A stretch of DNA of 64,000 bases. Origin: Kineosporia corallincola (GTDB taxonomy: Bacteria > Actinomycetota > Actinomycetes > Actinomycetales > Kineosporiaceae). The stretch spans positions 372,001-436,000 of the forward strand of contig NZ_JAHBAY010000003.1 in NCBI RefSeq assembly GCF_018499875.1. The letters run 5' to 3'. Shown here in pieces: positions 1-64,000 of this stretch. Numbering within the stretch: the stretch's first letter is position 1; each line of letters begins with the position of its first letter. The notes beneath the pieces were generated by a model. It had not been told where the DNA came from. It ran no database searches and saw only the letters and a list, made by a program, of their open reading frames with translations. The position numbers and the translations under genes are program-made.

Positions 1-309
1 AGCGGTCGGGGGCGAGTCGGCCCAGGTGCTCCACCGGTCACCCGCCTCGGGGGCATCGGTGTCTTCTTCTTCGAGGTGCAGTACGCGGGACGAGCTGGTG
101 GTCAGGTCGTCCTGCTCGTCGTCGAAACGACGGCGGCCACGGCGTCGGTGGCCGAAGGTCTGGTCATGATCGTGCACGATGAGGTGCCTTTCGGGGAAGT
201 CGAGATGGGGAAGACGGTCGGAAAGAACCGCGCAGACGTCGCTCGCATGGTCTTCTCCTCCTCTCGACTCGGGTGCCGGTGGGCACCCCTGGCTGACCTC
301 GGTGCACAT
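1..309 (-). CDS. Partial hypothetical protein (C-terminus outside window)
   Basis: This open minus-strand frame continues past the window edge and is rich in charged residues (runs such as RRRGRRRF and LEEEDTD). The family is not recognised. The first in-frame ATG is at 309, but no good ribosome binding site precedes it. A very strong GAGGAGGAG site instead precedes an ATG at 248, and that ATG leads into a different frame that stops after 47 codons. Inserting one G after the 248 ATG would join the strong site to this long frame (M-A-S-D-V-C). The true start is therefore uncertain, and a single-base deletion or sequencing error is possible. It lies 43 bases downstream of the helicase stop on the same strand. 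Confidence 0.4.
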   Translation of the reverse strand, partial: MCTEVSQGCPPAPESRGGEDHASDVCAVLSDRLPHLDFPERHLIVHDHDQTFGHRRRGRRRFDDEQDDLTTSSSRVLHLEEEDTDAPEAGDRWSTWADSPPTA

Positions 310-352
310 CCTGGTGGGGCGGGCGGGCCGGGGGCAACTGATTTACCGGCGC

Positions 353-2638
353 TCACTCCTCGCGGCGTCGCCGCAGTTCCTGGGCCAGGGCCGACACGAC
401 GGCGTCCCACAGCCGGGGCTGGGCGGTGTCGGCCACATGGTCGGCCAGCCGGGCGGCCATCGCCACCGCGAACTCGGCGCTGAAGTCGTCCAGGTCCGTC
501 TTCTCCTGTGCGGCAACGGTTCCGGTCCGGGCGGGGGACGCCGCGACCCGGGGTGCCGGGGTCGGCCGCCGGGCCGCGCGGGATCCTTGCAGAGCCGGCA
601 CCTGCACCGGATCCGGGACGTCCTGCTCGTCCTGGCCCGGGATCGGCAGTACCGGGCCGTGGTGCACGACGGTGAGGAATTTCGTCGTCCGGGTGTAAGC
701 CACATAGAGCAGTCGCAGGCCGTGGGTGCTGCCCGCGACGATCGCCCCGGGCTCGACCACCACCACGGCCTCGAACTCCAGGCCCTTCGCGGTGACCGGC
801 CCGACCAGGTTGATGCTCGACCCCAGCGCCCCGCCCCGGGTGTCCTGGTACTGCACGCCCTCGGCGTTGAGCACCTCGATCACGGCGGCCCGCTGCTCGT
901 CGGCGCAGACGATGCCGACGAACAGCCCACGGGCCGCGTAATCGCTCGCCGCCCGGACGGTCTCGGCGCCGAGGTCACCGGCGGAGACCCGCCGCAGATC
1001 CGGGTCGGCCGGGCCGACCCGCACCACCGACGGCGCCTCGACCGCCGGCGCGGAGTACGGGAGCAGCTGCGCGGCGAGCGCGTAGACCTGTTGCGGCACG
1101 CGGTATCCGAGCGTGAGCGGGACGATCGCCGAGGGATACCGGTGGGTCAGCGACGCCACCACGTCGTCCCAGGTGTCGCGCGCCCACGGGCCGGTGGACT
1201 GGGCCAGGTCACCCAGCACGGTGTAGGAACCGGAACGGCTGCGGCGGCGCACCGAGCGCAGCTGCATGGGCGAGAGGTCCTGGGCCTCGTCCAGCACGAT
1301 GTGCCCGAACTGCGACCCGATGCCGTTGAGCATGGTGTCGGCCTCGTCCAGCAGGGCCACGTCGGACAGGCTCCAGCGCTCGTCGGACACCCGGTCGGAG
1401 GCCGCGCGGAACAGCAGCGTCACCTCGGCGACGCTGAACCGGTCGCCGGCGGCGGCCAGCAGCCGCTCACGCGAGCCGAACAGGTCGCGCAGGAACTGCT
1501 GCGGGGTGAGCGAGGGCCAGAGCCGTTCCAGGGCCGCCTCCACCGCCGGGGCCGGAACCTCCGCCCCCCAGCGCACTCTGGAGGTCACGGTGGCGGTGAT
1601 CCAGTTACGCATGGCCGTGCGGCCGGCCAGGTAGCTGCGGGCCTGGTTGACGCAGCGGGTCAGGGCGTCTTCCACCTCGGGACGCGCGAGGGTCGTCAGC
1701 ACGTCGCCCGCCGGGCCGACGGGCAGCCGGTCGGTGCGCTCGGGGAACCGGACCCGTTGCACCAGGGCCCGGGTGAGCAGCTGGCTCATGCGCAGCTCAC
1801 CCTTGATCCGGGCGGCCTCCGGTGTCTCCTCCCGGCCGGTGCCGGCCTGGGGGCCCAGCGTGCGCAGGTCGCGGTGCTCGACCTGGTGGTCGCCGAGACC
1901 GGGCAGCACCTGGCGGATGTAGCGGGTGAAGGTCGGGTTCGGGCCGATCACCAGCACGTCGGCGGAGCCGAGCGTGTCGGAGTGGTTGAACAGCAGCCAG
2001 GAGACGCGGTGCAGACCCACCACCGTCTTGCCGGTGCCCGGGCCGCCCTGCACGATCAGGAGCTGCTCCAGCGGCGACCGGATCAGCTCGTACTGGGTGG
2101 CGTGGATCGTCTGCACGATGTCGCGCATCTCGCCGGACCGGGAGGCGTCCAGGTCACGCAGAACGGCGTCGTCGATCCCCTCGTGCTCCAGGGCGGTGAG
2201 CTCCTCCACCCGGGCCGCGAGGTCGGCGAACACCAGGTCGTCGAAGCCCAGCACCCGGTTGCGCTCGACGTCGAAGGTGCGCTTGCGCACAACGCCCAGG
2301 GGGTCGTCGTGGTTCGCCTCGAAATAGGGCGCGGCGGCCGGGGCCTTCCAGCTGATCACGAGCTTCTCGTTGTCGTCGTCGCTGATCGCCCGCTTGCCGA
2401 CGTAGAGCGTCCAGCCGTCGGTGTGGTCGAACCGGCCGATGGCCACCGCCTCGTCGGGATCACCGAACTGCTCCAGATGTTCCTGGGCGGCCCTCTCCAC
2501 GGCCGCGGAGGCCTTGCCACCCACCGCCGCCGAGGCCGAGCCCAGGGACTGGCGGCTGCGCTCGCGGGCCTTCCAGGCGAGATCGAAATACTGTTGTTCC
2601 CGGGCGATCTCGGCCTCGTCCGCGGAGCCGGCGGGCAT
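353..2638 (-). CDS. helD: HelD/HelR-like RNA polymerase-recycling helicase
   Basis: This 761-residue UvrD/Rep-type superfamily 1 ATPase has the HelD layout. An N-terminal coiled region (EQQYFDLAWKARERSR) is followed by a Walker A motif (GGPGTGKT, about residue 200), a Walker B motif (VLDEAQDLSP, about 450), a helicase IV-type GYR motif and a C-terminal YVAYTRT motif (about 645). HelD proteins dislodge stalled RNA polymerase from DNA, and actinobacterial HelR members protect against rifamycins. The ATG at 2638 is preceded by AAGGAGG. The frame stays open to 2800, but that extension lacks a binding site. The gene stands alone; the next minus-strand gene starts 43 bases beyond its stop. Confidence 0.9.
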   Translation of the reverse strand: MPAGSADEAEIAREQQYFDLAWKARERSRQSLGSASAAVGGKASAAVERAAQEHLEQFGDPDEAVAIGRFDHTDGWTLYVGKRAISDDDNEKLVISWKAPAAAPYFEANHDDPLGVVRKRTFDVERNRVLGFDDLVFADLAARVEELTALEHEGIDDAVLRDLDASRSGEMRDIVQTIHATQYELIRSPLEQLLIVQGGPGTGKTVVGLHRVSWLLFNHSDTLGSADVLVIGPNPTFTRYIRQVLPGLGDHQVEHRDLRTLGPQAGTGREETPEAARIKGELRMSQLLTRALVQRVRFPERTDRLPVGPAGDVLTTLARPEVEDALTRCVNQARSYLAGRTAMRNWITATVTSRVRWGAEVPAPAVEAALERLWPSLTPQQFLRDLFGSRERLLAAAGDRFSVAEVTLLFRAASDRVSDERWSLSDVALLDEADTMLNGIGSQFGHIVLDEAQDLSPMQLRSVRRRSRSGSYTVLGDLAQSTGPWARDTWDDVVASLTHRYPSAIVPLTLGYRVPQQVYALAAQLLPYSAPAVEAPSVVRVGPADPDLRRVSAGDLGAETVRAASDYAARGLFVGIVCADEQRAAVIEVLNAEGVQYQDTRGGALGSSINLVGPVTAKGLEFEAVVVVEPGAIVAGSTHGLRLLYVAYTRTTKFLTVVHHGPVLPIPGQDEQDVPDPVQVPALQGSRAARRPTPAPRVAASPARTGTVAAQEKTDLDDFSAEFAVAMAARLADHVADTAQPRLWDAVVSALAQELRRRREE

Positions 2639-2833
2639 ACGGTCCTCCTTCCGTCGACAGACCGTCGCGCACGGACGCTCTGCGGCACGGACCCGATCAT
2701 CATCCACGTCGATTGAACATCGCATCGGCGATAAAATGTGGCGAATCGACCAATTTTCCGGAATGGGTGCGGTAGGCCACTCCTGCCGGGCGCGGGCCAC
2801 CCAGCTGCCGGGGGATCCGCCCGGCCGATCCGG

Positions 2834-3862
2834 TCACGAAGCGCTCTGCGGCGCCCCGAATTTCGAGCGCAGGAACTCGCCCTGGAGGAAGAGCTGCTGC
2901 TCGTGGCGGTTCGGGGAGGGACGGCGCACCAGGTCGGCCAGCGCCGCCTCGATCGCGGCCAGCTGGTCGGCGACCTCCACGGCGGCGGGCCGTCCGCGCA
3001 CCAGGGTCTGGGCGTCGGCCAGGGCCATGAAGGGTTCCAGGCTGTCGGGCAGGTACCGCTCCACGGTCGCCTGCACCAGGTGGACCGCGTCGGCCTGGAG
3101 CTCGCCGTCGATCAGCCGGACCAGCAGGTCGTCGAGGTGGTCGTCGATGGAGCGCAGCAGGGTGAGCCCCCGGTCGTCCAGCCGCCCCGAGGTGCGGGCG
3201 CGCTCCAGCAGGACGCGACGCTCCCGGTCGAGGCCGGGCACCTTCACCGACGACGGCCCGGCGGAGAGCACGTCCGCCCGGGCCAGGGCCTCGGCGATGG
3301 CGTTGAGCCGGTCACGGCCGGCCCGGCGGGTGCGGGCGCCGGTGAGCGCCACGGCGGTGACCGCGCCCGCGACCAGACCCAGCAGGGTGGCGACGACGGG
3401 GCCCTGCACCAGCAGGAGCACCCCGATCCAGACGGCGGGGGAACCGACCAGAACCGCGGCGTTCCAGGCCTGTTCCCGTGGGGAGCGGCCGGCGGGCCGG
3501 GCGGAGAGGTTCTGGAGGGCATCACCGTAGGCGGTGGAGCGCTGCACCAGGCAGCGCGACTGCACGACGGGCAGCCGGGGAGCGATCAACTCGACGTCCA
3601 TCCGGGTGCGGGCCAGGTCGCGGCGAACCCGCCGGGCCGCGGCGGAGGGCACCGATCCCCTGGCCGCCATCCCGGCGACCCGGTCACGCGTGCTGTCCAG
3701 CCTGGCCCCGACCGCGTCGGCCGTGCCGGCGGGGTCGGCCGCCATCAGGGGGCCGGCCACGGTGCGATAGGCCCGTTCCGACACGGCGGGCGCCCGGTCG
3801 TGGACGACGTCGACCGCGCCGTCCAGGAAGCGCCCTGCCAGCCTTGCCCCTCGCACCGCCAT
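2834..3862 (-). CDS. Conserved two-TM membrane protein, function unknown
   Basis: This 342-residue protein has no family I can name. An Arg-rich, helical N-terminal half is followed by a pair of hydrophobic segments at about residues 135-175 (VLVGSPAVWIGVLLLVQ and VVATLLGLVAGAVTAVAL). A helical cytoplasmic C-terminal half rich in Leu, Asp and Arg follows (LLRSIDDHLDDLLVRLIDGE). The ATG at 3862 is preceded by GGAAGGGG at good spacing. It lies upstream of the helicase on the same strand with a 195-base gap, so the two may not be co-transcribed. A scaffold or membrane-stress role is possible but not shown. Confidence 0.7.
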   Translation of the reverse strand: MAVRGARLAGRFLDGAVDVVHDRAPAVSERAYRTVAGPLMAADPAGTADAVGARLDSTRDRVAGMAARGSVPSAAARRVRRDLARTRMDVELIAPRLPVVQSRCLVQRSTAYGDALQNLSARPAGRSPREQAWNAAVLVGSPAVWIGVLLLVQGPVVATLLGLVAGAVTAVALTGARTRRAGRDRLNAIAEALARADVLSAGPSSVKVPGLDRERRVLLERARTSGRLDDRGLTLLRSIDDHLDDLLVRLIDGELQADAVHLVQATVERYLPDSLEPFMALADAQTLVRGRPAAVEVADQLAAIEAALADLVRRPSPNRHEQQLFLQGEFLRSKFGAPQSAS

Positions 3863-4259
3863 CGGTCATCCCCTTCCGCACGCCTGCCGGCAGTATCCGC
3901 TCAACTCAACGTGCCGGTCGAGGGGAAGGTGCCCGCAGGGACATCAAGGACCCGCCCGACGAACCATGAACTCGTTCTGCCCTGACGATCGGCAAGTGCA
4001 CGGTTCCCGGATCCCCGCGAGCACCATGAGTACGGCGTTCCGCGGCGGGCCCGGCAACCCGGCAACCCGGCAGCCGAACCCAGGAACGCTGCGCCGAAAC
4101 CGAACGACTGCGCGTCTTCTTCGTGGCGACCCACCGCAGAATCTCGTTCTGTCCCTGGACCGCACTTCAACCCCGGAATCTGGCGGAGACGGACGTCTGA
4201 CGGGCGTACGCTTCCGTGCGAACCAGCGACGGTCACGGAAGATTGGTACGCGCCTCGTC
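3863..4259. other. Intergenic region, 397 bases
   Basis: This gap separates divergent genes. It contains a short tandem CCGGCAAC-type repeat near 4050-4070 but no convincing gene, RNA or terminator. The open frame of the downstream gene extends into it without a usable start signal. Confidence 0.5.
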
Positions 4260-6089
4260 ATGGACGACCCTGCCGCAGTCACACACTCGCGCCTCGGTTT
4301 TCGCTCACTCTTCTCCGTGCCCCAGCAGGAAGAGCCCGACATCGTCGGCGCGGTCACAGCGCAGCTGGTCAGCTGGTTACGGTCAAAGAACTACGACGCG
4401 GACGCCCTGCGGGACGACGAGCTCGTGCCGTTGGCCAAGAGTGTCACAGGTTCGACACACCATCTGAAGGAGACCGACGGCTCCGTCATCTTCCATGCCC
4501 GGGTGATCGAGGCGCTGAACGGCACCTGGACCTCGAAACTCACCGTTCACCTGCCCGGACGCCCGACGGACGATGCCGCGGTCCTCCTCGAGGTCAGCGG
4601 CCCGTCCAAACCCGGCCCGCCCCGCCTGGCCAAGCTGCTCACCGGGGCGCTGTCGGCCCATGACTCGCTGTCCGAGCTGGGTGACGTACCCAAGATCGTA
4701 CGGACCGATGACGTGGATGCCCTGGTCGACGTGATCTGCGATCCTGATCGTCGTGGGCTGGTGTTCGTCGCCGGGATGCACGAAAGCCTGCCCTACGACA
4801 GGTGGTACACGTTCGTGAAGCGGCTGCTCGCCGCATCGACCGGTCTGGCCGGCAAGTACTTCCTCGATTCGGCGGCGACCGTCCTGCTGGCCGAGAGCCT
4901 CGGCCGCTCACACGCCGTTTCGCCGGGCAGCGTGCGCACTTACATGCCGGGCGCCGATCCGGCGAGCGAACTCGACGCCCTGCGGCACCGCATTCTCAGC
5001 ACGGCGCGGATCAGCCGCGACACCCACAGCCGGATGTCGTCGCTCCTGCGCAACCGGGCCCATGACGAGATGCTCCGGGCCGAACTGCCGGGCAAGGTGC
5101 GGAGGATCGAGCGGCGGATCGCCGACCACCTGGACCGTTTGCTGGTCGCCCCGCCGGAGCAGCCGGTCGCGCCGGTGGCCTCGCAGATTCCCACCCTGTC
5201 ACGTCCGGTGGAGATCACCGCGGCACAGATCCCGCAGCCGGTTCGGGCCTCCCCGGTCGACGCCTCGGCTCTCGCTGCCGTGCAGCGCGTGTTTCAGGTG
5301 GACGAGCCGAAGGCGGCCCACTGGGAACGCCTCGCCGAGCTCGCGCTACTCGGACTGGCGGCGCGCGAGAACCAGGAGCGCGTCGTCACCCAGTTGTCGC
5401 GCCTGCGCGACGAATTGGAAGACAGCGCCTCCGACCAGAAGAAACTGCGATGGCGCCTGGACGACGAACAGCTCGAGCACTCCGAGGCGCTGGCCGAACT
5501 CGACGCCGCCCGCCGGCGCAACGCCTACCTCGAGAAGCAGCTGATCGACTCGAACCAAGCCGACCTGGTGTACGCCGGATCGGCGCCGTCGACCCGTGAC
5601 GAGGTCAGCGATTTCGAGGAGGTCCTCATCAGGGCGCAAGACCTCGAACATGTCGTGATCACGTGCCCGGAGTCCGTGCCCATGAGCCTGACCCAGCACG
5701 ACCCCCTCGGCGAGTGGGCACGCAAGACCTGGCAGATCCTCGGCGTGCTGGACGACTACGCAGCTGCCTCGCTCGCCGGGCACTGCACCACGGATGTCGC
5801 CGGATACCTGCGTAACACTCCCGACGGCTACCGCGGCTACTCGGCGAACCGCCACGCCGTCAGCGAGTCCGAGGATGTGCGGAACAACTCGAAATTCCGC
5901 GATGCGCGAGTTCTTCCGGTTCCGGAATCCGTCGTCGCGACGGGGTGGGTCGAGATGATGGCCCACTTCAAGATCGCGCAGTCGGGCATGATCAGTCCTC
6001 GCCTGCACTACTACGACGACACATCGCGCTCCGCGAAGATCTATGTGGGGCACATCGGGCAGCACCTGCCCACCAAGCGCACGAACTGA
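4260..6089 (+). CDS. Large coiled-coil protein of unknown function, three-part architecture
   Basis: The protein is 609 residues from the ATG at 4260. The frame is open from 3966, but the upstream part looks non-coding. Residues 1-250 form a globular domain with VSWLRSKNYDADALRDDELV near the start and RGLVFVAGMHESLPYDRWYT in the middle. Residues 365-430 are a charged coiled coil (DELEDSASDQKKLRWRLDDE). Residues 460-609 are a distinct C-terminal domain ending in ISPRLHYYDD and KIYVGHIGQHLPT. I recall C-terminal domains of this kind in other actinobacterial hypothetical proteins but cannot name the family. No Walker motif, metal-binding motif or membrane segment is visible. The gene stands alone and has slightly lower GC than its neighbours, which would fit an accessory or defence-type gene (inference). 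Confidence 0.75.
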   Translation: MDDPAAVTHSRLGFRSLFSVPQQEEPDIVGAVTAQLVSWLRSKNYDADALRDDELVPLAKSVTGSTHHLKETDGSVIFHARVIEALNGTWTSKLTVHLPGRPTDDAAVLLEVSGPSKPGPPRLAKLLTGALSAHDSLSELGDVPKIVRTDDVDALVDVICDPDRRGLVFVAGMHESLPYDRWYTFVKRLLAASTGLAGKYFLDSAATVLLAESLGRSHAVSPGSVRTYMPGADPASELDALRHRILSTARISRDTHSRMSSLLRNRAHDEMLRAELPGKVRRIERRIADHLDRLLVAPPEQPVAPVASQIPTLSRPVEITAAQIPQPVRASPVDASALAAVQRVFQVDEPKAAHWERLAELALLGLAARENQERVVTQLSRLRDELEDSASDQKKLRWRLDDEQLEHSEALAELDAARRRNAYLEKQLIDSNQADLVYAGSAPSTRDEVSDFEEVLIRAQDLEHVVITCPESVPMSLTQHDPLGEWARKTWQILGVLDDYAAASLAGHCTTDVAGYLRNTPDGYRGYSANRHAVSESEDVRNNSKFRDARVLPVPESVVATGWVEMMAHFKIAQSGMISPRLHYYDDTSRSAKIYVGHIGQHLPTKRTN

Positions 6090-6410
6090 CGGCCGGAATC
6101 AGGCCTGTGTATTTCCGATGGCGGGCCGCCCCGTCCGCGGTCCCGTCACGTCGAGCACCGCTTCGACCGGACCCGATCCGGTTCAATCAGGGCGGGGGAT
6201 GTCTGGAGCCGAGCGATCCAGTTCGCCCCGTGACTGCACGAACACCGAACGCACAGTCGAAACCTCTTACGCCCGCTGCCTTCAGCCCTCACGGCCCGCG
6301 TACCGCACCCGCGCTGTACAGCACCTTTCGTCGCATTCGCCCCGTCCGTGGCAGGCTCCATGCCGATATCGGGTGAATGGCCCGGTACACGACATCCCGG
6401 GAGGTAGACC
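6090..6410. other. Intergenic region, 321 bases
   Basis: No gene, RNA or repeat is evident here. It presumably holds the promoter of the small HhH-like gene at 6411; no consensus hexamers stand out. Confidence 0.4.
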
Positions 6411-6635
6411 ATGGCCGTTTCGATCGAGCTCTCCAAGGCGCTGGACAAGGGCTTCAAGAGCAGCAGCGTCAAGGAGATCCTGGACGCCCCCGTGTCCGCG
6501 CTGTCCGGTGTGACGGAGGCGGACGCCGAGCACCTGGCCGCCGACTTCAACATCAAGACCGTCCGCGACCTGGGCACGAACAAGTTCTTCACGTTCGCGG
6601 CCGCCCTGGTCACGCTGGCCGACCGCGAGGGCTGA
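6411..6635 (+). CDS. Small helix-hairpin-helix-like protein
   Basis: This is a 74-residue soluble protein. Its middle, VKEILDAPVSALSGVTEADA followed by HLAADFNIKTVRDLG, reads as a helix-hairpin-helix-like fold of the kind found in DNA polymerase and ligase accessory modules. GGGAGG lies just upstream of the ATG. It is monocistronic and followed directly by a strong hairpin. Similar small proteins occur widely in actinobacteria. DNA binding is an inference from the fold resemblance, and no partner is visible. Confidence 0.75.
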   Translation: MAVSIELSKALDKGFKSSSVKEILDAPVSALSGVTEADAEHLAADFNIKTVRDLGTNKFFTFAAALVTLADREG

Positions 6636-6642
6636 CGCCTTC

Positions 6643-6676
6643 GGGGCGCTGAGCCGGAACGCCGGCTCGGCGCCCC
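6643..6676 (+). terminator. Hairpin terminator after small HhH gene
   Basis: A 15-base stem with one mismatch (GGGGCGCTGAGCCGG and CCGGCTCGGCGCCCC) is closed by an AACG loop, 8 bases after the stop. There is no T tract, as is usual for actinobacterial intrinsic terminators. Confidence 0.65.
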
Positions 6677-6773
6677 GCTCCCGTCGACCTGGACCAGCCG
6701 TACTCCCGAGCGATCGGGTGACGAACCTCAAGACCGGCTCAGGACCCACCCCCGGCTGCCGATCCCCCAAGAA

Positions 6774-9074
6774 ATGGACCGGTTCTGGAAGGCGTACCTC
6801 GGCACGGGCGTGCTCGTCGTCGCGGTGTACCTGCTGTTCCCGGCCGGCGTCCCCCGTGACCTGATCTACGGCGTGGTCGGCCTGTCCAGCGTGGCCGCCA
6901 TCGCCGCCGGCGTCCTGCGTCACCGACCTGCCCGCCCCTGGGCGTGGTGGGCGATGGCGGCCGGCCAGCTGATGTGGGTCTGCGCCGACACCCTGTTCAG
7001 CTGGTACCAGGACGTCGCCCACATCGATCCCTACCCCTCGCCGGCCGACGGCGTCTACCTCCTGGCCTATCCCCTGGTCTCGGCGGGCTTCGTGGTGCTG
7101 GTGCGAGCGCGGCAGCAAAGGCGGGACGTCGCGGGCCTGATCGACAGCGGCGTCCTCACCGCCGGCCTGGCCCTGGTGTCGTGGGTGGTGCTGGGCGCGC
7201 CGATCGCCCGGGCCGGTGATCTGTCGTTCCCGGAAAAGGTCGTGGGAGTGGCCTATCCGGCCGCCGACATCTTGCTCCTCGCCGTCCTGATGCGGCTGGT
7301 CATCGTGCCCGGCGGCCGCACTCCCGCCTTCCGCCTGCTCACCGGCGCCGCCCTGGCGCTGCTGGTCGCGGACTCGGTGTTCGCCGTCCTGATCGCGACC
7401 TCCGGGTACGAGAGCAGCGCCGTCGATCTGGTGTGGCTGGCGTCCTACGTCCTCTGGGGGTCGGCGGCGCTGCATCCCTCGATGCGCGAACTCACCGAGA
7501 CCCACGTCCACAAGCCGGTCCCGTTCACCCGCCGGCGCCTGACCGCACTCACCGTGGCCGTCCTCCTGGCCCCGGTCATCCTCATTGTCCAGCTGATCTC
7601 CGGTACGGCGCCCAGCGTCTGGGCGGTGGCCCTCGCGTCCATCGTCCTGTTCAGCCTCGTGGTGATGCGCATGAACGCGGCCATCCAGCAGGTCGTCGTC
7701 TCCACCGAGCAGCGGGTTCGTCTCCAGAACGACCTGGCCTACCAGGCGGCTCACGACTCGCTCACCGAACTGGCCAACCGGGCAAGGGCTCTCGAACTGA
7801 TAGAAGCCGGACTGCACCGCGGGCAGCGTTCCGGAGGACCGGTCGGGCTGCTCTTCATCGACCTCGATCACTTCAAGGCGGTCAACGACACCCACGGTCA
7901 TCGAGCGGGGGACGACGTACTACGCGAAACCGCCGCCAGGATGAAGCGTCTCATTCGCGCGGGCGACAGCATCGGCCGCCTGGGCGGTGACGAGTTCGTC
8001 GTCCTGATCGAATCGGTCTCCACCGAGAGGGATCTCATCGATCTGGCCGAGCGCCTGGTCGCCAGCATCTCCGCGCCGATGCGCGCCGGAGGGCACGACG
8101 TGGTGATCGGCGCGAGCATCGGCGTGGCCGTCAACCGGGACGGCGGGACCGACGCCGCGGGACTGCTGCACGAGGCCGACGCAGCCGCCTACCGGGCCAA
8201 GTCCGCAGGTCGCGGACGGGTTGAGGTGTTCGACGAGGCCCTGCGCCGCCAGTTGGACGAGCGGGCCGAGCTGGAGGAGGCGATACGCGAGGGCCTGGCA
8301 GCCGGCGAGTTCCTGCTGCACTACCAGCCCGTCGTGCGCGTGGACGGCGCCACACTGGAGGGTTACGAGGCCCTGGTCCGCTGGAACCGCCCGGGACACG
8401 GGCTGACCATGCCGGACTCGTTCATCCCCACCGCCGAGAAATCCACCCTGATCTGCCATCTGGGACGCTGGGTCCTGGGTGAGGCGACACTCCGGTTCGC
8501 CCGGTGGTTGCAGACCAGAACCATGGACGACGAGGAGCCCGGCTCCCCCGTCACGATCGCCGTGAACATCTCGGGCCGCCACCTGGCCGCCGCGAGCATC
8601 GTGACCGACGTGAAGAACGCCCTGCGGGCCGCGCAGCTGCCGCCGGAGCTGCTGGTGCTGGAGATCACCGAGACCGTCCTGATCGACGAGCCCGCCGCCG
8701 CGCCCCACCTGCGGGCGCTGCGGGAGCTGGGCGTCAAGATCAGCATCGACGACTTCGGCACCGGCTACACCTCCATCGGGCAGCTCCAGTTCCTGAACGC
8801 CGACACCCTGAAGATCGACAAGAGCCTGGTCGGCTCCCAGCGCCCGGGTGCCGCCGAGCTGGTCGAGCTGGTGGTGCGCGCCGCCCACGCCTTCGGGCTC
8901 AGCGTCATCGCCGAGGGCATCGAGCACGAGGAGCAGGTACTCGCACTGCAACGGGTGGGGTGTGATTCCGCGCAGGGGTACTTGTTCGCGCGGCCGCAGG
9001 AGAGCCTGGACGTGGGGCGGGATCTGGTGCCGCGTCGCTCACCACCGTCGGCGGGAGAGCGCCCGGGCGATTGA
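6774..9074 (+). CDS. Membrane GGDEF-EAL cyclic-di-GMP enzyme
   Basis: This 766-residue bifunctional protein makes and/or degrades cyclic di-GMP. About ten hydrophobic segments fill residues 8-300 as a MASE-like sensor. A GGDEF domain (about 330-490) has an intact RLGGDEFVVL active site. An RAGD inhibitory site lies five residues before GGDEF, so product feedback is expected. An EAL domain (about 505-755) keeps EALVRW, DDFGTGYTS, LKIDKSLV, VIAEGIEHE and QGYLFARP, so both activities look retained. The ATG at 6774 has only a weak upstream site. The gene stands alone before two tRNAs. Net direction of activity cannot be judged from sequence. Confidence 0.92.
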   Translation: MDRFWKAYLGTGVLVVAVYLLFPAGVPRDLIYGVVGLSSVAAIAAGVLRHRPARPWAWWAMAAGQLMWVCADTLFSWYQDVAHIDPYPSPADGVYLLAYPLVSAGFVVLVRARQQRRDVAGLIDSGVLTAGLALVSWVVLGAPIARAGDLSFPEKVVGVAYPAADILLLAVLMRLVIVPGGRTPAFRLLTGAALALLVADSVFAVLIATSGYESSAVDLVWLASYVLWGSAALHPSMRELTETHVHKPVPFTRRRLTALTVAVLLAPVILIVQLISGTAPSVWAVALASIVLFSLVVMRMNAAIQQVVVSTEQRVRLQNDLAYQAAHDSLTELANRARALELIEAGLHRGQRSGGPVGLLFIDLDHFKAVNDTHGHRAGDDVLRETAARMKRLIRAGDSIGRLGGDEFVVLIESVSTERDLIDLAERLVASISAPMRAGGHDVVIGASIGVAVNRDGGTDAAGLLHEADAAAYRAKSAGRGRVEVFDEALRRQLDERAELEEAIREGLAAGEFLLHYQPVVRVDGATLEGYEALVRWNRPGHGLTMPDSFIPTAEKSTLICHLGRWVLGEATLRFARWLQTRTMDDEEPGSPVTIAVNISGRHLAAASIVTDVKNALRAAQLPPELLVLEITETVLIDEPAAAPHLRALRELGVKISIDDFGTGYTSIGQLQFLNADTLKIDKSLVGSQRPGAAELVELVVRAAHAFGLSVIAEGIEHEEQVLALQRVGCDSAQGYLFARPQESLDVGRDLVPRRSPPSAGERPGD

Positions 9075-9250
9075 TCAGTACGCCGAACGAACTGGGGCGA
9101 AGGGGTTTTCGCCGCCACGTCGGGCCGACGACCGGCCCTCCAGCACGACCCCACCGCACCCCGCGGCCCCCCATTTTGGAGGACGGCCCCTTCATCCTCT
9201 AAGCTTTCTCAAGTCCGCGGATGAGCCCACAGCTCAGCCGCGAGTCGCAG

Positions 9251-9323
9251 GCCCCCATCGTCTAGCGGCCTAGGACGCCGCCCTCTCAAGGCGGTAGCAC
9301 GGGTTCAAATCCCGTTGGGGGTA
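9251..9323 (+). tRNA. tRNA-Glu (CTC)
   Basis: The 73-base cloverleaf has acceptor GCCCCCA pairing with TGGGGGT, anticodon loop CCTCTCA with anticodon CTC, and a GGGTTCAAATCCC T-arm. The 3' CCA is not encoded. Confidence 0.95.
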
Positions 9324-9344
9324 CGGCACCAACAGCACATGCAA

Positions 9345-9418
9345 GGCCCTGTAGCGCAGTTGGTTAGCGCGCCGCCCTGTCAAGGCGGAGGTCGCGGGTT
9401 CAAGTCCCGTCAGGGTCG
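9345..9418 (+). tRNA. tRNA-Asp (GTC)
   Basis: The 74-base cloverleaf has acceptor GGCCCTG pairing with CAGGGTC, the anticodon GTC in a CTGTCAA loop, and the T-arm GGGTTCAAGTCCC. It follows tRNA-Glu by 21 bases and is probably co-transcribed with it. Confidence 0.95.
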
Positions 9419-9478
9419 CCTCATCCGGCAGCTCGCCAGCTTGACCCGACCGAAACGCGAGGGAAGAGGCCCGGCACG

Positions 9479-12400
9479 TTGTCCGCTCCGCTCCTGCCTC
9501 CGGCCGGCTGGTATCTCGACGTCCAGATCCCTGGCCGCGACCGGTGGTGGGACGGCGAACGCTGGACCGAGCACGCCCGCCCCACCCCTCACCCCGCCGT
9601 TCCGCGCGAAGCCCCGTGGCTGCACGAGACGCGGATCCCCCTGCTCGGCGCCCAGGCCCGGTTCGACGGAACCCGCCTGGTCGTCGAGGCCGGGTTCCCC
9701 GCCGTCGCCCGTGAGCTGGGCTCCCGGCGTCTGATCGTCGCCATGGTGGACGTCCTCGGCGTCGAGGTCTCCGAGCCCGGCACCCAGCGGCACGGGACGG
9801 TGACGTTCGATGTCCGCCCGCACCCCGTCCGGCTGCGTTTCCAGCGCGAGCATGCCGACGGAGTGCTCTGGCTGCGCGACATGATCACCGTCGCCCTGGC
9901 ACCCCGCCGGATTCCGCAGGCACCGCCGCACCTGCCTGAAGACGCCCGAAGCCTCCAGGAAGCAGGGCCGGACGCCCCGGAGGCCCGGCCCTGGCGTTCA
10001 CCCGACAACGCCGCAGAGGCCGGGCTCCCGCTGCCGATCCGTGCCCGGACCACGCCACCCCCCGGACCAGCACCTCGCCGGGCCGCGGCGGCTCCGGCCG
10101 CACCAGGTGACGAGACGGATCACCTCCAGGCAGCCCTCACCTGGATCGCCGCCAACCACGAACCGGAGCACGTGCCGGAGGCCGCCACGCAGGCCTTCCT
10201 GCGACGCGAGCCGGAGACCCTGTCGACGGCCGTCACCTGGAGCACCCCCGAGCCCGCGCCGATCGCGGAGCGAGAGCCCGGCGTGGACCCCGACACCGGC
10301 CCGGCAACACTCACCGACGCCGGCCCGGAACCGAAGTCCCGGCCGGACGGCGTCGACGAACCGGGCCTCCCCCCGGTCGCTCTGGTCGCTCCGGTCGCTC
10401 CGGTCGCCCCCGTCACCCCCGTCGCCCCGGCTGAGGCGACCGCCGAAGATGATCCGGAGTTGTCCCGGGCCACCCCGAAGGCCGAGGCGTTCGAAGCGGC
10501 CGAGACGGCCGGACCGGCCGAAGCGGCCGAGACGGCCGGACCGGTCGAGACGGCCGAAGCGGCCGAGCCGGCCGGACCGGTCGAGACGGCCGAACCGGTC
10601 GAGCCGGCCGAACCGTTCGAGACGGCCGAACCGGTCGAGACGGCCGAACCGGTCGAGACGGCCGAACCGGTCGAGACGGCCGAACCGGTCGAGACGGCCG
10701 AAAAGGCCGAAAAGGCCGAAAAGGCCAGGGTGACCGAAGCGAACGAGACAGCCCAAGTGGCAGAAACGTCCCCAGCGGTCGAGACGGTCGAGGCAGCCAA
10801 GGCCGGGAAGACGACTGAAGCGGACGAGACAACCGAAGCCAAGACAACCAAGGCCGACAAGACAGCCGAGGCCAACGAAACAGCCGAAGCGGCCGGGGCA
10901 ATCAAGGGCGGCAAGGCGACCGAGACGACCGACGCGAACGAGGCAGCCACGTCGGTCGAGACGGCTACGACGGGCGCGGCGGTCAACACGGTCGGCACAG
11001 CCGAGGCGGTCGAGGCGAACGACCAGGTCAATCCGGCGGGAACGCTCGACGCGGCCGGCATGGCAGAAACAGTCGACGTGGTCGGCACAGCCGAGGCGCT
11101 CAAGGCAGCCGAAGCACCCCCGGTGGTCGAGGCGACGCAGAAGGCCACAGCGACCGAGCACTCGCCCGCCGACGAGAGCAGGGGCAAGACAGCGGAAACT
11201 CCGGACGACGCGTCACCGGCTTCGCTGCCCACGCTCGTCTCGCGGCAGGCCGGCATCTCCGCCCCGCAACCGGACGCGGCGAACCACCAGGACCCGACAG
11301 CGCCCGAGAGCTCGATCCCGCTGCAAGGCTCGGCAGTCTCGGAAAACTTTCCGGCGTCCGAGAGCTCGCAGGCCACCCCAGGATCGGTCGCGTCTCCTCT
11401 CACCACCCCGGCACGTCCGGCCGCCCCGGAGACCGCCGCTCTGCCCCGCATCGGCATCCCCTTCCCCGCGAACCACGCAAAGCCCTGGGCCGCAAGGCCA
11501 TCCGCACTCGATCAGCAGCCTGCCCCGCGCCCGAACGATCCGCCGACCAGCCATCGCGCGCCGCAGCCCGATTCCGAGGCCCAGCCCCGCACCGACGACT
11601 CGGCGCAGAAGGCCGGGGCGATTCCCTCGGCACCGGTCAGATCCGCTCTGCCGCCCGACGCCACGGCACCCATTCCCCTCGCCGTCGCCAGGAGTCGCAG
11701 AACCTCGGGCACTCCTGAGACCGCTCGCACCTCACCGGCCGCGAATGCTCCTCAACGCATGGACGAAAGCCCGCTTTCCGGCGCTCGCAGGCCGATCACG
11801 CACGGTCCCCAGTGGTTCGGGCCGGAGCAGACCGTCGAGGTCGGATCGTTCGTCCTGCCCGGCCTGATCTATGTGGGACGCCGCTCCCGCCGCTCGGAAC
11901 GCCTCAACGGCGAGCCGGGGCTCATCGACCCGGGCCTGGACTCGGCCACCGGCACCCCGGACTGGACCGGTGACGGAATCGGCAAGAACCCCAGCTATCA
12001 CACCCTGAAAACCGGCCAGCGCAACGCCTATCTGTCCTGGCTGGCTTCCGGGCGCCGGGAACCCGCTGCTCCACCGGCGGTTTTCGGCACCATTTTCCTC
12101 TACGGCCTCGAACGGCGCATCATGGTGGACGCCCACGGCGGCGACCAGCGGGCCCGCGCCGAGATCTCCGCGATCGTTGCCGAGGTACGGCGCCTGAAAA
12201 CCGTTTTCGCGGAGAACGAGGCCTTCGGCACGAGCGCTGACGCACTCGTCGAGGCAGCCGCCTGGGTCGAGGCCGACGGGGCCGTCGACCTGGACGCCGA
12301 CCCCGGCCCCGACCTCGACGCCACTCTCGACAACGACCCCGGCCCCGGCCGAAGCCGGCCGCCGGCCGAGCCCCCGACCGTGTGGCTGCGCCGCCGGCTG

Positions 12401-12820
12401 GGTGAGTTCGCCCGTCAGGAAAGGCCTTTGCCGGCATCGTGGGCCCTCGCCTGGGCGACCGCCGCTCCCGGCAACCCGCTGCCGCCTCTGGTGACCCGGC
12501 GCCCGGCGGAGTTCGCTCCGCTGTTCCGCACCCGCTACCACGAGCATCACGGCCAGGGCCTCGTGATCAGCCCGGACGGGCCGCCCCTGAGCCTGTCCTA
12601 CCGGCCGGCAGCCGGCGATCTGCCCCGGATCGAGCTGACGTTCGGCGTACCCGACGTCGTCCATGCGCCCGACACCCTGAAGGCGATCTCCGCCGTGGCC
12701 CAGGCCTGCGCCGACGAGCTCGACGCCTACAGCCAGTGGCTGGGTGACGACGACGGCTCCGCCACCCCGGCCGCCCTGCTCGCCGACCTCCTGACCAGGG
12801 GCGACACGTCGTCCCCGTGA
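9479..12820 (+). CDS. DUF2510 and TerB_N domain protein with a long repeat linker
   Basis: The protein is 1113 residues from a TTG at 9479; the start is uncertain. Residues 8-35 (PAGWYLDVQIPGRDRWWDGE) match the short Trp-rich DUF2510 module. A long Ala/Pro/Glu/Thr-rich linker follows. It includes near-perfect ETAEPV hexapeptide repeats (about 370-415) encoded by 18-base DNA repeats, then many Thr/Lys/Ala/Glu-rich repeats. The last 330 residues resemble the TerB_N module of tellurite-resistance-associated proteins (LPGLIYVGRR, YLSWLASGRREP, IFLYGLERRIM). The usual downstream TerB and TerB_C parts appear absent. TerB-type systems are linked to membrane or phage stress. The linker may form a flexible or coiled spacer. 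It lies just after two tRNAs. Confidence 0.75.
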   Translation: MSAPLLPPAGWYLDVQIPGRDRWWDGERWTEHARPTPHPAVPREAPWLHETRIPLLGAQARFDGTRLVVEAGFPAVARELGSRRLIVAMVDVLGVEVSEPGTQRHGTVTFDVRPHPVRLRFQREHADGVLWLRDMITVALAPRRIPQAPPHLPEDARSLQEAGPDAPEARPWRSPDNAAEAGLPLPIRARTTPPPGPAPRRAAAAPAAPGDETDHLQAALTWIAANHEPEHVPEAATQAFLRREPETLSTAVTWSTPEPAPIAEREPGVDPDTGPATLTDAGPEPKSRPDGVDEPGLPPVALVAPVAPVAPVTPVAPAEATAEDDPELSRATPKAEAFEAAETAGPAEAAETAGPVETAEAAEPAGPVETAEPVEPAEPFETAEPVETAEPVETAEPVETAEPVETAEKAEKAEKARVTEANETAQVAETSPAVETVEAAKAGKTTEADETTEAKTTKADKTAEANETAEAAGAIKGGKATETTDANEAATSVETATTGAAVNTVGTAEAVEANDQVNPAGTLDAAGMAETVDVVGTAEALKAAEAPPVVEATQKATATEHSPADESRGKTAETPDDASPASLPTLVSRQAGISAPQPDAANHQDPTAPESSIPLQGSAVSENFPASESSQATPGSVASPLTTPARPAAPETAALPRIGIPFPANHAKPWAARPSALDQQPAPRPNDPPTSHRAPQPDSEAQPRTDDSAQKAGAIPSAPVRSALPPDATAPIPLAVARSRRTSGTPETARTSPAANAPQRMDESPLSGARRPITHGPQWFGPEQTVEVGSFVLPGLIYVGRRSRRSERLNGEPGLIDPGLDSATGTPDWTGDGIGKNPSYHTLKTGQRNAYLSWLASGRREPAAPPAVFGTIFLYGLERRIMVDAHGGDQRARAEISAIVAEVRRLKTVFAENEAFGTSADALVEAAAWVEADGAVDLDADPGPDLDATLDNDPGPGRSRPPAEPPTVWLRRRLGEFARQERPLPASWALAWATAAPGNPLPPLVTRRPAEFAPLFRTRYHEHHGQGLVISPDGPPLSLSYRPAAGDLPRIELTFGVPDVVHAPDTLKAISAVAQACADELDAYSQWLGDDDGSATPAALLADLLTRGDTSSP

Positions 12821-12844
12821 ACGACCCGGACCACGGGCAGCGCC

Positions 12845-13435
12845 TCAGAAGGCCTCGTCGTACAGAGCCCGCAGTTCCGAGGAGGCCGGCCCGCTGTACC
12901 CGCACCCCCGGACGGCGCCACCCTCGACCGCCACCAGATACCTGCCGCCCACCTCGAAAGAGTCGGCCCCGAGCAGGGATTCCGAAGCGCCGCTGGTCTG
13001 GGCCACCTCCAGCACGCCGACCGGGGACCCGGCCCAGACCCGGGAGACATCGAGCGTGACCACACCGGACGAGACGCTCCGGACCGTTCCCTCCACCGCC
13101 AGTTCCACGCCGATAAGCCCGTCCGCGGAGGGCGCCGCGCACTTGAACGTCGCACCACCTCCACCCTGGACCCGCTGGACGACGGGCGCCGGCTCGTCCC
13201 TCACGTTCCCCTTCACCCCGGCGAAGATCCCGGCCGCGGCCGCCGCCAGCAGAACGGCACCGGCGACCGGCCTCGCCCGACCCGACCACAGACTCCGCCG
13301 CTGCCGGGAAACATCGGTGCGGCCGGCGTCCATGACTGAAGCGGTGAGGCCGGAAACCCGCTCGGCGGAGAGCGGTTCGAGCGACACCGCCGGATCCGCA
13401 CGACGCAGCCGGGCTCGCAGGTCGTCCTCGGTCAT
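12845..13435 (-). CDS. Probable anti-sigma factor with extracytoplasmic NTR-like domain
   Basis: This is a 196-residue single-pass membrane protein: a cytoplasmic N-terminus (about 1-50), a TM segment at about 56-75 (VAGAVLLAAAAAGIFAGV) and an external domain of about 110 residues. Its ATG at 13435 overlaps the sigma factor stop in an ATGA junction, the usual arrangement for a cognate anti-sigma factor. The external domain (CAAPSADGL, GTVRSVSSGVVTLDV, a late Cys, SGPA, Y..AF) closely parallels the lipoprotein at 13968-14411. Both resemble netrin/TIMP-like folds (inference). No zinc-finger HXXXCXXC motif is visible, so inhibition would use another type of anti-sigma domain. Confidence 0.7.
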   Translation of the reverse strand: MTEDDLRARLRRADPAVSLEPLSAERVSGLTASVMDAGRTDVSRQRRSLWSGRARPVAGAVLLAAAAAGIFAGVKGNVRDEPAPVVQRVQGGGGATFKCAAPSADGLIGVELAVEGTVRSVSSGVVTLDVSRVWAGSPVGVLEVAQTSGASESLLGADSFEVGGRYLVAVEGGAVRGCGYSGPASSELRALYDEAF

Positions 13436-13935
13436 CGCTTCCTCCTCTCGTTCCCGGTACCGGATCGTTCGAGTTCGGCCCTCAGCCGCTCCCGGGCCCG
13501 GTGCAGCCGGATGGTCGCCGCGTTCGCCGAAATGCCCAGTACCTGGCCGATCTCGGCTGCCGCCAGTTCTTCCCAGGCCCACAGCCGCAGCAGTTCGGCG
13601 TCCTGGGGACGCAGCCGCGCCAGTGCCGTCGTCAGGTCGACGGAGGCGTCGCCGGCCGGTGGACCCGGCGGATCGAGCGTGACGAGGCGGGCCACCAGAC
13701 GGTCCTGCCGGCGCCGCGAGCGCTCCGCGTTGGCCAGGCAGTTGCGGGCCACACCGTAGGCCCAGGGCAGCGGCTCGGCCGGGATCTCGGACAGCCTGCG
13801 CCAGCACACCAGCAGGGTCTCGGCGAGGACGTCCTCGGCGGTCGCCGGGTCGGTGCGCCGGGCCAGGAACCGCCGCAGCGGCTCGATCAGCTCGGCGACC
13901 AGCCCTTCGAACCGGGTACGGGTCACTGCCTCCAT
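13432..13935 (-). CDS. ECF RNA polymerase sigma factor
   Basis: This 167-residue protein has sigma region 2 (about 15-80; TDPATAEDVLAETLLVCWRR and LPWAYGVARNCLAN) and region 4 (about 100-155; RLRPQDAELLRLWAWEELAA followed by an AEIGQVLGISANAATIRLHR helix-turn-helix). The ATG at 13935 has GGGAGGG upstream. It sits between the lipoprotein gene (32-base gap) and the putative anti-sigma gene (4-base overlap), so the three form an operon. An envelope signal sensed by the paralogous external domains is the likely input (inference). Confidence 0.92.
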   Translation of the reverse strand: MEAVTRTRFEGLVAELIEPLRRFLARRTDPATAEDVLAETLLVCWRRLSEIPAEPLPWAYGVARNCLANAERSRRRQDRLVARLVTLDPPGPPAGDASVDLTTALARLRPQDAELLRLWAWEELAAAEIGQVLGISANAATIRLHRARERLRAELERSGTGNERRKR

Positions 13936-13967
13936 GCCCTCCCATGTCCGGCCGGGCCCAGATCCTT

Positions 13968-14411
13968 TCAGCCGCCGAACGCCACCTCATAATATTTCTG
14001 GAGGTCGGGGTCGTCGGCCGGGCCGCTGAGGCAGTCGGCCACCCAGCTGTCGCTGACGGTGATCAGGTAGCTCCGGCCCCGGGTGAACGTGGCGCCACCG
14101 CCCATGGCCTCCGGGGGCACCTCCGCCCGCACCCGGACCGGTCCGCCGACGTCGCCGACGAAGGTCCGGTCGACGTGCAGGGTCGCGATCCCGCCCGAGA
14201 CCTGGATGACCGTTCCGCGGAAGACGAGATCGGCGTCCCTCAGGTGTTCCGGATCAATGGGCCGGGCACAGCGGACGGTGGCGCCGCCGCTCGTCGTGAC
14301 CTCGGTGACCGAACCGGGCGTGGCACCGGCATCGGTGCCGACGTTGGCGTTGGCGGATGAGCAGCCGGCCATGGTGAGCGCGGCCAGCAGGGCGAGAATG
14401 ATCGGCTTCAT
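13968..14411 (-). CDS. Lipoprotein paralogous to the neighbouring anti-sigma external domain
   Basis: The protein is 147 residues with a lipoprotein signal (MKPIILALLAALTMAGC, lipid-attachment Cys17). The mature part has VRCARPIDPEHL, GTVIQVSGGIATLHV, a late Cys in VADCLSGPA, and a YEVAF end. All of these align with the extracytoplasmic half of the protein at 12845-13435. It is first in an operon with the sigma factor. A plausible role is signal sensing or titration of a ligand for the sigma system. The netrin/TIMP-like assignment is inference from the Cys spacing and the GTV strand. Confidence 0.75.
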   Translation of the reverse strand: MKPIILALLAALTMAGCSSANANVGTDAGATPGSVTEVTTSGGATVRCARPIDPEHLRDADLVFRGTVIQVSGGIATLHVDRTFVGDVGGPVRVRAEVPPEAMGGGATFTRGRSYLITVSDSWVADCLSGPADDPDLQKYYEVAFGG

Positions 14412-14590
14412 GGCGATTCATGTCCGGCCACGGGGCCGGAATTTCGCTCCGGCCCGGCCGATGCTGCACTCCCACCGTCCTGAAATCCTGGAAAGCCGGT
14501 ACAAGTAGCGAATATCCGTATTCTTTGAGGGCCCCACTCAGGTAGGTCCACGTGGACACCCACGCCACGCATCGTTGACGACCCTTGAGG

Positions 14591-14613
14591 TGACGTACAC
14601 CATCATGTACATG
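14591..14613. promoter_or_regulatory. Probable YefM/Phd-type operator over the antitoxin start
   Basis: A perfect 10-base palindrome, CATGTACATG (14604-14613), contains the TGTACA core known from yefM-yoeB operators. With GTACAC at 14595 it also forms GTACA-N6-TGTAC. It overlaps the antitoxin start codon, so autoregulation is expected. Confidence 0.6.
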
Positions 14614-14895
14614 ACGATCCCCTTCGGCGCCACCCACATCTCCATGGCGGACGCTCGCGCCAACCTGCGAGAACTCTTGGACAACGTGAAGACCACCCAT
14701 GCCCGCTACCGCATCACCCGCAACGGAGAGGCGGACGCGATACTCATGTCCGTCGACGACCTGGAAGCACTCGAAGAGACGCTGGAGATTCTCAGCGACC
14801 CTGACGAAGTGGCTGCCATCCGCGAAGGGCTTGCCGACATCGAGGCAGGAAATGTCTTTACCCTCGACGAAGTTCGGCGGGAGCTAGGTCTGTGA
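14605..14895 (+). CDS. Antitoxin of Phd/YefM family
   Basis: The protein is about 96 residues. The core ISMADARANLRELLDNV, followed by YRITRNGEADAILMSVDDLE and LEETLEILSD, is the standard YefM/Phd fold (DNA-binding N-terminus, toxin-wrapping C-terminus). The start may be 14605 or 14611, since the palindromic operator covers both. An upstream TTG at 14575 is more likely part of a -35 element. The stop overlaps the toxin start by four bases (GTGA), as expected for a translationally coupled type II toxin-antitoxin pair. Confidence 0.9.
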   Translation: MYMTIPFGATHISMADARANLRELLDNVKTTHARYRITRNGEADAILMSVDDLEALEETLEILSDPDEVAAIREGLADIEAGNVFTLDEVRRELGL

Positions 14896-15158
14896 CATAC
14901 AAGATCGTCCTTGCCGCATCCGCAAAACGCGATCTGGCGAAGCTACCCGAGAAGGTACTTCCAGCGGTCCTTGAGTTCATCGCCGGGCCGCTGTCACAGG
15001 AGCCACATCGCGTGGGCAAACCCCTGATGAATGATCTGCACGGCCTCCGTTCCGCACGTAGAGGAACGTTCCGGATCGTCTATCACGTCGGCGAAGCGCT
15101 GATCGAGGTACATGTGGTCCGCGTCCGGCACCGACGGGATGCCTACCGCTCCGGCTGA
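14892..15158 (+). CDS. RelE/ParE-family toxin
   Basis: This 88-residue basic protein has the RelE-superfamily pattern YKIVLAASAKRDLAKLPEKV, RVGKPLMNDLHGLRSARRG, FRIVYHV and a C-terminal VVRVRHRRDAYR. RelE toxins cut ribosome-bound mRNA; the C-terminal Arg/His/Tyr residues typical of active toxins are present. The GTG start at 14892 overlaps the antitoxin stop. The pair is chromosomal, with no mobile-element genes beside it. Confidence 0.92.
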   Translation: MTYKIVLAASAKRDLAKLPEKVLPAVLEFIAGPLSQEPHRVGKPLMNDLHGLRSARRGTFRIVYHVGEALIEVHVVRVRHRRDAYRSG

Positions 15159-15285
15159 CATCACCTCAGCGCCACCTCACCCGGCGGATGCGATCTTCAC
15201 CCGATCGCCTGCGGAGGAATCAGGTCGCGAGCGCTTCAGACAGGTGGACCACGGGTCGATGTCTCGCAGACGTCATCTCATCCAT

Positions 15286-15310
15286 CTAGATTTGATTGAC
15301 TCAAATCTAG
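15286..15310. promoter_or_regulatory. Palindromic operator of the DtxR-family regulator
   Basis: A perfect inverted repeat has 10-base arms CTAGATTTGA and TCAAATCTAG around a TTGAC spacer. It overlaps the -35 to -10 region of the promoter at 15292-15320, so binding would block transcription. It differs from the classical DtxR/IdeR box and is more like an MntR-type AT-rich dyad. Confidence 0.75.
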
Positions 15311-15320
15311 GGTCTATGTT
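15292..15320 (+). promoter_or_regulatory. Promoter of the DtxR-family gene
   Basis: TTGATT (-35) and TATGTT (-10) are separated by exactly 17 bases, ending 34 bases before the ATG at 15355. The operator palindrome covers most of it. Confidence 0.6.
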
Positions 15321-15354
15321 CATCCCATGCCCTCGGGCAGAAAGGTGGACTCCC

Positions 15355-16074
15355 ATGAACGACCACGACCTCGTCGACACCGGCGAGATGTACCTCAAGG
15401 CCGTCCTCGAGCTCGAGGAGGAGGGCGTGGTTCCGCTGCGCGCCCGGCTGGTGGAGCGTTTCGACCAGTCCGGCCCCACGGTCAGCCAGACCGTCGACCG
15501 GCTGCGCCGCAACAATCTGCTCGACCTGGGTGGTGACCGGCAGCTCGTGCTGACCGAGTCCGGGCGGGCCACGGCCGGGAACGTGATGCGCAAGCACCGT
15601 CTCACCGAGGTCTTCCTGCACCAGGTGGTCGGGCTGGAGTGGCCGCTGCTGCACACCGAGGCCTGCCGCTGGGAACATGTGATCAGCGACCACACCGAGA
15701 GCCTCGTGGCCCAGCTGCTCGGCCACCCCCGCTACTCGCCCTACGGCAACCCGATCGAGGCGGGCGTCAGCGCCGGCACCGAGAACCTGGTCCGGCACGA
15801 CGGGCACGAGCCGATCAGGATCGCCTGGATCGGCGAGCCCCTCCAGGCCGACCCGAGCGCCCTCCAGGAGCTCATGGACCAGGGCCTCACCCCCGGCGCC
15901 ACCGTCACCGTCACCGAGCGCCACACCTCGGGGGTCACCCTGGTCAATGCGGAGGACGCCGGTGTGCGGCTGTCCGGGCAGGTGGCCCGGCACATCTTCG
16001 TCGCCCCCGTGGGAGCCGACCTGTCCGGCATCCCGGGAGCCGGCGAGCCCCGCACGCTCGCGGCCCAGGTCTGA
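15355..16074 (+). CDS. DtxR/MntR-family metal-dependent transcriptional regulator
   Basis: This 239-residue regulator has an N-terminal winged helix (GEMYLKAVLELEEEGVVPLR; SGPTVSQTVDRLRRNNLLDL), a dimerisation/metal-binding domain with HRLTEVFLHQVVGLEW, CRWEHVISD and GHPRYSPYGNPI, and a C-terminal FeoA/SH3-like domain (LTPGATVTVTER). The His/Glu/Cys ligands of the family are present in the C-R-W-E-H-V segment. The ATG at 15355 follows AAAGGTGG; an open extension to 15112 overlaps the toxin and is not used. Fe2+ or Mn2+ is the expected co-repressor. No transporter lies next to it, so targets besides itself are elsewhere. Confidence 0.93.
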   Translation: MNDHDLVDTGEMYLKAVLELEEEGVVPLRARLVERFDQSGPTVSQTVDRLRRNNLLDLGGDRQLVLTESGRATAGNVMRKHRLTEVFLHQVVGLEWPLLHTEACRWEHVISDHTESLVAQLLGHPRYSPYGNPIEAGVSAGTENLVRHDGHEPIRIAWIGEPLQADPSALQELMDQGLTPGATVTVTERHTSGVTLVNAEDAGVRLSGQVARHIFVAPVGADLSGIPGAGEPRTLAAQV

Positions 16075-16081
16075 CCGGCCG

Positions 16082-16615
16082 CTACATCTTGGGATACAGC
16101 GCTCCGCGCTGGCGGATCAGCTGGGCCCTCAACCGGGGCCCGAGCAGTTCCACCACCCCCGCCGCGGGCTCGTTCGGGTAGGGCAGGTTCTCCACGAACG
16201 AGACCGCGATCGGTTCTTCCTGCGGGCCGGTGTACTCGTCCTCCAGGAAGGCTCGCTGGAGTCGGCCGCGCAGGCCGTACGCCAGGATCAGCAGCGGCAG
16301 CACCTTGACGGCTTCTTCGACGAACGGGTCGACGGTGTACGAGGCGACCTCGACCACGTGGTTCAACGGCTGACCGGTGGCCCCGGCCCACACCCGGGTC
16401 ACGGCGTACTCCAGGGCGACGGCCAGCACCCCGCACCCGTAGAAGCCCAGACCGGCCGCCAGAAACAGGGTTCCGAGCCGGACCGAGCGGGTGGGCTGCC
16501 CGAGCACGGCCAGCTGGACCACACCCCAGCAACAGGTGAAGACCATGGCGAGCATCAGCACGGCGACGTCCGTCCGCGCCGCCTCGTCCGCGACCGGATC
16601 ACACCACGAATGCAC
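16082..16615 (-). CDS. Truncated PrsW-like membrane protein
   Basis: This 177-residue protein starts at a GTG (16615) behind GGATGAAAA. It has about three to four hydrophobic segments; in the middle, TVDPFVEEAVKVLPLLI resembles the E-E-x-x-K segment of PrsW intramembrane proteases. The second half of a PrsW protein, with its further catalytic membrane motifs, is missing. A hydrophilic tail takes its place (LEDEYTGPQEEPIAVSFVEN). It may be a degenerate protease or a distinct short family. It is convergent with the DtxR-family gene, stops 7 bases apart. Confidence 0.6.
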   Translation of the reverse strand: MHSWCDPVADEAARTDVAVLMLAMVFTCCWGVVQLAVLGQPTRSVRLGTLFLAAGLGFYGCGVLAVALEYAVTRVWAGATGQPLNHVVEVASYTVDPFVEEAVKVLPLLILAYGLRGRLQRAFLEDEYTGPQEEPIAVSFVENLPYPNEPAAGVVELLGPRLRAQLIRQRGALYPKM

Positions 16616-16744
16616 TTTTCATCCGGATTGCGCACGCTACATGTTGACGCAGCGTGGCATCCGCGCACCAATCAGCTACCGCTCCGGTGATCACTACCGC
16701 ACATGGCGGGCCGCTCGCGGCCGTGAGGACAGCGGGCACACATG

Positions 16745-16784
16745 GGTTTTTGACACCACCTAACCGCTCAGGCCGGTGTCAAAA
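16745..16784. repeat. Dispersed inverted repeat TTTTGACACC, copy 1
   Basis: Arms TTTTGACACC (16748-16757) and GGTGTCAAAA (16775-16784) flank a 17-base loop. The left side, GGTTTTTGACACCACC, is repeated exactly at 47481-47496, where it again faces an inverted arm. It lies downstream of the RiPP operon and 130 bases upstream of the PrsW-like gene; terminator or operator are both possible. Confidence 0.55.
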
Positions 16785-16891
16785 CAAAAGAGCCCCTCCG
16801 GCTCAGACCACACGGTGACGACGGGACCGTGGCCCCGGCCGATCCGCCGCCAGCCCACGTCGGCCTCCCACGTCGGCCTCCCAGCCGCGAG

Positions 16892-18730
16892 TCAGAACCC
16901 CAGCACCGGGACACTCCCGGCCGGCCGCCCCGGCCGGGCCACCGCCAGGCTCAGGTATCGCCGGTCCAGGGCCAGCATCAGCCGGTCCGCCACCAGCCGG
17001 TCCAGGGTCTCGCGCACTGCCTCGGCCGTCATCCCCTGCCCGGCCCCGAACGTCGTGATCGCGGGCAGCGCGTGCTGGGCGTCGCAGAACAGGTACAGCG
17101 CCCGCTCGGCACCTCGCAGCACCGTCAGCCGGCGCACCGCCACCGGCCGGAAGTCCCACACCGCCAGGTGTTCTCCGTGGTCCACCGACACCAGACCACG
17201 ACCGCCCGCGGCACCGAACCAGCGGCGCATCTCGGTCTCGACGCCGGCCACGTAGTCGTGCGGATCGCGCGCGTCGGCGTAGTCGTGCTCGAAATAGTAG
17301 GCCAGCTGCATCAGTTCGGACTCCGGCCGACCGTACACATAACCGTAGCTGCGGTCCGGGCGCACGTTGCTGAACCCCAGAGCCCCGGACGACTCGAAAT
17401 TCGGGCTGAACCGGTCCAGCCGGATCGAGCCGAGGCCCTGCGGCGGGTCCAGGTGGGTCAGCTGGGCCACCACCGCCGCCATCTCGCGGTAGTCCTCCGG
17501 GTCCTCGCCCGGGAATCCGTAGAGCAGGTTCCAGTACACCTTCATGCCCAGCTCCCGGCACCACTTGAGCAGCTGGATGTTCTGCATCGCCGTGGTGCCC
17601 TTGCGCATGATCCTCAGCACCGGCGTGCTGAAGCTCTCGATCCCGGGCTGGATCGCGGTGACGCCCGCCGCCAGCATCTCGCGCACCTGGTCCTTGGTCA
17701 GGTTGGCCTTGGTCTCGTAGAACAGGCCGAGCTTCAGCTGCCGCCGGGCCAGTTCGGGCAGCAGGTCCCGGAAGTAGGCCATGTCGAGGATGTTGTCGAC
17801 CATCTCGACCTGGCTGGCCGGGTAACGCCTTGTCTGCTCGGTGATCTCGGCCAGAACCCGGTCTGCGCTCTTGCTCCGGAACGTCATCGCCGAGCCGTTC
17901 AGCCCGCAGAACGTGCAGTGGTGCTTCTCGCCCCACCAGCATCCTCGTGACGACTCCATCAGGATACTGTCACCCGCGGCGCCGGTTCCCGGCAGCTGCT
18001 CGAAGTAGTCGGTGAAGTCCGGGTAGGGCAGCACGTCGAGGTCACGTACCCGCTCCGGGGTGAGCGACACGTAGACGCTCTCGCCGTCGCGCCGGGAGAT
18101 GATGCCCGGCACCGCGTGCGGACCGGCGCCCGACTCCAGGGCCTCGATCAGCGCCGGAAAACTGATGTCTCCCTCACCGCTGCACACGAAGTCGACCCAG
18201 CCGAACATCCGGTGCAGCGCCACGCCCATCTCGTTCTCGCAGTTGGCCCCGCCGAAAACGATGGTCTTGGTGGGATGTTCCTGCTTGATTCGGCGGGCCA
18301 GGCTGAGCGACGCCACGTTCTGCGTGAAGGTCGAGGTGAAGCCGATCACGTCGTAGTGCGCCCAGTCGATCTCCCGCAGGCACTCCTCGATGAACGGGCC
18401 GGCGTGCCGCCGGGCCCGGCGCAGGGTGGCGATCTGCGCGTCGCACGGCCCGAACCGGCCGAACCGTTCCCGGAAGACGTTCAGGTACTCCTCGTCGGGG
18501 CGTGGGCCGAACAAGGTCTCGGCGAACACCCAGTCCCCCGCCAGGCTCTGCGTGGGCGAGCGGTCGGCGATGTAGGTGAAGTCCTGCACCCCGAGGCTTC
18601 TGGCGAACCGCAGGTTGAGGTACGCGATGGTGGTGGGCCAGCCGCGCGCGTCCAGGGCTGCCTTGAGCAGGCTGGGGCCGATGGCCGGGCGCACCGCCCC
18701 GAACGGCATGTTGATCAGCAGCACCTTCAC
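16892..18730 (-). CDS. RiPP maturation radical SAM protein (cobalamin-binding type)
   Basis: The protein is 612 residues. Residues 1-230 form a B12-binding-like Rossmann domain (VLLINMPFGAVRPAIGPSLL; VIGFTSTF; IVFGGANCENEMG). The radical SAM core follows. Its cluster-binding Cys264, Cys272 and Cys275 lie in SSRGCWWGEKHHCTFCGLNG, a CX7CX2C pattern I recognise from the 'RiPP maturation radical SAM protein 1' family, whose studied members C-methylate peptides. A C-terminal winged-helix-like part ends the protein. It starts at a GTG 7 bases after the SDR stop and is last in the seven-gene operon. Expected substrate: the precursor at 22573-23307. Confidence 0.88.
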   Translation of the reverse strand: MKVLLINMPFGAVRPAIGPSLLKAALDARGWPTTIAYLNLRFARSLGVQDFTYIADRSPTQSLAGDWVFAETLFGPRPDEEYLNVFRERFGRFGPCDAQIATLRRARRHAGPFIEECLREIDWAHYDVIGFTSTFTQNVASLSLARRIKQEHPTKTIVFGGANCENEMGVALHRMFGWVDFVCSGEGDISFPALIEALESGAGPHAVPGIISRRDGESVYVSLTPERVRDLDVLPYPDFTDYFEQLPGTGAAGDSILMESSRGCWWGEKHHCTFCGLNGSAMTFRSKSADRVLAEITEQTRRYPASQVEMVDNILDMAYFRDLLPELARRQLKLGLFYETKANLTKDQVREMLAAGVTAIQPGIESFSTPVLRIMRKGTTAMQNIQLLKWCRELGMKVYWNLLYGFPGEDPEDYREMAAVVAQLTHLDPPQGLGSIRLDRFSPNFESSGALGFSNVRPDRSYGYVYGRPESELMQLAYYFEHDYADARDPHDYVAGVETEMRRWFGAAGGRGLVSVDHGEHLAVWDFRPVAVRRLTVLRGAERALYLFCDAQHALPAITTFGAGQGMTAEAVRETLDRLVADRLMLALDRRYLSLAVARPGRPAGSVPVLGF

Positions 18731-18737
18731 GACGTGC

Positions 18738-19451
18738 TCAGCCCCCGTCCGCGGTCAGGTCGACGATCCGGCCGGTGACGTCGGACCGGGCCAGGTCGAG
18801 CACCCCGTCGATGACGTCCTGGGTGGCCACCCGGCCGGGGAAGGTGTCCGGGGCCAGGGCGTTCACCCGCACACCGAGATCCCAGAACTCACTGGCCAGG
18901 TGATAGGTCAGGTGGTTCAGCCCGGCCTTCGAGGTGCCGTACAGCGCCTGGCCCAGATCGGGGTAGACGTACAGCCCCGCCGTGCTGGACAGCTGGACCA
19001 CGCTGCGGTTGGCCGCCAGGTTCCCCGCCGGGTCGGCGAGCCAGCACCGGCGGGCCACCTCCACGCTCATCCGTAACGGTGCCAGCAGATTGACGTCGAA
19101 AACCTCGGAGGCGGACGCGATGGCGCCCGGCGCCAGCAGGGGCGCCCAGTGCCGCCGGGCCGCCGCGTTGATCAGCAGGTCCACCTGACCGAACTCGTTC
19201 AGGGTCTCGTCCACGACCCGCTCGATCTCGTCGGCCCGGGACAGATCGGCCCGGATCGTGTGCACCGGATCGTCGTTCAGCGCGAGCCTGCCACCCGGGT
19301 TCAGCGGATCGACGAAGGTCTGGTTCTGGCTCGCCCGGTTCACCGGGGTGCGGCCGTGCACGGCCACGATCCGGTACTCCGCCGCGCACCTGGCCACGAA
19401 CGCCTGACCGAACAGCCCACCGGCCCCGGTCAGCAGGCAGACCGGCCTCAC
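18738..19451 (-). CDS. SDR-family oxidoreductase of the RiPP operon
   Basis: This 237-residue short-chain dehydrogenase has the cofactor motif TGAGGLFG near the N-terminus, LLINAAA (NNAG equivalent), the catalytic Ser in VVQLSSTAG, and YGTSKAGL (YxxxK). The GTG at 19451 overlaps the stop of the oxygenase gene (GTGA), which fixes the start; the frame is open further upstream but non-coding there. In this context it may oxidise or reduce a hydroxylated side chain in the modified peptide (inference). Confidence 0.88.
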   Translation of the reverse strand: MRPVCLLTGAGGLFGQAFVARCAAEYRIVAVHGRTPVNRASQNQTFVDPLNPGGRLALNDDPVHTIRADLSRADEIERVVDETLNEFGQVDLLINAAARRHWAPLLAPGAIASASEVFDVNLLAPLRMSVEVARRCWLADPAGNLAANRSVVQLSSTAGLYVYPDLGQALYGTSKAGLNHLTYHLASEFWDLGVRVNALAPDTFPGRVATQDVIDGVLDLARSDVTGRIVDLTADGG

Positions 19452-20263
19452 CGCTCCCACCGTTCCAGCCGGTCCGCACCGTACCGCTGCGACGCCTCCG
19501 CCAGGCCCCGGTGGACCCACATGATGATGGACGTCCGTGGGAGCCGGTGGTTCTTCAGGAAGGCATGGAACGAGTTCGGCGTGCACTCGAACGCCACCAG
19601 GCTGTTGTTCACCGGTGCGGCCGTCACCTGCGGACGCGCCAGCGGACCGGAACGGGTTGCGAAGAGCGCGGTCTCACCGCCGTCCCCAGTTCTCCAACCG
19701 TCGTTGAGCAGGTAGAGGATCGCCACCGCGCCACGGACCGTCTCGACCTTCTCGTGAGGTTCCAGCGTCCCCTCACCGGTCTTGAAGTGACACCGCCCGA
19801 ACGCCGGCGTCACGATCGCCTCGTCGCCGGGGACGGACCGCGGAAACCAGATCGGGTTGAAATCGTTGTGGATGAAGCCGTCCTCGCTGAACGGGGCGTG
19901 ATGATGGGCCCCGGCGTACACGTACGGAGTCCGCTCCACCCCGAACAACCCACAGAGCAGGTCCCGCCAGGCCGGTGACACGAACAGCGCGAGCGGGCCG
20001 CCGGTCTCGTGCGTGATGCTCAGGCCGTAGGCGTCGTAACCCCGCATGGTGCGCGAGAACCGGGCCCGGTCGGAGGTCTCGCTCAGCCCCCGGTCGAGCA
20101 CCGACCGCAGCGCCCCGGACAGCTCGGCGTAGAACCGTGGGGTGAACACGTCGTGCGCGATCACGTGGGGGAACGGGTCGGAACACCGCAGCCAGGCCCG
20201 CTGCGCCAGCACATCCTCCAGATCGACTGACGCGAGGACGCTCTCGGTGAGTACGCCGGTCAT
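19448..20263 (-). CDS. Prolyl-4-hydroxylase-like 2OG-Fe(II) oxygenase of the RiPP operon
   Basis: The 271-residue protein has the P4H-type fold. The iron-binding triad is His132 and Asp134 (GFIHNDFNPIWF) and His233 (NSFHAFLKN), with Arg240 as the likely 2-oxoglutarate anchor. Further family features are DPFPHVIAHDVFTP at the N-terminus and VAILYLLND before the distal motif. It overlaps both neighbours by four bases. Prolyl hydroxylase-like chemistry in an operon whose precursor has a 94-residue Pro/Gly tract makes proline hydroxylation an attractive but unproven role. Confidence 0.85.
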   Translation of the reverse strand: MTGVLTESVLASVDLEDVLAQRAWLRCSDPFPHVIAHDVFTPRFYAELSGALRSVLDRGLSETSDRARFSRTMRGYDAYGLSITHETGGPLALFVSPAWRDLLCGLFGVERTPYVYAGAHHHAPFSEDGFIHNDFNPIWFPRSVPGDEAIVTPAFGRCHFKTGEGTLEPHEKVETVRGAVAILYLLNDGWRTGDGGETALFATRSGPLARPQVTAAPVNNSLVAFECTPNSFHAFLKNHRLPRTSIIMWVHRGLAEASQRYGADRLERWER

Positions 20264-20988
20264 CCGACTCCCTCGATCTCGACCGGCTCACGCCGGAATC
20301 CCGGTGACTCCGGATGGGTGCGGAAGAAGAAGGTCTGGTACAGACGGCCTTCCTCCAGACGGTTGCCCCAGCCCCGGGCACCGCTGTGCGGAACGTCGCC
20401 GCGCACCAGCAGCAGGCGGTTGAACACGTTGCCCAGGGAGTCGATCAGCCGCCAGTTCTCGCGCGGCGTCATCCAGTCGTGACGACGCCGCGCGTCGACG
20501 TTGCGCCACAGGTGCAGACCGCCCTCCGGCGGGGCCCCGGGGCTGAGGTAGACGATGCCCGCCCAGCCGTCCGGCCCGACGCCGTTCCAGTCGTCCGTGA
20601 CGTGGTTGTGCACACCGTCCCCGAGCACCTGGCCGTTGTCCGGCTTGACGTGAAAACTGGTGTTCCACAGACAGCCCCGGGTCGCCGGGTCCGCACCGGG
20701 CAGTGGGCGCGACGACCCGTCGCGCGGATAGGACGCCTCCCAGTGCGACCGGTCGATCGTCTCCCCGCAGGCGTCCTCCAGCGCCGAGGTCAGGGCCTTC
20801 GAGGACTTGACCGGGCAGTCGCCGGCCTCCTCGAACCGGCTGGCCCACCAGGTCGGCCGGCGGCCGGACGCCACGTCCTCGTCGCTCTCGTAGGGGGTGT
20901 AGAAACTCCGGCCCAGGGCGTGGTCACGGATCGCCAGCGGGTCCCGGTAGAAGTCGTCGACGACGACGATCGACGTTCTCGGCATCAT
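20260..20988 (-). CDS. DUF6445-like protein of the RiPP operon
   Basis: The 242-residue protein starts MMPRTSIVVVDDFYRDPLAI. It contains WNTSFHVKPDNGQVLGDGVH, WAGIVYLSPGAPPEGGLHLW and RGDVPHSGARGWGN. These resemble the DUF6445 family, which looks like a diverged 2OG-oxygenase fold; the H-x-D/H pattern is suggestive only. The ATG at 20988 overlaps the sulfotransferase stop (ATGA). It is probably a second tailoring oxygenase or an accessory binding protein for the RiPP. Confidence 0.7.
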   Translation of the reverse strand: MMPRTSIVVVDDFYRDPLAIRDHALGRSFYTPYESDEDVASGRRPTWWASRFEEAGDCPVKSSKALTSALEDACGETIDRSHWEASYPRDGSSRPLPGADPATRGCLWNTSFHVKPDNGQVLGDGVHNHVTDDWNGVGPDGWAGIVYLSPGAPPEGGLHLWRNVDARRRHDWMTPRENWRLIDSLGNVFNRLLLVRGDVPHSGARGWGNRLEEGRLYQTFFFRTHPESPGFRREPVEIEGVG

Positions 20989-21701
20989 CCCTCCAGAAGC
21001 TCGATCCAGTGCGCGTTCAGCCGGTCGGACTGACGTTGCAGGCGGGGTGCGGGGATTCGGTCCACCGCCCGGGGGTCGGCCCCCAGATGGTCGAGCACCC
21101 GGGCGATCTGGCGGCCGTAGTCGCGGTCCAGCTCCTCGTACTCCACCATCAGCGGCTCGATCCCCCGGCGGTCGAAGAACTCCTGCCATCCGGCCGACTC
21201 GGCCTCGATCGAGGCCTCGAGCCGCTCGATCTCGGCCCGGTCGAAGCGCAGTTCGCCGGCCGGCCGGCGGGGTGGCCCGGAGCCGGGGAACCGCACCCAC
21301 TCCTCGGTCCAGTAGGCGCGGAACAGCGAGACCGCCTGGGCCCGCCGGTCGCGGCGCACGATGCGGACGAACCGGGCCCGCGGCACCAGCGCGTCCAGCA
21401 CCGCACCCGGCGGCCCGCAGACCCCCAGCCGCCCGGCCAGGAACCGCACGTGCTGCCAGTGCATCTTCATCCCGAACACGCCGTTCCCGGTGGTCCCGTA
21501 GCGCAGTGCGGCCCGGACGAACTCGTCGTCCGGGACGTTCGCCGGCAGCCCCCAGGCCGTCTTCCAGGTGTGTTCGAGCAGCGGCCCGAACAGCTCGGCG
21601 GGCCGCCCGGCCACCCCGGTCGCCTGGAGCCCCTCGCACAGCAGGGTGCTCCCGGACCGGGGTGTCGCCGCCACCACGTACGTCGCGGCACGGGTTCTCA
21701 C
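20985..21701 (-). CDS. Stf0-like sulfotransferase of the RiPP operon
   Basis: The 238-residue sulfotransferase has the 5'-phosphosulfate loop TYVVAATPRSGSTLLCEGLQ at the N-terminus and ATGVAGRPAELFG right after it, the signature of the Stf0 (trehalose 2-sulfotransferase-like) family. The 3'-phosphate region RFVRIVRRDRRAQAVSLFRA is present. It would move a sulfo group from PAPS to a hydroxyl. The GTG at 21701 overlaps the methyltransferase stop. In this operon the acceptor may be a hydroxyl installed on the peptide by the neighbouring oxygenases (inference). Confidence 0.85.
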   Translation of the reverse strand: MRTRAATYVVAATPRSGSTLLCEGLQATGVAGRPAELFGPLLEHTWKTAWGLPANVPDDEFVRAALRYGTTGNGVFGMKMHWQHVRFLAGRLGVCGPPGAVLDALVPRARFVRIVRRDRRAQAVSLFRAYWTEEWVRFPGSGPPRRPAGELRFDRAEIERLEASIEAESAGWQEFFDRRGIEPLMVEYEELDRDYGRQIARVLDHLGADPRAVDRIPAPRLQRQSDRLNAHWIELLEG

Positions 21702-22576
21702 GCCGGTTGTGGTCCGATCGGTGGACGTCCGGGGCGGCTCGGTGGCGCCCCGGACGTCACCCTCGCCGTCCGGGGACCGTCGAGGATCTGCATCCTCGCG
21801 GCGAGTTCCCGGTCGGCGATCTCCCGGCGGTGCAGCGCCGGGATGAACAGGGTGCCCAGCTGCGTGGCGGGCAGCAGGGCGGCGGCCAGCGACCCGAGCG
21901 GGACCGGCTGGATCAGCGGTTCCAGCAACGGGTGCGGCTTGGAGGTGACCAGCAGCACCTCGTGGTCGGCCGGATAGGTGCCCAGCAGGTGCCGCTGGAG
22001 CAGACGCAGGTTGTCCAGCGCCCGGGAACCCCTGCGGTTGTAGGCGTCCAGGGTCATCGGGGCCTGGGTGATCACGCACGGCACGTCGGCCTGGAGCGGC
22101 CGGCGGCGCACCACGAGGTCGCTGGCCTCGTACATCTGGAGGCCGTCGAACCCGGGATCCACCCCCAGGTCGCACAGCAGCGTGTCGAGGAACGACACCC
22201 CCGGCAGGACGGTCACCGACAGGTTCAGCACGAGCGCCGCCCGCTGGATCAGCGTGGTCGGGTAGCAGTACATGGTGGGATGCCCGTAGGTGGCGAAACA
22301 CACCGGCCCACCGGCCTTCGCGGCGGCCACCACCTCGGCCGCTATCCGCCGGTAGATCAGGATACGGTGCTCCCCCACCTCCCGCGGCTGGGTCAGGTCG
22401 ACGACCTCGGTGCCCAGGCCGCCGAGATACTCCAGCATCCCGGTTCCGGTGTCGGCCACGAAAGTCTTCGTGCACCGCCGGATCGTCTCCTCCACCTCCT
22501 TGGTCAGGTGGTGCACCCCGGCGATGCCGAGGCCGACAACCGCTATGTCGCAGGGCAACTGAGCTCCGGCGATCAT
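21698..22576 (-). CDS. Borosin-type peptide alpha-N-methyltransferase (tetrapyrrole methylase fold)
   Basis: The 292-residue protein has the tetrapyrrole-methylase fold: VVGLGIAGVHHLT (14-26), FATYGHPTMYCYPT (94-107), VLPGVSFLDTLLCDLGVDP (123-141) and MYEASDLVVRRRPL (148-161). The YGHP...LPGVS...YEASD series matches what I recall of OphMA and SonM, which N-methylate the peptide backbone of borosins. The catalytic R and Y of OphMA's YxxYxxxRxxxY motif appear retained (R71, Y75), while the first two Tyr are not. Borosin domains of this type either carry their substrate in cis or act on a separate precursor; here the separate precursor lies directly upstream with an ATGA overlap. A role on a small tetrapyrrole is unlikely in this context. 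Confidence 0.82.
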   Translation of the reverse strand: MIAGAQLPCDIAVVGLGIAGVHHLTKEVEETIRRCTKTFVADTGTGMLEYLGGLGTEVVDLTQPREVGEHRILIYRRIAAEVVAAAKAGGPVCFATYGHPTMYCYPTTLIQRAALVLNLSVTVLPGVSFLDTLLCDLGVDPGFDGLQMYEASDLVVRRRPLQADVPCVITQAPMTLDAYNRRGSRALDNLRLLQRHLLGTYPADHEVLLVTSKPHPLLEPLIQPVPLGSLAAALLPATQLGTLFIPALHRREIADRELAARMQILDGPRTARVTSGAPPSRPGRPPIGPQPA

Positions 22577-23307
22577 CCGAGCCTCCCCATCAGCCGTTGC
22601 ACGGCGGCCAGGCGGGCCGCGTCCGTGGCCGCGCCCTCGATCGACTCCACGGCCTCGGCGACCTCGGGATCGCCGATGAAGTCCTCCGGCTCGAAAGAAC
22701 GCCCGCCCTGGGCCATACCCAGGAAGGTGATCGGCACCCGCACGGTGACGCCGGGGGTGATCGGGTCGGTGACGACCGGCCCGACACCGACGTCGATCGG
22801 TGGGGTCGGGGTGACGAAGATGCCCGGTGGCGGCCCCGGTGGCGGAGGCGGCGGTGGGCCGGGTGGCGGCCCGGGAGGCGGCGGGGGTGGAGGCGGGCCC
22901 GGTGGCGGGGGCGGACCCGGCGGGGGTGGCGGCCCTGGCGGCGGGCCGGGCGGAGGTGGTGGCCCCGGCGGGGGCGGCGGCCCTGGCGGCGGGCCGGGCG
23001 GAGGTGGTGGCCCCGGCGGGGGCGGCGGCCCAGGTGGTGGCCCGGGCGGAGGTGGCGGTGGTGGGCCCGGCGGAGGTGGTGGCCCGGGAGGTGGCGGTGG
23101 CGGGTCCTGCTCCTCGACCCTCGGCGGCCCGTCACCGAACGCACCACCGACCACCCGCCACAGGGCGGCCGGGTCGGAGACGAAGGCGCTGCGCTCGGCG
23201 TCGCTCAGATCGAATCCGGAGAGCGCGTTTTCGGGATCCCGCCGGAGCGCCAGATAGAAGTCGAAGTCCGTCTGCGCCCGCTGCATGACCAGCGGCAGAT
23301 CACTCAC
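22573..23307 (-). CDS. Putative RiPP precursor with Pro/Gly tract (split-borosin-like)
   Basis: The 244-residue protein starts at a GTG. Residues 10-55 (DFDFYLALRRDPENALSGFD, then LSDAERSAFVSDPAALWRVV) form a short helical domain like the LigA-related binding domain of split-borosin precursors. Residues 69-162 are only Pro and Gly (78 Pro, 16 Gly), in blocks PPPPPG and PPPG; a 16-residue unit occurs nearly three times. Residues 163-200 (IFVTPTPPIDVGVGPVVTDP then ITPGVTVRVPITFLG) are Val/Ile/Thr/Pro-rich like a borosin core, and an amphipathic helix ends the protein. It is first in the operon. Core position and cleavage are inference. Confidence 0.75.
   Translation of the reverse strand: MSDLPLVMQRAQTDFDFYLALRRDPENALSGFDLSDAERSAFVSDPAALWRVVGGAFGDGPPRVEEQDPPPPPPGPPPPPGPPPPPPPGPPPGPPPPPGPPPPPGPPPGPPPPPGPPPPPGPPPGPPPPPGPPPPPGPPPPPPPPGPPPGPPPPPPPGPPPGIFVTPTPPIDVGVGPVVTDPITPGVTVRVPITFLGMAQGGRSFEPEDFIGDPEVAEAVESIEGAATDAARLAAVQRLMGRLG
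22822..23103. repeat. Pro/Gly-encoding G-rich tandem repeat within the precursor gene
   Basis: The region encodes 94 Pro/Gly residues. A 48-base unit encoding (PPPPPG)2PPPG is present about 2.8 times in the middle, flanked by more irregular blocks. The repeat units are nearly identical at DNA level, so length variation between strains by slippage is likely. Confidence 0.85.
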
Positions 23308-23446
23308 GTCGGCCCCCCATCGTGAAAGTGATGAGGATCATGCTCCGCCGCGCGGGGGCCGGTCAAGCAGACACAGACACCTGCCCCTAAGGACATGGTT
23401 GCGCCGTTCACGCCCACCCGGCCCCCGCACCCCCTACGGCGGAAGG

Positions 23447-23974
23447 TCAGGCCCGCACCGGCACCGGCTTCTCGAAGAACCGCCAGTTCTCGCGCATCTG
23501 CGCCGGAATCTCCGTGCCCTCGTAGGGATCCCGCTCGGTGAACCCCCGCGACGCGTACAGCCGCTGGGCCCCGTGCATGAACCGGCAGCTGTCCAGCCGC
23601 AGGGTGTGCGCGCCGAGCCCGTCGACCGCCTCGGCCAGCAACCGGTCGAGCAGGGCCGAGCCCAGGTGCAGGCCCCGCAGCTCCGGCCGCAGATACATCC
23701 GCTTGATCTCGACCACCCCCGGCTCCAGCGTGCGCAGCGCGCCCATCCCCACCAGGACGCCTTCGTTCTCCACCACCAGGTAACGGGCGCCCTCCCGGTC
23801 GAACGCGCGCACCGACGCTGCGGACGCCTGCGCGTCCGGCACCGCCATCACCACGCCGAACTCCTCCAGCAGGCGGCCGGTGGCCCAGGTCAGGTACTCG
23901 ATGTTCAGGGCGGCCAGGTCGTCGACGTCGGCCGGGTAGCGGGCCGGTCTCAGCACGGGGGTGGTCTGTTCCAT
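23447..23974 (-). CDS. GNAT-family N-acetyltransferase
   Basis: The 175-residue acetyltransferase has the acetyl-CoA loop region LRPELRGLHLGSALLDRLLA (motif A), the beta4-strand EIKRMYL before it, and a C-terminal YASRGFTERDPY segment. The ATG at 23974 has GAGGATG upstream; the frame is open to 24049 without a binding site. Small-molecule or amino-acid acetylation is typical for this subfamily, and the substrate is unknown. It lies upstream of the RiPP operon on the same strand but is separated by 139 bases, so membership is doubtful. Confidence 0.88.
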   Translation of the reverse strand: MEQTTPVLRPARYPADVDDLAALNIEYLTWATGRLLEEFGVVMAVPDAQASAASVRAFDREGARYLVVENEGVLVGMGALRTLEPGVVEIKRMYLRPELRGLHLGSALLDRLLAEAVDGLGAHTLRLDSCRFMHGAQRLYASRGFTERDPYEGTEIPAQMRENWRFFEKPVPVRA

Positions 23975-24208
23975 ACCGGCATCCTCACAGCCGGGTCCGG
24001 GCGGTCGTCCCCGGGGTGCCCGCCGGGCCCACCCACTCTCCCCGGCCAACGGCGTCCACCGTTGTGCCGTCGGGCGGGAAACCGACGGGGGCGACGTGAG
24101 CCCGCGAACTCGCGCCCACCTTGCTCAGTTCTCCTGACCAACAGCTGAAATCCGGCCACTGAGAGTGGCCAAAGGCGATAATTCTTACGGACTTTGGAGA
24201 AACAAACC

Positions 24209-24225
24209 GTTTACAGCCTGCAAAC
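24209..24225. promoter_or_regulatory. Candidate operator upstream of the ROK regulator
   Basis: The 17-base near-palindrome GTTTACAGCCTGCAAAC is symmetric at 14 of 16 positions, 57 bases before the ROK start. ROK repressors often bind such dyads; the match to this protein is inference. Confidence 0.45.
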
Positions 24226-24282
24226 GAAGAGTTCCGGACGAACATATTGACGAGCACTGTCGTAACTGTGATTGTTCCGGAC

Positions 24283-25452
24283 ATGTCGATTCTGCCCGGC
24301 ACCCGCGGGCTGAGCGCCCTGCGCTCCAGTAACCGGCGCCGGCTGCTCGACCTGCTGCGGGAGCACGGCGAGATCAGCCGCGCCGACCTGGCCCGGCTCA
24401 CCGACCTTTCCGCCACCACCGTGTCCAGCCTGATCTCCGAGCTGAGCGACGAGGGCGTGGTCAGCGAGGTCGGGCTGGACGAGCGGCGCAACGGACGCAC
24501 CGGGCGCCCAGGCCGGCTCGTGCAGCTGGTCGGTGGGCGCCGCCTGGTGGTCGGGCTCGACGTCGGCCGTGACGTGGTGCGCGCCGCCCTCTGCGACCTG
24601 TCCGGCGCGGTGGTCAGCGAGCAGACCCGCGGCATCGACATGGACGACGCCGAATCCCTCACCCAGGTCAGCGCATTCGTCAACGAGCTGATCGACCAGG
24701 CGGCCGGCGGCCGGGAACGCATCTCGCGGCTCGTGGTCGCGGTGCCGGGCGTGGTCGAGTCCGGCACCGGCTACGTCAGCTCGGTCTGGGTACCCAACTG
24801 GCTGCACGTCGCGCCGGGCCCGGTGCTGGCGGCGGCCACCGGTCTGGAGACCTTCGTCGAGAACGACGCCGACCTGTGCGCCCTGGGCGAGCGGAGTTTC
24901 GGTGCGGCCCTGGGCCTGAACGACGTGCTGCACGTCAAGGCGTCCTCCGGCATCGGGATCGGCCTGGTGCTGGCCGGGCGCCTGTACCGCGGAAGTCACG
25001 GCGGTGCGGGCGAACTCGGGCACGTTCAGGTCGCCGACTTCGGTGACCTGTGCCTGTGCGGCAACCGCGGCTGCCTGGAGACGCTGGCCTCGCTGGAGGC
25101 CGTGCTCAGCGCGCTGCGGGTGGTGCGCCCCGGCGTCCGGACCGCCGCCCATCTGGCCGACCTGGTCCGCGACGGCGACCGGGCGGCGATCCGCGTGGTC
25201 ACCGACGCCGGCGCGGTGATCGGCAAGCAGGTGGCGGCCCTGTGCAACGTCCTCGCCCCGCAGGCCGTGGTGGTGGGCGGCGAACTGGCCGGCGGGGGAA
25301 CCCATCTGGCCGACGCCGTGCGCGACGCGGTCGAGCGCTACACCAAACCCCGCACGGCAGCCCGGATCGCCGTGCTGCCCGCCGAACTCGGCACGCGCGC
25401 GGCCGTTCTCGGTGCGGTCACCACTGCCGTGGAGGCCGAGCTCACCGCCTGA
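24283..25452 (+). CDS. ROK-family transcriptional regulator
   Basis: The protein is 389 residues. The N-terminal winged helix-turn-helix (RRLLDLLREHGEISRADLAR; LSATTVSSLISELSDEGVVS) is followed by a ROK sugar-kinase-like domain with DVGRDVVRAALCDLSG, VVAVPGVVESGTG, ENDADLCALGE and the zinc motif CLCGNRGCLETL. Upstream TTGACG at 24247 is more likely promoter than start. It precedes an ABC importer and GH20 gene on the same strand. It probably represses that operon and releases on binding GlcNAc, chitobiose or a phosphorylated derivative (inference from context). Confidence 0.9.
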   Translation: MSILPGTRGLSALRSSNRRRLLDLLREHGEISRADLARLTDLSATTVSSLISELSDEGVVSEVGLDERRNGRTGRPGRLVQLVGGRRLVVGLDVGRDVVRAALCDLSGAVVSEQTRGIDMDDAESLTQVSAFVNELIDQAAGGRERISRLVVAVPGVVESGTGYVSSVWVPNWLHVAPGPVLAAATGLETFVENDADLCALGERSFGAALGLNDVLHVKASSGIGIGLVLAGRLYRGSHGGAGELGHVQVADFGDLCLCGNRGCLETLASLEAVLSALRVVRPGVRTAAHLADLVRDGDRAAIRVVTDAGAVIGKQVAALCNVLAPQAVVVGGELAGGGTHLADAVRDAVERYTKPRTAARIAVLPAELGTRAAVLGAVTTAVEAELTA

Positions 25453-25472
25453 CCGTCCGTCCCCCCGACCAG

Positions 25473-25498
25473 CGCCACCGCAACCAGACGCGGTGGCG
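25473..25498 (+). terminator. Hairpin between ROK gene and transport operon
   Basis: Perfect 9-base arms CGCCACCGC and GCGGTGGCG flank an 8-base loop in the 102-base gap. It probably terminates the regulator transcript or attenuates into the operon. Confidence 0.5.
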
Positions 25499-25554
25499 TG
25501 GAATCAGCACACCCTCGAACACCCATCATCCTGCCCATCTCTCAGGAGTCCCGC

Positions 25555-26886
25555 ATGAGTCCCCGTCGGTTCGGCACCACAGCACTCCTCGGTCTCAGCC
25601 TCACCCTGGCCCTCTCGGCCTGCGCCAGCAGCGGTTCCAGCTCCGACGACGCCGGCAGCGACGGCGGCGGCTCGGTCAAGACCGTCCCGGCGGCGAAGGG
25701 CGACGGCAAGACGCTCACCATCTGGACGATGAACGGCGACTACACCGACGAGACCATCGCCGCGATCAACGCGGAGTTCACGAAGCAGACCGGCGCCGAC
25801 GTGGACGTGCAGATCCAGGAGTGGGACGGCATCACCACCAAGATCAGCACGGCGCTGTCCACCGCGAACACCCCGGACGTGCTCGACCTCGGCAACACCC
25901 AGGTGGCCAGCTTCGCCGCGAACGGCGGCCTGGTGGACCTGACCGCCTACAAGGCCGACCTGGCCCAGGGCCGCACCTGGCTGGCCGGCCTGGAAGACCC
26001 CGCCACGGTGGACGGCAAGCTCTACGCCGCACCCGGTTTCGCCGGTGCCCGCGCCGTGATCTACAACAAGGAGATCTGGAAGGACGCCGGGGTCACCGAG
26101 GTTCCCACCACCTACGAGGAACTCACCGCCGACCTGGACAAGATCAAGGCGGCCAACACGGCCTCCGACTTCTCCGCCTTCTACATGCCCGGCCAGCAGT
26201 GGGCCGCGGGCATGCAGTGGGTGTGGGACGCCGGCGCGGAGATCGCGACCGACGCGAACGGCACCTGGACCGGCGGCCTGGAGAGCGCCGAGGCGCAGAA
26301 GGCCCTGAACGACTGGAAGACGTTCCAGAACACCTACTCCACCAAGGCGTCCCAGGCCGTCGACACCGACAACCCGGACTTCAACCAGGTGTTCGCCGAC
26401 GAGAAGACCTCGGCGTTCCTGAGCACCACCGGCAGCATCGCCAAGACCCTGGAGACCAACCCGGACCTGGACGCCGACAACATCGGCACCTTCCCGATGC
26501 CCGGCCTCTCCGGCAAGACCCAGCCGGCCATGCTCGGTGGCTCGGACTGGGGTATCGCGGCCAAGAGCGACGCCGTCGACCTGGCCCTGGTCTGGACGAA
26601 GATCGCGACCAGCCCGCAGATGCAGGACGACTACGTGGTGGGCAAGGACGGCTGGATCCCGAACAGCACCGAGGGCATCGAGGCCGCCCAGTCGGTGATC
26701 AACGACCAGCAGAAGGGCTTCTTCAACGCCGCCCTGAACTCCAAGGCCACCCCGGCCGCCGCGCAGTGGGCCACGGTCGAGGGCGACAAGAGCATCAACC
26801 AGTTCTTCTCGTCGATCGCGACCGGGTCGAAGACCCCCGAGGCCGCTGCCAAGGACTTCGACGCGCACCTGACCGACACGCTGTGA
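25555..26886 (+). CDS. ABC sugar transporter substrate-binding lipoprotein
   Basis: The 443-residue family 1 extracellular solute-binding protein has a lipoprotein signal with lipobox LSAC (Cys23), a Ser/Gly/Asp linker, then LTIWTMNGDYTDETIAAINA, TPDVLDLGNTQVASFAANGG and LYAAPGFAGARAVIYNKEIW typical of oligosaccharide binders. CAGGAG precedes the ATG at 25555. Its stop overlaps the first permease start (GTGA). With the GH20 enzyme downstream, chito-oligosaccharides or other beta-N-acetylhexosamine glycans are the likely ligands, like DasA or NgcE of Streptomyces (inference). Confidence 0.93.
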   Translation: MSPRRFGTTALLGLSLTLALSACASSGSSSDDAGSDGGGSVKTVPAAKGDGKTLTIWTMNGDYTDETIAAINAEFTKQTGADVDVQIQEWDGITTKISTALSTANTPDVLDLGNTQVASFAANGGLVDLTAYKADLAQGRTWLAGLEDPATVDGKLYAAPGFAGARAVIYNKEIWKDAGVTEVPTTYEELTADLDKIKAANTASDFSAFYMPGQQWAAGMQWVWDAGAEIATDANGTWTGGLESAEAQKALNDWKTFQNTYSTKASQAVDTDNPDFNQVFADEKTSAFLSTTGSIAKTLETNPDLDADNIGTFPMPGLSGKTQPAMLGGSDWGIAAKSDAVDLALVWTKIATSPQMQDDYVVGKDGWIPNSTEGIEAAQSVINDQQKGFFNAALNSKATPAAAQWATVEGDKSINQFFSSIATGSKTPEAAAKDFDAHLTDTL

Positions 26887-27839
26887 CCACCGAGACCCCG
26901 AGCAAGGCCACCAGCTCGACGGCCGCCCCCGCGCCCCGCGCGCGGGGGCGGCGCCCCGACCTCACCCCGCTGTGGCTGCTGACGCCGGCCGGTCTGGTGA
27001 TCGTGCTGGTCACCGTCCTGCCGATCATCTACCTGGTCTACACGTCGTTCACGGACTACAACCAGCGCACCCTGTTCACCGGTGAGTTCCGGTACACCGG
27101 CTTCGAGCAGTACACCACCCTGCTGGGCAGCAGCGCGTTCTGGAAGTCGTTGCTGCGCACCGTGTTGTTCACAGCGGCCATGGTGATCGGCAGCATGGTG
27201 ATCGGCATGGGCGTCTCGCACCTGCTGACCCGGCTGCGCGGGTTCTGGCGCTACACCACCACGGTGGTGCTGATCATGGCCTGGGCGATGCCGAACGTGG
27301 CGTCGTCACTGGTCTGGAACTGGCTCTTCCAGCCCGGGTACGGCGTGGTGAACTGGGGCCTGGACCAGATGCGGGTCTTCGGCGACACCTCCAGCCTGAA
27401 CTGGGCCGGCGACCCGGCCCACGCCTACACCGCGATCTGGCTGCTGATCGTGTGGCAGGCGGTGCCTTTCATCGCCCTGACGCTGAACGCCGCCGAGGAG
27501 CAGGTGCCCTCGGAGTACCTGGAGGCCGCCCGGCTCGACGGGGCCGGCGAGTTCACCGTGTACCGGGTGATCACCCTCAACTTCCTGAAGCCCACCCTGC
27601 TGCTGGTCACCATCCTGTCGGTGATCTGGGACTACAACGTGTTCAACCAGATCTGGCTGATCTCGCAGGGCGGTCCGGGCGACTCGACCTCGACGCTCGG
27701 CGTGTTCACCTACAAGACGGCGTTCGTCGGGTTCGAGATCGGCCAGGGCGCGGCGATCTCGGTGGTGACGACGCTGATGCTGCTGGGCCTGACCGCTTTC
27801 TACATCCGCAGCCTGCTGAAGTCGGGAGAGGACCTGTGA
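26883..27839 (+). CDS. ABC sugar transporter permease, first subunit
   Basis: This 318-residue MalF-type permease has an N-terminal cytoplasmic Arg-rich stretch and six membrane segments. The EAA loop EYLEAARLDGAGEFTVYRVI contacts the ATPase. The GTG at 26883 overlaps the binding-protein stop, and its own stop overlaps the second permease start (GTGA again), so the operon is translationally coupled throughout. Confidence 0.93.
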   Translation: MTTETPSKATSSTAAPAPRARGRRPDLTPLWLLTPAGLVIVLVTVLPIIYLVYTSFTDYNQRTLFTGEFRYTGFEQYTTLLGSSAFWKSLLRTVLFTAAMVIGSMVIGMGVSHLLTRLRGFWRYTTTVVLIMAWAMPNVASSLVWNWLFQPGYGVVNWGLDQMRVFGDTSSLNWAGDPAHAYTAIWLLIVWQAVPFIALTLNAAEEQVPSEYLEAARLDGAGEFTVYRVITLNFLKPTLLLVTILSVIWDYNVFNQIWLISQGGPGDSTSTLGVFTYKTAFVGFEIGQGAAISVVTTLMLLGLTAFYIRSLLKSGEDL

Positions 27840-28660
27840 GCCGCAGCCGCTGGAAGGCCAACACGCTGGCCGCGATCTTCTGCCTGGTCTGGATCTTCCC
27901 GGTGTACTGGATGATCAACAGCGCCTTCAAACCGCGCGCCGACCTGCTCACCACCACCCCGAAGTTCCTGCCCACGCACCCCACGCTGGACAACTTCGTG
28001 ACCGCGGTGACGCAGGAGAACTTCCTGACCAACCTGCGCAACAGCGTGATCGTGGTGGCCGCCACCGTCGTCCTGTCCATCGCCGTGGGCATTTTCGCCG
28101 CCGCCGCGCTGTCGCGGTTCCGGTTCGCCGGGCGACGGGCCATCCTCGTGGTCATCCTGGCGGTCCAGATGCTGCCCGGAACAGCCCTGCTCATCCCGAT
28201 GTTCGCGTTGTTCAACACGGCGAACCTGCTGGGCACCTACTACGGCCTGATCCTCGCCTACCTGGCCACCACGCTGCCGTTCTCGATCTGGGTGATGCGC
28301 GGCTTCTTCGTCGCGATCCCGGTGGAGATCGAGGAGGCCGCCCGGATCGACGGCGCCGGCACCTGGCGGATCCTGTTCAGCGTGCTCTTCCCACTGGTCG
28401 CCCCCGGGGTGATCGCCACCAGCATCTTCGCCTTCATCGCCGCCTGGAACGACTACCTGGTGGCCTACACGTTCATGCAGGACCAGAGTCACTACACGCT
28501 CCCGGTGTGGCTGGCGTCGTTCACGAACCCGACCAGCGGAACGGACTACGGCGGCCAGATGGCGGCGTCCGTGCTGTTCGCGCTGCCCGTCGTCGTCTTC
28601 TTCCTGATCATCCAGCGCAACCTCGTGTCCGGGATGTCCGCCGGCGCCGTGAAGGGCTGA
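27836..28660 (+). CDS. ABC sugar transporter permease, second subunit
   Basis: This 274-residue MalG-type permease has six membrane segments and the EAA loop EIEEAARIDGAGTWRILFSV. INSAFKPRADLLTTTPKFLP near the N-terminus is typical of the family. No ATPase gene follows; actinobacterial sugar importers of this class usually share one MsiK-like ATPase encoded elsewhere. Confidence 0.93.
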   Translation: MSRSRWKANTLAAIFCLVWIFPVYWMINSAFKPRADLLTTTPKFLPTHPTLDNFVTAVTQENFLTNLRNSVIVVAATVVLSIAVGIFAAAALSRFRFAGRRAILVVILAVQMLPGTALLIPMFALFNTANLLGTYYGLILAYLATTLPFSIWVMRGFFVAIPVEIEEAARIDGAGTWRILFSVLFPLVAPGVIATSIFAFIAAWNDYLVAYTFMQDQSHYTLPVWLASFTNPTSGTDYGGQMAASVLFALPVVVFFLIIQRNLVSGMSAGAVKG

Positions 28661-28663
28661 ACC

Positions 28664-30283
28664 ATGCTGATCCCCCGTCCGGTCGATCTCCGTTCCGGCG
28701 ACGGAGAACTCGTCCTCGACCGCGCCACCACGCTGTCCGCGGACGAGGAGCTCATCGCCGTCCTCACCTGGTTCCGGTCGGCGCTGTACCCGGCCACCGG
28801 GCTGCCCCTGCGTGAAACCGCGCGTGGCACGATCCATCTCGGAATCGACGGCGGCCTCGGGACGGAGGCCTTCCGGCTGGAGGTGGCGCCCACCGGCGCC
28901 ACCGTCACCGGTGGCGGCCCGGCCGGGGTGTTCTACGGCTGCCAGGCGCTGCTCCAGCTGCTGCCGCCCGCGGTGTTCCGGCGTGGGCTGGTCCCCGGGC
29001 AGCGGTGGGCCGTTCCGGCCGTTGTGGTGGACGACGAACCCCGCTTCGGCTGGCGTGGCGTGATGCTCGACGTCTCAAGGCATTTCATGCCCAAGCACGA
29101 CGTGCTCCGGTTCATCGACCTGATGGCGGTGCACCGGCTGAACACCCTGCACTGGCACCTGACCGACGACCAGGGCTGGCGGGTGGAGATCAAGCGCTAC
29201 CCGCGGCTGACCGAGGTCGGCTCCTGGCGGCACGGCACCCAGGTGGGCGCGGCCCGGGACGCCGGTGAGAACGGCCGTCCGCACGGCGGTTTCTACACCC
29301 AGGACGACATCCGCGAGATCGTGGCCTACGCCGCGGAGCGCTTCGTCACCGTCGTCCCCGAGATCGAGACCCCCGGGCACGTGCAGGCCGCGCTGAAGGC
29401 CTACCCCGAGCTCGGCGTGCTCCAGGAGCCGCTGGAGGTGTGGACCCGCTGGGGCATCAACCCGAACGTGCTCAACCTCGAGGAATCCACCGTCCAGTTC
29501 TTCCTCGGTGTGCTCGACGAGGTGCTCGAGCTCTTCCCCTCGCCGTTCATCGGGATCGGCGGTGACGAGTGCCCACGCGACCAGTGGCGCGCCGACCCCC
29601 GCACCCAGGAACGCATGCGGGAGCTGGGCATCACCCGGGAGGCCGACTGCCAGACCTGGTTCGTGCGGCGCCTCGACGACCACCTGACCGCAGCCGGCCG
29701 CCGGGCCTTCGGCTGGGACGAGATCCTGGAGGGCGACCTGGCACCCGGCGCCACCGTGGCGTCGTGGCGGGGCATGGCCGGGGCGGTCGCCGCGGCCCGG
29801 CGGGGGCACGACGTGATCGCCTGCCCCGACGACATGGTGTATCTCGACTACCGGCAGTCCGAGCTGCCCAACGAGCCGATCCCGGTGTCGATCCCGCTGA
29901 CCGTCGAGGACGTGTACCGGTTCGAGCCGGTGCCGGCCGAGCTGAGCGCGCAGGAGGCCCGGCACGTGCTCGGCGGCCAGGCGAACATCTGGACCGAGCA
30001 CGCCGACAACCCGCGCACCGTGGACTATCTCGTCTTCCCCCGGCTGTGCGCGGTGGCCGAGGCACTGTGGAGCCCGGCCGCGGCCCGCGACTTCGCCGAC
30101 TTCAGCGCCCGGCTGGAGCACCACCTGACCCGCCTGGACGCCCTCGGGGTGGAGTACCGGCACGCCGACGGCCCGCGCCCCTGGCAGGAGCGCCCGGGCG
30201 TGCCGGGCCGGCCCTCCACCCGCGAGCAGCGCGCCGCCCACATCGCCGAGCTGGTGGCGAACATCGCCGCCACGGACGCCTGA
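28664..30283 (+). CDS. GH20 beta-N-acetylhexosaminidase
   Basis: The 539-residue enzyme has an N-terminal GH20b-like domain (about 1-120) and a TIM barrel with WRGVMLDVSRHFMPKHDVLR, TLHWHLTDDQGWRVEIKRYP, EIETPGHVQAAL and the catalytic Asp-Glu pair in FIGIGGDECPRDQW. It cleaves terminal beta-GlcNAc/GalNAc by substrate-assisted catalysis. There is no signal peptide, so it acts in the cytoplasm on imported oligosaccharides, consistent with its place 3 bases after the permease stop. AAGGGC lies before the ATG. Confidence 0.95.
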   Translation: MLIPRPVDLRSGDGELVLDRATTLSADEELIAVLTWFRSALYPATGLPLRETARGTIHLGIDGGLGTEAFRLEVAPTGATVTGGGPAGVFYGCQALLQLLPPAVFRRGLVPGQRWAVPAVVVDDEPRFGWRGVMLDVSRHFMPKHDVLRFIDLMAVHRLNTLHWHLTDDQGWRVEIKRYPRLTEVGSWRHGTQVGAARDAGENGRPHGGFYTQDDIREIVAYAAERFVTVVPEIETPGHVQAALKAYPELGVLQEPLEVWTRWGINPNVLNLEESTVQFFLGVLDEVLELFPSPFIGIGGDECPRDQWRADPRTQERMRELGITREADCQTWFVRRLDDHLTAAGRRAFGWDEILEGDLAPGATVASWRGMAGAVAAARRGHDVIACPDDMVYLDYRQSELPNEPIPVSIPLTVEDVYRFEPVPAELSAQEARHVLGGQANIWTEHADNPRTVDYLVFPRLCAVAEALWSPAAARDFADFSARLEHHLTRLDALGVEYRHADGPRPWQERPGVPGRPSTREQRAAHIAELVANIAATDA

Positions 30284-30324
30284 TCCCGGCTCGCTCCGAG
30301 ATACCCCTCCCCCGAAGGAATCAC

Positions 30325-31575
30325 GTGTCTCACCTCCCCTCCCGCCGTCATCTGATGCTCGGTGGCGGCGCCGCCCTCGCGGCCGGCGCCCTGTACCCGG
30401 CCACCGCGTCGGCCGCCACGTCTACCACCACCTCGGCCACCACCTCTGCCGCCACCGACCCGTCCGTGCGGAAGGCCTACGCCTTCCTCGCGGACAAGTT
30501 CGACGAGTACGGCTCGGGCACCGCGCTGCGGGTGCCGCGCAGCTACACCGGCGGCTTCTTCGAGACGCCGACCTGGACGTTCGTGTCGTCGTTCGCCTAC
30601 GACGACGCCCTGGTGATCCTCGCCTGGCTGGCGAGCGGGACCACGGACGACGTGCGCCGGGCGACGATCCTCGGCGACACGCTGCTGTACGCCCAGGCGC
30701 ACGACCCGATCGGTGACGGCCGCACCCGCGCGTCGTACCAGCCCGACTCGTTCACCACGCTGACCGGCAGCCTGGACATCGGTTCCCCCGCGGCGTTCAC
30801 CGGCAACCAGGCCTGGGTCGGCATGGCCTTCGCCCAGCTGTACGCCCGCACCGGCCGCCGCCGGTTCCTGGAAGGCGCTCTGCTGGAGGCCGACTGGATC
30901 CAGGACAAGACCTACGACGCCGACCGGGCACCCTACGGCTACACCGGCGGCCGCACGGCCGACGACCAGCCGAACACGTTCAAGGCCACCGAGCACAACA
31001 TCGACGTGGGCGCGTTCTTCACCATGCTCGCCCGGCTGACCGGCAAGCAGGTGTGGCGGGCGCGGGCGCAGGTGGCGTTCTCGTTCGTGGCGGCCATGCA
31101 GGACCCGGCGAGCGGTCACACCTGGACCGGCACCGACCCGGACGGCGTCACCACCAACCGCACGCCGATCCCCGAGGACACCCAGACCTGGGCCTATCTC
31201 GCCACCCTGGACCGGCGGTACAGCCGGTCGGTCGACTGGGTGCTGAGCAACCTGAGCACCACGGACGCGGGTGTCTCCGGGGTCAGCTACAGCGACACGG
31301 ACGTCAGCAAGGTCTGGCTGGAGGGCACCGGGCACCTGGCCCTGACGCTGAAGGCCCGTGGCGCGCAGGGCGACGCGCGGCTGGCCGCCCGGCTGCTGGC
31401 GAACATCGAGCGGGCGCAGGCGACCACGCCGAACGGCGACGGGCGGGGCATCCCCTCGGCGTCGAGCGACGGTCTGGACACCGGTTTCGGCGATCTGTAC
31501 TACGCCAGTCTGCACACCGGGGCCACGGCCTGGTACCTGATGGCGGCGAAGGGCTGGAACCCGTTCCGGTTGTAG
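30325..31575 (+). CDS. Tat-exported protein, probable alpha-toroid glycoside-active enzyme
   Basis: The 416-residue protein starts at a GTG with GAAGGAA upstream. A twin-arginine-like signal (SRRHLMLGGGAALAAGA) is followed by a Thr-rich linker. The mature part has repeated aromatic helical motifs (NQAWVGMAFAQLYARTGRRR; EHNIDVGAFFTMLARLTGKQ; DTQTWAYLATLDRRYSRS; FGDLYYASLHTGATAWYLMA), consistent with an (alpha/alpha)-barrel as in several glycosidase and lyase families. The exact family is not recognised. As last gene of the GlcNAc-type operon it may process the extracellular glycan. Confidence 0.75.
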   Translation: MSHLPSRRHLMLGGGAALAAGALYPATASAATSTTTSATTSAATDPSVRKAYAFLADKFDEYGSGTALRVPRSYTGGFFETPTWTFVSSFAYDDALVILAWLASGTTDDVRRATILGDTLLYAQAHDPIGDGRTRASYQPDSFTTLTGSLDIGSPAAFTGNQAWVGMAFAQLYARTGRRRFLEGALLEADWIQDKTYDADRAPYGYTGGRTADDQPNTFKATEHNIDVGAFFTMLARLTGKQVWRARAQVAFSFVAAMQDPASGHTWTGTDPDGVTTNRTPIPEDTQTWAYLATLDRRYSRSVDWVLSNLSTTDAGVSGVSYSDTDVSKVWLEGTGHLALTLKARGAQGDARLAARLLANIERAQATTPNGDGRGIPSASSDGLDTGFGDLYYASLHTGATAWYLMAAKGWNPFRL

Positions 31576-31671
31576 CGGTGTGCCCTCTGCGGTGGCGGTC
31601 CGGCCCGATGTGCCTACGTTGGTCCCAGGAACACCAGGACGAGCACGGACGATCGGAACGGAGTGGTACGG

Positions 31672-31896
31672 ATGCCGAAGGGTGACGTGGAGACCTATCA
31701 CCAGGACGGCAACTGGCACAGCCGGATCGAGGGCCAGACAGCGCCTTTCGCCACCGGTGGCACGAAGGACGAGCAGGTCGGGCAGGGCCGTGACCGGGCC
31801 CGGGCCGACCGGGTCGAGCACATCGTGAAGGACCAGAACGGCCAGATCACCGAGAAGCACACGTACGGCGACGACCCTCGCGACATCCCGGGCTGA
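31672..31896 (+). CDS. DUF2188 domain protein
   Basis: This 74-residue small, hydrophilic protein (MPKGDVETYHQDGNWHSRIE; ATGGTKDEQVGQGRDRARAD; EHIVKDQNGQITEKHTYGDD) matches the short DUF2188 family found across bacteria. The repeated residues and the beta-alpha pattern are typical. The function is unknown. The ATG at 31672 has GGAG upstream; a GTG at 31663 is an alternative. It is followed directly by a perfect terminator, so it is monocistronic. Confidence 0.85.
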   Translation: MPKGDVETYHQDGNWHSRIEGQTAPFATGGTKDEQVGQGRDRARADRVEHIVKDQNGQITEKHTYGDDPRDIPG

Positions 31897-31907
31897 CGCC
31901 TACCGCT

Positions 31908-31952
31908 GATCGTGCGGTTCCACCCGGCCGGGTGGGACCGCACGATCATTTC
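31908..31952 (+). terminator. Strong intrinsic terminator
   Basis: A near-perfect 18-base stem (GATCGTGCGGTTCCACCC with GGGTGGGACCGCACGATC) is closed by a short GGCC loop and followed by ATTT. It starts 12 bases after the DUF2188 stop. Confidence 0.85.
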
Positions 31953-32029
31953 GGCTGCCCGAGGCCGGGATACGGCCTATCGGGGGACGCCGGGCTGCCG
32001 CGGCTCCCGGGCCCTGTCAGCATCGGACC

Positions 32030-33076
32030 ATGGGCACCATGACGGAGCCCACCTCCGCGCCCGAGGTGGCCCCCGAGACGGAACGACGCCGCGAACGGCA
32101 CTTCTGGGTGCGTGCCGCGGTGGTGGCGGCGCTCGGGGTGGTCATCCTCACCCTGCTCGGCTCGGCCCTGCTCAGCGTTTCGCACGCACCCACGCCGCAC
32201 CACGTGCCGCTGGGTTACGTCGGCGCGGAGACCACCCGCACGGCACTGGCCGAAGAGGCCGGTGAAGCCGTCCGTTTCGTGACCTACGACAGCCGGAACG
32301 CGGCGATCGGCGGCATCGACCGGATGGACACCTACGGTGCCGTGGTCGTCAGCGAGAGCGGCGTCGAGCTGCTGAAGTCCACCGCGGCGTCCCCCCAGGT
32401 GGCGTCCGCGCTGACGGCGCTGGTGACCGAGGCCGCGGCCGGGGCGTCGCTCACCCCCACCGTCACGGAGACCAGCGCCCTGCCCACCGGGGACTCGGCC
32501 GGCAGCAGCATCGCCGTGCTCCTCCAGGTGGTGGTGCTGGTCGGCACGATCGGCTCGGTGGGACTGGGCCGGCTGGTGCCGCGTTACCGGGCCAACTGGG
32601 CCCGTGGTGAGCTGCCGGTGCTGTTCCTGGTGCTCTACGCCCTGGTGGTCGGGCTCGGGATCGCCACCGTGTCGCACGCCTTCGGGGTGGGCAACCACGT
32701 GCACTTCTTCAAGCTCTCACTGTGCCTGGCGCTGATCAACCTGTCGGTGACCGCGTCGGTCAGCGCTCTGGTCTCGCTCGTCGGCAGCGCCGGGGCGGGC
32801 GTCGGGGGCATCCTGTACTTCCTGCTCGGTTCGCCGATCAGCGGCGCCGCGACCGCTCTGCCGTTGATGCCGGTGTTCTGGAAGGACTTCGGTCAGGCCC
32901 TGCCGCCCGGTGCCGGGGCCACGCTGCTGCGCCGGGTGCTCTACTTTCCCGAGGCCCCGCTGGCGACGGAACTGACCGTGCTCATTCTCTACGCGGGCAT
33001 CGGCGCGGTGGTGCTCGGCGTCGTCAATCTGCTGGCCGGGGCGGGCCATCGCAACAGCCTGGCCGACCTTCCCTGA
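32030..33076 (+). CDS. Multi-pass membrane protein, ABC-2/YhgE-like
   Basis: This 348-residue protein has one N-terminal membrane segment (VVVAALGVVILTLLGSALL-like region, about 30-52), an external domain of about 110 residues and five to six C-terminal segments with small Gly/Ala-rich loops (GSAGAGVGGILYFLLGSPIS). This arrangement is that of YhgE/Pip or ABC-2 type permease proteins. It may start at 32030 or 32039; no clear binding site precedes either. No ATPase partner is adjacent, and the substrate is unknown. Confidence 0.75.
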   Translation: MGTMTEPTSAPEVAPETERRRERHFWVRAAVVAALGVVILTLLGSALLSVSHAPTPHHVPLGYVGAETTRTALAEEAGEAVRFVTYDSRNAAIGGIDRMDTYGAVVVSESGVELLKSTAASPQVASALTALVTEAAAGASLTPTVTETSALPTGDSAGSSIAVLLQVVVLVGTIGSVGLGRLVPRYRANWARGELPVLFLVLYALVVGLGIATVSHAFGVGNHVHFFKLSLCLALINLSVTASVSALVSLVGSAGAGVGGILYFLLGSPISGAATALPLMPVFWKDFGQALPPGAGATLLRRVLYFPEAPLATELTVLILYAGIGAVVLGVVNLLAGAGHRNSLADLP

Positions 33077-33153
33077 CCACGGGCGGTGCTGTCGTGAGCG
33101 TATGCGTTCCGCCATACGCCACCGATATACCTTGTCCGGCAGTCTGGTTCGCC

Positions 33154-34380
33154 ATGGACAACCTCACCACGCAATCCGCCGGCGAAGCCCGGCCCTGGCG
33201 CCGCCGTTCCCTGCTCGGAGCCTTCGCCGCCGCCCCGGTGGCGACCGGAGGAGCACTGAGTGCCGGCGGTGCGGCCGCCTCGTCCAGGATCCCTCCGGCC
33301 ACCCGGCCCGGCGGTTCCTACGACCGGTACGTCACGAAACTTGCCTCCGAAGGCCGGTTCTCCGGCACGGTGCTGTTGTCGCACCGGGGCCGCACGGTAC
33401 TGAGCCGCAGTTTCGGCATGGCCGACCGCGAGCGCGGCATCCGCAACGGCAAGAACACCGTGTTCACCCTCAGCTCGGCGGGAAAACCGTTCTCCCCCGT
33501 CGCCGTCCTGCAACTGGTGCAGCGCGGCAAGCTGGCGCTGGGCGACCCGATCGGCAAGCACCTGACGGGTTTCCGCCAGGACGTCGCCGAGAACGTGACC
33601 GTGCACCACCTGCTCTCCGGATCGTCCTGGCTCGCCACTCCCGACGAAGACATCCAGCGGGTCTACCGCAGTCGCGAGGAGGTGCACGAGTACTGCGAGT
33701 GGTACGCCCGGCAGGCGGAGCCGATCGGTACCCCCGGCCTGCCCGATCCCCGGCACGCCGGCGCGGGCACGGCCGTCCCGGCGTTGCTGGTGGAGGCGGC
33801 AAGTGGCCAGAGTTACTGGGACTACGTGCAGGAGAACATCTTCGACCGGGCCGGCATGAGCGTCTCGGCGTTCTACACCCGGCCGCAGTGGCTCACCGAC
33901 CGCCGCCTCGCTCATCCGTACATGAGGCTGGCGGACGGCAGCGAGGTGGACGCCCTGCACCATCTGGACCAGGGCAGTCCCGACGAGTGGGTGCAGGGGC
34001 GCAACCCGGGCCGTGCGTTCATCGACGCTCCGGGTGACGGTGGATTCGCCAGTGCCCCCGACCTGGTGCGCTTCGCCCGGAGGCTGTACGACGGCACGTT
34101 GCTCGACCGGCCCTGGGCCGATGTGCTCACCGCGGCCAGGTTCCCGCAGGGGCCGAGCGGTTTCGGGTCGTACGGCGTCCCGGTGCACATCGTCGGCGGC
34201 CAGTGGGAGTTCTCCCGGGCCGGAGCCAATCCCGGCGTGGGGGCGAGCTGGAGCATCTACCCGGACACCGGCTGGGTCGGGGTCGTTCTCGGCAACACCG
34301 ACGGTCTGCCCCTCCAGGAGATGTCCCTCCGGATGACCGAGGCGGTCACCGGGGTCCTGCCGGACGCCTCGGGCGGCTGA
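33154..34380 (+). CDS. Class C beta-lactamase-like serine hydrolase, active site partly lost
   Basis: The 408-residue protein has a twin-arginine signal (RRRSLLGAFAAAP), then the beta-lactamase/transpeptidase fold: GRFSGTVLLSHRGRTVLSRS and FTLSSAGKPFSPVAVLQLV with the nucleophile Ser108 and Lys111 (SxxK). The second motif (usually YSN before the ALLVEAASGQSYWDYVQENI stretch) is replaced by GLPDPRHAGAG. The third motif, usually H-x-G, reads RAG. A fully active beta-lactamase is therefore unlikely. It is probably a secreted esterase- or peptidase-like relative, or a binding protein. Confidence 0.8.
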   Translation: MDNLTTQSAGEARPWRRRSLLGAFAAAPVATGGALSAGGAAASSRIPPATRPGGSYDRYVTKLASEGRFSGTVLLSHRGRTVLSRSFGMADRERGIRNGKNTVFTLSSAGKPFSPVAVLQLVQRGKLALGDPIGKHLTGFRQDVAENVTVHHLLSGSSWLATPDEDIQRVYRSREEVHEYCEWYARQAEPIGTPGLPDPRHAGAGTAVPALLVEAASGQSYWDYVQENIFDRAGMSVSAFYTRPQWLTDRRLAHPYMRLADGSEVDALHHLDQGSPDEWVQGRNPGRAFIDAPGDGGFASAPDLVRFARRLYDGTLLDRPWADVLTAARFPQGPSGFGSYGVPVHIVGGQWEFSRAGANPGVGASWSIYPDTGWVGVVLGNTDGLPLQEMSLRMTEAVTGVLPDASGG

Positions 34381-34388
34381 GGGGCGGG

Positions 34389-34862
34389 TCAGGCTTTGAG
34401 GGCGTGCAGTTCGGCCACCGCCCGGGCCACCTCGCCGGTCTGGGCGCCGGTCACCCGGATCTCCGCCATCCCGCTGGCCGACGCGGCGTCGGGCACCATC
34501 AGCAGCAGGTCCTCGCGGGCGCGCACCGGGTCGTCGAGCATCTGCGCCTCCATTCCGCCGACCGGGCCGGTGAGGTACGCGGCGGAGGCGACGATGATCC
34601 GGTGCCGGGGGAACACCCGCACGTGCCGCAGGGTGTCGTGCACGTTGGGCTGCACGACGAGGCGATGAGGGAACGAGATGATCGCCAGGTCGCGGCGTTC
34701 GGTGCACAGGTACACGGCCGTGTGGTCGGCGCCGCGCCCGGTGCCCTGGCTGGTGCCGACCAGCACGTGCTTCCAGGTGTCGGTTCCGGTGAGTTGCTGG
34801 AGGGCGTGCACCGCGTCCCGGAGGATCAGGTCGAGACTGGTGGACTGGGCATCGTTCGTCAT
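34389..34862 (-). CDS. Hypothetical soluble protein
   Basis: This 157-residue protein with alternating helices and strands (LDLILRDAVHALQQLTG; VLVGTSQGTGRGADHTAVYL; VRVFPRHRIIVASAAYLTGP) belongs to no family I recognise. The ATG at 34862 follows GAGGAGTG; twelve extra upstream codons are open but lack a start signal. It is convergent with the serine hydrolase gene, 8 bases apart. It has no signal peptide, cofactor motif or membrane segment. Confidence 0.7.
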   Translation of the reverse strand: MTNDAQSTSLDLILRDAVHALQQLTGTDTWKHVLVGTSQGTGRGADHTAVYLCTERRDLAIISFPHRLVVQPNVHDTLRHVRVFPRHRIIVASAAYLTGPVGGMEAQMLDDPVRAREDLLLMVPDAASASGMAEIRVTGAQTGEVARAVAELHALKA

Positions 34863-35106
34863 CGGCACTCCTCGCGGGCGGCAGCAGACCCTGATCACTG
34901 ACTTCTCGGCCGGAAGCCCGGCCCGATGAAGTGCCTGGCCCGATCACGGTCCGACGGATGATCCGCACCTGGCGATACGCAGGAGCAGTATGCGGCCCTA
35001 TGAGCTGGTAGGGATGAGTAAGGGACGATTTCGGCGGTCCGGCCGTTGGTGATCTTGCGGGTGATGCCCGCTTCGTGTCCGACAGTTTCACCGCAGGAGA
35101 AAACAC

Positions 35107-36156
35107 GTGGTCTTCAAGAAGATGCTGGGCGCCCTCGGAATCGGCGGCCCGAGTGTCGACACTGTGCTGTCCCGCCCCACCGCCGAACCGGGCGGGGTGC
35201 TGACCGGGCAGGTGAACCTCACCGGTGGCGGCGCCGACGTGGACATCGAGCACATCACCCTGGGCCTGATCACCCGGATGGAGAGCGGCGACCACGACGC
35301 CGTCGGGGAGTTCCACCGGGTCGCCGTCAGCGGGCCGATCCGGCTCGCCGAGGGGCAGCAGCTCTCGCTCCCCTTCCAGCTCGTGATGCCCTGGGAGACA
35401 CCGATCACCGCCGTGTACGGGCAGCCGCTGCACGGCATGGTGATGGGGGTGCGCACCGAGGTCTCGATCGCCCGGGCCGTCGACAAGGGCGACCTCGACC
35501 CGGTGCAGGTGCAGCCGCTGCCCGTGCAGCAGCGCATCCTGGACGCCTTCGCCCAGCTCGGCTTCGTGTTCAAGTCGGCCGACCTGGAGCGGGGGCAGCT
35601 GGCCGGGGTGCCGCAGCAGCTGCCGTTCTACCAGGAGATCGAGTACTTCCCGGCGCAGCAGTACGCCCACGCCGTGAACGAGGTCGAGCTCACCTTCGTG
35701 GCGAACCCGCACTCGGTGCAGGTGGTGCTGGAGTTCGACAAGCGCGGCGGCCTGTTCCGGCCGGGCCATGACAGCTACGGGCGCTACACCGTGTCGCACG
35801 CCGACGCCGACAGCACCGACTGGGCGCAGGTCGTGGACGGCTGGGTGCAGGAGGCCATCGGGCAGCGGCAGGCGCTGTTCGGCCAGGGCGCGGCCGGCGG
35901 CTACGGCCAGAACCCCTACGGCCAGCCCGGTTACGGCCAGGGTGGCTACGGGCAGGGCGGCCATGGCCAGGCCGGTTATCCGGCCGGTCAGCCGATGCAC
36001 CACGGCGGGCACTCGTCCGGCGGCGGCTCCGGTATGGCCGGGATGGCGATGGGCGTCGTCGGCGGTCTGACCGCCGGATACGTCGCCAACGAGATCATCG
36101 AAGACATCTTCGAGGGCGACGAGGAAGAGGAGGGCAGCGAGGAGGAAGAAGCCTGA
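35107..36156 (+). CDS. spo0M: Spo0M-like (arrestin-fold) sporulation-control protein
   Basis: The 349-residue protein starts at a GTG preceded by GCAGGAGAA. Residues 1-255 match the Spo0M/arrestin-like family (KMLGALGIGGPSVDTVLSRP; GGVLTGQVNLTGGGADVDIE; LITRMES; VELTFVANPHSVQVVLEFDK). Residues 260-310 are Gly/Tyr/Gln-rich repeats (GYGQNPYGQPGYGQGGYGQG), then a Gly/Ala-rich hydrophobic stretch and an acidic tail. Spo0M affects sporulation and morphology in Bacillus. With ssgB in the same window, a role in development of a mycelial actinomycete is plausible. It ends in a terminator. Confidence 0.88.
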   Translation: MVFKKMLGALGIGGPSVDTVLSRPTAEPGGVLTGQVNLTGGGADVDIEHITLGLITRMESGDHDAVGEFHRVAVSGPIRLAEGQQLSLPFQLVMPWETPITAVYGQPLHGMVMGVRTEVSIARAVDKGDLDPVQVQPLPVQQRILDAFAQLGFVFKSADLERGQLAGVPQQLPFYQEIEYFPAQQYAHAVNEVELTFVANPHSVQVVLEFDKRGGLFRPGHDSYGRYTVSHADADSTDWAQVVDGWVQEAIGQRQALFGQGAAGGYGQNPYGQPGYGQGGYGQGGHGQAGYPAGQPMHHGGHSSGGGSGMAGMAMGVVGGLTAGYVANEIIEDIFEGDEEEEGSEEEEA

Positions 36157-36171
36157 TCCTCGCGCGTGAGT

Positions 36172-36203
36172 GCCCCTCCCGTCCGGTCCGGGGCGGGAGG
36201 GGC
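36172..36203. terminator. Bidirectional terminator between spo0M and kinase remnant
   Basis: Arms GCCCCTCCCG (36172-36181) and CGGGAGGGGC (36194-36203) form a perfect 10-base stem in the gap between convergent genes. Confidence 0.7.
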
Positions 36204-36211
36204 CTCCCCCA

Positions 36212-36765
36212 CTAGGGCAACGCGGCCACGAAACGTTCCACCTCGGAACGGTTCCGGAGCCTGATGACGCACAGGTCAGGCCGGTCGCTCAGCACCTGGA
36301 CCACGCGAGGGCCGAGTTTGTGCCGGGTTCTCCAGGCCCACAGCACCACGTGCTGCGGATCGGTGAAGACGGTCAGCAGGCCCGGTTCGCGGTTGCCGTT
36401 CCAGAGCTCCTCCCGGCGCAGACGCCGTACCACGGTGCGGCGGACCACCTGCCACATCACCGTCCGCACCGGCAGGTCGAGCCAGATCAGCAGGGTGAGC
36501 CGCCGGGTGATCGCCGGGCGCACCTGACCGTACTGCCACTCCAGCACCCACTCCGGCCGGCGATGAAATCATGGACGTCGTGCACGAATTCGGTGCGCGG
36601 CGTCCAGTTCGGACCGTGGTAGAGAGCATCCAGCTCGGCGCCGGGAAGGCCGTGCCGCTCTCCCAGACGACGCACGAGGGTCGTCTTCCCTGCTCCCGAC
36701 ACCCCCGCTACGGCGATGCGCAACGGCCGCTCCGGCAGCGCGGCACCGACCGGGACAAGGGGCAC
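36212..36765 (-). pseudogene. P-loop adenylate-kinase-like protein, frameshifted
   Basis: The N-terminal part (GTG at 36765; residues LRIAVAGVSGAGKTTLVRRL, LDALYHGPNWTPRTEFV) and the C-terminal part (EWQYGQVRPAITRRLTLLIW; REELWNGNREPGLLTVFTDP; HVVLWAWRTRHK) lie in two different frames. The join is at about 36553-36560. GCCGGCCGGAGTGG would need one more C (GGC-CCG-GAG-TGG) to read through to VLEWQY, giving the usual EW-x-x-EWQY run of this kinase family. A single C deletion or a sequencing error explains it. The Walker A GVSGAGKTT and DxD-like motifs are otherwise intact. Confidence 0.8.
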
Positions 36766-36840
36766 TTTCCCATGCTAAGCGCAATTCCCGGACCTCGGCC
36801 CACGTTCCGCCGTGGATCGCGGTGGCGCGCATGTCCGTAC

Positions 36841-37182
36841 TCAGGCCAGATCCGCCCGGATGAAACGGATTTGGTCACCGGTGAACGTGATGTCGAAGAT
36901 GCCGCCGGTCTGCCCTCCCGGGAACTCTCCGGTGAAGTGCACCTCCACGTGCAGATGGCCGTCCTGCGGCGTCATCCCGATCAGCCGGGTCCGTGTGCCG
37001 TACCCGATGAAGTAGTCCCGGTAGTACTCCCCGATGCCGTCGGCGCCCTCGAAACTGCGCCCGACCGAGGGATCGTCCAGCACCGCGTCGTCGGCGAAGA
37101 ACGCGAGAAAGCGCTCCGGGTCATGGGTGTTCGCGGCCTGGATCCACTCGGCCACGATGGTTTCACGTCGTCCGTTCGTCAT
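36841..37182 (-). CDS. SnoaL-like/NTF2-fold protein
   Basis: The 113-residue protein has the NTF2-like pattern IVAEWIQAANTHDPERFLAF then FADDAVLDDPSVGRSFEGAD, an EYYRDYFIGYGTRTRLIGMT middle and a C-terminal beta sheet (HLHVEVHFTGEFPGGQTGGI). Such proteins bind or isomerise small polar molecules; the substrate is unknown. GGGAAGAAG precedes the ATG at 37182. It is divergent from an SDR gene across 123 bases. Confidence 0.85.
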   Translation of the reverse strand: MTNGRRETIVAEWIQAANTHDPERFLAFFADDAVLDDPSVGRSFEGADGIGEYYRDYFIGYGTRTRLIGMTPQDGHLHVEVHFTGEFPGGQTGGIFDITFTGDQIRFIRADLA

Positions 37183-37305
37183 GATGCTTCTTCCCTGTTC
37201 GTCGATGGCTGATCCTGATCCTGGTGGCCGGTGCACCGGTGTGGGAGGCCGGACCGCGCTGAACTCGGGGTGTCCCCTCCGCTTCGCACGACGAGGAATC
37301 AGCTC

Positions 37306-38037
37306 ATGAGCACGCAGTCCAAGGCCGTCCTGATCACCGGCGCCAGCAGCGGCATCGGCGAGGCCACCGCCATCCACCTGGCCCGGGCCGGGCACCAGGT
37401 GCTCGCCGGAGCCCGCCGCACAGAACGTCTTTCGGACCTGGCCGGGCGGCTTCGCGCGGACGGCGCCGACCTGCGCACCACCCACCTCGACGTCACCGAC
37501 CCGGACTCGGTGCACGCCTTCGCGGCCACCGGCACGGAGCTCTTCGGGCGCGTCGACGTCCTGGTCAACAACGCCGGCGTGATGCCTCTGTCGCTGGTCG
37601 AGGACCTGCGCGTGGACGAGTGGAACCAGATGATCGACGTCAACATCCGCGGTGTGCTGCACGGCATCGCGGCGGTACTGCCCGGCATGCGCGAGCGCGG
37701 GAGCGGGCACATCGTCAACGTCGCGTCGGTCTCCGGCCTGCGGGTGGACCCCACCGCCGCGGTCTACAGCGCGACGAAGTTCGCCGTCCGGGCCATCTCC
37801 GAGGGGCTACGGCAGGAGAGCCGGGACGTCCGCGTCACCGTGGTCTGCCCCGGTTTCACCCGGACCGAGCTCACACATCAGGGCGGTGACGCCGCGGTGC
37901 AGCAGGCCGCCCGCGCGGCCACCGACGAGCTGGCCATCCCGCCCTCGGCGATCGCCCGGGCCATCGCCTTCGCGGTGGACCAGCCGGCCGACGTGGACGT
38001 CAGCGAACTGGTGGTGCGTCCCACGGCTCAGGGGTGA
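37306..38037 (+). CDS. Short-chain dehydrogenase/reductase
   Basis: This 243-residue classical SDR has the cofactor motif TGASSGIGEA, NNAGV, the catalytic Ser in VASVSG and YSATKFAV (YxxxK), and PGFTRTEL. It is NAD(P)-dependent; substrate unknown. The ATG at 37306 has GAGGAAT upstream. It is convergent with an XRE/MmyB-type regulator that overlaps its 3' end by 38 bases. Such regulators often control the neighbouring reductase gene. Confidence 0.93.
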   Translation: MSTQSKAVLITGASSGIGEATAIHLARAGHQVLAGARRTERLSDLAGRLRADGADLRTTHLDVTDPDSVHAFAATGTELFGRVDVLVNNAGVMPLSLVEDLRVDEWNQMIDVNIRGVLHGIAAVLPGMRERGSGHIVNVASVSGLRVDPTAAVYSATKFAVRAISEGLRQESRDVRVTVVCPGFTRTELTHQGGDAAVQQAARAATDELAIPPSAIARAIAFAVDQPADVDVSELVVRPTAQG

Positions 38038-38851
38038 GCCGGGTGCCGGAGGCCAGGCGGGCCAGCGCCTCCTGGCCCGCCGACCCGGGCACCGGCGTGC
38101 CGACCAGCAACTGCTGGCCGGGCGCGTCGTCCACCTCGAAGGTCTGGTAGGTCAGCTCGATCCGGCCCACGGCAGGATGCACGAACACCTTGAACGCCCG
38201 GCTCAGGCCGCCCACCTGGTGGTCCTGCCAGAGCCGGGCGAACTCGGCCGATTCCTCGGTCAGCCCGGCCACCACGTCCTGGATGCCCGGGTGGCCGGGG
38301 AACCGGCCGGCGTTCAGTCGAAGAGCATGGACGCTGGCCCGGCGCAGCAGGTCCCGCTCGGTGAACACGGTCGCGGCGGCGGGGTGGGTGAACAGGATGC
38401 GGGGCATGCCGCGCTCCTCGCCGAACGGCGACAGCAGCGCCTCGGCGATCGGGTTGGCCGCCAGCACGTCCAGAGCCGGGCCGAGCACGTAGGCGGCAGC
38501 CGACGGAAAGGCCGCGAGGACGTCCATCAGGGAAGTGGCGACCACCTCGGGCGGGCGACCCGCCCGAGGGAGCAGCCCGGCGAGCCGGAACATGTGCTCC
38601 CGCGCCTGCTCCGGCAACCGCAGGGCCCGGCCGATGGCCTCGATCACCTGCGCGGAGGGATTGCGCTCGCGCCCCTGCTCCAGGCGGGTGTAGTAGTCGG
38701 CGCTGACCCCGGCCAGCACCGCCACCTCCTCGCGGCGCAGACCCGGCACACGCCGTCCGGCCCGGCCGCCCGCCAGTCCCGCCTCACCCGGCTCGATGCG
38801 GGAACGACTGCTGCGCAGGAAGTCGCCGAGTTCGTTGTCGCGCGGGGGCAT
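38000..38851 (-). CDS. XRE-family regulator with MmyB-like ligand domain
   Basis: This 283-residue protein has an N-terminal helix-turn-helix (ELGDFLRSSRSRIEPGEAGL; GLRREEVAVLAGVSADYYTR; LEQGRERNPSAQVIEAIGRA) and a C-terminal PAS-like MmyB domain (LDVLAANPIAEALL; NAGRFPGHPGIQDVVAGLTE; GRIELTYQTFEVDDAPGQQL). MmyB-type regulators bind fatty-acid-like ligands and typically repress an adjacent SDR. Its last 38 bases overlap the SDR gene on the other strand. It has no visible operator palindrome. Confidence 0.92.
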   Translation of the reverse strand: MPPRDNELGDFLRSSRSRIEPGEAGLAGGRAGRRVPGLRREEVAVLAGVSADYYTRLEQGRERNPSAQVIEAIGRALRLPEQAREHMFRLAGLLPRAGRPPEVVATSLMDVLAAFPSAAAYVLGPALDVLAANPIAEALLSPFGEERGMPRILFTHPAAATVFTERDLLRRASVHALRLNAGRFPGHPGIQDVVAGLTEESAEFARLWQDHQVGGLSRAFKVFVHPAVGRIELTYQTFEVDDAPGQQLLVGTPVPGSAGQEALARLASGTRLTPEPWDAPPVR

Positions 38852-38888
38852 GCGGCCATGCTAAGGGCCCGGTCCGTGCCACGGTGCA

Positions 38889-39896
38889 GTGGATCAAGCA
38901 ACGCGGATCGGTGCCGATCAACCCCGGGTAGACCGACGGACGCTTCCAGGCGGGGTGATCACGCTGAGATCCGGCTACCCGGGCGCCGATTTCGGTTCCT
39001 GGCTGGCGCACACGCAAGGCTTCTCCCGGCACACCGTCCGGGCCTACACCTCCGACGCGGCCAGGTTCCAGGAGTTCATCGGCCTCACCCCGGGGTCGGC
39101 GGCGGTGACCGGCGACCAGATCCGGCGGTTCCTGGAGTCCCGGCGCCGTGAGGGACTGTCCGAGGCCACGATCCGCCGCAACCTGGCCGCGGCGCGGAGC
39201 TTCTGCCGATGGCTCCAGGCCAGCGAGCTGCCCGTCGACCGGGACTGGTCGCAGGTGAGGTTCCGGACCAGCGGGGCCCGGCCCCTGCCCCGGTCGATCC
39301 CGCGGCACGAACTCAGTCAGCTGCTGCGCTGTCTTCTCCGGTCGGCCGATCTCGGCGCCCCACCGGCTCCGCTGACCCGTCCGCACAAGGTGACGACGCT
39401 GGTCGCCGTGACGCTGATGATCACCACCGGGGTGCGGGTCGGCGAGGTGGTGCAGATCCGTACCGGTGACATCACTTTCGCCGACGAGAGCATCCGGATC
39501 CACGGAAAGGGTTCCCGGGAGCGGGTTGTCTACTACACCGGCTCCTGGCTGAACCCCCTGCTGCGGGCCTACCTGGACGCCCGCGCGGACCTCGGCGTCG
39601 GCCATCCGTACCTGCTGTTCAAGAACGACCTGGACCCGATGACCACCTCCGCCCTGCGCGACCGCATCGCCGGCGCGGGCCGCGCCTCCCGCATCGGCCG
39701 GCACCTGACCCCGCACATGTTCCGGCACTCCGCGGCCACCCAGCTGCTCGAGTCCGGGATCGACATCCGCTACGTGCAGCGGCTTCTCGGGCACGCGAGC
39801 ATCAGCACGACCGAGATCTACACCCATGTGAGCGATGTGGCACTGCGCCGGGTGATCACCCAAGCGGATGTTTTGCGGCACTGTCTGGACCCCTGA
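38889..39896 (+). CDS. Tyrosine recombinase (XerC/D-like integrase)
   Basis: The protein is 335 residues from the GTG at 38889 (a GTG at 38955 is possible). The N-terminal SAM-like core-binding domain (GFSRHTVRAYTSDAARFQEF; SEATIRRNLAAARSFCRWLQ) is followed by the catalytic domain with Arg183 (TTGVRVGEVVQI), Lys207 (HGKGSRERVVYY), His276 and Arg279 (TPHMFRHSAATQ), His302 (LLGHASIS) and Tyr311 (TTEIYTHV). All are present, so it should be active. It is longer than host XerC/D. No phage genes surround it. Its stop codon overlaps the first copy of the 26-base element. Confidence 0.9.
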   Translation: MDQATRIGADQPRVDRRTLPGGVITLRSGYPGADFGSWLAHTQGFSRHTVRAYTSDAARFQEFIGLTPGSAAVTGDQIRRFLESRRREGLSEATIRRNLAAARSFCRWLQASELPVDRDWSQVRFRTSGARPLPRSIPRHELSQLLRCLLRSADLGAPPAPLTRPHKVTTLVAVTLMITTGVRVGEVVQIRTGDITFADESIRIHGKGSRERVVYYTGSWLNPLLRAYLDARADLGVGHPYLLFKNDLDPMTTSALRDRIAGAGRASRIGRHLTPHMFRHSAATQLLESGIDIRYVQRLLGHASISTTEIYTHVSDVALRRVITQADVLRHCLDP

Positions 39897-39920
39897 TAAC
39901 TAGGACCTATCAGTGCCGGA
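39894..39920 (+). repeat. Inverted conserved element, left copy (start of ATP-grasp gene)
   Basis: GATAACTAGGAC, one variable base, then TATCAGTGCCGGA. This 26-base element occurs on the other strand at 43534-43560 with a single internal mismatch. Both copies end with the GTG start and the first codons of their genes. A TGATA...TATCA dyad and a possible AGGAC binding site lie inside. It may be a shared operator/leader, or terminal inverted repeats of a mobile segment. Confidence 0.8.
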
Positions 39921-41052
39921 GCCCGACACCGCCGACCCGCGGCGCGTGCTCCTGGCCCTGAACGAGGCTCTGGAGCGGATCGCTCCCGATCTCTCCGTCC
40001 TCCTGGTCTACGACCGTCCCGACCGGGCGGCCGAGCGTCCCGGGCTCGCGCGGTCCTTCTTCGCGCAGCGGTGCGTGCCCGACGAGCAGCTCCATCAGAC
40101 CGTCGAAGCCTTCACGTCGATCGGTGCCGATGTGCGCCTGTTCGAGGGCGAGCGTCCGTTCGTCAGGGCTCTGGCCGACGGAACGGTGGACGCCATCGGC
40201 CGGCGGATCAAGATCGTGTACAACGGCATCGAGGGGTCCATCGCGAACGACGCCTTCCGGCCGGGCCGCAAGTCCCTGATCCCCGCGCTCGCCGACTCGT
40301 ACGGCATCGTCTGCGCGAACTCGAGCGCCTACGCGTGCGCCCTCGGCAGGCACAAGTTCCACTACCTGACGGTGCTGGACGCGCTGGGGATCCCGACCCC
40401 CTGCACCTGGCACTACCGGGCCGACCGGGGGTGGGCCGGTGACATCGTCCCACCCGCCGGGCTGAAGGTGATCACGAAGTCGACCTACGAGTCCTGGTCG
40501 GTCGGAGTGACCGAGCAGTCCGTCTTCGAGGTGGACGAGACCTGCACCGGGCGGGTGGCCGCGATCGCCGCGGACATCGGCCAGGCGGTGACGGTGCAGG
40601 AGTTCATCGCCGGCCGGGAGATCTGCATCCCGGTGCTGGCCGGGCTGACGCCGGCCGGCCCGGAATCGTCTGGCTCCGGGCTACTGGTGACGCCTCCTGT
40701 GGAGACCGTCCTGGCCAAGGCCCCCGGCGACCCGGACGCCGTCATGACGATCGACGACAACCTCTCGCACGGCGCCGTCTCCTACCGGCTGATCGCCGAC
40801 GACGAGCTGGGTGCGCGGCTCGGCGATCTGGCTCGAAAGTCTTTCGTGGGCCTGGAACTCGGCGGCTTCGGTCGCATCGACTTCCGGGTGGACACCTCCG
40901 GTGCGGCGTACGTGTTCGACGTCGGGGTCTCACCCGGCCTCGGTCGCGGCAGCTCGGCCTTCGCCTCCGTGTCGGCGCTCGGGCTGGGACATCCGGAGTT
41001 CCTGCGCGCCGTCCTGGCCGCCAGCCTGGCCGCAGAGGGCCTGCTGGGCTAG
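39913..41052 (+). CDS. ATP-grasp protein (D-Ala-D-Ala ligase-like)
   Basis: The 379-residue protein has an N-terminal Rossmann-like part (LSVLLVYDRPDRAAERPGLA; IKIVYNGIEG) and an ATP-grasp domain (KFHYLTVLDALGIPTPCTWH; LKVITKSTYESWSVGV; TVQEFIAGREICIPVLAGL; GRIDFRVDTSGAAYVFDVGV). It joins a carboxylate to an amine or amino acid via an acyl-phosphate. The last motif normally reads E-V-N-T-x-P-G; here it is D-V-G-V-S-P-G, so one of the Mg-binding positions is altered. It starts at a GTG inside the shared element. Its stop (TAG) overlaps the stop of the convergent ATPase gene. Confidence 0.8.
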   Translation: MPEPDTADPRRVLLALNEALERIAPDLSVLLVYDRPDRAAERPGLARSFFAQRCVPDEQLHQTVEAFTSIGADVRLFEGERPFVRALADGTVDAIGRRIKIVYNGIEGSIANDAFRPGRKSLIPALADSYGIVCANSSAYACALGRHKFHYLTVLDALGIPTPCTWHYRADRGWAGDIVPPAGLKVITKSTYESWSVGVTEQSVFEVDETCTGRVAAIAADIGQAVTVQEFIAGREICIPVLAGLTPAGPESSGSGLLVTPPVETVLAKAPGDPDAVMTIDDNLSHGAVSYRLIADDELGARLGDLARKSFVGLELGGFGRIDFRVDTSGAAYVFDVGVSPGLGRGSSAFASVSALGLGHPEFLRAVLAASLAAEGLLG

Positions 41053-43541
41053 TTCTCCCGCCAGAACTCCACCTCCGGGATGCGGAATCCCCTGCCGTAG
41101 TGGTTCCACACCGGGCCGAAGCCCTGGGCCCGGTGGGTGGGCAGAAACTCGTCGAACTCGGTCGCGGTCATCGGCACCCCGCCGGTGAAGACGTCCGAGA
41201 GCAGTTCATGTCGGCGTTCCAGGTAGAAGACGGCCGCGTAGGCGATCTCGCCGAGCAGCGGTCCGAGCGAATGCCATTCGTCCCTCGCCTGCCGGACGTT
41301 GCCCGAAAGATAATTCGCTGCGGCCCGGTTGGACCCGATGAGGTATCGCATGCTCGGTTCCGGACGCTGCCGGGTGTTGCGCAGACGGGCATCGAGGTCA
41401 TCGAAAAGTGCCAGCGAATCGTCGAACTCGTCATCGAGGGCGAGGTAGACCGCCAGGGCGTTCTGCGCGTAGAACGGGTCCGTCGTGCTTCCGTACGCCG
41501 CGATGACCGACCGTTGCCGCTCCACCGCCTCCTTGGCGGTGACCAGGCCCAGGCGGTACTCGGCGAGCAGACGGTTCGAGAGCGGGTAGTCGGTGCGCGG
41601 GAACGTCCCCTCCTCGAACTCCTCCACCAGCACCGTGGCGCGTTCGCAGACCTCCACCGCCTCGGCGTACTCGGCGTTGCCGATCAGGTTCGCCCCCAGA
41701 TTCACCAGGCAGCGGTAGTACTCCAGCGGCCGGCGCACGGTCGTCGTTCCGGGTTTCGGGGCGAAATGCCTTGCGGCCTCACGGTTGCGGGCGAGGGCCC
41801 GGTCCGGCACCTCGAGGCTGCCCGACATCCGGTCGAGGGTGTACAGGTCGTCGACCGCGGAGTCGTCGAAGGTCACCCGGGACTGGAGCGTCGCCTTGAT
41901 GCGCTGTTCCAGGGCGTGCGCCTCGGTCTTGTCACGCATCATGGCCAGGCCGTAGAGCAGCAGCCGCATCAGGCGCAGGCCGAGTTCCGGTTCCGTGTCC
42001 TCCAGCCCGGACCAGGGACGCAGGCACGCCCGGCCGGCCTCCCGGTCGGTCTCGCTGCGGGTCGACATCAGGCACATCGCCTGGAGGTAGGCGGTCTCGG
42101 CGGCCAGCGGCGGGGCCAGGCCGTGCGGCACCCGCCGGAGCACGTCCAGGCAGCCGGTGAAGTCGTACCGGGTGAGGGCGGCCCGGGCATCCACCAGGAG
42201 TTCCAGAACCGTGGTGAGGCCACTGTCCTGGACGGCGGCCAGCGACCTGGCCGGAAGGGCCGTGCGCCAGTCGTCCCCCTCCCGGTCCCGCTGGAGGGCG
42301 GCCTGGACGGCCAGCACGCCCGCCTCCGTCACCTGCTCCGCGTCCAGGGCGTTGAGGGAACGCACGTCGTAGTCGGCCGCCCGCAGCACCCTGAGGCACG
42401 AGGCCAGGCGCTCGTGCACGGTCACGCTGTCGGAGACGTCGGAGCTGCCGAAGTACTGACGGAAGATGTCGTGCACGAACCGGTACGTCTGGTCCTCGAC
42501 CTCCAGGACCCGTTCCTCCCGGCAGGACCGGAGCAGCCGCCGGGTCTCGGACTCCGGACCCTCGTAGGCGCAGAGGATCTCGTCCTGCCGGAACGTCAGG
42601 CCCAGCGTCGCGGCGACCTGGAGCAGGGCCGTGGTCTCACGTCCCAGGCCGCCGAGTGAGTGCACGCGTTGCGTCAGCAGGACGCGCCGGAAGTCCTCGG
42701 CGTCCCCGGTGGCCAGCAGGGTGTCGATCCCGCGTCCCGCCATGTACTCCGCCGCCCGCTGGGCCAGCACGAGGTGCGCACCGGACAGGGTGTAGATCTC
42801 GTCCGCGGCCCCCTGGTCGAGCGTCTCCGGTGCCCCCAGGGCGACGAGGATCTCGCGAAACCTGTCGCGTGGCGCCCGTTCCAGCGAGAAGGTGCGGGTG
42901 TCCGCGCCGGCGAGCAGGTTCTCGTGGGCGCGGGGGTGGGACACGCTCTGATAGGGCTCGACCGTCTCCACGGCCAGTACCCGCAGGCGGCCGAGGAACG
43001 GCATCGTCGCGCGCAGTTCCTGGCCCAGAAGCATGCGGAGCAGGTCGAGGGACTCGCCGTCCCACCAGTGCAGGTTGTCGGCGATCAGCAGTAGGGGCTT
43101 CCTCCGGCCCTTCTGCTCCAGCTGGTTCAGCACCTGCTGGGCGGGCTCACCGAGAAACCTGGACCGGCGCTCGCGGCGTTTCTGCGGAAGCTGCGCCAGG
43201 GCCCCGACGGCCAGCGTGATCACGCCGTAGGTACCCAGCAGCGACTCCACGGCCTGGCCCACCCCCAGCGCCAGGGCACCGGTGGTGCGCCAGTGGTTCG
43301 ACAACCCGGCCATCGCATAGTTGAACGGGTAGAGAGCCGAGTCGCCGCGGCCCGGGTCGCCCTGGGCCACGAGCGTGACGCCGCCGGCGGCCTCCCAGGC
43401 CTGGCCGATCTCGACGGCGAGCCGGGACTTGCCCGCCCCCGGCGGACCTGTCACCAGCTGCATGCCCTGGCCCGATCGCAGCCCCTGGGCGACCTGGTCG
43501 AGAACGGTGTCCTGTTTCAGCAGCTGCCACAGATCCGGCAC
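41049..43541 (-). CDS. Large STAND-like ATPase with TPR-type C-terminal half
   Basis: The protein is 830 residues. The AAA/STAND domain has Walker A TGPPGAGKS (31-39) and Walker B LLLIADNLHWWD (150-161), then a winged-helix-like region (HERLASCLRVLR). From about residue 450 to the end there are helical repeats (PLAAETAYLQAMCLM; RPLEYYRCLVNLGANLIGNA; ANYLSGNVRQARDEW) of TPR type. No C-terminal DNA-binding LuxR domain is visible, unlike LAL regulators, so it may signal by oligomerisation, as NLR-like defence proteins do (inference). The GTG at 43541 sits in the shared 26-base element. Confidence 0.82.
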   Translation of the reverse strand: MPDLWQLLKQDTVLDQVAQGLRSGQGMQLVTGPPGAGKSRLAVEIGQAWEAAGGVTLVAQGDPGRGDSALYPFNYAMAGLSNHWRTTGALALGVGQAVESLLGTYGVITLAVGALAQLPQKRRERRSRFLGEPAQQVLNQLEQKGRRKPLLLIADNLHWWDGESLDLLRMLLGQELRATMPFLGRLRVLAVETVEPYQSVSHPRAHENLLAGADTRTFSLERAPRDRFREILVALGAPETLDQGAADEIYTLSGAHLVLAQRAAEYMAGRGIDTLLATGDAEDFRRVLLTQRVHSLGGLGRETTALLQVAATLGLTFRQDEILCAYEGPESETRRLLRSCREERVLEVEDQTYRFVHDIFRQYFGSSDVSDSVTVHERLASCLRVLRAADYDVRSLNALDAEQVTEAGVLAVQAALQRDREGDDWRTALPARSLAAVQDSGLTTVLELLVDARAALTRYDFTGCLDVLRRVPHGLAPPLAAETAYLQAMCLMSTRSETDREAGRACLRPWSGLEDTEPELGLRLMRLLLYGLAMMRDKTEAHALEQRIKATLQSRVTFDDSAVDDLYTLDRMSGSLEVPDRALARNREAARHFAPKPGTTTVRRPLEYYRCLVNLGANLIGNAEYAEAVEVCERATVLVEEFEEGTFPRTDYPLSNRLLAEYRLGLVTAKEAVERQRSVIAAYGSTTDPFYAQNALAVYLALDDEFDDSLALFDDLDARLRNTRQRPEPSMRYLIGSNRAAANYLSGNVRQARDEWHSLGPLLGEIAYAAVFYLERRHELLSDVFTGGVPMTATEFDEFLPTHRAQGFGPVWNHYGRGFRIPEVEFWREN

Positions 43542-43560
43542 TGATACGTCCTAGTTATCG
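43534..43560 (-). repeat. Inverted conserved element, right copy (start of ATPase gene)
   Basis: On the minus strand it reads GATAACTAGGAC, then G where the left copy has C, then TATCAGTGCCGGA, including the GTG start of the ATPase gene. The two copies face each other around the 3.66-kb gene pair. Confidence 0.8.
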
Positions 43561-43673
43561 AGGGGGCAATCGCGGCGAAGAGAACAATCTAACCGCTGGC
43601 ACCTCGGCCTCATAGCTCTCCGGGTACATCCGTGCACGATCGGCACCTCGACCCGAACTGCGCGCCAAAACGA

Positions 43674-43701
43674 AAATGGGAGGCCGTCTGGCCTCCCATT
43701 T
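43674..43701 (-). terminator. Terminator of tRNA-Val (CAC)
   Basis: A perfect 12-base stem (AAATGGGAGGCC and GGCCTCCCATTT) with a GTCT loop is followed on the minus strand by a T-rich run (TTTTCGTTTT). Confidence 0.85.
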
Positions 43702-43715
43702 CGCGAACTTCCGGG

Positions 43716-43787
43716 TGGGCGATACTGGGTTCGAACCAGTGACCCCTGCCGTGTGAAGGCAGTGCTCTACCGCTGAGCTAATCGCCC
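43716..43787 (-). tRNA. tRNA-Val (CAC)
   Basis: The 72-base cloverleaf has acceptor GGGCGAT pairing with ATCGCCC, anticodon loop TTCACAC (CAC) and T-arm CTGGTTCGAACCCAG. The 3' CCA is not encoded. Confidence 0.95.
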
Positions 43788-43938
43788 GGAGTTCGTCCGG
43801 CCCGGCCGTTCCCGGCGGCCCGAACGAGTAGAACTCTAGCGAACGACCCCCCGATCTTCCCAATCGGCCCCCGAGGCCGGCCGGGAATCCGGAGCCGGGG
43901 CGCTCGGGCCCGGGCTCCTCGTCGTCCTCAGGCAGTCG

Positions 43939-44436
43939 CTAGCCGAGCCCCGACCACGCCGGGATCCAGTTGTCGGGGATCCAGCCGGGCACCCCCGTGA
44001 CCCGGAACAGCACCCAGAAGATCGCGACGACGAGCGCGGCCGTGGCCAGACCGACCAGGGCGCGAACGTAGATCGGCTGCGCCATGAGCCACTTCGTCCA
44101 GGCTCCCACCTGCTTTCGGGCGAATTTCTCCAATCGGTCAGCCCAGGTGAATTCGGTCGCCAGAACGGCTAATCCGAGGAAGACGATCAGCCAGCCCGGT
44201 CCCGGAAGAGGGACCAGGGCGAGGCCACCGACGACAATCCCGCCGCCGACCAGGCCAACCACCAGTCGATACAGACGGTTAGTGGAGGGTCGTTGGCGCA
44301 GCGCCTCACGCCAGGCCTTGAACCGGCGCACCCAGACCCGTGGATCAAGCTCCACATCGTCATCTTCTTGCTGGTCATGTCGGACTTCGTCAGACTTCTG
44401 AGCCGGCTTCACCGGTCCGTCACCAGTTTGCTTCAC
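43939..44436 (-). CDS. PGPGW-motif membrane protein (TIGR02611-like)
   Basis: The 165-residue protein has a cytoplasmic N-terminus, then membrane segments with VPLPGPGWLIVFLGLAVLAT, the PGPGW signature of a family common in actinobacteria. It ends with two further hydrophobic stretches (YVRALVGLATAALVVAIFWV). The GTG at 44436 behind AGGGGAA was chosen; the frame runs open to 44493. The function is unknown. It is divergent from ssgB. Confidence 0.82.
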   Translation of the reverse strand: MKQTGDGPVKPAQKSDEVRHDQQEDDDVELDPRVWVRRFKAWREALRQRPSTNRLYRLVVGLVGGGIVVGGLALVPLPGPGWLIVFLGLAVLATEFTWADRLEKFARKQVGAWTKWLMAQPIYVRALVGLATAALVVAIFWVLFRVTGVPGWIPDNWIPAWSGLG

Positions 44437-44664
44437 GAGTCCAATTCCCCTGACGTAAGACAAAGCCCTGATCGCAGAGGGTGAGCAAAGCACCCCGTCG
44501 TATCAAGATCGACGAACACTGATTGAGATCACCACTCGGTTGGCGGGTTTCAGTTGGCCCCAGGCAGGGAAAGATGCCGCTGTAAGCCACCTGTGTGCCC
44601 CCCGAAACGGTGACGCGTGACCGAGAGTTCCGCTAATCCACCGGGGCGAAGATGAGGGAGATCG

Positions 44665-45075
44665 ATGCAGCCGCAAGTAGACGTTGAGGCGTCCGTTCAG
44701 CTGCGTCTTGTGGTCGCAGACGCCGATGCCGTGCCCCTTCCGGTCAGCCTGCGGTACGGCGCGTCCGACCCGTATGCAGTCCGGGCCGTGTTCTCCGGTG
44801 ACGGCATGGAGGTCGAGTGGGTCTTCGCCCGCGACCTGCTCCGCACCGGCCTCACCACGCCGATCGGCGACGGTGACGTTCATGTCTGGCCCTCCTGGGG
44901 CACCGGCCGTGAACTGGTCATGATCAGCCTGACCTCCCCGGACGGTCAGGCCGTTCTGGAGGCGAGCGCGGACGACGTCCGCACCTTCCTCGACCGCACC
45001 GCCGCCGTGGTGCCGGACGGCGAGGAGAGCCTCTACCTGGATCTCGACGCCGCCGTGGCCCGGCTGCTGACCTGA
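44665..45075 (+). CDS. ssgB: SsgB-like sporulation and cell division regulator
   Basis: This 136-residue SsgA-like protein has SVQLRLVVADADAVPLPVSL, RYGASDPYAVRAVFSGDGME, VEWVFARDLLRTGLTTPIGD and GDVHVWPSW. This pattern is closest to SsgB, which positions FtsZ at sporulation septa in Streptomyces and relatives. GAGGGAG lies before the ATG. SALPs occur only in morphologically complex actinobacteria, so the gene is a good lineage marker. It is monocistronic and followed by a terminator. Confidence 0.9.
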   Translation: MQPQVDVEASVQLRLVVADADAVPLPVSLRYGASDPYAVRAVFSGDGMEVEWVFARDLLRTGLTTPIGDGDVHVWPSWGTGRELVMISLTSPDGQAVLEASADDVRTFLDRTAAVVPDGEESLYLDLDAAVARLLT

Positions 45076-45244
45076 TCCACCTGATTCACCCGATCCACCC
45101 CTCGGAAGCACCTCGGTAGAACGCAGTGCTCCACCTGGCACCCCTGAATCACCCAGCATCCGCGCCTCCCCGCTCCACAGTTCCTTCGGGTTCCCCACCC
45201 CAATGAACGTTGATCCGCGCTGACGTGATCCGCATCCCGGCCAG

Positions 45245-45283
45245 CGATCCGGCGACCCCTCCCCCGTTGGGGGCGCCGGATCG
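45245..45283 (+). terminator. Terminator-like nested hairpin after ssgB
   Basis: Outer arms CGATCCGGCG and CGCCGGATCG enclose an inner CCCCC-GTT-GGGGG hairpin. Confidence 0.6.
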
Positions 45284-45355
45284 CTCCGGGGAGGGCCAGA
45301 ACAGAGGACGACGAAGAGACCGTTCAGGGCTCGTCCGACCTCTGGATGGAGCCGG

Positions 45356-45384
45356 TTGGACTTCTGGGTTGCCGGTCGGATAAC
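45356..45384 (+). promoter_or_regulatory. Promoter of the first Gly-Cys-Val tRNA cassette
   Basis: TTGGAC (-35), 17-base spacer and GATAAC (-10), ending 62 bases before tRNA-Gly. Confidence 0.65.
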
Positions 45385-45446
45385 TTACTCATGCACCGAA
45401 CGGAACGGGGCGGCCCGAAAGGCCGAACCGCACCAGACGGAAGCAA

Positions 45447-45519
45447 GCGGACGTGGCTCAGTTGGTAGAGCATCACCTTGCCAAGGTGAGGGTCGCGAGT
45501 TCGAATCTCGTCGTCCGCT
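45447..45519 (+). tRNA. tRNA-Gly (GCC), first cassette
   Basis: The 73-base cloverleaf has acceptor GCGGACG with CGTCCGC, anticodon loop TTGCCAA (GCC) and T-arm CGAGTTCGAATCTCG. It differs from the second copy by one compensatory T-arm base pair. Confidence 0.95.
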
Positions 45520-45538
45520 CTGAAGTTCAGCAAGTCTC

Positions 45539-45609
45539 GGTGGAGTGGCCGAGAGGCGAGGCAACGGACTGCAAATCCGTGTACACGGGTTCAAATCCCG
45601 TCTCCACCT
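45539..45609 (+). tRNA. tRNA-Cys (GCA), first cassette
   Basis: The 71-base cloverleaf has acceptor GGTGGAG with CTCCACC and anticodon GCA in the CTGCAAA loop. Confidence 0.95.
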
Positions 45610-45630
45610 CCAGCACCTTCACGTGCATGA

Positions 45631-45702
45631 GGGCGATTAGCTCAGTGGGAGAGCGCTTCCTTGACACGGAAGAGGTCACTGGTTCAATCCCAGTATCGCC
45701 CA
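45631..45702 (+). tRNA. tRNA-Val (GAC), first cassette
   Basis: The 72-base cloverleaf has acceptor GGGCGAT with ATCGCCC and anticodon GAC in the TTGACAC loop. The CCA end is encoded at 45703-45705. Confidence 0.95.
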
Positions 45703-45731
45703 CCATCTTCTCTGCTGAGCAGAGGCCCATG

Positions 45732-45766
45732 AATCCCGAAGCTCCGGCTTCGGGATTTCGTGTTTT
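45732..45766 (+). terminator. Terminator of first tRNA cassette
   Basis: AATCCCGAAGC and GCTTCGGGATT form an 11-base stem, followed by TTCGTGTTTT. A near-identical copy lies at 48020-48054. Confidence 0.9.
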
Positions 45767-45878
45767 GCAAGGCTTTACGAGAACACCCGGCCCGGAGGCC
45801 CGGCTACTGGGACCGGTTCGTAGGTCGTAATGCCCGCCTCGCCGCCGGACCGGCGGCCCTGCAAGCAGTTTGACCACC

Positions 45879-46427
45879 TCAGCGGACCAGCGTCCACTCC
45901 CCCGCCGGCCGTCCACCGGGCGCGAAGCCCATGTCCCGGGCGAGTCGGCCGGCCCCGCCCAGGCCGTCACCCACGGCGTCCGGCCGGTGGGCGTCGCTGC
46001 CGAACGTCACCGTCCTGCCGCCCTCCTCCACCCACCGGCGCAGGATCAGCGGATGCAGGGGCAGCCGGGTGTTGATCTCCAGCGCCCGTTCTCCGTCGGC
46101 CAGGGCGGCGAGCGCCTGCCGGAACTCCGGCTCGAAGTCCTCCGGACGGAACGGCCCGGCATCGGCCGGCCAACTGCGCACCGGGTAGTCGATGTGGGCC
46201 AGCGCGGTGAAAACCCCTGACCCGGCGACCATCCGGGGGATCTCGGCCAGGTAGTCGCGCATCACGTCCGCCGCCGGGCGGAAGGGGGTGAGGTCGACAT
46301 GCTCGGTGAACACGACGGCCGGCAGCCCGAGCGCGACGGCCCGGGCGCAGGTGGCGTCCATGTCACCGACCAGCCGAGCGTCCCACGACCACTGGCTGTG
46401 CACGTGCCCGTCAGCGGGTAGCTCCAT
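45879..46427 (-). CDS. PHP-domain phosphoesterase
   Basis: The 182-residue protein has the PHP metal-binding motifs DGHVHSQWSWDA (HxH), VFTEHVDLTPF, TALAHIDYPVR and FGSDAHRPDAVG. It is shorter than typical histidinol-phosphatases (about 260 residues), so the middle is compact. Phosphoester hydrolysis is expected, and histidinol phosphate is one possible substrate. The gene sits between the two tRNA cassettes and upstream (same strand) lies the DsbA-like gene, 48 bases away. Confidence 0.88.
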   Translation of the reverse strand: MELPADGHVHSQWSWDARLVGDMDATCARAVALGLPAVVFTEHVDLTPFRPAADVMRDYLAEIPRMVAGSGVFTALAHIDYPVRSWPADAGPFRPEDFEPEFRQALAALADGERALEINTRLPLHPLILRRWVEEGGRTVTFGSDAHRPDAVGDGLGGAGRLARDMGFAPGGRPAGEWTLVR

Positions 46428-46475
46428 CCGACCAGTGCGCCAGGCGTCACACGCCCTTGTCCATCCCCGCGGGCA

Positions 46476-47264
46476 TCACTTCTCGCTGACGGTGGTGTCG
46501 GTCGCGGCGGCCACGGCCAGTGCGTCGGTCACGGCGCTCTTCAGGGCCTTTTTGGTGACGTCGTCCAGGGCGGTGCCGTTCACCAGGACGGTCGGCGTCG
46601 TGGTCACGTCGGCCGTCGACGCGTCCTGGGTGACCTGGGCGGTCCAGTCCTGGTAGGTCCTGCCCTCCACCGCGGTGCGCACGATGTCCTCGTCGGCCCC
46701 GGCCTGCACGGCGTAGTCGACGAGCTGGTCGTCCGTCAGACCGGCCCCACCCTCGTCCGGCTGGTTGTCGAGCAGCAGCTGCTGGAACTCGAGAGCGGCG
46801 TCGGCGTCCGCGTTCACCACCGCGCCCAGGGCGTTCAGGGCTCGGGTGGAGTAGTCGTCGGTGGACTTGTCGTCGAGCAGGGCCACGGGCCGGTACTGCA
46901 CCTGCACGTCGCCGTCCTTCACCCAGTCGGCGAGCTGGTCACGCGTGGCGGACTCGAAGGCGGCGCAGTCGGCACACTGGAAGTCCTCGTAGATCACGAC
47001 CTTGACGGCGGCGCTGTCGTCGCCGTCCACGACCGAATTGTCCAGGCCGAGGTTGGCCGGGGTGGCGGTGGTGGCCGCGGCGGCCTCTTGGCCGCTGTCG
47101 TGTTCCTGCCAGAACACCAGGCCGGCCATGACGGCCACGACCAGGACGATCACCAGGCTGCCCACCCGGACGGCCTTGCGCGTGGCCTCCTGACGGGCCA
47201 CCCGCAGACGGGCCTCGGCGATCTTCTCCCGGCGCGCCTCACGTGACGCCTTGCCGCTCACCAT
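46476..47264 (-). CDS. Membrane-anchored DsbA-like thioredoxin-fold protein
   Basis: The 262-residue protein has a basic N-terminus, one membrane segment (about 34-52, VGSLVIVLVVAVMAGLVFW), an Ala/Thr linker and a thioredoxin fold with Cys97-Ala-Asp-Cys100 in YEDFQCADCAAF and the cis-Pro loop TTPTVLVNG. It likely forms or isomerises disulfides outside the membrane. AGGAGGAAG precedes the ATG at 47264. A longer open frame upstream is not supported. Confidence 0.9.
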   Translation of the reverse strand: MVSGKASREARREKIAEARLRVARQEATRKAVRVGSLVIVLVVAVMAGLVFWQEHDSGQEAAAATTATPANLGLDNSVVDGDDSAAVKVVIYEDFQCADCAAFESATRDQLADWVKDGDVQVQYRPVALLDDKSTDDYSTRALNALGAVVNADADAALEFQQLLLDNQPDEGGAGLTDDQLVDYAVQAGADEDIVRTAVEGRTYQDWTAQVTQDASTADVTTTPTVLVNGTALDDVTKKALKSAVTDALAVAAATDTTVSEK

Positions 47265-47733
47265 GCTGGTCTTCCTCCTGCGTCGAATGCGCTGAAGTGC
47301 GCTGCGGGACGAGGATTTCCGGGCGCGCGGACGGCCAGGGCCCGTTCCCGGCCACAAGCTACGCGCGCAGGCTGTGGAAGAACTATGAGTTGCCTGACGA
47401 AATACTGGAAACGCCCCTACGACGCAGCGCCGCCGGCCCGGTCCTCGCGCCACGCAGCGGGAGCACAGGGAGATGCTTCTGGTTTTTGACACCACCGTCG
47501 CCCGCAGGGTGGTGTCAAAGAGGAGAAGGGCCACCCCGTCCCGGCCGGCTCACGCTGGAAGCCCTGGCCACCGGAGTCAGGGCCGCCAGATGTGCACGGG
47601 ACCGGGACGACGCTCGCAGGCCGTGCACCCGGCACGGCGGTGGTCAGAAGGGCCCTGAACTTCTGCTAAGTTTATGGGGCACCGAACGGAACGGGACGGA
47701 CCGAAAGGCCCGGAACGAAACGTGAGGAAGCAT
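47265..47733. other. Intergenic region, 469 bases, with dispersed inverted repeat
   Basis: It contains copy 2 of the TTTGACACCACC inverted repeat (47481-47519) and the upstream part of the second tRNA cassette. The 47680-47722 stretch is similar to 45392-45430, showing the duplication includes the leader. No gene is convincing. Confidence 0.6.
47481..47519. repeat. Dispersed inverted repeat TTTGACACCACC, copy 2
   Basis: Arms TTTGACACCACC (47485-47496) and GGTGGTGTCAAA (47508-47519) form a perfect 12-base stem with an 11-base loop. The left side is identical over 16 bases to copy 1 at 16745-16760. It lies 221 bases upstream of the DsbA-like start. Confidence 0.7.
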
Positions 47734-47806
47734 GCGGACGTGGCTCAGTTGGTAGAGCATCACCTTGCCAAGGTGAGGGTCGCGGGTTCGAATCCCGTCG
47801 TCCGCT
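47734..47806 (+). tRNA. tRNA-Gly (GCC), second cassette
   Basis: The 73-base cloverleaf is almost identical to the copy at 45447, with GCGGACG/CGTCCGC acceptor and GCC anticodon. Confidence 0.95.
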
Positions 47807-47826
47807 CGGAGGCCCACCAGCCTCGC

Positions 47827-47897
47827 GGTGGAGTGGCCGAGAGGCGAGGCAACGGACTGCAAATCCGTGTACACGGGTTCAAATCCCGTCTCCACCT
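47827..47897 (+). tRNA. tRNA-Cys (GCA), second cassette
   Basis: The 71-base cloverleaf is identical to the first copy, with anticodon GCA. Confidence 0.95.
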
Positions 47898-47918
47898 CCA
47901 GCACCTTCACGTGCATGA

Positions 47919-47990
47919 GGGCGATTAGCTCAGTGGGAGAGCGCTTCCTTGACACGGAAGAGGTCACTGGTTCAATCCCAGTATCGCCCA
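47919..47990 (+). tRNA. tRNA-Val (GAC), second cassette
   Basis: The 72-base cloverleaf is identical to the first copy, anticodon GAC, with CCA encoded at 47991-47993. Confidence 0.95.
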
Positions 47991-48019
47991 CCATATCCTC
48001 TGCCCAGCAGAGATCAGTA

Positions 48020-48054
48020 AATCCCGAAGCCCCGGCTTCGGGATTTCGTGTTTT
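48020..48054 (+). terminator. Terminator of second tRNA cassette
   Basis: The stem of AATCCCGAAGC and GCTTCGGGATT has a CCCG-type loop change relative to the first cassette, then TTCGTGTTTT. Confidence 0.9.
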
Positions 48055-48209
48055 GTAGCGGTTCCACCACGGAACACGTTGTCACGAACCGCAATTGGCG
48101 GCATGACCCGTCGAAGTCACGGCACCCCCTCCCAGGACCACCTCACGCCGAAGCCGACAAAGACGTAATCTCGTACATATCGGTCGGTGCGGCTGCGGTG
48201 GGAGCTGAC

Positions 48210-48995
48210 ATGAGGCGTACGTTCACGGTCCCCAGAACCATCCCCTCTCTGACGGCGTCGGCCGTGCTGGGCGCGGCCCTCGTCGTCACCGGCCCAGCCG
48301 GCGCCCAGGCCGCAGCCCTGCCGGCAGCCCCGTCGGCAACCCCTCACACGGCTTCCCCCGTCTCGGCCGCCCCGGTGGCAGCGGCGAGCGCCGCCCGCCC
48401 CACCCTGCGGCGGGGATCGTCGGGCCAGGCCGTCCGCACCCTCCAGAAACGGCTCAACGCACTGGGTTACTGGACCGGCGGCGCGGCCGACGGTGAGTTC
48501 GGCGGGCTCACCGAACAGGCCGTGTTCGCCCTGAAGAAGGTGGCCGGGCTCAAGCGCGACGGCGTCGTCGGGCCCAAGGTGTGGCGGGCCCTGGACCGGG
48601 GCGTGCGGCCGAAGGCCCGCAGCACCACGGGCCATGTGATCGAGATCGACAAGAAGCGCCAGGTGCTGAAGATCGTCAACGACGGCCGGGTGACCTACAC
48701 CCTGAACACGTCCACCGGCACCGGCCGCAGCTACGTCAGCCAGGGCAGCACGCACATCGCCAGCACCCCGAGCGGGCACTTCCGGGTGTTCCGCCAGATC
48801 GACGGCTACCGGCACGCCCCGCTCGGTGTGCTGTACCGGCCGAAGTACTTCAACGGCGGCATCGCCGTGCACGGATCGAACAGCGTGCCGCCCTACGCGG
48901 CGTCCCACGGCTGCGCCCGGCTCAGCAACACGGCCATCAACTGGATCTGGAACAGCAACAAGATGCCGATCGGCACCCGCGTCTGGGTCTACTGA
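48210..48995 (+). CDS. L,D-transpeptidase with peptidoglycan-binding domain
   Basis: The 261-residue exported protein has a signal peptide (about 1-36, LTASAVLGAALVVTGPAGAQ), an Ala/Pro linker, a PG_binding_1 domain (SSGQAVRTLQKRLNALGYWT then GGAADGEFGGLTEQAVFALK) and a YkuD catalytic domain with the HGSNSVPPYAASHGCARLSN motif, whose Cys is the nucleophile. It forms 3-3 crosslinks or attaches proteins to the wall. GGGAGC precedes the ATG at 48210. Confidence 0.95.
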   Translation: MRRTFTVPRTIPSLTASAVLGAALVVTGPAGAQAAALPAAPSATPHTASPVSAAPVAAASAARPTLRRGSSGQAVRTLQKRLNALGYWTGGAADGEFGGLTEQAVFALKKVAGLKRDGVVGPKVWRALDRGVRPKARSTTGHVIEIDKKRQVLKIVNDGRVTYTLNTSTGTGRSYVSQGSTHIASTPSGHFRVFRQIDGYRHAPLGVLYRPKYFNGGIAVHGSNSVPPYAASHGCARLSNTAINWIWNSNKMPIGTRVWVY

Positions 48996-49017
48996 GACCG
49001 TCCGACGCGGGCGCCGG

Positions 49018-50109
49018 TCACCGGCCCTGGAGCAGCGTGTACGCCAGCACCGCGGCCGCGATCAGCAACAGCGCGGCCACCACCGCCGCGGCGATCTTCA
49101 CCGCGCTGTAGGGGCGGTCGCCGATCACCTCGCCGGTGCGGGCGTTGATCATCACCCGCCACACCTGGTTGTCGAACCGGTAGGCGGCCAGCCACACGGG
49201 CAGCAGCATCAGCTTGAACGTCACCGCGTTCCACTCGGTGTCCATCGAGTGCACCCGCTGCTGGTCACCGCCGATGTCGTCGCGGCAGTCGTCCTCGATC
49301 CGGTCCCGGGCGATCTGCTTGAACCGCTCCAGGCCCTCCGGCGGCTCGGTCTCGTAGCGCAGCGTCTGGTAGCCGGCCAGGTACTCCGGCTGGTACGGCA
49401 CGGCCGCGGGCAGGTCCCACGGCTCCAGCTTGTCCACCTTGTCGACGGGCAGCCGCTTCACCGCGGAGACCAGGATGTCGTCGAAAACCCGCTCCACCCG
49501 GCCGTATGCCGGATACCAGCGGATCCGCCGGACCTGCCGCTCCTGCTCCTTGCCCTCGGAGTCGGTGTAGGTCTCGGTGTCCCAGTAGTAGTCACCCCGC
49601 TGACCGTGATACATCGTGATCGTGTCGCTGTCGTACGTCCAGTAGGGCAGGTAGGTGCCCTTGATCCCCTCGCGGGCGGCGAGCGTCTTCAGGGTGTTCG
49701 GCGCGAACCAGCGGCTGCGCACCCAGTCCTGGAACATGTCCATCGCCTGGTCCGAGGTGATGGCGAACGGCAGCACCGCCTCGGGCGTGATCATCAGGTC
49801 GGCGTGCGCCTCCACCACGATCGCCGCGCCGCAGAACGGGCAGGCGTCGGAGAGGTGGTCGGTCTCGGTGCGGGCACCGCACCCGGTGCAGGTGACCGTG
49901 TGCGCCGCGATCTGGGTGACCGGCTTCTGCTGCGCCTCGGCCATCCAGGCGTCGAACGAGTGCTCCCGGATCTCGCGGTCCGGCGCCTGGTCCACCTGCT
50001 GCTCGAACCCGCAGTACGGGCACTTCAGGGCGGTGGTGCCCGGGGCGAAGGTGAGCCGGGCGCCGCACGACGCGCACGGGTACTGCTGCTGGGTGTACTG
50101 CTCCGTCAT
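49018..50109 (-). CDS. Zinc-ribbon membrane protein, YdjG-like
   Basis: The 363-residue protein has two N-terminal zinc ribbons (CASCGARLTF with LKCPYCG; CTGCGARTETDHLSDACPFC), a large middle domain (LPYWTYDSDTITMYHGQRGD; VWLAAYRFDNQVWRVMINAR) and one C-terminal membrane segment (AAAVVAALLLIAAAVLAYTL). Bacillus YdjG has this layout and works with YdjH/YdjI and PspA-type membrane stress proteins. The neighbouring SPFH gene on the same strand supports a shared role. The ATG at 50109 has CAGG upstream. Confidence 0.8.
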   Translation of the reverse strand: MTEQYTQQQYPCASCGARLTFAPGTTALKCPYCGFEQQVDQAPDREIREHSFDAWMAEAQQKPVTQIAAHTVTCTGCGARTETDHLSDACPFCGAAIVVEAHADLMITPEAVLPFAITSDQAMDMFQDWVRSRWFAPNTLKTLAAREGIKGTYLPYWTYDSDTITMYHGQRGDYYWDTETYTDSEGKEQERQVRRIRWYPAYGRVERVFDDILVSAVKRLPVDKVDKLEPWDLPAAVPYQPEYLAGYQTLRYETEPPEGLERFKQIARDRIEDDCRDDIGGDQQRVHSMDTEWNAVTFKLMLLPVWLAAYRFDNQVWRVMINARTGEVIGDRPYSAVKIAAAVVAALLLIAAAVLAYTLLQGR

Positions 50110-50158
50110 CCCTGACCTGCTCGTGTGTCTGGCCTGCTGACCGGTGGTGGGCTGGGTG

Positions 50159-51292
50159 CTACTGCGGGGGCAGCGGCGGCGGTCCCTGCGAGAGCAGGCG
50201 GGAGATCTCGGGAACGGAGGACGCGTGCGTCCACTCGCCCATCCCGGCCCGCCACACCAGGGTGGTGCCGGACAGCTGGCCGGCCGCGACGCTCGCCGCC
50301 AGTCCCGCCTCGTCGAGCGGTCCACTCTGCTGGCCGTTCACCGCGATGTACCACTGCGCCGCGGCCGGCAGCGGCGGCGGCCCGGCAGGAGCGGCGGGAG
50401 CAGCCGGGGCGGCGGGAGCAGCCGGGGCGGCGGGCTGCTGGTACATCGCCGCCGCGGCCTGCTGACCGAGCCCGACCCCCAGACCGACACCCAGGGCGTC
50501 CCCCGCACCACCGGGGTTGTTCGAGGCGTTCTCGATCGCGTTCGCGGTCTGGAACTGCGTGTACTTGTTCAGGTCACCGAGCACACCCATCTGGGTGCGC
50601 TTGTCCATCGCCTGCTCGACCTCGGGCGGGAGCGAGACGTTCTCGATGATGAACTTGGGGATCGCGATCCCGCTCGGGGCCAGTTCCTCGGTCAGCGTGC
50701 CGGCCAGGCGCGCCGCGATGGCCTCCTGGTTGGCCGCCAGGTCGAGCACGGCCACCTGGGCGTGCGCCAGGGCGCCGGCGAGACGGCCGACGATCAGCTG
50801 CCGTAGGTACTCCTTGACCTCGTCGGTCTTGAACAGCCCGTCGGTGCCGACCAGTTCCTTGAGGAAGGTGCCCGGGTCACTGACGCGGGCCGAGAACGCG
50901 CCGAAGGCCCGCACCCGCACCATGCCGAAGTCGCTGTCGCGCAGCATGATCGGGTTCTGCGTGCCCCACTTCAGCTCGGTGAACTGGCGGGTGCTGACGA
51001 AGTAGACCTCGGCCTTGAACGGCGAGTTGAAGCCGTACTTCCAGCCCTTCAGGGTGCTCAGCACCGGCATGTTCTGGGTCTGGAGGGTGTAGGTGCCGGG
51101 CGGGAACACGTCGGCGATCGTGCCCTCGTTGACGAAGACCGCGGTCTGCGACTCGCGCACCACGAGCTTCGCGCCCATCTTGATCTCGTTCTGATACCGC
51201 GGGAACCGGTACACCATCGTGTCCCGGGTGTCGTCGAGCCACTCGATGATGTCGATCAGCTCGCCGCGGATCTTGTCGAACAAGCCCACCAT
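50159..51292 (-). CDS. SPFH-domain protein with C-terminal GYF_2, YdjI-like
   Basis: The 377-residue protein has an SPFH-type domain (about 25-240: EIKMGAKLVVRESQTAVFVN; GTYTLQTQNMPVLSTLKGWK; FGAFSARVSDPGTFLKELVG), a helical region, a Pro/Ala linker, and a GYF_2-type end (WYIAVNGQQSGPLDEAGLAA; LVWRAGMGEWTHASSVPEI). SPFH proteins of the YdjI type scaffold membrane-stress complexes. AGGAGGC precedes the ATG at 51292. It is 49 bases upstream of the zinc-ribbon gene and likely in the same operon. Confidence 0.88.
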   Translation of the reverse strand: MVGLFDKIRGELIDIIEWLDDTRDTMVYRFPRYQNEIKMGAKLVVRESQTAVFVNEGTIADVFPPGTYTLQTQNMPVLSTLKGWKYGFNSPFKAEVYFVSTRQFTELKWGTQNPIMLRDSDFGMVRVRAFGAFSARVSDPGTFLKELVGTDGLFKTDEVKEYLRQLIVGRLAGALAHAQVAVLDLAANQEAIAARLAGTLTEELAPSGIAIPKFIIENVSLPPEVEQAMDKRTQMGVLGDLNKYTQFQTANAIENASNNPGGAGDALGVGLGVGLGQQAAAAMYQQPAAPAAPAAPAAPAAPAGPPPLPAAAQWYIAVNGQQSGPLDEAGLAASVAAGQLSGTTLVWRAGMGEWTHASSVPEISRLLSQGPPPLPPQ

Positions 51293-51471
51293 GCCTCCTG
51301 GCTCTGTAGCTGCCTCTGGCCGGGCGCGATCGTAACCGCCCTGGCTGAGTGCAGGGACCCCCTCTGTTCGGGGGGTCGTGCTCTGCACAGACGGCAGACC
51401 CGCCCGAGACGTTGCACCGGGCAGTTCCACCGGACAAGGGCCACCGGGCAGGGGCACCAGTCGAACGACGA

Positions 51472-51506
51472 CGCCCGGACGTCCTCGGTTCGAGGACGCC
51501 CGGGCG
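51472..51506 (-). terminator. Terminator of the pectinase gene
   Basis: CGCCCGGACGTCCTCG and CGAGGACGCCCGGGCG form a 16-base stem with one G-T type mismatch and a GTT loop, starting 18 bases past the stop of the pectinase gene on the minus strand. Confidence 0.75.
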
Positions 51507-51524
51507 AGCGGGTGGGGCGGGAGG

Positions 51525-53990
51525 CTACGAGCCGATGTTCGCCTGCGGCCCGGCGTAGGTCTTCACCAGCGAGGGCACGTCGGCGGCCTTGTCCAGCGTG
51601 TAGCTGTAGAAGTCCGACGGCTTGAACGTGGTGCCGGTGGTCTGCGTCTTGCCGCTGCTGTTGACCACCACGCTGCCGCTCTGGCTGACCGAGGCGGTGG
51701 AGTCACCCGCGTAGTACGGGTTCTTCACGTTGTCGAAGTAGCTGTTCTCCACCACCATCTTCGTCTTCCCGCGGGCGTTGTTGCCGTACGAGGTGATGTT
51801 GGCCAGGTAGTTGTTGTACAGGTGGGCGTACGCCACGTTGTCCACGCTGGGGTTGCGCTGGTTCGTGTCGTGGATCCAGTTGTGGTGGATCGTGATCTTC
51901 GACGTCACGTTGTCGGTCCAGCCGATGCCGAACGTCTTGTTGTGGTCGGCCAGCACGTTCCACGACACGGTCAGGTTGGTCGTGTCCTTGCGGCTGTCGA
52001 TGTAGCCGTCGTTGATGTTCGTGAACGTGTTGTGGTCGATCCAGACGTGGTTCGCGGTGTCCATCTGGATGCCGTCGTAGTCGTAATCCTTGTCGTCCGG
52101 GTCGTCCTCGGCCATCGCGGTGTCACCGATGGTCAGGTTCCGGATGATCACGTTGCTCACACCGGCCTTCAGGGTGATCCCGCCGTTCAGGATCTTCCCG
52201 CTGGTGCCGACGCCGATCAGGGTCTTGTTCGAGGTGACCGGGATCTCGTAGCCGTAGGTCGGCACCTTGATCGTGGCGGCGATCTTCACCACGTAGGCCG
52301 AGGAGGACGTGGCGTATTTCACCAGGTCGTCGTAGGTCTTCACGGTGACGGTCTGGCCGGCCGCGCCACCCGTGGTGCCGCCGTCGGTGGAGGCGAAGCC
52401 GTCGGCGGTGTTCGACCAGGTACGGCCGGCGGAGGTGGTGGTGGCGGCAGCCGACGTACTGGCGGCGGCCGTCGTCGTGGTGATCACCGGCGTGCTGATC
52501 GGGTTCCAGCTGTCCGACCCGGCCAGGTACTTGGCCGGGGTGTAGTTCGCGGCCTCGGTGGAGCTCAGCTGCGGGCGGTTGCTGTTGGTCGTGGCGCCGG
52601 CACCGGTGTTCCGGTACTCCGAGAAGCGCGCGTTCTCCCAGGTGTTCCCGGACATGTCGGTCCACGGCTCGGCCGTCTTGATCCCCGCCGACAGGGTCGA
52701 CTCACGGACGACGACCTGGCCGTCCGGGCCCCACGGGCGGCCGAACTGCACGGTGTTGTTCGTCGCACCGGTGATGGTGGACTTGTTGATCAGGAAACCG
52801 TAGGTCTGCGAGGCATCGGTCTTGGCCGCGGTGATCGGGCCGCCTGTGGAACGCTTCTCGTAGATCTGCGAGGCGTCGAACACGGCCGTGCCGCCGCCGA
52901 AGATGAAGTCGACGGTGCCCTCGACGTAGGAGCCGGTGAAGTACGAGCGGCCCGAGTTGATCAGCAGCGTGTCCTGGTCGCCGAGCACCCGCACGTTGGT
53001 GAAGTAGGCGCGGTCGGCGTCCACCTTCAGGGCCACGGCCTGGGCCCCGCTGGTCACGGTGCTCTCGTCCAGGTCGTTGGAGAAGGTCAGGTTGGAGGCG
53101 GCGAAGTCGGCGCCGTAGACGAACACGCTGGCACTGCCGCTGGTTCCGTACTCGCCCGCGGAGTGGTTGTTGACGATCACCGTGTCCTTGGCGGCCGAAC
53201 CGGTGCCGACCAGCGAGATGTACGGCTTCGTCTTCGGGATCGTGACGATCTCGCGGTAGGTGCCCGGCGCGACGGTGATCGTGACGCGGCTCTTGTTGCC
53301 CTCGCCGACGGCGTCGATCGCGGCCTGCACGGTCTTGTACCTGCCGCTGCCGTCCGGGTTCACCATCGCGGTGGACGAACCAGAACCCGAGGACGACGAG
53401 GTGGTGGTCGTGGTCACCGGGGTGCTGGAGCCGGCGGTCTTCAGCGTCCACTGCATGCGGTTGTTCGCGGTGCAGGTGTCCTGCACGATCGCGGCGCCGG
53501 AGGCGGTGGAGCCGTCCTTGGTGCTGATGCACAGGCCGGAGCCCACGTTCACCAGCTGGTGCCCGTCACCGCTGCTCTTCGTCGTCCACAATTGGTTGGC
53601 CTGACCGGCCGAGCAACCCCACTGCTGCAACTGCACGTTCGTGCTCGTGGAACCGCTCGGCACGTCGACGCACATCGAGCTCTTGGCGTTCTGGAGCCAG
53701 TACTGGCCGGAGCCCTTGTCGACCAGCTTGAACTGCTGCCAGGTGTCGTCGGTGCACCCCCACTGCTGGAGCTTGGTGCCGCTCGCGGTGGAGGCGCCCG
53801 GCACGTCCACGCACATCGTGCTCTTCGCGTTGACCAGCTCGTACGTGCTTCCGGCCGTGGGGTTCGCGGCGTTCGAGGGCAGGATCTGCGTGGCGGTGAT
53901 GCCGGCGACGGCGACCGCCACCAGCCCCACGGTCAGGGCCGTGTGCCGCTTGCGCAGCCGCCCGGGTAGACGCATCAGGGTTGCGGGCAT
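51525..53990 (-). CDS. Secreted CBM13-pectinesterase-pectate lyase fusion
   Basis: The 821-residue exported protein has a signal peptide (about 1-42), a ricin-B-type CBM13 lectin (43-178; three QxW repeats such as QQWGCTDDTWQQF), a CE8 pectin methylesterase (about 200-490: GTYREIV, GAQAVALK, GDQDTLL, VDFIFGGG, GRPWGPDG), a Thr/Ser linker and a PL1 pectate lyase (about 525-821: ATIKVPTYGYEIPVTSNKTL, VWIDHNTF, WIHDTNQRNPSV). Methylesterase then lyase acts in sequence on homogalacturonan. GAGAGGA precedes the ATG at 53990. It is divergent from the sigma-lyase fusion. Confidence 0.93.
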   Translation of the reverse strand: MPATLMRLPGRLRKRHTALTVGLVAVAVAGITATQILPSNAANPTAGSTYELVNAKSTMCVDVPGASTASGTKLQQWGCTDDTWQQFKLVDKGSGQYWLQNAKSSMCVDVPSGSTSTNVQLQQWGCSAGQANQLWTTKSSGDGHQLVNVGSGLCISTKDGSTASGAAIVQDTCTANNRMQWTLKTAGSSTPVTTTTTSSSSGSGSSTAMVNPDGSGRYKTVQAAIDAVGEGNKSRVTITVAPGTYREIVTIPKTKPYISLVGTGSAAKDTVIVNNHSAGEYGTSGSASVFVYGADFAASNLTFSNDLDESTVTSGAQAVALKVDADRAYFTNVRVLGDQDTLLINSGRSYFTGSYVEGTVDFIFGGGTAVFDASQIYEKRSTGGPITAAKTDASQTYGFLINKSTITGATNNTVQFGRPWGPDGQVVVRESTLSAGIKTAEPWTDMSGNTWENARFSEYRNTGAGATTNSNRPQLSSTEAANYTPAKYLAGSDSWNPISTPVITTTTAAASTSAAATTTSAGRTWSNTADGFASTDGGTTGGAAGQTVTVKTYDDLVKYATSSSAYVVKIAATIKVPTYGYEIPVTSNKTLIGVGTSGKILNGGITLKAGVSNVIIRNLTIGDTAMAEDDPDDKDYDYDGIQMDTANHVWIDHNTFTNINDGYIDSRKDTTNLTVSWNVLADHNKTFGIGWTDNVTSKITIHHNWIHDTNQRNPSVDNVAYAHLYNNYLANITSYGNNARGKTKMVVENSYFDNVKNPYYAGDSTASVSQSGSVVVNSSGKTQTTGTTFKPSDFYSYTLDKAADVPSLVKTYAGPQANIGS

Positions 53991-54189
53991 GACAGGGAAT
54001 GTCCTCTCGCGGGTAGGCCGGCCGGTTCGGGTCGGCACACAGGTAGTCGCGGGGCGGACAGGGAAATAACAGAAAGCGGGAGAACTACTTTTCGCTGTGC
54101 CCCACTTGCGCACGGTGACAGCGGGATTGCAGGCTTCGCCGCAGCTGTGCCAGGATCGGCCGCCCGACAAGGGCCTGTCGAAGGGCACA

Positions 54190-57602
<3,413 letters not shown>

Positions 57603-58241
57603 TCACAGCGGCACCTGATCGGCCATGGCCTCGCGCATCACCTGCCGGCAGCGCCGGTAGGTGTCGAGCAGGTCGGCCGGGCGGCCGGCCTCGATCGCGT
57701 CGGCCCACAGGTCGAGGGCGGCCCGCACGGCGGCGCCGGCCGTCTCGACCACCACCCGGGCGGGCAGCTCGTCGTCGTGACCGAGCAGCCGGGAGAGGTG
57801 GCCGACCAGGATGTCGAGGCGTTCCTCGTCGAGCCGCAGGGCGGCGGTGCGCAGGGTGGGCTCGGCGCGCATCAGCCGGCGCAGCCGCAGCAGCTGGCGG
57901 CCGGGCTCGCTCCGGCCGTTGTCGAAGGCCCGCAGCACCTCGACCCAGACCTCTTCCAGCTGCGGCAGCAGCGGCCGGTCGCCGCGCATGGTGGCGATCA
58001 TCCGCTCGGCCCGGTTTTCCAGGTCGCGGTGCGGCGTGAGCGCGGCGCGTTCCTTGGTGGCGAAGTAGCGGAAGAAGGTGCGCGGCGAAACCCCTGCGGT
58101 GCGCGCGATCTCGTCGACCGTGGTGCCGTCGACGCCCTGCTTCTCGAAGAGCGCGAGCGCGGCCTCGCCGATCTCGTGCTCGGTCTGTGCCCGGCGCCGG
58201 TCGCGCAGCGGTGCGGTCTCCCCGTTCTCCACGGCCCGCAT
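57603..58241 (-). CDS. TetR-family transcriptional regulator
   Basis: This 212-residue regulator has the TetR helix-turn-helix (HEIGEAALALFEKQGVDGTT; VDEIARTAGVSPRTFFRYFA) followed by a helical ligand-binding domain. The ATG at 58241 was chosen; an ATG at 58288 gives a longer start. It is divergent from an MFS exporter across about 100 bases, the usual arrangement for a TetR repressor controlling a drug pump. Confidence 0.92.
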   Translation of the reverse strand: MRAVENGETAPLRDRRRAQTEHEIGEAALALFEKQGVDGTTVDEIARTAGVSPRTFFRYFATKERAALTPHRDLENRAERMIATMRGDRPLLPQLEEVWVEVLRAFDNGRSEPGRQLLRLRRLMRAEPTLRTAALRLDEERLDILVGHLSRLLGHDDELPARVVVETAGAAVRAALDLWADAIEAGRPADLLDTYRRCRQVMREAMADQVPL

Positions 58242-58340
58242 CGTACCGGGAATCGATTCACTACCCGCCGTGTTGGCAGTCGCTGCCATAATGACTGACG
58301 GCGGCACGGGGGTTCGTGCACGAGACGAGAGGCACCAGGC

Positions 58341-59795
58341 TTGAACACCGACGCATCCATCGATGTGGCCCCGGAGACCAGCAGCGACCCGGGTTCTCGC
58401 ACCGGCCCGCTGATCGCCCTCCTGGTCTGCGCGGCCTTCGTGGTGATCCTGAACGAGACGATCATGAGCGTCGCGCTCCCCGACCTGATGAAGGAGTTCT
58501 CCGTCCCGGCCACCACCGCGCAGTGGCTGACCACGGCGTTCCTGCTCACCATGGCCGTGGTGATCCCGGTCAGCGGCTGGCTGCTGATCCGCCTGCCGCT
58601 GCGCACCGTGTTCGTGCTGGCGATGGGCAGTTTCACGCTGGGCACGCTGGTGGCCGCGACCGCCCCGGTGTTCGGCGCGCTGGTGGCCGGCCGGGTGGTC
58701 CAGGCCGTCGGCACCGCGCTGATGATGCCGCTGCTGATGACGACCATCCTGAACGTGGTGCCCGCGCATCGGCGCGGCCGGATGATGGGCATCGTCTCGA
58801 TCGTCATCTCGGTGGCCCCGGCGATCGGCCCGACCATCTCCGGCGTGGTGCTGGACCAGCTCACCTGGCGCTGGATGTTCTGGCTGGTGCTGCCGATCGC
58901 CGTGATCGCCCTGGCGGCGGGGGCGGTGTGGGTGCGCAACGTGACCGAGCCCGCGCCCGCCCCGCTCGACGTGGTGTCGGTGGTGCTGTCGGCGCTCGCG
59001 TTCGGCGGCCTGATCTACGGTCTGAGCAGCATCGGTGAGTCGGCGACGGGGCACACGCCGGTGCCGGTCTGGATCCCGCTGGTGGTCGGTGGGGTGACCC
59101 TGGTGGTGTTCGTGCGGCGTCAGCTCGTGCTGCGCGATCGCGCCCTGCTCGATCTGCGGGCCTTCGGCACGCCGAGCTTCTCGGTGGCCGTGCTGCTGGT
59201 GGCGGTGAGCATGATGGCACTGTTCGGCACGCTGATCCTGCTGCCGATCTATCTCCAGTCGGCGCTGGAACTCTCGACCCTGGCCACCGGCCTGATGCTG
59301 CTGCCCGGCGGTCTGGCCATGGGGTTGCTGGCGCCGGTGGTGGGTGCGCTGTTCGACCGAGTCGGGCCGCGCCCCCTGGTCGCGCCCGGTGCCGTGATCG
59401 CGTGCATCGCGTTGTGGGGGATGACCCGGTTCGGCATCGACACCGGGCGGGGCACCGTGATCGCCGCGCACGTGCTGCTCAGCATCGGCCTGGCCCTCAT
59501 GTTCACCCCCTTGCTGACCAGCGCGCTGGGCTCGCTGCCGCATGCGCTGTACTCGCACGGCAGCGCGATCGTGGGCACCGTGCAGCAGGTGGCGGGCGCG
59601 GCGGGCACCGCGCTGTTCGTCACCGTCATGACCCGCACGACCGCACAATCGCTGGAGGACGGCGTGGAGCCCCTGACCGGCGTGGCCGACGGCGTTCACG
59701 CGGCCTTGCTCTGGGGTGGCATCATCTCCGCCGCGGCAGTGGTGCTGGCGTTCTTCGTGGGCCGGCCGCGGGCGATCGAGGACCCTTCTTCCTGA
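58341..59795 (+). CDS. DHA2-family MFS multidrug exporter
   Basis: This 484-residue protein from a TTG start has 14 membrane segments. Characteristic stretches are LNETIMSVALPDLMKEFSVP, WLTTAFLLTMAVVIPVSGWL, GRVVQAVGTALMMPLLMTTI and PAHRRGRMMGIVSIV. It is proton-driven drug/H+ antiport of the EmrB/QacA type. GAGAGG lies upstream. It is likely controlled by the divergent TetR gene. Confidence 0.93.
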   Translation: MNTDASIDVAPETSSDPGSRTGPLIALLVCAAFVVILNETIMSVALPDLMKEFSVPATTAQWLTTAFLLTMAVVIPVSGWLLIRLPLRTVFVLAMGSFTLGTLVAATAPVFGALVAGRVVQAVGTALMMPLLMTTILNVVPAHRRGRMMGIVSIVISVAPAIGPTISGVVLDQLTWRWMFWLVLPIAVIALAAGAVWVRNVTEPAPAPLDVVSVVLSALAFGGLIYGLSSIGESATGHTPVPVWIPLVVGGVTLVVFVRRQLVLRDRALLDLRAFGTPSFSVAVLLVAVSMMALFGTLILLPIYLQSALELSTLATGLMLLPGGLAMGLLAPVVGALFDRVGPRPLVAPGAVIACIALWGMTRFGIDTGRGTVIAAHVLLSIGLALMFTPLLTSALGSLPHALYSHGSAIVGTVQQVAGAAGTALFVTVMTRTTAQSLEDGVEPLTGVADGVHAALLWGGIISAAAVVLAFFVGRPRAIEDPSS

Positions 59796-59846
59796 AGCGT
59801 TTCGCCGAGCGCCGGCCGGGGGCCTGCTGCCGGGCACAGTGTGCGC

Positions 59847-60077
59847 ATGAACCAGTCGTGGGCCGCGCGCCACTTCTCGCTGAGCAATCCGGAGCACGAC
59901 CGCCCGGCCGATCTCGCCTACCTGTTGCGGCGGATGGCCGACCACATCGACGAGCTCGGGGTGGACCCGATGGAGATCCTCGACCTGACCGTGCACCAGG
60001 AGATCACCGCCGACGGCCCGTGGTGGTCGGCCACGCTCTACTACTCCCCTGACCACTCCCCCGACACGACGGGCTGA
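59847..60077 (+). CDS. Small conserved hypothetical protein
   Basis: The 76-residue soluble protein (MNQSWAARHFSLSNPEHDRP; LAYLLRRMADHIDELGVDPM; EITADGPWWSATLYYSPD) ends with a beta-rich part. A GTG at 59841 is an alternative start. It lies 3 bases before the amidohydrolase gene and so is likely co-transcribed with it. Family not recognised. Confidence 0.65.
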   Translation: MNQSWAARHFSLSNPEHDRPADLAYLLRRMADHIDELGVDPMEILDLTVHQEITADGPWWSATLYYSPDHSPDTTG

Positions 60078-60080
60078 GGC

Positions 60081-61232
60081 ATGATCGACTTCATGCCGAC
60101 CGCCGACACCGATCTTCGCGCAGCCATCGACCGGATCCGGCTCGTCGACCACCATGTGCACAGCGTGGTGGTCGACAACCTGACCGAGGACGAGCTGGAG
60201 CTCGCCCTCACCGAGCCCTACGCGCCCCCGGCCCGCCCGGCCACGGTGTTCGACTCGCAGCTGGGGTTCGCCGTGCGCAACTGGTGCGCCCCGGTGCTCG
60301 GACTGCCCTCGTTCGCGTCGGCCGGCTCCTACGTGGCCCGGCGGGCGGAACTCGGTGCGGCGGAGGTGAACCGGCGGTTCCTGCGTGCCGCCGGGGCGAG
60401 CGACCTGCTGGTGGACGTCGGCTACCAGGGCGATCGGCTGATCCCCGACGCCGCCCTGGCCGAGGCGGGCGGCTTCACCGTGCACACCCTGATGCGGCTG
60501 GAGGCGGCGGCCGAACGCTGGGTGACGAGTGACGCCGTGGGCGTGGACGGCCTGGACGCCGTGCTGCGCGAGTCGGCGCTCGGGGCCGTGGGTTTCAAGA
60601 GCGTGGCGGCCTACCGCGGTGGGCTGCGGCTGCCGGCCGAGCCCCCGGCCCCGGAGGCGGTGGAGGCCGCGCTGCTGCACTGGCGCGACGAGCAGCGCAC
60701 CCGCGACACCCCGCCGCGCCTGACCGACCAGGTGATCGTGCGGCACCTGATCTGGTGGGCCCTGCGGGACGGGCGGCCGGTGCAGTTCCACACCGGTTTC
60801 GGCGACCCCGACCTGCTGCTGCACGAGGCCGATCCGCTTCTGCTGCAAGGACTTCTGGTGCGGGCCGCGGACCTGCGCACCCCCGTGACGCTGCTGCACT
60901 GCTACCCCTTCGTGCGGCAGGCCGGATACCTCGCGGCGGTGCTGCCCCACGTCTACTTCGACGTGGGGCTGACCAGTAACCACATCGGCACGTCGGCGGT
61001 GACGGCCGTGCGGGAGTCGCTGGAGCTGGCACCGTTCGGCAAGGTGCTCTACTCCAGCGACGCCTACGCGCTGCCTGAGCTGGTGTATCTCGGCGCCCGG
61101 CAATGGCGTTCGGCCATCCACACGGTGCTCGACGAGAACCGGCGCGAGCACGGCTGGCCGGCCGAGGAGTGCCTGCGCGTGGCGGAACTCATCGGCCGGG
61201 AGAACGCCGTGGCGGCCTACCGGCTGGACTGA
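60081..61232 (+). CDS. Amidohydrolase-superfamily enzyme
   Basis: The 383-residue protein has the metal-site pattern LVDHHVHSVVVD (HxH), a mid-strand VGFKSVAAYRGG, VQFHTGFGDPD, LLHCYPFVRQ and VLYSSDAYALPE (final Asp). This matches the amidohydrolase-2 group, as in the N-terminal domain of FluG-like proteins. It probably hydrolyses or decarboxylates a small substrate. The ATG at 60081 is preceded by GAGG close to it. Confidence 0.85.
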   Translation: MIDFMPTADTDLRAAIDRIRLVDHHVHSVVVDNLTEDELELALTEPYAPPARPATVFDSQLGFAVRNWCAPVLGLPSFASAGSYVARRAELGAAEVNRRFLRAAGASDLLVDVGYQGDRLIPDAALAEAGGFTVHTLMRLEAAAERWVTSDAVGVDGLDAVLRESALGAVGFKSVAAYRGGLRLPAEPPAPEAVEAALLHWRDEQRTRDTPPRLTDQVIVRHLIWWALRDGRPVQFHTGFGDPDLLLHEADPLLLQGLLVRAADLRTPVTLLHCYPFVRQAGYLAAVLPHVYFDVGLTSNHIGTSAVTAVRESLELAPFGKVLYSSDAYALPELVYLGARQWRSAIHTVLDENRREHGWPAEECLRVAELIGRENAVAAYRLD

Positions 61233-61233
61233 C

Positions 61234-61890
61234 TCACGCCGCCACCTTGGCCTGCCACAGACTGGCGAACGCATCGGCCTCGGCCTTGACGTAGGCCGCC
61301 AGCATCGGCACGTCGCGGGTGCAGCCCAGCGCGAAACCGGTTCGGCCGGAACGCACATCGATGACCCGCGGCGTGGCGTCACAGCCGGCCGCGCGCATGG
61401 CCTCGCCCAGGATCACCAGGGCGCCGTCGGCCGTGGCCTGGGTGAGCTGGTTGGCCTTGAGGTGCAGGAACCACACCTCCCGCGCCCCGCCCCGGCGCTC
61501 GACGAGCAGGTGCGGCGACACGCTGACCCGCAGATCGCCGTGCCGCCAGACCCCGGACGGCGCAGGCAGAACCGCGACCGGGCCGGTCTTGCGGCGCAGT
61601 TTGAGCATGCCCTCGCGGATGTCGGCATAGTGCACCGACTGCCCCCGGCAGCGCCGGTCGGTCTCTTCCCGGGCCTGCGACCGGGCGACCGCGGCGTCGA
61701 GCGTGGCCCGCAACCGGTCACCCCGCAGCCCGTCGACGATCGCCGTGACGATCGGGTCGTAGTACCGCCAGGGATGACGGGTGGGGTCTTCGTACATCGC
61801 CCGCAACTGCGCCGGCACCCGGCCCCGCCGCGCCCCCGGCGTGCTGATGAACTGAATGATCGACGGGAGAGAAGTCTTGATCTCGGTCAT
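61234..61890 (-). CDS. Unknown protein under probable SOS control
   Basis: This 218-residue soluble protein has MYEDPTRHPWRYYDPIVTAI, RGQSVHYADIREGMLKLRRK, VSVSPHLLVERRGGAREVWF, HLKANQLTQATADGALVILG and GRTGFALGC. The HLK-type strand within the E-x-n-HLKA segment resembles a PD-(D/E)XK nuclease core, but this is weak. The ATG at 61890 follows CAGGAGCCGG. The gene is convergent with the amidohydrolase and lies 52 bases downstream of a perfect LexA box, so it is probably damage-inducible. Confidence 0.75.
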   Translation of the reverse strand: MTEIKTSLPSIIQFISTPGARRGRVPAQLRAMYEDPTRHPWRYYDPIVTAIVDGLRGDRLRATLDAAVARSQAREETDRRCRGQSVHYADIREGMLKLRRKTGPVAVLPAPSGVWRHGDLRVSVSPHLLVERRGGAREVWFLHLKANQLTQATADGALVILGEAMRAAGCDATPRVIDVRSGRTGFALGCTRDVPMLAAYVKAEADAFASLWQAKVAA

Positions 61891-62214
61891 CTCCGGCTCC
61901 TGCCGCTCGAACGCCTCGACCCCCACATTCTAACTCGAGATTCGAACACATGTTCGACGAATCCCGGAAAGTCTCAGTCGTCCGTATTGCCGCAATCATG
62001 CTGTGGCCTGGGATATTTCACGTGCAGTCCCTAGTCGGGCACGATGCGTCGCAGCTACCCTCGAACGGCCGATGCATTGCGGGGGCGTGCTGCCGAGAAG
62101 AACCGGAGAGTGAACTCGGTAGCCGGTCTTTGGGTCGGCTGGCGTCCCGGTGACCCGGGTCGCACCCACCAGCCCCACCAGGCCCTGCCCGTGGCCGGAA
62201 AAGGAAGCGCACCC
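61891..62214. other. Divergent intergenic region with SOS box, 324 bases
   Basis: It contains the LexA box at 61942-61957 close to the unknown gene and no other clear features. The opposite gene (roadblock-like, 62215) is about 260 bases away from the box. Confidence 0.6.
61942..61957. promoter_or_regulatory. LexA (SOS) box
   Basis: TCGAAC-ACAT-GTTCGA has perfect 6-base arms around a 4-base spacer. It matches the actinobacterial/Bacillus LexA consensus CGAAC-N4-GTTCG and lies 52 bases before the start of the unknown gene at 61234-61890. Confidence 0.8.
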
Positions 62215-62583
62215 GTGTCCAACATCGACACCGTCCTCAAGGAAGCCATGCAGATCGACGGCGCCATCGGCGTCGCGCTGGTGGACCACACCAGCGGCAT
62301 GACCCTCGGCCAGGCCGGCGGCAACACGCTCAACCTCGAGGTCGCGGCCGCCGGCAACACCGAGGTGGTGCGGGCCAAGCTGCGCACGATGGAGACCCTG
62401 CGCCTGCGTGAGGCGATCGAGGACATCCTGATCACCCTCGACACCCAGTACCACCTGATCCGCCTGATCACCGACAAGTCCGGCACCGGCCTGTTCCTCT
62501 ACCTGGCTCTGGACAAGCAGCGCTCGAACCTGGCGATGGCCCGGCACAAGCTGGCCAACCTGGAGCGCACGATCGAGATCTGA
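62215..62583 (+). CDS. Small roadblock/LC7-like protein
   Basis: This 122-residue protein with MSNIDTVLKEAMQIDGAIGV, ALVDHTSGMTLGQAG, LNLEVAAAGNTEVVRAKLRT, and HLIRLITDKSGTGLFLYLAL resembles roadblock/LC7-type scaffold domains that regulate small GTPases in actinobacteria. AAAAGGAAG precedes the GTG at 62215. No GTPase gene is next to it. It ends at a bidirectional terminator. Confidence 0.8.
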   Translation: MSNIDTVLKEAMQIDGAIGVALVDHTSGMTLGQAGGNTLNLEVAAAGNTEVVRAKLRTMETLRLREAIEDILITLDTQYHLIRLITDKSGTGLFLYLALDKQRSNLAMARHKLANLERTIEI

Positions 62584-62596
62584 CCGCCGCCACACC

Positions 62597-62632
62597 GAAG
62601 CGGGCCGGGACGAGATCGTCCCGGCCCGCTTC
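62597..62632. terminator. Bidirectional terminator
   Basis: A perfect 17-base stem (GAAGCGGGCCGGGACGA and TCGTCCCGGCCCGCTTC) with a GA loop lies between the convergent genes. Confidence 0.85.
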
Positions 62633-62645
62633 GTGTCCCGACGGG

Positions 62646-63638
62646 TCAGAGCTTGCGCAGCAGCGGCACCACGTCGCTGGTGAACTGGGTGAGGAACCGG
62701 CTCTGGTCGTCGCCCGGGCCGTGGAACACCAGGTGGGTGAAGCCGGCGTCGACGTAGTTCTTCACCGCGGCCACCACGTCGGCCGGGTCGGAGGCGACGA
62801 TCCAGCGCTTCGCCACCTGCTCGATCGGCAGCTCGTCGGCCAGCCGGGCCATCTCGACCGGGTCGTGCACACCGGCCTTCTGCTCCGGCGTGAGCGACAG
62901 CGGCGCCCAGAACCGGGTGTTCTCCAGGGCCTTCGCCGGGTCCTCGTCGAAGCTCAGCTTGATCTCGATGGTCTTGTCGATCGCCTCGAACGGCCGCTCC
63001 GACGCCGCGAGCCCCTCCTTCAGCGCGGGCAGCAGCGTCTCCTCGTAGAGGTCCATGCCCTTGCCCGACGTGCAGATGTAGCCGTCGCCCGCGCGACCGG
63101 CATACTTGGTGACGCCCGGCCCGCCACCGGCGATGTAGATCGGGACCGGCTGCTCCGGCCGGTCGTACACGGTGGCGTCGTGCAGGCGGTAGTAGTCGCC
63201 CTCGAAGGTGACCCGCTCCTCGCTCCACAGCTGCTTGATCAGCCGCACCGCCTCGCGCAGGCGGGCGAAGCGCTCGCGGGTCTCCGGGAAGTCCACCCCC
63301 ACGGCCGTCTCGTTCAGCGCCTCACCGGTGCCGATGCCGAGGATCGCCCGGCCCGGCGCCAGACAGCCCAGCGTGGCGAACGCCTGCGCGATCACCGCCG
63401 GGTTGTAGCGCAGGGTGGGAGTGAGCACGCTCGTGCCCAACTGCACCCGCGACGTGCGGGCGGCCACCCAGGGCAGCCAGACCAGCGCCGACGGGGCGTG
63501 CCCGCCGACGTGCCGCCAGGGCTGGAAGTGGTCCGAGATCCACACCGAGTCCAGTCCCTGGTCCTCCGCCTGCACGGCGAAGTCGGCCAGCTGACCGGGG
63601 GCGAACTGCTCGGCCGACGCCTTGTAACCCAGCTTCAC
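62646..63638 (-). CDS. fgd: F420-dependent glucose-6-phosphate dehydrogenase
   Basis: The 330-residue LLM-class enzyme has [40 protein letters not shown] (active-site His), [36 protein letters not shown] and [18 protein letters not shown], all typical of Fgd1. It oxidises glucose-6-phosphate with coenzyme F420, supplying F420H2 for redox enzymes and nitro-drug activation. The GTG start at 63638 is preceded by GAGG. A related LLM enzyme is possible, but the residues are close to mycobacterial Fgd1. Confidence 0.92.
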
Positions 63639-63745
63639 GTAAGAGACCTCATTCTTGGGTTCAATCGAGCTTCCTCGTCAACCTAGATCCCGTCCCGGGG
63701 GCCTTCAACCCGTCACCCCCGTGCCGACGATCCCGTCGCACCTGA

Positions 63746-64000
63746 TTCCGACGGGGAGAACCCGATGAGCGCTGCCGCTGTTCCGGCGCCACCGGACAGC
63801 TGAGCGCCACCGCCGCGCAGATCGCCGATGCCGCGCGGCCCATCTCGGCCCGGTCCCGGCAGGTGTCCGAGGAGGCCCAGCAGACGGTCCGCAGCGTGGA
63901 CACGGTTTCGGCCGGCGGCGAGGAGATCGGCGCGGCGATCCGGGCGATCTCGCCGAACGCCGCGCAGGCCGCCCGCGGCGGGGACGCCGGCCAGGACTTC
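63746..64000 (+). pseudogene. Methyl-accepting chemotaxis protein remnant (5' deleted)
   Basis: The in-frame stretch open from 63746 to the window end encodes ATAAQIADAARPISARS then VSEEAQQTVRSVDTVSAGGE and EIGAAIRAISPNAAQAARGG, clearly like the signalling helix of a chemoreceptor. There is no in-frame start codon or ligand-binding part upstream: a stop lies at 63743, and the 5' neighbour gene starts at 63638 on the other strand. The normally conserved EISQNANEAA run is altered. It continues past the window. Confidence 0.6.

Follow-up and report, generated by a model that had tools for sequence, protein, structure and literature searches.

A probable RiPP operon of the split-borosin type, with a novel precursor and enzyme complement, in Kineosporia corallincola

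A cluster of minus-strand genes in Kineosporia corallincola, in which the gene for a borosin-type methyltransferase (MT) lies directly beside that for a precursor-like protein, raises the question of whether these genes specify the maturation of a single ribosomal peptide. In the window (the whole stretch of 64,000 nucleotides that was analysed), seven such genes span positions 16892–23307, with overlaps of exactly 4 bases at five consecutive junctions and a 7-base gap at the last junction of the operon, between the genes for a short-chain dehydrogenase (SDR) and a radical SAM enzyme. These borders and overlaps are all as described in the initial annotation, which had regarded the genes as one unit, and a neighbourhood search for the seven genes has found the set conserved together in two further genomes (viz. 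Nannocystis poenicansa and G900, a genome of the host's class). These two other bacteria are distantly related, the six enzymes are 44–65% identical across the operons, and the recurrence of the gene set in both genomes indicates that the operon is more than a chance assembly. We consider it probable that these genes constitute a RiPP operon of the split-borosin type in which both the precursor and the set of enzymes are new. Most likely this is a new architecture among split-borosin-type pathways, a judgement based on partial coverage of the published split-borosin surveys, so that its novelty in print is uncertain.

The precursor is a protein of 244 amino acids (aa) with a GTG start, encoded at 22573–23307 (minus strand, as are all features described below), and homologous precursors are present in the loci L005 and L083. 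Its leader (residues 1–57; 23137–23307) is predicted by AF2 to form five helices (residues 4–13, 15–23, 25–28, 36–44, and 46–54), resembling the borosin-binding domain; SonA carries a five-helix domain, as described in the available part of PMC8429565. A leader profile built without the leaders of the window, L005, and L083 ranks the window leader first among 826 window frames (E 2.6e-5) and the leaders of L005 and L083 first among 204 and 196 frames, respectively, and a profile of seven leaders matches SonA (7ltc_B) with an E-value of 1.3e-4. The comparison of the window leader alone with the PDB did not find SonA, nor was SonA returned by a Foldseek search with the predicted precursor, which gave nothing under E 0.001, its best match being Os1348 (6lk7; E 0.66), along with one spurious match. 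The leader also aligns with the model NF038399 for Os1348-type NHLP leaders, which has 63 positions and covers the leader only, but it falls below the cut-off of 40 bits (28.7 bits for the whole precursor and 32.7 for the leader alone). The LigA-like binding domain proposed in the initial annotation has weak support, from the multi-leader profile (about 1e-4 for SonA) and not from the window sequence alone. Together, the profile and the predicted helix layout point to a separate precursor with a borosin-binding domain beside the MT, and leader-like genes adjoin several other homologous MTs.

Behind the leader, the precursor continues with a Pro/Gly tract, which is followed by a hydrophobic segment and then by a C-terminus that is helical. 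This tract (residues 69–162; 22822–23103) is made up of 78 Pro and 16 Gly with no other residue, and the corresponding tracts of L005 and L083 are 80 and about 53 residues long (the latter with one Asp within it), compared with 94 in the window; the spacing of Gly likewise differs among the three precursors. Four Pro codons are used in the tracts of the window and Nannocystis, and three in that of G900. A chance frame of a GC-rich repeat is ruled out by the recurrence of the tract in two homologs and by its mixed Pro codons, and a collagen-like repeat by the window Pro runs, 14 of 16 of which are 3, 5, or 7 long and none of which has a length of 2. The opposite strand at this position also reads as a Pro/Gly run, which is a shadow of the tract, and the tract was absent from the initial annotation. 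Past the tract, a conserved segment, VGVGPV (22774–22791), corresponds to FGVGPV and IGIGPV in the two homologous precursors, and we infer that this segment and what follows it provide the best candidate for the core. The C-terminal helical segment (residues 205–244; 22576–22695), supported by conservation among the precursors and by the AF2 model, is a possible follower; the motif GHH[DN][WF]FN, common to both homologous precursors, is not found in that of the window. A tract of 53–94 residues would place the supposed core far from a docked leader, and this counts against the reading that we favor, as do the absence of that motif from the window precursor and the below-cut-off and single-sequence results for the leader.

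The tract could instead be the main substrate of the enzymes, with Gly converted to sarcosine and Pro hydroxylated, C-methylated, and sulfated, so that the peptide would form a long rod of the polyproline-II type whose backbone has few NH groups. OphMA N-methylates Gly, the tract is kept directly behind the leader in all three precursors with its mixed codons, and the operon encodes an oxygenase resembling prolyl 4-hydroxylases. In the bottromycin pathway, moreover, a Pro is C-methylated by a radical SAM enzyme, as stated in the available part of PMC11285071. However, the variation of the tract in length and Gly spacing is linker-like, conserved non-Pro motifs are located in the segments past it, and the borosin cores tested so far are primarily hydrophobic according to the same part of PMC11285071; we regard this reading as unlikely. 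Less likely still is that the tract becomes the product, a ribosomal peptoid-like sulfated polymer of 50–95 residues with almost no backbone NH, in which, if this were true, Gly would be present as sarcosine and Pro would be hydroxylated, C-methylated, and sulfated. It is improbable that the precursor serves as a carrier, whose leader and rod present the C-terminal segment for the assembly or attachment of a small molecule that is subsequently released: the good conservation of that segment would suit this role, as would the fact that none of the seven genes encodes a protease and none is conserved in the flanks compared, but no family match suggests an amino-acid-adding enzyme, and a borosin-type MT is not needed on such a route.

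The split-borosin-type reading, which we prefer, draws on the properties of the MT (292 aa; 21698–22576). This protein contains all of the motifs noted in the initial annotation (viz. YGHP at residues 97–100, LPGVS, and YEASD), matches the Pfam family TP_methylase (54.9 bits; cut-off 27.8), and has a C-terminal tail, P.RPGRP.IGP (21710–21742), that is invariant across the three operons. A profile of the three operon MTs matches dbOphM (9e-33) and SonM (9e-20), whereas the best corrin enzyme reaches only 0.38. In a phylogenetic tree containing several long branches, the MT stands apart both from the other TP methylases of the host, eight in number, and from a set of seven YabN-like domains, the support of 80/87 for the fork on the borosin side not being strong. 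The window pair branches outside the SonM/dbOphM clade, and one borosin-like row (L056b) lies outside the borosin fork, because of which the borosin-like label needs two changes on the tree, one being sufficient in only 8% of bootstrap trees. Residues R71, Y75, and Y97 of the window MT align with SonM R67, Y71, and Y93, whose functional roles are described in the available part of PMC8429565. In the residue-65 column, 12 of the 13 other borosin-like rows have Tyr, as does G900, whereas the window MT has Arg and the Nannocystis MT has Gly at this position, a departure that speaks against the split-borosin-type reading. The position of SonM Y58, at which the Y58F change lowers SonM about 10-fold (PMC8429565, same part), was placed by counting back from residue 63 and would fall at window L61/T62, in a column that has Tyr in 4 of the 13 other borosin-like rows. 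These results argue that the MT is homologous to borosin alpha-N-methyltransferases, as initially annotated; a corrin or porphyrin methylase identity is rejected by both the profile search and the tree, in which the MT does not cluster with cobalamin or porphyrin methylases. That the MT is a small-molecule (tetrapyrrole-type) methylase of a non-peptide pathway, lying beside an unrelated small gene, is very improbable: its Pfam class and its best NCBIfam model, YabN (66.8 bits, far under the cut-off of 525), would accommodate such a role, but the borosin profile matches and the precursor gene adjoining the MT in all three operons oppose it.

Four of the remaining enzymes belong to the families named in the initial annotation. 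The radical SAM protein (612 aa; 16892–18730; cysteine motif CX7CX2C) matches TIGR03975, the RiPP maturation radical SAM C-methyltransferase family, over its full length and far above the cut-off of 281.85 bits (670.9 bits, with 668.7 and 658.4 bits for its counterparts in the other two operons), and Pfam Radical_SAM with 66.8 bits (cut-off 29.5); the B12-domain signature claimed for it is weak, with 25.3 bits against a Pfam cut-off of 32.1. At least 20 relatives of this enzyme on plasmids (the best 20 of 118) are 36–44% identical to it, but five plasmid loci of such relatives (L061–L065) gave no match to the other proteins of the operon, and the plasmid searches yielded no second operon among the loci examined. 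The sulfotransferase (238 aa; 20985–21701) is a member of the Stf0 family (PF09037; E 3.4e-44; 151.6 bits, cut-off 22) and scores below the trehalose 2-sulfotransferase cut-off (125 against 400 bits). The 2OG-Fe(II) oxygenase (271 aa; 19448–20263) matches 2OG-FeII_Oxy_3 (35.1 bits; cut-off 27) and, on its own, prolyl 4-hydroxylases (E 3.6e-4 and 0.046); its H132, D134, and H233 are invariant in all three operons and, by our assignment, probably form its HxD...H triad. The SDR (237 aa; 18738–19451) matches adh_short (79.9 bits; cut-off 26.6) and contains YxxxK, which the Nannocystis SDR lacks.

The remaining protein (242 aa; 20260–20988) was initially assigned to DUF6445 and counted as a second oxygenase, and neither assignment is supported by our analyses. 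Its DUF6445 match of 17.1 bits is under the Pfam cut-off of 24, its Nannocystis homolog reaches 22.6 bits, and the fused G900 frame has no DUF6445 match at E 0.001. Its profile has no relative in the PDB (best E 0.24), a profile–profile comparison with the oxygenase gave a probability of 0.2%, and its AF2 model has a mean pLDDT of 30.7. PF20043 had no match in six genomes, a result that is uninformative, as 14 controls were equally without a match, and no description of DUF6445 was found in the literature searched. In G900, this DUF6445-like protein and the sulfotransferase are encoded in one frame, which links the two proteins and provides a first functional lead for the former.

The operon shares with known split-borosin systems, namely SonM/SonA of type IV and, compared in outline only, types V–X, a separate MT of the TP-methylase fold and a neighboring precursor with a leader of the five-helix type. 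In contrast to these systems, it possesses a Pro/Gly tract between the leader and the candidate core, a conserved C-terminal segment, and five additional enzymes, including the radical SAM enzyme, the sulfotransferase, and the oxygenase. A TIGR03975 member above the cut-off also directly adjoins a borosin-like MT in L056 and L057, two loci around Nannocystis relatives. To our knowledge, the bottromycin and polytheonamide pathways have no borosin-type MT. Both are RiPP pathways with radical SAM C-methylations, but their precursors and remaining tailoring sets, as far as the available part of PMC11285071 describes them, are unlike those of the operon.

In the split-borosin-type pathway that we propose, all of the enzymes would act jointly on one peptide. 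The five-helix leader would dock on the separate MT, which would methylate backbone amides in the hydrophobic segment past the tract; the radical SAM enzyme may C-methylate side chains of Val, Ile, or Pro, the oxygenase may hydroxylate Pro or a neighboring residue, the sulfotransferase could sulfate a hydroxyl, and the SDR could interconvert hydroxyl and ketone. Because the flanks compared show no conserved protease or transporter, release and export would be carried out by host functions encoded elsewhere in the genome. If this is true, backbone N-methylation, C-methylation, hydroxylation, and sulfation would be combined in one ribosomal pathway, representing a compact source of drug-like modifications. 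The three operons provide natural variants for locating the core and the action of the leader across a long polyproline spacer, and they also present an enzyme in which an otherwise common Tyr is replaced.

Our analyses delimit an operon on the minus strand (16892-23307) that is wholly filled by seven genes encoding, in order of transcription, a precursor (244 aa), a methyltransferase (292 aa), a Stf0 sulfotransferase (238 aa), a DUF6445-like protein (242 aa), a 2OG-Fe(II) oxygenase (271 aa), an SDR (237 aa) and a radical SAM enzyme (612 aa). As the initial annotation described, adjacent genes overlap by exactly 4 bases in five cases, and the SDR and radical SAM genes lie 7 bases apart. Window frames of at least 100 codons (positions 1-40000) were compared with the DNA around the homologous operons of Nannocystis poenicansa (L005, 18.8 kb) and genome G900 (L083, 19.5 kb). 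The sole match beyond the operon and its shadow frames was a GGDEF/EAL protein located far from the operon, and no protease or transporter was conserved in the flanks within these stretches. The upstream GNAT gene (23447-24049) and the weak downstream PrsW-like frame (16082-16615), both recognized by Pfam, had no conserved match in this comparison and are therefore excluded from the operon. The window also carries, at 45376-48055, two copies of a tRNA Gly-Cys-Val trio 2.29 kb apart, whose repeat pieces are 80-95% identical.

The methyltransferase had been proposed to be of the borosin type, and several lines of evidence bear this out. Searched alone against the PDB, it matches dbOphM (1.2e-17), SonM (1.3e-16), OphMA and MroMA, with no corrin enzyme up to an E value of 1. 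Grouping with cobalamin or porphyrin methylases is rejected, as a profile of the three operon methyltransferases matches borosin enzymes at 9e-33 to 5e-19, the next match being a precorrin-2 methyltransferase at 0.38. A tree that also includes the eight remaining TP methylases of the host, seven YabN-like domains and 14 further borosin-like rows joins the window enzyme to that of Nannocystis as its sister (100/100), and the pair falls on the borosin side (fork 80/87, with row L056b not within) and outside the SonM and dbOphM clade (100/99). Residues R71, Y75 and Y97 align with SonM R67, Y71 and Y93, whose roles are described in PMC8429565. At the column of window residue 65, 12 of the 13 other borosin-like rows carry Tyr, but the window has Arg, Nannocystis Gly and G900 Tyr; the tail P.RPGRP.IGP is invariant in the alignment of all three operon enzymes. 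Apart from the equivalent of SonM Y58, the testable sequence features agree with a split-borosin-type assignment, of putative chemistry; counting back from the aligned SonM residues, that equivalent would tentatively lie at window L61/T62, a column with Tyr in 4 of the 13 other borosin-like rows.

A LigA-like leader had been ascribed to the precursor, and multi-leader profiles support this, whereas the window leader searched alone does not find SonA; the whole precursor scores 28.7 against the cut-off of 40 for the NCBIfam leader model NF038399. A profile of five leaders adjoining other borosin-like methyltransferases, with the operon's own leaders excluded, puts the precursor at the top of all frames in each stretch: 826 in the window (2.6e-5), 204 in L005 (0.0027) and 196 in L083 (7.6e-4). 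A seven-leader profile that includes the window and Nannocystis leaders matches a gallate dioxygenase (1e-6), SonA (about 1e-4 to 3e-4), Os1348 (2.5e-4) and nitrile hydratase (0.0023), with a weak match to the dbOphM/OphMA clasp (0.016-0.03). An AlphaFold model from two-sequence input, used for helix layout only because of its mean pLDDT of 60.8 and pTM of 0.30, predicts five helices within residues 4-54, resembling the five-helix bundle of the SonA binding domain (residues 1-53; PMC8429565), then a long extended tract and further helices at 193-198, 214-224 and 229-243. Residues 69-162 comprise 78 Pro and 16 Gly, the corresponding tracts of the homologs being 80 and about 53 residues long. 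All three precursors share a G.GPV segment after the tract (DVGVGPV, SFGVGPV and HIGIGPV), which is the candidate core, and a C-terminal segment with DPEV; the motif GHH[DN][WF]FN is common to the Nannocystis and G900 precursors and absent from that of the window.

Among the remaining enzymes, the Stf0 and SDR calls are sustained, both families, like TP_methylase, 2OG oxygenase and TIGR03975 (RiPP maturation radical SAM C-methyltransferases), scoring over their Pfam or NCBIfam cut-offs. The radical SAM enzyme falls in the RiPP-maturation family, as proposed; its suggested B12 domain scores under the Pfam cut-off (25.3 vs. 32.1). The oxygenase, read initially as P4H-like, matches prolyl 4-hydroxylases as a single sequence and as a profile (0.001 and 0.0019, with OGFOD1 at 2.6e-4), single-domain scores being weaker. 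The DUF6445-like protein, previously counted as a second oxygenase, cannot be retained as a proven one, since it scores 17.1 against a Pfam cut-off of 24, all three homologs match DUF6445 weakly (E no higher than 5, the best being 0.00012), and a 2OG model is touched by one of the three proteins at 0.11.

On the best reading of these genes, families and conservation, the leader would dock on the methyltransferase, which would N-methylate the backbone of the hydrophobic segment, and C-methylation, hydroxylation, sulfation and redox change of the peptide would follow. For bottromycin, radical SAM enzymes are known to C-methylate Phe, Val and Pro (PMC11285071). Because 53-94 residues separate leader and candidate core, the Pro/Gly tract may itself serve as substrate. 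N-methylation is possible on Gly, as by OphMA, and impossible on Pro.

Precursor-like genes do occur near homologs, leaders adjoining, by eye, the borosin-like methyltransferases of loci L051, L052, L060, L066 and L067. A scan of 19 loci with the leader profile, 12 of them with only about 1.5 kb of flank, gave matches with E values of at most 0.01 in five; L085 and L093 are the same place, and the L054 match falls in a frame that also carries its methyltransferase. L051 (9568-10497) encodes a 309-aa precursor-like protein with a leader and many AVVYAAG-type repeats before the methyltransferase, and in L060 (7022-9449) the methyltransferase is next to a leader-type frame of 92 aa, with a PhyH oxygenase and a TfuA-like protein also encoded there. 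L066 (5671-8888; Haloarcula sp. CBA1115 plasmid NZ_CP010533.1) holds an archaeal borosin-like methyltransferase between a 93-aa leader-type frame (NF038399, 37.5 bits vs. 40) and a prolyl oligopeptidase gene. Since a TIGR03975 enzyme over the cut-off of 281.85 bits adjoins a methyltransferase in L056 (375.5) and L057 (616.1), this pairing alone is not unique; what stands out is the seven-gene set with a polyproline precursor. L056 (7294-11765) has, beside its radical SAM enzyme, two TP methylases and a precursor-like protein of 331 aa that carries repeated YNPAAVRCAPAIDPS[IF] units and, by eye, a pentapeptide-repeat-like tail. The host has a second TIGR03975 enzyme over cut-off (L058, 8092-9918, G000:C5), 36% identical to that of the operon. 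Borosins are classed as types 0-X, with XI proposed (PMC11395268); no such operon was found in the literature searched, which lies outside the main split-borosin surveys and supports no claim of absence from print.

The full set recurs in two other genomes. A contig scan found one relative, Nannocystis poenicansa (Myxococcota; 54%), and distant relatives may be missed because the scan needs exact short peptide matches. That locus has all seven genes and an epimerase-type gene, with the DUF6445-like gene relocated behind the radical SAM gene. G900, of the host's class but a different family, keeps the window gene order, with Stf0 and DUF6445-like in a single 502-residue frame. Identities to the window in multiple alignments (G900/Nannocystis) are 57/54% for the methyltransferase, 51/47% for Stf0, 61/47% for DUF6445-like, 57/56% for the oxygenase, 52/44% for the SDR and 58/60% for the radical SAM enzyme. 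Methyltransferase searches of overlapping sets of 98, 396, 98, 394, 297 and 317 genomes (the last set being of the host's class, with the host itself not among them) gave matches of at least 45% identity outside the window in Nannocystis and G900 and, as a relic, in G1166, and many near 30%, the neighbors of part of which were examined. The five further genomes sampled from the host's genus contain no close relative; a distant one (32%) is present in G005. The congeneric genomes G1166 and G1027 retain only a lone methyltransferase relic, broken in pieces in G1027. Loci L091 and L092 hold lone relics of this methyltransferase type beside hydrogenase-maturation-like genes (L091) and other genes, with neighbors named by eye; the relic of L092 is in pieces, and no partner genes were found at either locus. 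The scattered distribution of the operon fits horizontal transfer and loss, which may have shaped its occurrence.
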